This document shows positions 1 through 20,934 of a stretch of 20,934 bases of DNA, piece after piece; positions within the stretch are counted from its first letter, which is position 1, and each line of letters begins with the position of its first letter. Both the position numbers and the translations under genes were made by a program. The notes under the pieces were generated by a model. That model did not search any database. It saw only the letters and a program-made list of their open reading frames with translations, and was not told where the DNA came from. Source of the DNA: a virus. The stretch spans positions 1-20,934 of IMG/VR virus record IMGVR_UViG_3300032289_001659. One strand, written 5' to 3'.

Positions 1-3000
1 CTCAACATTGTTGTAGTTAGTGGAGTAGTAAGTAGTGAAGTCTACATCCCCTTCAGTACCAAACTGGAAGATTGCACTGCGGTAGAACTTAAATCTTACC
101 TTGTCTCCACCATCAGCAAACCTAGTACGCATAGCGTACTTAATCACCCTACCATCATCAGCATATGCCCGTGGGCCTTCTACTCCCACAAGCGATACAC
201 AGACCCTACCATCTGGAGTGCCGAACATCTGCTGACCATCGTATTTTGCCCAACAGGTTGCTGGGATTCCAGTATTAACTGTCCACCCCATTACCCCGTC
301 ATTATATGAATAAACAAACTGCCCAAATGCATTGGTATCAAAGTAATAGAATCGACTTGCGTAAGGGACTCCAAGGTGCATTATCTTATTCGTATGGTCA
401 ACATACCCTGAACATTTACGCATGAGTTCAGGCAATTTAATCACGTTATCACGGAATCTCTTAGATAACTTGAACACATTTTCTACTGAGTTCCCGTCAG
501 TATAGTAAACACCTGTAGGGTTAATAAAGTATGCATATGAGAGTGTAGTGGGGATATTGTACATCCCGTAAGCACCTACAGGAGACTGAATCCTCTGTAG
601 GGTCATAACATCATTAGCATCAAATGTTGCTCTAAACAATGCACCACTCTTAGCTACTAGCAAGGTATTTTGCACGCTGGCCAAGCCAGTAATTTCTGAG
701 TCATCTCCACTGTACACATCCTGCGAGCTGCCACTTTTGAACATTGGCATCAATGCGGAGTTTTGCTGTGTGGGCAGAATCTTATTCGTCCACTGGAGCC
801 TATTCTTATATCTTACAGGGGGAATATACTCAGAGCTTGCGCCGTTATTTGAGTAAGTAATCTCACCCTTCTTTGAGTTGGTCCACCTATTCGTTGTACC
901 TACTCCGTATACTTTACCTGTCTCTACAGATATTCCCAGTTCTTCTGAACCTTCTGACACAAAACCTGCGACACCTGCTATGCGTCGAGATACTGCGTGG
1001 TAAATTGATCCGGGAATAACTTCAGGATTGTATACAGGAGAAGCCAAGTCCTGCAGGAAATCACTGTTTATCGACATCGGTACTGGTACGGGAAGGGGTG
1101 CCGATGCGCCTTCGGTAAGAATCACGTATGAGTTCTTTACACCTGAGATTTGGCTGTAATCAAACGCTGTTCGCTGACCATTTTCTCCGGTAGTTAAGGT
1201 ATAGGATACTAACCCTCCACTTATCGAGTAGGTGTAGGAGTAATGCCCTGAACACCTAAGACTTGTTGTGGAGTCTTCTTCTCCTCTAACCAACAAAAAC
1301 ATCTTGCCGGGATTTGTATACCAGCTATCCGCTAGAGAGGTGTCAATAGGGATTTTTACGTTATTTCCTACCTTCTCAAACAACTTCTTTAACTTAATTA
1401 CGCGAGACTTGTCTGATGTTGTCACCAAACGGAAATTTGCTAGCGCAATTCTCTCATCTATGTTTGCCTTAGCAAACACTTGAATGCTGTCCACACCTGT
1501 ACTGATTACTCTATATGTGGTTCCACTTTTTATCGGAGATGCGTCCACCAATTTAGCATTGTCAGGGTCGTCTAATTCCACTGTTATGAAGTCATTAACT
1601 GCTACATCGGTTAATAGATTACCCACTGGTGACTTAGTAATATTTATGGTAGTTGCCGGATTGGTAAATCCAGAAAATGTCATCGGAGGTATCCCATTTC
1701 CGAACACGTAAGTAGAGTCACCAAAGCCACTTCCAGTAGTCAGTATTAGGCCTCCTGATTCGGGCTCAGTGTTTTCAAAGTTAGTGTATGCTTCATTGTA
1801 GGGGGCTGCATATATAGACATTCCATATGAATTCTCATCTATTTCTGCACCTACTTTGAAAGGTCTGGGAGCTACTGCCTGTGAGCCCCCTTGGCAATAT
1901 ATTTGATTGAATTTTCCGGTCACCGCTGCAAAGTACCAATCCCTCCCTGATACATTTCCACGGCTGTTGGCCACTAGAGTCAGACTAGTCGCACTCTCAA
2001 CACTCGCCACAACACCTAAATATATATCCTCAATTAAATCAGAACTTACTATGGAAGCTCCCACAAGGTTGGCAATTCCTGTGAAATTAGTGCCGACTCC
2101 CGTTACAGTAGTGGATGTTGTAGATGCAGATATTGTCCCTGTAGTACTGTACGTTGTATAAGTATCCATAGGGCGCACAACAGGAAGTACCGGAGTTAGC
2201 TTGAATCTCCGATACCTCTCCCCTACTACCTCCACCACCTCACCTGTATCACTGTACGATCTAAACAACAGTTGAGTATTAAAGTCCAGTATCCCGCTGT
2301 CATCTACAGACAGGTTGAATAGTGTGCCGGGACCTATTATAGCGAATATGTAGTTCAGAGAAGTATAAACTGGGGAGGGGTATGCAGTCGGAGTCCATGA
2401 CATATCCTCATACGTCCCTGTCTCGTTCTTTCTTGTCTTTACATAGTAATAAAGGGCACCACCTTGCGTCTCTAGGTACGCTATCTTTGATTTGACGTCC
2501 TGCTCTGAAATGTCATAGATATTAACCATTGGAAAGAAGGAATTCCTGTCTACATCGGGGCAGGTCCCATTCGCCAATAAGGATTCTGTACATTTCTTTG
2601 ACGATGTAAAAGTCAAAGTTATTGGGGGTGTGGATGAAAAATTTGCGGTGGTACACGCCTCAGCCGCTGCGAACACTTCTTTAGTTAGTGGAAAAGAGAA
2701 GTTTAATGCGTCCTGAGTAGCTGCTCTAAATATGTATTTATGCCCTGCTGCATGATCTAGTATGGGCATGAATGTAGTTTTGAATTCGTTCGATTTGTCC
2801 TCGTAGGATATAGTTATGTCCCCTGATGACACTCTATCGTCCCACCACTTAACCCTAGCTGTTCTAAAATTATAGTTCGAGATTCCTGCTTCCGCCTGAT
2901 TCTTGTACGGGCGCAAGTCCCCACTAAATTCTGTTAGTCCAAATGGTACTGTACAAAATTCGCTAGCCAATAGGTATGGAGGGTTCCCACCCGGCATGAA

Positions 3001-5157
3001 CTCTCCAACAGTTACTTCAGTCCTAGAAGGAGCAGTGATGTCACCTGCCACAAGCCTTCCATTATGTTCTACAAGTAACCTTGCAGCAGGAGCACTAGTA
3101 TTGGGTTTAGCCCCCTGTTGCTCCACAAACTTTGGATTGCTTTCTATGGCGGATATTGAGGTTCTTCCCAGTGTCATAGCCAATCGAATGGCATCTGTAG
3201 AGGAGTAGGAGATGGGTACAGGCATTGTGGATTCATACTGGGTGTATCCTGCATCTGTTCCGGCCAAAGTGACCCTCAGATACGCTACCATCCGCATTCC
3301 TACCCATCTATCTGCCGGATTGAATACGGGGGGCCTAAATGCTACCTCAATGTTCTCACAATATTCTGTTCCGTCCGAAGTGGGTTTTGCAAAGAATATC
3401 CCGTCCGCAATTTCCGAACTTCCTGATTCAAATATCCTACCTAGCCCATCTTTAACTTGGTATGTGAAGATGAACTCTAGCCTTACATCGGCTCTCGACC
3501 CATCTGCTTTTCTCCCACAGTCAATAACGGACTTAGAGCCGGGAATACTTCTCCAGCTCTGGATTACTGGGGGCAATAATTGGGATAGATTCAATATTTC
3601 CGTAGCATAACTGGATGTCGAAAGTTTATTCCCTGTGTACGCATATGTTCCGCCAGTTGGGCTTGCTACATACGCTGCAGAGTTCAAAGTTGCTATCGGT
3701 ACATTATCCTCAAGATTTGGTCTTGAATCTAACTGTCCTACCTGCAAATATTCTGCTGAATAGTACAGATTGTACCTAGTATCCAGCCCTCTTGTATTTT
3801 TCCATTTTCCTGCACCAAGGAATACAAATGTTCTTTCAGTTACATCATATGGATTGGTGCTCTGCTTAAATACCATTTCCTGAGACGGGGATACGCTAGC
3901 TAGGTAAGCGTAAGCCGAGTCAGAATTCCTTATAAAGTGTACTGCCGAACTAACCGTTAGATTGATTGTAGTAGGATACCCTACCTCATCAGGGACCAAA
4001 ATGAGTGTTACGGTAGTTGAACCGATTACTTTAGACACACAAGTGAAATACTTTGATACCCCTGCAGAATCTATGAGGATAATGGTGTCTTGGTTCTCAT
4101 AGAACTCAGTACCTAGGCTATCCACCTTATTCATGGTGAGGGAGTAGACTCCCGCCACTGCGGTAATGCTTGAAGAAGGATTTACCCCCACGACAATATT
4201 CACTGCCGTTGAGGACACCCCAAACATATTCGGAGACTTTGCATATAGCTTTCCTGCTTTAGCAATAGTCAGAATTTCGTCACCAACAGGAGAAGCGAAC
4301 GAGCCTAAACCTTGAACCCGTGAACTCTCATAGTGGGCCATTTTGTTTGAGGACAGTGGATCTCCTGCATAAGCTCCAGAAGCAGTTACAAACAGGTAGA
4401 ATGCTGGAGTAAGCACAAAATCAGCAGGGAAACTAGACGAGTTGAACCTGATATCCAGAGTAAACTCATCAATATACGTTACAGTTGTTGAACCTGCGGT
4501 TATCCCTGCCCCACAAAACTCTGCCGTAACTGGAAACTCAATCGGCAGTGCAGAAACTACCCGTATGTAGCGATAAGTGCTTTCTACCCTAGTTGTGAAG
4601 GTATGGCCCGTATCTCTACATAGGATTCTTACTGGGAAAGAGTTCTCTCTTAGTGTAGCCCAGTCAGAATCTTCTCTAACAAGGGCCGAATAATCGCTTA
4701 TTTTACAGGCCACACCACCATTATTTCCTACATATTGGTCAGTGTTTGTGGAACTTCCGGGAACCACTGGTGACACTAGTGCCCGTGAAGCAAATACAGG
4801 GTCGGTAGCGGTTACAAACCTATACTTTCCTGTCATATGTGTTACTTGGTCAGCAGTAAGTTCCCCATAAATACTCTCGTACCCACGGTTCTTCCATTCA
4901 GCAAGTGAGAACACTGCGGTTGACACTGTAGTAGAGGCAAACCTACTAACTGGCTGGATACTTCCCGTACCTAACGTATGTCCACCAACATAGGACTGAT
5001 ACCCTTTACGGCATTTGATTGCCCCTTTGGTATTTATGTCAACATTCTCCATTTCATCACAATATCCGTCAGGAATTTGTGTAATGGCATTAGACCCGTC
5101 AATACCCTTAGACGAATCAATCTCGATCAGCGTTGAACCATCATCACGGAAGCCCAT
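1..5157 (-). CDS. Tail nozzle / tail tubular protein B-like (T7 gp12-like), 3' end outside the window
   Basis: The frame is open from the ATG at 5157 to the left edge, giving 1719 codons with no stop seen. The start overlaps the stop of the upstream adaptor gene (TAATG). Residues about 29-53 read as a proline-aspartate-glycine followed by a 'MENVD' and a 'KCRKGY' motif. This resembles the N-terminus of short-tail nozzle proteins, where a similar block pairs with a 'kRpGy' motif. Residues about 1549-1555 (GVYYTDG) resemble the late-domain 'DG' strand of the same family. Residues about 1005-1060 look like an inserted Ser/Thr/Gly-rich beta module ('GVGTNF'). In T7-like phages this gene follows the gp11-like adaptor, as here, and forms the distal tail tube that contacts the cell. 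T7 gp12 is about 800 residues, so this one is more than twice as long. The nozzle call rests on motif, composition and gene order; the inserted domains are inference. Confidence 0.78.
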   Translation of the reverse strand, partial: MGFRDDGSTLIEIDSSKGIDGSNAITQIPDGYCDEMENVDINTKGAIKCRKGYQSYVGGHTLGTGSIQPVSRFASTTVSTAVFSLAEWKNRGYESIYGELTADQVTHMTGKYRFVTATDPVFASRALVSPVVPGSSTNTDQYVGNNGGVACKISDYSALVREDSDWATLRENSFPVRILCRDTGHTFTTRVESTYRYIRVVSALPIEFPVTAEFCGAGITAGSTTVTYIDEFTLDIRFNSSSFPADFVLTPAFYLFVTASGAYAGDPLSSNKMAHYESSRVQGLGSFASPVGDEILTIAKAGKLYAKSPNMFGVSSTAVNIVVGVNPSSSITAVAGVYSLTMNKVDSLGTEFYENQDTIILIDSAGVSKYFTCVSKVIGSTTVTLILVPDEVGYPTTINLTVSSAVHFIRNSDSAYAYLASVSPSQEMVFKQSTNPYDVTERTFVFLGAGKWKNTRGLDTRYNLYYSAEYLQVGQLDSRPNLEDNVPIATLNSAAYVASPTGGTYAYTGNKLSTSSYATEILNLSQLLPPVIQSWRSIPGSKSVIDCGRKADGSRADVRLEFIFTYQVKDGLGRIFESGSSEIADGIFFAKPTSDGTEYCENIEVAFRPPVFNPADRWVGMRMVAYLRVTLAGTDAGYTQYESTMPVPISYSSTDAIRLAMTLGRTSISAIESNPKFVEQQGAKPNTSAPAARLLVEHNGRLVAGDITAPSRTEVTVGEFMPGGNPPYLLASEFCTVPFGLTEFSGDLRPYKNQAEAGISNYNFRTARVKWWDDRVSSGDITISYEDKSNEFKTTFMPILDHAAGHKYIFRAATQDALNFSFPLTKEVFAAAEACTTANFSSTPPITLTFTSSKKCTESLLANGTCPDVDRNSFFPMVNIYDISEQDVKSKIAYLETQGGALYYYVKTRKNETGTYEDMSWTPTAYPSPVYTSLNYIFAIIGPGTLFNLSVDDSGILDFNTQLLFRSYSDTGEVVEVVGERYRRFKLTPVLPVVRPMDTYTTYSTTGTISASTTSTTVTGVGTNFTGIANLVGASIVSSDLIEDIYLGVVASVESATSLTLVANSRGNVSGRDWYFAAVTGKFNQIYCQGGSQAVAPRPFKVGAEIDENSYGMSIYAAPYNEAYTNFENTEPESGGLILTTGSGFGDSTYVFGNGIPPMTFSGFTNPATTINITKSPVGNLLTDVAVNDFITVELDDPDNAKLVDASPIKSGTTYRVISTGVDSIQVFAKANIDERIALANFRLVTTSDKSRVIKLKKLFEKVGNNVKIPIDTSLADSWYTNPGKMFLLVRGEEDSTTSLRCSGHYSYTYSISGGLVSYTLTTGENGQRTAFDYSQISGVKNSYVILTEGASAPLPVPVPMSINSDFLQDLASPVYNPEVIPGSIYHAVSRRIAGVAGFVSEGSEELGISVETGKVYGVGTTNRWTNSKKGEITYSNNGASSEYIPPVRYKNRLQWTNKILPTQQNSALMPMFKSGSSQDVYSGDDSEITGLASVQNTLLVAKSGALFRATFDANDVMTLQRIQSPVGAYGMYNIPTTLSYAYFINPTGVYYTDGNSVENVFKLSKRFRDNVIKLPELMRKCSGYVDHTNKIMHLGVPYASRFYYFDTNAFGQFVYSYNDGVMGWTVNTGIPATCWAKYDGQQMFGTPDGRVCVSLVGVEGPRAYADDGRVIKYAMRTRFADGGDKVRFKFYRSAIFQFGTEGDVDFTTYYSTNYNNVE

Positions 5158-6170
5158 TAGACTCTCCTAAACTGGCGTGTTCCCCAATTGTTTGCTGTAA
5201 CACGGGCAATCTTAATTCCAACAGGTCTTCCACCTAAGTCACCAGCCAACTCCCTTAGTTGCAACTTCAAGGAGTTTGTAACCTCAGGGTCCGTCTCATT
5301 AAGTGCGCCACGAATTTTCATAATAGCCCAGTCAGTCAGGAAAGTATCAAATGCCTGCCCTAGAATTGGTACGGCAGTAGCGTATCCAAAAGCAATATAG
5401 TCATCTTGCTCAATAGCTAGTGATGCCCAATCCGTTCCGGGTAAAGCAGTAATGTTCTCACCAAAGAATTTGGTTCTCCCTGTTTCTGGGGTGGACAATG
5501 TGATTGTTCCTGTGGAGGAGTCAGCAGCAGAGTAAGGGAAAATAGCCTTAATCTCGCCTGTTCTACCATCACACACTGACAAGAATCCACTGTCTCCATT
5601 CCCTGCATAAGTTTCTATGCGTGGGTCGTAGAAGGAATCTGCCCCATCAATTGTGGTTGTATCTACGGTGATTTCATCATCACCTAGGTCAATAATTCTT
5701 CCACCATAGATTCCCAGTGGTACAAGGTCTCGGCTAATAATTATTTTAGCCACAAACCCTATCAAAGGAGGCGGGAACAAAAATAGCGTGTTGTTAAGTT
5801 GTGACCAGCAAACAGGATAATACGTTCTCAACCTGTTTGTCCGATAACGATATGTCTGCTTAAAATCCACCTTAGGAATCTTCAAGTATCCCCAAGGGTC
5901 CTGACTTTGGTTAGGTGGAGAAGGAACCTGAAGATGTTCAATCCGTTTATTCCAAATATCCTTGGGGAGTTCGTACTGTGTCGTACCCCCAGTTACCTGA
6001 ATATCCCGTACAGACCCAAACATTGTGTCAGATTCTTTGCAAAAGAAGTTATAGGCGTAGCGATACGCCTCATTAAGTCTTCGCAAAACGTATTCGTCAG
6101 AAATTGGGTCGGTATTGTACTCAAACAAAGCGTCCCGTACAGACCGCACCAATTCGTAGGTGGTGGCCAT
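5157..6170 (-). CDS. Head-to-tail adaptor / tail tubular protein A-like (T7 gp11-like)
   Basis: This 337-residue protein starts at an ATG behind a GAGGGT ribosome binding site, 2 bases after the stop of the upstream gene. Its N-terminus is helical (TYELVRSVRDAL, then YVLRRLNEAYRYAYNFF), the pattern of gp11-like adaptors that dock under the portal ring. The middle, about residues 130-250, is beta-rich with many Gly, Asp and Thr and looks like an insertion. The C-terminus returns to helices (DTFLTDWAIMKIRGALNET, then LKLQLRELAGDL) before a basic end (RQFRRV). T7 gp11 is 196 residues, so this is a long version. Its stop overlaps the nozzle start by one base, so the two are probably co-translated. 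The assignment relies on helix pattern and position before the nozzle. Confidence 0.72.
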   Translation of the reverse strand: MATTYELVRSVRDALFEYNTDPISDEYVLRRLNEAYRYAYNFFCKESDTMFGSVRDIQVTGGTTQYELPKDIWNKRIEHLQVPSPPNQSQDPWGYLKIPKVDFKQTYRYRTNRLRTYYPVCWSQLNNTLFLFPPPLIGFVAKIIISRDLVPLGIYGGRIIDLGDDEITVDTTTIDGADSFYDPRIETYAGNGDSGFLSVCDGRTGEIKAIFPYSAADSSTGTITLSTPETGRTKFFGENITALPGTDWASLAIEQDDYIAFGYATAVPILGQAFDTFLTDWAIMKIRGALNETDPEVTNSLKLQLRELAGDLGGRPVGIKIARVTANNWGTRQFRRV

Positions 6171-6172
6171 AA

Positions 6173-7120
6173 TTACCCTCCACGGTTTTTGAGAATTTCA
6201 GCGATTTCCTTTTCAGACAATCCCATATTCTGAAGCTGTGTCATAATTGAGGACTCACTAGCCTCGCCACCCTTCAAAAGCTGCTTATTAAGGCGTTCAA
6301 GTGACCTGTTGTAGTTGGACTTACTACCGAGTGATTCCATACCTTCTCGTACCATTCCACTGGATTTTGCTGGAGCTTCTCCAGATTCCTTAAAGAAAAG
6401 GCGTTGGATTTTACCACGGTTGGATGGGAGAACTTCCCCGCCCTGTACCATCAAGGATTCTTTCCCGCCAGCCTCATCAGCCTGCTTTTTGATATAGTCA
6501 AAAAGTTTCTGCTGCTTATCGGGACTGGATTTAAGGGATTCCAAGTCCAAGTCCAGTGTATCTTTTGTGAGAGGTTTCTCCATAGGAGTTTTCTTCAGTG
6601 CCCCTGCTGCTTTTCCAGCAAGTTTACCTACTCCACGCACAATTCCTGCACCAGCAAAAGCCTGTGCTAAATCAGAAGCAAAATCTGAGGGGCCTTTATG
6701 CTCCACACCGGGAAACAGTCCGAGCATTTCCTCTTCAGAAATTCCTTTCTCATCCTGTGCTAAAGTGGCGTCGTACCTAGCGTCCTCTGCAAACTGATTC
6801 GCATTTTCTTCAGACCAGTCATCCATTGTGCTAAGGGGTTTCTCCATATCTTTCTTGGAGATTTGAACAGTGGTTGACTCTTTTACTTTGGGCTTTTTCT
6901 TCTCTTTCCCACCAGTAACAGAACCCCAATCCAACTTGCTTGCCTTAGACTTTTTCTTGGTGTCCTTAGGTTCTTCAGTGCGTTTTTTGGAGATGACGTA
7001 CCGTGTTTCACCATCAGAACTACGGGGAGTATCTCCACGTTTTTTGGAGATGAAAGCTCTACCGCTGTCAGACCATACTTCATCAGAACTTGGGATATCA
7101 GTCAGACCTTCTCTAGGCAC
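6173..7120 (-). CDS. Lysine-rich protein with repeated ISKK motifs, possible internal virion protein
   Basis: The 315-residue frame starts at a GTG with a GGAGG site 7 bases upstream, just after a terminator hairpin. Three copies of ISKK lie at about residues 24-27, 43-46 and 87-90, the first two inside an imperfect repeat (R..ISKKR...P..SSD). A MEKPL motif occurs at about 92-96 and again at 180-184. Residues 50-90 are very rich in Lys and probably disordered. Residues about 147-176 form a Gly/Ala-rich stretch (LAQAFAGAGIVRGVGKLAG) that could insert in or lie on a membrane. The C-terminus is helical. I do not recognise the family. Its place immediately before the adaptor and nozzle, with a disordered basic N-terminus and an amphipathic segment, fits an ejected or internal virion protein, but that is inference. 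Confidence 0.75.
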   Translation of the reverse strand: MPREGLTDIPSSDEVWSDSGRAFISKKRGDTPRSSDGETRYVISKKRTEEPKDTKKKSKASKLDWGSVTGGKEKKKPKVKESTTVQISKKDMEKPLSTMDDWSEENANQFAEDARYDATLAQDEKGISEEEMLGLFPGVEHKGPSDFASDLAQAFAGAGIVRGVGKLAGKAAGALKKTPMEKPLTKDTLDLDLESLKSSPDKQQKLFDYIKKQADEAGGKESLMVQGGEVLPSNRGKIQRLFFKESGEAPAKSSGMVREGMESLGSKSNYNRSLERLNKQLLKGGEASESSIMTQLQNMGLSEKEIAEILKNRGG

Positions 7121-7138
7121 GGTTAATCCTCCAATTAC

Positions 7139-7169
7139 AAAAAAAGCCCTGTAGATTCATCTACAGAGC
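7139..7169 (-). terminator. Intrinsic terminator after the acidic protein gene
   Basis: On the minus strand a 10-base-pair stem (arms 7160-7169 and 7146-7155, one G-U pair) with a four-base loop is followed by seven U (7139-7145). It lies between the acidic protein gene and the ISKK protein gene, so transcription of the tail genes may be reduced here or need its own promoter or read-through. Confidence 0.85.
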
Positions 7170-7191
7170 ATTCTACCAAATTCAGGAATTA

Positions 7192-7494
7192 TTAGCGAGC
7201 GAGGTCGCCCATCTTCATTCCAGATGGAACTGCTCCGCCCATAGGTGCTTCAGGCTTTCCAGCAAGGGGAGGTGCCCCAGCTTCAGGCTTTCCAGCGGGC
7301 TTGGATACGAGAGCACGAACTTGCTCAAGAATGTCAGGAGTTACATTGAACCCTGCGGAGGAAAGAGCCTCTTCAAGAGGGTCTTCCTTACCAAACATTC
7401 CCTCTTCTTCTTCACCCTCAATGGGTTCACTCATAATAGAATCAATGTCAGAGCCGCCTTCCATTCCTTCATCCATTTCTTCACCCTTGAACAT
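7192..7494 (-). CDS. Small acidic Gly/Pro-rich protein, unknown function
   Basis: About 100 residues if the ATG at 7494 is used. That start has a GGAGG 8 bases upstream, whereas the in-frame ATG at 7509 overlaps this site and has no site of its own. The first 50 residues are highly acidic (MFKGEEMDEGMEGG, then EGEEEEGMFG). A short helix follows (TPDILEQVRALVS). The end is Gly/Pro-rich with AGKPEA present twice. There is no recognised domain. Composition suggests a mostly disordered protein, possibly an assembly factor or a minor virion component, since it sits upstream of tail genes and is closed by a terminator. I cannot assign a function. Confidence 0.68.
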   Translation of the reverse strand: MFKGEEMDEGMEGGSDIDSIMSEPIEGEEEEGMFGKEDPLEEALSSAGFNVTPDILEQVRALVSKPAGKPEAGAPPLAGKPEAPMGGAVPSGMKMGDLAR

Positions 7495-7553
7495 TCTTAG
7501 TTCCTCCATGTTGGGGTATTGCAGATACTAGCGTACCACAAATTTTTCCTACT

Positions 7554-7829
7554 TCAAATAGATACCCTAGCTTTGCCTCTTCTTCCATTCGCCCTAGCCA
7601 AAAACTCAACTAGGGTAGTTCTCTCAATGCCCAATCTCCTAGCTGCCTCAGCCTTTGACTTGGAGGTACTTAGCACCCCACTAACCACCATCCACACAAA
7701 ATTCTCTACGCAGGTGTCGAAATCTATTTCCCCAGCAAGGCAAGCCTCTTGGCTCTTGCTAAGTCCCCTAGAAGGGGCATTGAAATTAAATGGAACTCTA
7801 GTGTACGTGCGTTGGTCTCTTGACTTCAC
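7554..7829 (-). CDS. Small helix-turn-helix (Fis-type) DNA-binding protein
   Basis: This 91-residue protein starts at a GTG (7829) behind a strong GGGGGAGGG site. Its start overlaps the stop of the upstream gene by one base (TAGTG), so the pair is probably co-translated. Residues about 58-79 (KSKAEAARRLGIERTTLVEF) match the Fis/NtrC C-terminal helix-turn-helix pattern: 'AA..LGI.R.TL' with the second helix as recognition helix. The C-terminus is basic (ARANGRRGKARV). The N-terminal half holds a hydrophobic helix (about 38-52) that could dimerise. A regulator of late genes or a small DNA-recognition subunit are both possible. The domain call is fairly safe; the role is inference. Confidence 0.72.
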   Translation of the reverse strand: MKSRDQRTYTRVPFNFNAPSRGLSKSQEACLAGEIDFDTCVENFVWMVVSGVLSTSKSKAEAARRLGIERTTLVEFLARANGRRGKARVSI

Positions 7830-8035
7830 TACTGCACCCTCCCCCTAGTCTCTAGTTCCTGCATAATCGCGTCATGGAACCCTAGTTCGATTTCCCACTG
7901 TGCATACAGCACTGCGTGTTTCTGTCCGGTTGCTTCGCCACATTGTTGGGCCATGTCTTCTAAATCGAATTTACTTCGTAACAGCAAATTCACCAACTCA
8001 TCCGTGTCAAGTTTTTTTATCCGGTTCTTGATCAA
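7829..8035 (-). CDS. Small helical protein of unknown function
   Basis: The open frame extends from 7829 up to a TTG at 8137 (102 residues), but no ribosome binding site precedes that codon. I prefer the TTG at 8035, which has GGGAG about 9 bases upstream, giving 68 residues. The protein then begins IKNRIKKLDTDELVNLLL and is helical and charged throughout (DLEDMAQQCGEATGQ, then LGFHDAIMQELETR). It overlaps the following helix-turn-helix gene by one base, which suggests a two-gene unit. No family is recognised. The start is the weakest part of this call; the longer form to 8137 cannot be ruled out. Confidence 0.55.
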   Translation of the reverse strand: MIKNRIKKLDTDELVNLLLRSKFDLEDMAQQCGEATGQKHAVLYAQWEIELGFHDAIMQELETRGRVQ

Positions 8036-8193
8036 GGTAAGAGGCTCCCATGAGTACACAGGAGCCCGAAAGGAGAGGAGTTTCCTAGCTCCGCTTTGTT
8101 TTATCCTACCAGTTATTTTTCCTGTTGAGCATGTCAATTAGCTGTCACGCAAGCTAGAAAGTTTGATGTCTACAATAAATAAGGAGGCAAACC

Positions 8194-8886
8194 ATGGCAC
8201 GCATAATGGTACTTGGAGACTTGCATCTTCCATATACGCTTTGGCCTGCGGTAGAGGCCGCGGCCTTGTTTGCCCGTCAATATAAGCCTGACTTAATCAT
8301 ACAGGTAGGGGATTTAATCGACGGAAAAGCATGGTCCAGATATCCTAAAGACCCTGATGACTGCCCACAAACAGAATGGGATGCGACGGAAATCGCAGTT
8401 CATCGCCTCCATAAATTATTTCCTGAGATGGTAATTTTATCTGGAAACCATGATAGACGAATTATGCACAAGGCTGCTGAGGCTAGTATCCCTTCTCAAC
8501 TAGTTAAAACACTGGAAGAGATTTTCCCGTACAAACAGTGGATTTGGCATGTGGGTGGGAAACCTTTTCAAATCCATGACACAGTATTCATTCATGGTGA
8601 TGAGACACTAGGTAATGCATGGCAAAAAGCTCAACGCATGGGTAAGAATGTTGTTCAGGGCCATGACCACCAAGCATATCTAAACTATATTAACACTTTC
8701 GACACTAGTGTTTATGGGATGTCCGTGGGTACTTTCCTAGATGGTAAAAGTGCTGCTGCTAGATATGCCGCTAGAAATCCTTTTCGTTGCTGGCTTGGAT
8801 GGGCAACAATTACAAATGGAGTACCTGCTCTCCACCCTTATCATGAGAAAAAAGGGGGCTATAGTGAAGAAACCTCGACAAAATAA
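8194..8886 (+). CDS. Calcineurin-like metallophosphoesterase
   Basis: This 230-residue protein starts at an ATG behind a strong AAGGAGG site 6 bases upstream. All the metal-binding motifs of the family are present in order: GDLH (D9, H11), GDLID (D40), GNHD (N85, H86), HGDE (H134) and GHDH (H157, H159). These coordinate a two-metal centre that hydrolyses phosphomono- or diesters; the substrate cannot be read from the sequence. It has no signal peptide or membrane segment, so it is probably cytoplasmic. It is on the opposite strand to the surrounding structural genes and overlaps a small downstream gene. Phage enzymes of this type can act on nucleotides, nucleic acid ends or signalling nucleotides. 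Family call secure, role open. Confidence 0.93.
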   Translation: MARIMVLGDLHLPYTLWPAVEAAALFARQYKPDLIIQVGDLIDGKAWSRYPKDPDDCPQTEWDATEIAVHRLHKLFPEMVILSGNHDRRIMHKAAEASIPSQLVKTLEEIFPYKQWIWHVGGKPFQIHDTVFIHGDETLGNAWQKAQRMGKNVVQGHDHQAYLNYINTFDTSVYGMSVGTFLDGKSAAARYAARNPFRCWLGWATITNGVPALHPYHEKKGGYSEETSTK

Positions 8887-9121
8887 AGTTAGAACTTTTC
8901 TAGTCACTGTACACCCAGTAAAGGGCTCAGAGCCAAAGCAGCATAGGATACACGCGAGTGATGCAAGCATTGTGTCACCTGACTCTGCTACAGAAGACCC
9001 CGGTATTTTTTGTTTGTTGGATGATAAAAGAAAAACTATATTTGCGATTCCGCTTCATAGACTTATTGAGGCCGTAGTCGTGGAGCTTAGAGAAGAAACA
9101 AAGTTACTTGCTCTTCCTTGA
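8864..9121 (+). CDS. Small protein of unknown function downstream of the phosphoesterase
   Basis: I choose the GTG at 8864, which has an AAGGGGG site 5 bases upstream and gives 85 residues. An ATG at 8843 in the same frame has no clear site. The start lies 23 bases inside the phosphoesterase gene, so expression is probably coupled. The N-terminus is basic (VKKPRQNKVRTFLVTVHPVKG). Beta-like segments follow (GIFCLLDDKRKTIFAIPLHRL), then a C-terminal helix (IEAVVVELREETKLLALP). No family is recognised. The last 18 bases overlap the end of the convergent zinc-ribbon gene. Confidence 0.6.
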   Translation: MKKPRQNKVRTFLVTVHPVKGSEPKQHRIHASDASIVSPDSATEDPGIFCLLDDKRKTIFAIPLHRLIEAVVVELREETKLLALP

Positions 9122-9292
9122 CTTTGGTTTGGATTTTTTGTTTCTATACTTACCCTTTCCTACCACAGAATACCTGATAGAAAAGTAGTCGCTCATCTCT
9201 TGCCCAGCTTCACATTTTCCACAGACACCCACCAACAAAGGTCTGATGCTGTCTAGCATGATTAGTCCCAGTCCTTGGCAGTAATTGCACAT
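9104..9292 (-). CDS. Small zinc-ribbon-like protein with two CxxC motifs
   Basis: Starting at the ATG at 9292, which has GGAGGG 4-5 bases upstream, the protein has 62 residues. An earlier in-frame ATG at 9304 has its site directly adjacent and is less likely. Two Cys pairs, CNYC at about residues 2-5 and CGKC near residue 29, could bind one zinc ion. The C-terminus is strongly basic (KGKYRNKKSKPKSRKSK) and could bind nucleic acid. It follows the HNH gene on the same strand and converges on the plus-strand small gene, overlapping it by 18 bases. The fold is inferred from the cysteines; no role is claimed. Confidence 0.66.
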   Translation of the reverse strand: MCNYCQGLGLIMLDSIRPLLVGVCGKCEAGQEMSDYFSIRYSVVGKGKYRNKKSKPKSRKSK

Positions 9293-9352
9293 GGTACCCT
9301 CCATACCTCAAGCCTACATGGGGCGGACTGTGGGCACCACTGTCATAAATAT

Positions 9353-10003
9353 TTAGTGGTCCAGATATTTTCCAAAACATTGAAGTTCTGCCGCTTTTCT
9401 TGCTTCTACAGCTTCTTCAAAAGACCCATAGATTCCTAGGTAGATATTTTTGTTTCCGTCACAGCAGATATATGATCTCCATTGACCTTCTCTGTTGCTC
9501 CACGATACTCCTGTTTTACCCGACGAATTAGTGGAAAACCTCCTGCGATTCTGCGCTTGCTCAAAATATGTAGACCACTTGCAGTTTGCCTTACAGTAGT
9601 CCCCTGAATTGTCTATGCGGTCTATAGAATGTTCCATTGTGGGCCTAGGCCCCATATCCTTATAGAATTCCTCGAAATCGTTCCATCGGGGGTCAACTTC
9701 AATCCCTCTTCCTCCATACCTATCGTACCCCCTCACCTTGGGGTTTCGGCACCTGTTCAACATACATTGCCATATAGAGTACTCCCCACACTCTTTCATC
9801 CCGTGTTTAGTGAGCCTCTCTTTTGCCCTTTCTGCTACTTGGCATCCACAAGAATTAGATCGTCCTCTAGCTAGACTATTAGCACTTATGAGTTTAGTTG
9901 TGCCGCACTCGCACACACAGTACCAGTGTCTACGTCCTTTAACGCTCTCGCTCTTTTCACTTACGGTCAGCATTCCAAATTTTTGGTCCGCCAGATTACG
10001 CAT
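9353..10003 (-). CDS. HNH endonuclease with AP2-type DNA-binding domain (homing-type)
   Basis: This 216-residue protein starts at an ATG behind GGGAGG. The N-terminal part has a Cys-rich segment (C29, C31, C33, then C52 and C54) that may form a small zinc site. Residues about 120-155 carry the HNH core: HSIDRIDN (H125, D131, N132) followed by CKWSTYFEQAQNRR. Residues about 161-203 resemble an AP2 domain (TGVSW, then W and Y positions, then YLGIYGSFEEAVEARKAA). This is the layout of free-standing phage homing endonucleases, which cut a specific DNA site and so spread their own gene. It sits directly behind the capsid gene terminators, a common insertion position for such genes. No intron is evident in the capsid frame. 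Confidence 0.9.
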   Translation of the reverse strand: MRNLADQKFGMLTVSEKSESVKGRRHWYCVCECGTTKLISANSLARGRSNSCGCQVAERAKERLTKHGMKECGEYSIWQCMLNRCRNPKVRGYDRYGGRGIEVDPRWNDFEEFYKDMGPRPTMEHSIDRIDNSGDYCKANCKWSTYFEQAQNRRRFSTNSSGKTGVSWSNREGQWRSYICCDGNKNIYLGIYGSFEEAVEARKAAELQCFGKYLDH

Positions 10004-10059
10004 CTCACATCCTCCCTCTCTTGCGGAAGATGCTCCAAAGCCTGTACGAAGTCAAGAAT

Positions 10060-10093
10060 AAAAAAATCCTTCTATGTCAGCAACATAGAAGGA
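10060..10093 (-). terminator. Strong intrinsic terminator after the capsid gene
   Basis: On the minus strand an 11-base-pair perfect stem (arms 10083-10093 and 10067-10077) with a five-base loop is followed by a run of seven U (10060-10066). It lies about 45 bases past the capsid stop and closes the packaging and capsid operon. Confidence 0.92.
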
Positions 10094-10105
10094 CTGAAAA
10101 CCTTA

Positions 10106-10126
10106 TAGAGTGGGGTCAGCACTCTA
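10106..10126 (-). other. Second hairpin between the capsid stop and its terminator
   Basis: A perfect 7-base-pair stem (TAGAGTG and CACTCTA arms at 10106-10112 and 10120-10126) with a seven-base loop begins about 10 bases beyond the capsid stop. It lacks a good U-tract. It may be a backup to the terminator or protect the 3' end of the capsid mRNA from exonucleases. Confidence 0.6.
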
Positions 10127-10136
10127 CTTATTCTTC

Positions 10137-11966
10137 TTAGAGAACAGTAACAGTGAAGTTTCTTAAGAAAGCGCATTCACGCAAATTCTCAATCTTCTGT
10201 TCCCCACTTACGGTGAAATACATTTCGTAGGCATTGGTTCTTCGACCATTACTATTCAATGCCATGAACTGTTTCTGGCCGTCGAGGTTCACAGGCTCCA
10301 TCGTGCCGCCGTACATGTAGAGCGAATTCTTGGGCAAGCAAGAAATGCGGTCAACACGCATCGAGCTGTTCATGTCAAGCTCAAACTTCTTGTTTCCAAG
10401 CTGAATGACCTTGGCGGAAGTACCACGAATACCCTTGTCGTCGGTAATCATACGGTCTTGTTCAGACAGCGAGAGAAGCGACGAGTAACCAATGGGGTTA
10501 ATCGTGAGGAGGTTTTCCATGAACGAAGCCTCAATGTCACCGGATTTTTCACGGTTACGGTTCACATGCTCAACCAGCAATCCGAAGAGCGAGTTGTATG
10601 TGAGAGCCTGTGCATTGTTGTCTTTCTTCGTGGGAAGAATCTGCTGCACAGAGTAACGGGGAATACCGTGGACCATGTTCGTGTCGTTGTACACAAGCGA
10701 CTCGATACCAGTCATCAGGTAGGGGTTAACCAAGGACACGTCGATGGCCGCAGGGTCATAGAGCGAGTCAACAGCAGGGTCCCAACCAAGACCAAGGAGA
10801 GCACGAGCAGCAGCGGCAGCCGTGCTTGTGAAGTTACCTTGAGTATACTGGCTGAAGTCGATGTTCGGATAGCCGTAGCTATTCGAGCCGGTAGGAACGA
10901 ATCCGGGGTTCACGAGGAATACTGCAGTGGGGTTAGCCGTTGCAGTTCCAGAAGTGAGCGACTGAGGATTGAACACTGCCGCAAGGTTAACAGCCGTCTT
11001 AACAGAGGGAGCCACAAGGTCAGTAGTGCGGCCAAGAAGCGGGGACACGGTAACCGTTCCTGTTCCTGCACACCACATAGTGGACGAGCCCTGAGCCTGT
11101 ACGTGCTGGCTTTCATCCCATGCACCATAAGGGGAGTAGGCTGCGAGTGTGGTTGCTCGGTCAGTGTCGAATGCTTGGTCAGGAGCTGCACGACGAGCAG
11201 GTGCCACGAGAATTTCGTTCGAGCCTTGGTTGAGACGAACCACACGGAAAGCGTCGAAGAACGACACAACACCAGAGGCCACACCAAACGCAAGCGTAAG
11301 GTAGCGAACTACGCAGTTAGTGCGGTCAGTCGCAACTGTTCCGTCGTTATTTTCGTCATACGAGGGCATAAGGAACGAAACAATCGAACCTTCCATCAAA
11401 TGGGCAACAGAGCCAACAGCGGTGTCTGCGCTGGACAACTTAATCTTCAGCAACACCGAAGGGGCGCTGACAGTGAAAGATGTGCCAGTAGCTGTGTTGG
11501 AAGCACCGAGACCAACAGGAGTTGCCCAACGGCCTGTACCGTCAGTAAGCTGCTGAAGGTTCATGAAGCTCTTCTGGAACGAAGTCTTCTGCTCGATTTC
11601 CATCTTCATTGCGCTGAGGTATGCACGCTGTTCACCTTCCGTGAGCTTGTTGAGCACGCGGTCGAAGTACATCGTGAATGTCTGGTATTTGGGAACGCAG
11701 AAGCCCTGAATACCGGCAGCACGGTCGCTAGGAGCGAATCCGCCAGCCTGCTGATTCAAGCCACTGAATGCCAAACCACCAGCGTCAGTCGTGAGATGGT
11801 AGGTCTGCATCTTACCACCGGGCCATTCGCCACGCTTGGTAACGGAGTCAAGACCTGACACTGTACGCCACAGGGTCTTGCTTCCTTTCTCTTGGATAAA
11901 CTTGAGCAAGTCACTCTGCGAAAACCTCGCAGAAGGCATTGCGTTATTCTGTGCAACATTAGGCAT
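10137..11966 (-). CDS. Major capsid protein (probable)
   Basis: This 609-residue protein starts at an ATG with AAAGGGT 6 bases upstream, 15 bases after the scaffold-like gene. The N-terminus is short and polar. A charged helical segment (LTEGEQRAYLSAMKMEIEQK, about 110-130) resembles the spine-helix region of capsid proteins. Long beta-rich parts with many Gly, Ser and Thr follow. The codons are visibly more GC-rich and more uniform (AAG, GAG, TTC, AAC favoured) than in the neighbours, as expected of the most highly expressed phage gene. A strong terminator follows. Position after terminase, portal and scaffold supports the call. At 609 residues it is long for an HK97-fold capsid protein (often 300-400), so extra surface domains are likely. 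The fold is inferred, not seen directly. Confidence 0.82.
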   Translation of the reverse strand: MPNVAQNNAMPSARFSQSDLLKFIQEKGSKTLWRTVSGLDSVTKRGEWPGGKMQTYHLTTDAGGLAFSGLNQQAGGFAPSDRAAGIQGFCVPKYQTFTMYFDRVLNKLTEGEQRAYLSAMKMEIEQKTSFQKSFMNLQQLTDGTGRWATPVGLGASNTATGTSFTVSAPSVLLKIKLSSADTAVGSVAHLMEGSIVSFLMPSYDENNDGTVATDRTNCVVRYLTLAFGVASGVVSFFDAFRVVRLNQGSNEILVAPARRAAPDQAFDTDRATTLAAYSPYGAWDESQHVQAQGSSTMWCAGTGTVTVSPLLGRTTDLVAPSVKTAVNLAAVFNPQSLTSGTATANPTAVFLVNPGFVPTGSNSYGYPNIDFSQYTQGNFTSTAAAAARALLGLGWDPAVDSLYDPAAIDVSLVNPYLMTGIESLVYNDTNMVHGIPRYSVQQILPTKKDNNAQALTYNSLFGLLVEHVNRNREKSGDIEASFMENLLTINPIGYSSLLSLSEQDRMITDDKGIRGTSAKVIQLGNKKFELDMNSSMRVDRISCLPKNSLYMYGGTMEPVNLDGQKQFMALNSNGRRTNAYEMYFTVSGEQKIENLRECAFLRNFTVTVL

Positions 11967-11981
11967 TGTTAAACCCTTTCA

Positions 11982-13169
11982 TTATTTGAGTATTGCTCTC
12001 CCCGATGAGATTTGACGGTCCAAATAGTCAAAAATCTTCATGGGGTCTTCATCGAGTTCTTTCTCTAACTGCATACGCTTATTTGTTTTACTTGGTTGGG
12101 CTTGCGAGGCCAGATTTTGGATCTTCCTTAATCCATCCTGTTTTTTGCCTGCAATAGCCTTTCCTACCTCTTGATTTACCATCTGTTTATTACTCTTAGA
12201 ATTTATCAAATCAATAATGGGCTTAACCTGCGAACTAAGATGCTTATCCATCCACTTAATAGAAACTTCATCACCTCTGCTTTGACGGGCACGTGCTATC
12301 TCAAGTGTATTATCTAACTGCTGACGAATCAGACCATGATACTGTTCAGGAATCTTGGTCTTTACTTTTTCCATAATGCCATAGCTCCACGCTTTTACTG
12401 TGTGCCTATCAGCATTACGAGCGGCTTCCACCGACTTGTTTTGGAGTTCTTCCAACTTACGTTGGTTAATCTCTGCAAGTCGCTCAGCCTCTTTAGCTCG
12501 TTTCTCGATGCGCTCCATTTGTTTCACACTGTCAGGGCGTGAAACCCAGTCCGCCATCTCCACGAGCCAGTTCTTAAGTTGATCTTCGGGTAAGTCTTCT
12601 ACAATAGACCTTACCACATGGAACGGGTCCTTTTCAATAAGCTCATCCAATTTATCCATTGCCTTCGCTTGGCTAGCGTATTGGGCGATGGTTTGGTCCT
12701 TCTCTTGGTTCCGGGCATAAAGCTCTTCGGCAACCAAAGCACGCTTAATAACCCTGTCCATTTGTTCAGGAGTTTTGATTGTCAATTGGCGGTCTTTCTC
12801 ACCAACTTTTCCCTTGAACTCATAAAGAGGCTTACCTGTGTCTTCTTCTTTAACACTGTCGATCAAGTCCTCAGAGCTTTGGTCTCCCTCGGATTCTTTG
12901 GTCTTGCCTTCTTCACCTTCACCCTCACCTTCGCCGGTCAGGGGGTCCCCTTCTTCACCATCTGCCTCAGTATCCAGAAGGTCTTCCATTGTGGCTTCTC
13001 TGGAGTCTTTAGCCTCAGAGTAGTCAGGCATCTTTTCCCCAAGACCAATGGATTGTTCGTATGCGTTGAACAAATCATCAGTAGATGGAATATCTGGCAA
13101 CTCATTTTGTGGTTGAGCTGTTGATTGTGCTGGGGCTGCTGCGGGGGCCGAATTGGTAGGTGTTGACAT
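11982..13169 (-). CDS. Capsid scaffolding protein (probable)
   Basis: This 395-residue protein starts at an ATG behind TAGGAGAT. The first 25 residues are Ala/Pro/Gln/Ser-rich and disordered. Residues about 55-110 are strongly acidic, including GEGEGEEG at about 80-87. A short beta element follows (LYEFKGKVGEKDRQLTIKTP, about 115-134). From about 135 the protein is highly charged and helical with coiled-coil character (VIKRALVAEELYARNQEKDQ, and later KRAKEAERLAEINQRKLEEL). The C-terminus is basic and helical. Acidic, coiled-coil proteins between portal and capsid genes are typically scaffolds that guide procapsid assembly and are later removed. No protease gene is visible nearby. The call rests on composition and position. 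Confidence 0.8.
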   Translation of the reverse strand: MSTPTNSAPAAAPAQSTAQPQNELPDIPSTDDLFNAYEQSIGLGEKMPDYSEAKDSREATMEDLLDTEADGEEGDPLTGEGEGEGEEGKTKESEGDQSSEDLIDSVKEEDTGKPLYEFKGKVGEKDRQLTIKTPEQMDRVIKRALVAEELYARNQEKDQTIAQYASQAKAMDKLDELIEKDPFHVVRSIVEDLPEDQLKNWLVEMADWVSRPDSVKQMERIEKRAKEAERLAEINQRKLEELQNKSVEAARNADRHTVKAWSYGIMEKVKTKIPEQYHGLIRQQLDNTLEIARARQSRGDEVSIKWMDKHLSSQVKPIIDLINSKSNKQMVNQEVGKAIAGKKQDGLRKIQNLASQAQPSKTNKRMQLEKELDEDPMKIFDYLDRQISSGRAILK

Positions 13170-13196
13170 AGTATCTCCTATTTAGTGTCTACACTG

Positions 13197-15209
13197 TTAC
13201 ATCATGGGAGGAGGTGTTCCACCCATGTCCATTCCTGACGGGGGAGGTGGAGGCATTCCACCTGCTGGCTGAGGAGGCGGTGCGCCAGCTCCGGGAGGAG
13301 GTGGTGCGCCACCTGCTCCGGGAGGTTGTGCGCCCTGAGGACCACCACTCTCTGCAATCTGTTTAGCCTTAGCCTTAATGTGTTCTTTTCCGTGTTCCCA
13401 GATAGCGTTTTTCACCTCTCGTGGGAGTGCTTCAAAGGTTTCCGTTCGGCTAAAGTCTTCAACGGCTGCTGCGTGCTCAACATGGTCATCCCATTCCTCA
13501 ATAGAGATTTTCTCTCCTTTGATAATCTTGTCGATTTCGACCTGTTGGCGTTTAAAGCTCTTCTCAAAATCCTGCTTAATGTCTAGCATACTTCCATCAA
13601 TAAGGAGTTTAGCTACCTTACGCATGTTTCCGCCAGCTTTTTCATAGTATCCTGACTTCAAGAATTCCAGCAACTGTTGCTTACGTGCAGCAGGGTCAAC
13701 AGGCATATAAGGCCCGTAATCCACTTCTACATCATATTCACCTTCCAGGTTTGCCATCTTGAAGTATGGCTCATCTGGATAGCCTTCAACACCTACGATG
13801 CTAACCCTTCGGTCATCATCCAAGTATTGCTTGCTAATACTGAGACCTTTTTCATAGATGTCTTTGAGGTAGGACTTCTTCTTATTGAACAGTCGGATAC
13901 GGTATTTGTCATCCATTTCAAGGGCAAGTTGCACTGCGTACGAGGAAAGTTCACGAGGAATTTGACCTTGTGAAAACTCATTCATACCGTACACGTTATT
14001 GATATATCCTTTAAGGATATCATACGTGCGCCATACGTCAGTCGTAACATTTCCGGGACGAATATGTTCTACTTTACCGCCTGAGGCAGGGTCGTAGAAT
14101 GCAATATCATCTCTAGAGTTGTTCATGGCCTCATCATTGATACTTCCTGCCGGAGCCAGCATTTTGGTTCCGCCAAACAGGGAGATATTGTCCATGATTA
14201 GGGTAATAAGATTATTGATGGACATCTGCACTTGGAATGCGTAGATAATACGGCTCATTCCCCACGGGCTTCCGGGGATGTCGATGTCAGTCATAATCGA
14301 ATAAGGCAACTGTTTGTGTGCGTATGGGTTTGGCCCACGGTAAAGAATTTGAGGGTCTTCAGGCTTTAGAAACACTACATGAGCACCAAGAAAACCATTC
14401 CAAGGTCTTCCACGTTCCCAATAGTGATACAGTTTAACTGAGCCTTTTGTTTCGGTCTTGTCGTTATCTACTTTCTCATTCTCTAGTGCCTGTTGCGCTT
14501 GGCGAATGAGTTCCTGCTGTTCAGGGTCGGAATAGTCTGATAGAGCCACTTCTATCGGCAGCTCAGTCTCTTCGATGCAGTAATTAGCGTCATCCCAGTG
14601 TTCTGCAGTGGCATCCATCCAGAAACGGTAGGGGCTGACATTCCGCATGTCATAGTCACCTTCCATCTCGAACTCAATTTCCTGTCCCGGAGTAGTCTCA
14701 GTAGGAATCTCTGAGTTTGCCTTTGGGAGGTCTCCACCGTCTTTATTCCAGCCAAAATATGTGATTCCTGTTCCCGGTACCACAACATTCAGATAGCTTC
14801 CTGATTCTGTTTTCTCTTGGAGCTTGGTGCGCTTGCGGATGTAATCCAAAAATCCTTGGGCATACGCCGCTGCTCTCTTGTTTCCGGGGTCTTGTTTACG
14901 TGGAGTCACAGACAAAGTAGGGTCGGAAATACAGAGCTTGGCGTGCAAGAACAGTACGGCTTTCGCAGTATCTAGCCCTTCCAACAATGGCATCTGATAT
15001 TCTTCGTCACCCTGCCCAAATGTGAAATACGCTTGCTGTGCCAGCCCGGAGTCTCTAGCTCCTTTAGGCCCTTCAGATATGCACTGATAGGCGTACTTAC
15101 AGATGTCCCACTCAATAACCAGAGGCTCACGCTTCTGGTTTGATTCACGGTACTTCGTTTGTATCGACCGCTTCAGTTCTTCATCCGTAAGAACTCTGAC
15201 CTTAGCCAT
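13197..15209 (-). CDS. Portal protein
   Basis: This 670-residue protein starts at an ATG behind GGGAG, overlapping the upstream gene by one base (TAATG). It fits a portal, the dodecameric ring that docks terminase and through which DNA enters and leaves the head. The length is in the range of podovirus-type portals. It has a polar helical N-terminus, a segment around residue 190 (SPYRFWMDATAEHWDDANY) typical of the portal wing, and a long helical stem-like region with 'SMNNLITLIMDNI'-type helices. The C-terminal 50 residues are almost only Pro, Gly, Ala and Met (GAPPPPGAGAPPPQ) and must be disordered. Its location between terminase and scaffold supports the call strongly. Confidence 0.88.
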   Translation of the reverse strand: MAKVRVLTDEELKRSIQTKYRESNQKREPLVIEWDICKYAYQCISEGPKGARDSGLAQQAYFTFGQGDEEYQMPLLEGLDTAKAVLFLHAKLCISDPTLSVTPRKQDPGNKRAAAYAQGFLDYIRKRTKLQEKTESGSYLNVVVPGTGITYFGWNKDGGDLPKANSEIPTETTPGQEIEFEMEGDYDMRNVSPYRFWMDATAEHWDDANYCIEETELPIEVALSDYSDPEQQELIRQAQQALENEKVDNDKTETKGSVKLYHYWERGRPWNGFLGAHVVFLKPEDPQILYRGPNPYAHKQLPYSIMTDIDIPGSPWGMSRIIYAFQVQMSINNLITLIMDNISLFGGTKMLAPAGSINDEAMNNSRDDIAFYDPASGGKVEHIRPGNVTTDVWRTYDILKGYINNVYGMNEFSQGQIPRELSSYAVQLALEMDDKYRIRLFNKKKSYLKDIYEKGLSISKQYLDDDRRVSIVGVEGYPDEPYFKMANLEGEYDVEVDYGPYMPVDPAARKQQLLEFLKSGYYEKAGGNMRKVAKLLIDGSMLDIKQDFEKSFKRQQVEIDKIIKGEKISIEEWDDHVEHAAAVEDFSRTETFEALPREVKNAIWEHGKEHIKAKAKQIAESGGPQGAQPPGAGGAPPPPGAGAPPPQPAGGMPPPPPSGMDMGGTPPPMM

Positions 15210-15460
15210 TATTGTCTCCCACGAAACCTGTCTCGTACAGCAGCCTGTTCATTTCGTTTCTTAAGGATTTGCGTTTCATCCTCAAAAACCTTCACAACTT
15301 TTCCAAGTATCAGTAAGTTTTTCTCCGTCTCCATCACCTTGTGAATAAGTACAGAGTCCCTTCGGTTACTTCTCCGATACATTTTTACCTGCAAGTAAAT
15401 TACCACACCTAGGAGCAAAACTACAAACAAGTAGGCTCCAATCAAAATTCCTTGACTCAT
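15209..15460 (-). CDS. Small single-pass membrane protein between terminase and portal
   Basis: This 83-residue protein starts at an ATG that overlaps the terminase stop (ATGA), and its own stop overlaps the portal start. Residues about 5-26 (ILIGAYLFVVLLLGVVIYLQ) form one transmembrane helix. Five arginines or lysines follow at once (KMYRRSNRR), which by the positive-inside rule would keep the C-terminal part in the cytoplasm. The remainder is a charged helix with coiled-coil character (VMETEKNLLILGKVVKVFED). Candidates are a small holin-like or spanin-like lysis protein, or a membrane anchor for head assembly. The single helix and basic flank do not decide between them. Confidence 0.72.
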   Translation of the reverse strand: MSQGILIGAYLFVVLLLGVVIYLQVKMYRRSNRRDSVLIHKVMETEKNLLILGKVVKVFEDETQILKKRNEQAAVRDRFRGRQ

Positions 15461-17010
15461 CTGGCTAGTCTCCCTCTATGCTTTACCATCATGGGGTGTC
15501 TTGGTGACCAGATCCTAGCCTCTCTATGATTCTTGGGTGGCTGCGGTGCTTGGCCCCTCTCTACCTTATCTCGAATCTGAGCTATGGCAACCTGTTCAAA
15601 GGTAAGGTCTGTGACTTCACCTCCTATCCTCTCTGGTATCTCACGACAAAAATACATTATACAGTCTAGTACGTGGTCATTCCGTTTTACTACAGCATCT
15701 CCTGTCTTGTTCATCCGGTATTCTCGGAGCTGCTCAAGAGCCAGTTTTGCTCCGTGTTTGAAGAACTTTAATTTTCCTTTTCCTACCGCTGTTCTTGTCT
15801 GTAGGATTGCAGCTTCCCTATTCTTAAGGATGCATGGAAAATATCCGTGCTGCTTCCCATAGGCCCCAAACCATGCTTCTGCGTTATCGTACTTGCTAAG
15901 AGTGTACCGGTAATCCGCACGGGGTTTGAATGTGTTGATTCTCTCTAAGATGTCCTCAGCCTTGGCAATCTGCCCCCAAGTGATTTGAGTTCCTAGATAG
16001 CAATACCATGTCCCCGTATCGGGGTCTTCAGCGAATTCTGCGTGTCCGGTGATGTGGGCGGCAGGGTCGGTAAATCTAGCCCTTCTCCAGTGGGCAGGGA
16101 TGAGGAAGTCCTCAACCTCCTCTGGAACAAGCCCCTCAAATACTGCCTTCTCAGGAATCTCATAATACCAGTCACCATTGAGTCGGGCGTTTCTTTCGGT
16201 TTCTGACAGATGTGCGTACTCATCGAGAACTCGCTTCAACCTATCGGGATTATCCGCATACCAAGGATTGTCAAAAATGGTCCATTGGTGCAGGGACATT
16301 GTGCCGCCAGCACAGGCTTTGTCAACATACTCACGAATCTCTTCATTCTGCACAAGGGAGGTAAATCCAATAGTGACTTGCCCGTCACAGTCGAACGTAC
16401 GAACCACAAGCTCCGTAATGGTTTTTACATCCGGGGGCATTTCGTCAATGTACACACCATCAACAACATAACCCATCTTTGTGGTCTCTTGCTGTGAGTA
16501 TGTTTTACACTTGATGATGTCCCCATTCTGGAACTCGATTTGGTCAATATTTTTTTGGTTGGTAAGTTTGATGTCCTTAACAAACCATGCAGGAATCATT
16601 TTCTTAAGATATAGCCCCCACATTGTGTTATTCACAAAGTCATAGGTTGGGCCAACTATCCAGAATACTTTTGGCTTAGATGCTAAATAAAGCTCTTCAT
16701 ACAGCTCAGAGCCTAGCTTCTTCTTCCAGTTCTTTTCATTGATATTAAGTACGTTATAGTCCTGACGGTACCAGTGTGTTCTTGTGATTTTCCATGCTAA
16801 ATCCCGCATCATTGAGCAGGTTTTTGACGCACGGTTTCCGCACTTGGCAATTTTATTCTGGTTCTTATCCCGCAGGAATGCCGTCTGCTTTTGAAATGGT
16901 TGAGCGCCCGGAACGTCAGGAAGGAATACAGAAAGACCTGCTGCCCTCTGTCTCAGTTTCTCTTGTTGAATCTGCTCAATTAGGTCTAGCTTCTTCTCTG
17001 TAATAGCCAT
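15457..17010 (-). CDS. terL: Terminase large subunit (packaging ATPase and nuclease)
   Basis: This 517-residue protein starts at the ATG at 17010. The N-terminal ATPase has a Walker A-like motif at about 57-64 (CGNRASKT), a Walker B motif at about 182-190 (VVDGVYIDE) and a coupling segment near 213-219 (TIGFTSL). The C-terminal part shows an RNase H-like nuclease arrangement with candidate metal ligands near D315, D375 (SKYDNAEA) and D445/D449 (NDHVLDCIMYF). The enzyme pumps DNA through the portal and cuts the concatemer. The upstream site is weak (GGA), so translation may depend on the preceding small genes. Its stop overlaps the start of the membrane protein gene (ATGA). The Walker A loop lacks the usual GKT-type Gly, having Ala-Ser instead. 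Confidence 0.95.
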   Translation of the reverse strand: MAITEKKLDLIEQIQQEKLRQRAAGLSVFLPDVPGAQPFQKQTAFLRDKNQNKIAKCGNRASKTCSMMRDLAWKITRTHWYRQDYNVLNINEKNWKKKLGSELYEELYLASKPKVFWIVGPTYDFVNNTMWGLYLKKMIPAWFVKDIKLTNQKNIDQIEFQNGDIIKCKTYSQQETTKMGYVVDGVYIDEMPPDVKTITELVVRTFDCDGQVTIGFTSLVQNEEIREYVDKACAGGTMSLHQWTIFDNPWYADNPDRLKRVLDEYAHLSETERNARLNGDWYYEIPEKAVFEGLVPEEVEDFLIPAHWRRARFTDPAAHITGHAEFAEDPDTGTWYCYLGTQITWGQIAKAEDILERINTFKPRADYRYTLSKYDNAEAWFGAYGKQHGYFPCILKNREAAILQTRTAVGKGKLKFFKHGAKLALEQLREYRMNKTGDAVVKRNDHVLDCIMYFCREIPERIGGEVTDLTFEQVAIAQIRDKVERGQAPQPPKNHREARIWSPRHPMMVKHRGRLAR

Positions 17011-17024
17011 ATAAATCCAGTCTA

Positions 17025-17156
17025 TTATTTACAAGGAATATCCCACTTCTTAATCTCTTTCTTCTTTTTCTTTGGCTTCTTCTCACCCTGCACAATCTTA
17101 AGAATCCCGTTTCCGGGAGCAGGGTTTTGGCTGTTAAGTTTTTCGGACATCTTCAT
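17025..17156 (-). CDS. Very small lysine-rich protein preceding terminase
   Basis: This 43-residue frame begins at an ATG (17156) that overlaps the stop of the upstream gene (ATGA) and has AAGGAG 8 bases upstream. It ends 14 bases before the terminase start. The N-terminal half is neutral (MKMSEKLNSQNPAPGNGIL). The second half has an uninterrupted lysine tract within EKKPKKKKKEIKK and ends in WDIPCK. It is too short for a recognisable domain, but the ribosome site and the overlap on one side with tight spacing on the other support it as real. A nucleic-acid-binding or packaging accessory peptide is possible by composition only. Confidence 0.6.
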   Translation of the reverse strand: MKMSEKLNSQNPAPGNGILKIVQGEKKPKKKKKEIKKWDIPCK

Positions 17157-17449
17157 TTCTTCTTCTCCTTAATCTTGTCGGAGAATTTTCTTTTCTTGTT
17201 TGCATCAGCCGTGTTGCTAGCACGGGAGCCAAATTTGGCTTTCCCCCCGTCCTCCTCAAAGTGGCTTCCGTCCTTCTCGTGTTTAGCCACGGTATTGTAT
17301 CCGGGGTCTTTTCCACTCTTCTGCATAAGTTTTTCACGGGCGGCAGACACTACTTTTCCGTAGCCATCTTTACCCTTAGAAACCTTGCTTCTAACCATTT
17401 TATATGCCCGGTTCCCACCTTTAGTGGTTTTTGCATCTCGCTTTGCCAC
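17153..17449 (-). CDS. Small basic protein, first gene of the packaging operon
   Basis: I use the GTG at 17449, which has GGGGG 8 bases upstream and gives 98 residues. The in-frame ATG at 17512 would overlap the divergent plus-strand gene and has no site. The protein is strongly basic and polar (VAKRDAKTTKGGNRAYKMVR at the start, then KVVSAAREKLMQKSG, ending DKIKEKKK). One amphipathic helix is likely at about 33-50; the rest looks disordered. Its stop overlaps the next small gene (ATGA). No family is recognised. A DNA-binding or packaging accessory role is suggested only by charge and operon position. Confidence 0.7.
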   Translation of the reverse strand: MAKRDAKTTKGGNRAYKMVRSKVSKGKDGYGKVVSAAREKLMQKSGKDPGYNTVAKHEKDGSHFEEDGGKAKFGSRASNTADANKKRKFSDKIKEKKK

Positions 17450-17506
17450 TTGTGATTCCCCCTTCAAATAGTATATGCTCCAAGCATAGCATAAAGGATT
17501 CGTAAT
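17450..17506. promoter_or_regulatory. Divergent intergenic region with a palindrome and candidate promoters
   Basis: This gap separates the minus-strand packaging operon from the plus-strand genes. A palindrome (TATGCT-CCA-AGCATA, 17474-17488) could be an operator. On the plus strand, TTGTGA (17450-17455) and TATATG (17472-17477) are spaced by 16 bases. On the minus strand, TATACT (17475-17470) resembles a -10 box but has no good -35. Both -10 candidates overlap the palindrome, so one factor could control both directions. The promoter matches are weak. Confidence 0.38.
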
Positions 17507-18022
17507 ATGCAAAGGGATATAGACTTTCTAGGTATCGACGCAGTTTCAAGATTCCTGCCTAGTGACAGGCAAGTAGGGGTTAAGCTAACCCTATTGAAGA
17601 ATGCTCCTGATAACATCCTCCAAGTTCTGACCCCCTCTAGCTTGGACACTATCGCAAATTACATCGCCCCCTATAATGTAGTTGAAGTTAGGGCTTGGGT
17701 CGAAACCTACCCTGAGTTCTTAGAGTGGCTTATCTCCCCTGACGCCTGCGAAATCAGTATGTACAAGATGAGGGAGAAGGCGGTATCGACCATTACCGAG
17801 ATACTCAATTCAGACAGTTCGGACATAGAACTTAACCCCAAGGTATTAGGGGTAAAACTAAAAGCCGCAGAATTGGTGCTCAAGGGGTTGCAACCGAAGC
17901 AACCTCCCACTAAAATAAACAACAGATTAAATCTGTATGGGGGGAGAATCCCCAAGAGCTTGGCTTCTAAATCTGAAGACGCACTGGAAGCAGAGCTTCT
18001 TCAACTTCAGCGAGGGCAATAA
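17507..18022 (+). CDS. Possible terminase small subunit
   Basis: This 171-residue protein starts at an ATG with AAAGGA 8 bases upstream. It is mostly helical. The segment at about 85-130 (MREKAVSTITEILNS, a short linker, then LGVKLKAAELVLKGLQPKQP) resembles the helical hairpin and oligomerisation part of many phage small terminases. These often read as two helices ending in 'KL.AAE.iLk'. The C-terminus is charged and helical (EDALEAELLQLQRG). No clear helix-turn-helix is visible in the N-terminal half. Small terminases usually sit next to the large subunit; here the gene is adjacent but on the opposite strand, separated by two small genes. The alternative is an unrelated helical protein. Confidence 0.6.
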   Translation: MQRDIDFLGIDAVSRFLPSDRQVGVKLTLLKNAPDNILQVLTPSSLDTIANYIAPYNVVEVRAWVETYPEFLEWLISPDACEISMYKMREKAVSTITEILNSDSSDIELNPKVLGVKLKAAELVLKGLQPKQPPTKINNRLNLYGGRIPKSLASKSEDALEAELLQLQRGQ

Positions 18023-18025
18023 TCC

Positions 18026-18436
18026 ATGGGTTCTTTCGTATCCCGCACTTTGTTGGCTAACGATATAAATGGGCCAACAATAATCAATGTTGCATCAACC
18101 CAGACTTGGTACTCCGAACCCATTAGCATTACCTCTGAGGATGGAATTTGGGGGATGTTTCTTACCATTATGTACGCAACTGCGGTGGACGCAACTATCA
18201 CCATAGAAGGTGGTACAGAAGGGGCGGCATCGGGGTTTTGGTATGCTCTTGACTCTTTTGTTATGAACAAGCCTGCAAATGGTCTAGTTCTACCCGCATC
18301 TGCTACCAAAGGTGTGGTAACTATTTTACCTCCTCCGGGTCAATCTCTACCTCCATACATCCGAATCAAAGTAACTGCAGGTGCTGCAGTACTTAGTATT
18401 ACCAAAATTCTTGTATCACGACGAAACCTTTCTTAA
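18026..18436 (+). CDS. Beta-rich virion-like protein, member 1 of a tandem pair
   Basis: This 136-residue protein starts at an ATG with GAGGG about 9 bases upstream, 3 bases after the previous stop. It alternates hydrophobic and polar residues in beta strands (MFLTIMYATAVDATITIEGG) and ends with YIRIKVTAGAAVLSITKILV. It has almost no long helix or cysteine. The pattern of strands matches the first 120 residues of the next gene, notably 'ATITIE'/'ATITLE' and 'YIRIKVTA'/'AIRLVITA', so the two are probably paralogues. A single beta-sandwich head decoration or fibre-associated protein is likely, since a fibre gene follows. The role is inference. Confidence 0.72.
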   Translation: MGSFVSRTLLANDINGPTIINVASTQTWYSEPISITSEDGIWGMFLTIMYATAVDATITIEGGTEGAASGFWYALDSFVMNKPANGLVLPASATKGVVTILPPPGQSLPPYIRIKVTAGAAVLSITKILVSRRNLS

Positions 18437-18447
18437 AGGGGTAGATA

Positions 18448-19128
18448 ATGGCATACCAACTAGTTGAGCTTAGTCTACAAAACTATGCTCGAAAAATCAC
18501 TGATGCTCTTCCCCTCCAAATTGGTGTTGGGGGTTTGAGTCCCAATGACGTTACTACCTTAATCGTGTCTGTTGTAGTTGGGGCCGTTACAGGAACAGCT
18601 ACTATTACTCTTGAGGAATCCGTTGACGGTGGAGTCTCTTGGACCACAGTTCCGGGCACTCTAACAAGCGGAACAATCAACGCTCCGGGCACCTACTCCA
18701 TTCGGGTTACGGAACTGAGTGGGATTATATCCCCTGCGATTAGGTTAGTGATTACTGCCGCCTCTGGTGGGGTGGTTTACATCTCCAGAGCATACCGCAC
18801 ATTGTCTACTGGTAACAATATTATACCTAGAACCGCTATTTCACTCGGTACTGGTCTAGCGACTGAAGCTAAACAAGACACAATTATTACTGCAGTAGAC
18901 GGTATTGAGGCAGCACTTGCCACACTTAATGCGGTCAATTTTGCTACAGAAGCAACTCAACAAAAGCTGCGAAAGTGGCCCTATGCCACACACGCAAAGA
19001 TTGCGCCATCAGAGGATGTCACAAACAAATACTACACTTACAAAACTGCTGCCGATGTAACAGTGGGAACTATTACCATCAATAAATCAACTGGCTTGAT
19101 AACTTATTCGCCTGACAGGACGGTGTGA
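18448..19128 (+). CDS. Beta-sandwich virion-like protein, member 2 of a tandem pair
   Basis: This 226-residue protein starts at an ATG behind AAAGGGG at 6 bases. Residues about 1-120 form a beta domain (GTATITLEESVDGGVSWTTV, then PAIRLVITAASGGVVYISRA) similar in strand order to the preceding protein. Residues about 135-170 hold a short helical linker (ATEAKQDTIITAVDGIEAAL) of the kind seen in trimeric phage fibres. The last 50 residues are beta again (KYYTYKTAADVTVGTITINK). It could be a head fibre, a decoration protein or a short tail spike. It ends 2 bases before the fibre start, so the genes probably form one transcript. Confidence 0.75.
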   Translation: MAYQLVELSLQNYARKITDALPLQIGVGGLSPNDVTTLIVSVVVGAVTGTATITLEESVDGGVSWTTVPGTLTSGTINAPGTYSIRVTELSGIISPAIRLVITAASGGVVYISRAYRTLSTGNNIIPRTAISLGTGLATEAKQDTIITAVDGIEAALATLNAVNFATEATQQKLRKWPYATHAKIAPSEDVTNKYYTYKTAADVTVGTITINKSTGLITYSPDRTV

Positions 19129-19130
19129 CG

Positions 19131-20934
19131 ATGACTATTTACGAAGAGTTTAATCCGTTACTAGAGGAGAATATGCAGAAGATTACCGTGCCGTCATTGG
19201 TACGGGTCGAGACTGTAGCCGCTGCAAAGCTCTTGGGCAGGAGTGCAGGCACAAACGATATTGGCGTGCTTTACGTTGCAGAGAAACAGGGCTTCTACCT
19301 TTGGTGTGACAATTGTCCACATCCTGTTGATGACGACATGGTTTTTATCACGGCAGACGGTGGGAACACTCGCTGGGAACTTGTGCAAAAAGTTTCTCGC
19401 ACTCAGGGCGACACCGGTTGGATTGACAGAGACGGGCTCACGCTTTCAAAGCTGAACCCTACCACACTTCGGGCAGCGTTCACGGGGCCGGCCACTTACG
19501 CAAAAAACTCTGTTAGATACACTCTTCCCATTGGGGATTATGACATAGTTCTTAGCGGTGCGGCAGGAAACAAGTGGGTCTATTTTGACACAGACATGAC
19601 TCTCAAGTTTATCGACGGCAATCCAACGGACTTTTCTTCGCAAACTTGGGTGGCCAATGTGTTCTGGACTGGCAGCGTGATTGGAGGCATCCAGACAGAG
19701 TTCCACGGAATTCGAGACAGCGTATGGCACGCTTGGGCTCACAAGTATTTGGGGACTCAATACACAAGCGGCCTTAGCATAACCACAAACACACAGCCAG
19801 ATAGCATCACAGACCCTAACGCCGACACAGTACAGTTCCTTTGGCTCACAACGGGTGTGATTCATGACGAAGACACTCAAGTTGACGTGGGAACAGGAAA
19901 CTGGCTACAGACTCTTGGGAGTGGCTTAACAACCACAACGGCTGCCTCAATTCCGTTTTTCTATTACAACGGCACGGCTGTTGTAGGCGTTGCGGCGAAT
20001 GCTGACAGATACCCGTTCTTATACACTGGTGACAATGGAACCCCACAGTGGGAGAACGGCGGCACTCTCACACCGGCAACAAACGGTCAGTACGTTGTTT
20101 ATCACTATTTTGCTTCTCCTTTTATAGATGGATACAGTGTTTTTGCACGACCTCACAACGCAGTATTCACAACTCTGGCAACCGCTCAAGCTGCAAGACC
20201 TGCTTCTCTTATCTGGTCTAGTATTGGTGAATTTAAGCACATTTATAGCGTTGTATTCCGCGTAAACACACCATGGGCCCCTGTTCCCGCTCACGCTTGC
20301 AAGATTGTAAGCGTGCAGGACTTTCGGTTAACCTCAAGTGGATCGGCAGCGGCTCAGAACGCATCAACTCACGGGGCACTGTCTGGCTTATCGGACCCGA
20401 ATGCACACCCTGCCACAGCGATATCTGTAGACGCTGCAGGTTTCGATGGAAACCTTGCACCAACTGACGACACAGTTCAGAAGGCATTGCAAAAATTTGA
20501 TGATTATACTCCTGCAGCACCAACAGCCTCTACAACTTCTGTTGTAACCACAAGTTTCAAAAGGGCTCTCACCACCTCTGAGGACACCGTTCAAAAAGCC
20601 CTGAACAGACTGGAAAAAACAAGTAGTAAAGCTACCTCCACATTAGCAGTCAGGGCAGTTTCAACATGGGCCGCTAGAACTAGCGCCGCTGATAATAGTT
20701 GGCTGTCTGTTTGCTGGAGTCCTGAACTAGGTTTGTTTTGTGCCGTTTCAGAGACAGGCACAGGCAATAGGGTTCAAACTTCTCCTGATGGAATCAATTG
20801 GACAATCAGAACAAGTGCGGCTGATAATGGTTGGAGGTCTGTTTGCTGGAGTCCTGAACTAGGTTTGTTTTGTGCCGTTTCAGATACAGGCACAGGCAAT
20901 AGGGTTCAAACTTCTCCTGATGGAATCAATTGGA
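19131..20934 (+). CDS. Tail-fibre-like protein with C-terminal propeller-type repeats, 3' end outside the window
   Basis: The frame is open from the ATG at 19131 to the right edge (601 codons). The site upstream is weak (GGTG), so it may depend on coupling to the preceding gene 2 bases away. The N-terminal 400 residues are beta-rich with Trp and Gly (VYFDTDMTLKFIDGN). From about residue 414 comes HGALSGLSDPNAHP, a pattern common in phage tail proteins. Two DDTVQKALQKF-type coiled-coil motifs follow at 446-456 and 484-494, typical of trimer-forming segments. From residue 516 begin 44-residue repeats (SVCWSPELGLFCAV, then VQTSPDGINW), which resemble beta-propeller or BNR-like blades. The protein is likely a receptor-binding fibre or spike. 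The end is not visible. Confidence 0.85.
   Translation, partial: MTIYEEFNPLLEENMQKITVPSLVRVETVAAAKLLGRSAGTNDIGVLYVAEKQGFYLWCDNCPHPVDDDMVFITADGGNTRWELVQKVSRTQGDTGWIDRDGLTLSKLNPTTLRAAFTGPATYAKNSVRYTLPIGDYDIVLSGAAGNKWVYFDTDMTLKFIDGNPTDFSSQTWVANVFWTGSVIGGIQTEFHGIRDSVWHAWAHKYLGTQYTSGLSITTNTQPDSITDPNADTVQFLWLTTGVIHDEDTQVDVGTGNWLQTLGSGLTTTTAASIPFFYYNGTAVVGVAANADRYPFLYTGDNGTPQWENGGTLTPATNGQYVVYHYFASPFIDGYSVFARPHNAVFTTLATAQAARPASLIWSSIGEFKHIYSVVFRVNTPWAPVPAHACKIVSVQDFRLTSSGSAAAQNASTHGALSGLSDPNAHPATAISVDAAGFDGNLAPTDDTVQKALQKFDDYTPAAPTASTTSVVTTSFKRALTTSEDTVQKALNRLEKTSSKATSTLAVRAVSTWAARTSAADNSWLSVCWSPELGLFCAVSETGTGNRVQTSPDGINWTIRTSAADNGWRSVCWSPELGLFCAVSDTGTGNRVQTSPDGINW
20676..20934 (+). repeat. Tandem 132-base (44-residue) repeats in the fibre gene
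   Basis: Unit 1 is 20676-20807. Unit 2 begins at 20808 and is cut by the right edge after 127 bases. Apart from the first third of each unit, the two copies are almost identical at DNA level, so the duplication is recent or kept uniform by recombination. Each unit carries one WSPELG...TSPDG blade-like motif. More units probably follow outside the window. Confidence 0.93.

Follow-up and report, generated by a model that had tools for sequence, protein, structure and literature searches.

Near-identical propeller blades with four hypervariable positions per blade in phage fibre-like proteins

Results

Two near-identical units at the open end of a fibre-like gene

The window analysed here is the whole of the IMG/VR record IMGVR_UViG_3300032289_001659 (20,934 bases). 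Its last gene is fibre-like and is made up of a body, a linker module and a tandem repeat that runs into the contig end. The features of this gene are listed below, where L003 is a colinear relative (L003:3808-7551) with the same gene order and GTG start.

19125..20934, plus strand: fibre-like gene; GTG start overlaps the upstream gene; 603 codons up to the contig end, with the frame still open there
19125..20408, plus strand: fibre body, aa 1-428; 51% identity over aa 48-433 to a blade-free spring-water phage protein and 30% to the L003 body
20409..20663, plus strand: linker module, aa 429-513; two DTVQKAL motifs; 85% amino-acid identity to L003 over aa 429-515
20664..20681, plus strand: closing ("velcro") strand, TWAART (aa 514-519), which by prediction fills in the last blade
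20676..20807, plus strand: blade unit 1; 132 bp, 44 aa
20697..20705, plus strand: hypervariable codons 12 and 14 of blade 1 (S, L), flanking a conserved Trp; blade 2 counterparts at 20829-20837 (G, R)
20751..20756, plus strand: hypervariable codons 30 and 31 of blade 1 (E, T); blade 2 counterparts at 20883-20888 (D, T)
20808..20934, plus strand: blade unit 2; truncated at the contig end, with 127 of 132 bp present

Tandem Repeats Finder placed the repeat at 20676-20934 (period 132, 2.0 copies, 94% matches) with a score of 469, compared with 78 for the next best repeat in the window. A preliminary description of this DNA had reported two successive, nearly identical 132-base units, and this was confirmed: the units are 94.5% identical in DNA, with 7 differences in 127 bases, and both are in frame up to the contig end. 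Three codons differ synonymously (20679, 20682 and 20685) and three are replaced (20697 S/G, 20703 L/R and 20751 E/D). The closing strand opens with "TW" at 20664-20669, so that the array starts slightly earlier than the position 20676 given in that description.

The fibre body had no Pfam or PHROG match, and a search of viral contigs found no relatives of it. Two exact-DNA probes, one from the linker and one from the unit, found no second IMG/VR contig that holds both. Elsewhere in the window, a metallophosphoesterase (8194-8886, plus strand, phrog_221) lies amid structural genes, and a 216-aa ORF (9353-10003, minus strand) resembles by eye a free-standing HNH-type endonuclease.

Blade relatives are numerous and mostly count in sevens

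A search of viral contigs with the blades of the window units returned 391 relatives, and profile searches found at least 580 stretches of viral contigs and at least 369 stretches of genome contigs that encode blade relatives. The closest by context were L002, L003 and L004, in which the terminase is 64% identical, the intervening genes are colinear, and the fibre gene has a GTG start overlapping its neighbour, as in the window. The L003 fibre carries 14 blades (2 x 7) with a longer linker after blade 7, followed by RKANLLSEILNLKTS and a stop codon. Such an extra linker was located exactly between blades 7 and 8 in L003, L041 and L059.

Blade copies were counted with a blade HMM in all complete relatives. 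In a first set of complete arrays, 38 had 7 blades, 5 had 14 and 2 had 21, and in a larger set the count was a multiple of seven in 68 of 87 viral and 66 of 76 cellular complete genes. Blade number thus appears to be set by ring closure, and the earlier suggestion that the repeats vary fibre length is disfavoured. Some complete genes had 3-6 blades, several of these being among the purest arrays, for which short-read collapse is a likely but not proven cause. Array length is not the same in two near-identical contigs, L062 and L069 (99.8% over 6.4 kb), perhaps through short-read collapse or through a true deletion.

Several other records carry arrays in different settings. The contig IMGVR_UViG_3300048080_000252 (L039, L049 and L054) has several separate arrays, with 14 + 7 blades and more. 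Synechococcus phage B23 (MN695335.1, L081:4911-5876) has an unannotated plus-strand 321-aa ORF with seven blades; its record lists two minus-strand hypothetical genes over this ORF, probably an annotation error. The same blades were found in many bacterial genome contigs (L083-L162), including those of Asticcacaulis and Cyanobium/Vulcanococcus, with DUF2793 in 11 and a Por secretion tail in 4 of the 39 scanned.

The blades form a closed seven-bladed propeller in the modelled relative

AlphaFold2 modelled the first L003 array (35 arrays) as a closed seven-bladed propeller of 28 strands, with a pLDDT of 93 and a pTM of 0.92. The ring in this model is closed by an N-terminal strand, the first strand being E10-13, and the window encodes the same closing strand immediately before unit 1. 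In complete arrays a lone W-strand comes first and the final blade has no PDGxxW strand, which is the signature of a ring closed in this way. Foldseek matched the L003 model to seven-bladed designed WRAP propellers, to 2ymu and to G-beta, as well as to a phage protein at a TM-score of 0.95. The model of both L003 propellers together, based on only four sequences, was poor (pLDDT 63.5, pTM 0.44) and does not demonstrate closure of the second ring; in this low-confidence model the linker module is predicted to be partly helical.

The preliminary description had read the WSPELG/TSPDG units as propeller blades, and structure prediction had been set beforehand as the test. The propeller closed, in the array of the nearest relative. 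The seven four-stranded blades are a property of relatives, the window itself encoding two, and L003, instead of stopping without further units or a propeller, continues to 14 blades before its stop codon. Because the counts are mostly seven or its multiples and the modelled ring is closed, these results support the propeller reading and not a variable fibre length.

Known blade types fitted poorly. The L034 propeller scored 12.8 bits against the Pfam WD40 cut-off of 27, and the strict Asp-box SxDxGxTW was present in 3 of 1594 blades, the shorter S(P)DGxxW being present in 1344. A sequence search of the PDB gave marginal matches only, among them a weakly similar sialidase (E 0.2).

Blades are alike within arrays and the module appears to be shared between fibre bodies

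Outside the hypervariable columns, blades are 72% identical within arrays and 45% identical between arrays. The two window blades, 94.5% identical to each other in DNA, reach 81% with their best L003 blade, and that best match is blade 5, not the positional counterpart. In other arrays the synonymous sites are saturated and the protein is conserved, so that some arrays are freshly amplified and others old. Repeated amplification or conversion fits this combination of high identity within arrays, non-positional best matches and mixed ages. The recent expansion or gene conversion proposed earlier is in line with the window units, which have been homogenised recently and resemble each other more than they resemble any blade of L003. 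A codon-level four-gamete test was positive in 0 of 202 arrays, so that clean reshuffling of the two variable pairs against each other was not demonstrated; four-gamete pairs at the nucleotide level were common (54%), and recurrent mutation can cause these.

Comparisons along the gene show module exchange. Between the window and L003, identity is 85% over aa 429-515 and up to 88% in the blades, compared with only 30% in the fibre body, and the similarity to the blade-free spring-water phage protein stops at window aa 433. Fourfold sites also differ less in the linker module (0.45) than in the terminase (0.71) of the same pair. The propeller and its linker thus appear to be mobile between fibre bodies, with an apparent exchange boundary, as placed by these alignments, at aa 429-435.

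Four positions per blade are hypervariable

Across arrays, blade columns 12, 14, 30 and 31 are highly variable and the surrounding columns are not. In pure arrays, the first and second codon bases of these four columns differ in 52% and 57% of pairs, and in the other columns the first, second and third bases differ in 8%, 5% and 20% of pairs. Our estimates of pN and pS come from Nei-Gojobori counts on pairs, not from a codon model that allows for recombination, and cover pairs at most 12% apart from 41 viral arrays. For these young pairs, pN was 0.32 at the four codons, compared with a pN of 0.028 and a pS of 0.12 elsewhere, and 63% of the amino-acid replacements fell in 4 of 31 codons. Here pN at the four codons was 2.7 times the pS of other codons and 2.0 times that of the same codons. 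The replacements that separate the two window units, three in all, lie at columns 12, 14 and 30 (chance 3.5e-4). Columns 12 and 14 are also variable in cellular loci, where the second pair is shifted to columns 28-29.

On the AlphaFold2 model the columns lie where strand A begins and where strand B ends. Assigned from the strand order of an antiparallel meander, all four would share one face of the propeller, the D-A/B-C loop face. What the preliminary description had said of the blades holds for the repeat and for the propeller, and it had missed these four positions.

Related blades are found in tail-fibre proteins

Several of 58 relatives match tail or tail-fibre PHROGs. The tail fibre of Caulobacter phage KSC has a T7-type N-terminal domain (PF03906) followed by related blades. 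In L205 the blades are behind Mtd_N and a collagen-like shaft; a single protein there (L205:4903-6882) has an Mtd_N-like head, a collagen-like Gly-x-y shaft and six near-identical blades. An N-terminal virion-attachment domain was thus recognised in KSC (PF03906) and in L205 (Mtd_N), and none was matched in Pfam or PHROG in the window body. Propeller blades had been called unusual as the distal part of a podovirus fibre, a remark that is not borne out by the numbers of viral and genome stretches given above, by the KSC fibre or by other phage propellers (PMC4901313).

Discussion

We consider it likely, with a probability of about three in four, that the gene ends in one or more closed seven-bladed propellers that are homogenised by recombination and diversified on one face, which probably binds the host. 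The C-terminal module would be a single propeller or a tandem pair, interrupted at the contig end after blade 2. The blades would be kept alike by amplification or conversion recurring inside the gene, and ring closure would hold their number at seven or a multiple. Selection would diversify four residues per blade on the D-A/B-C loop face, giving about 28 variable positions on a fixed scaffold, and this putative variable face would most likely bind a host surface molecule. We infer both the full number of blades in the window gene and the role of recombination in homogenising them; receptor binding is suggested by the fibre context and the pattern of selection.

Other explanations account for parts of these observations. 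Recent copying without selection, with variable columns that are simply unconstrained surface positions, would agree with the repeated origin of highly repetitive propellers in all major lineages (PMC9218822), but unconstrained codons should give pN close to pS, and with the ratios of 2.7 (codons elsewhere) and 2.0 (the same codons) we regard it as unlikely. An open, extendable shaft whose copy number tunes fibre length or host range could draw on two near-identical tandem units as a good substrate for slippage, and genes with 3-6 or 14-21 blades do exist. This idea is largely refuted by the concentration of counts at seven and its multiples, and since the extra linker falls precisely between blades 7 and 8 in three relatives and the model closes into a ring, it is improbable. 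The possible duplication of a unit at the contig end during assembly has in its favour that the unit sits at this end and that 35 of 198 arrays extend to the end of their contig. Tandem 44-aa units of the same architecture are seen, however, in many independent contigs, and arrays of like kind are present in isolate phage genomes, so that the window repeat is not an assembly invention; the differences between the units are also structured. Such an artefact, already refuted for the units and scarcely credible as an account of the repeat, can explain only why the contig stops there.

Two further alternatives concern what the variable face does and how it arises. Some phage tailspike propellers are enzymes (endosialidases), and a catalytic or purely structural role, for example as a depolymerase or sialidase-like enzyme in place of a binding surface, would find some support in them and in the weak sialidase resemblance from the PDB search. 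We think this rather doubtful, since the most variable residues share one face with an excess of replacements, the opposite of a conserved active site, and the strict Asp-box is nearly absent (3 of 1594 blades). Mutation of the four positions by a diversity-generating retroelement (DGR) would explain why the variability is focal, as it is in DGR targets, and one relative does have an Mtd_N domain. No reverse transcriptase (RVT_1) was found in 51 records, many of which are fragments, and the variable codons are not confined to adenine positions, third-base changes being included; a DGR is therefore very improbable. In addition, all blades vary, and not one C-terminal template-matched repeat.

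The closest parallel is with the HNWD immune receptors (HET-D/E/R) of the fungus Podospora anserina, which have near-identical WD40 repeats under concerted evolution with selected codons on the top of the propeller (PMC2873952, PMC4986451, PMC12222747). These number four per repeat in two pairs, 7,9 and 25,27 (PMC2873952), and two propellers in a row also occur (PMC12222747). The phage arrays share the high internal identity, and their pairs 12,14 and 30,31 are offset by the same 18 residues as in HNWD, with nearly identical spacing overall; the four selected positions on one face are likewise shared, on the phage side as judged from pairwise counts and strand order. The differences are that HNWD proteins are intracellular receptors with canonical WD40 repeats, whereas the phage proteins are fibre-like with a non-WD40 blade, and that HNWD repeat number is polymorphic, whereas most phage counts are seven or a multiple of it.

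Propellers with highly repetitive blades have been described in general, viral examples among them (PMC9218822), as have propellers in phage receptor-binding proteins (PMC4901313). The former are newly amplified from single blades, also in viruses (Pereira and Lupas 2022, PMC9218822), and WRAP, 2ymu and their relatives resemble the phage arrays in being repetitive propellers and in their Foldseek matches to the L003 model; they differ in that the portions of that paper cited here describe no phage fibre role and no per-blade hypervariable positions. Staphylococcus aureus phi11 Gp45 (five blades), PRD1 P2 and PhiKZ gp131C (seven blades) have a propeller as a proven or putative host-recognition domain, and near-identical blades are not mentioned in the portions of the source cited here (PMC4901313). 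The PDB search detected no sequence relation of our blades to these three proteins. Caulobacter phage KSC gp039 has the T7-type fibre domain followed by related blades, which are diverged and about 40% identical to the window blades. Mtd of phage BPP-1 and other DGR-varied tail proteins have focal variable residues set on an unchanging scaffold at the tip of the fibre. The blade family resembles them in this respect and in the Mtd_N of one relative, and differs from Mtd in the missing reverse transcriptase among the 51 records and in the fold, which is another one in the Mtd variable domain. Our literature search found no prior description of near-identical, diversified blades in phage fibres, and one may exist elsewhere.

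The best-known cases of focal diversification in phage receptor-binding proteins involve retroelements. The blade family suggests another route, in which the blades stay uniform through recombination and constant in number through ring closure, with selection acting on four positions per blade on one face. By this route the host-recognition surface would keep changing while the scaffold looks to stay fixed. By analogy, we see an even chance that phages use the HNWD recognition design independently of retroelements, with seven near-identical blades, two codon pairs about 18 apart and concerted evolution, as a tip module that could be swapped across tail architectures and would represent a large undescribed host-binding repertoire. 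The reading predicts which residues matter, namely codons 12, 14, 30 and 31, and suggests why contigs built from short reads break in genes of this kind. The likeness to the fungal immune receptors, if true, would mean that the same solution has been reached on different sides of recognition conflicts.
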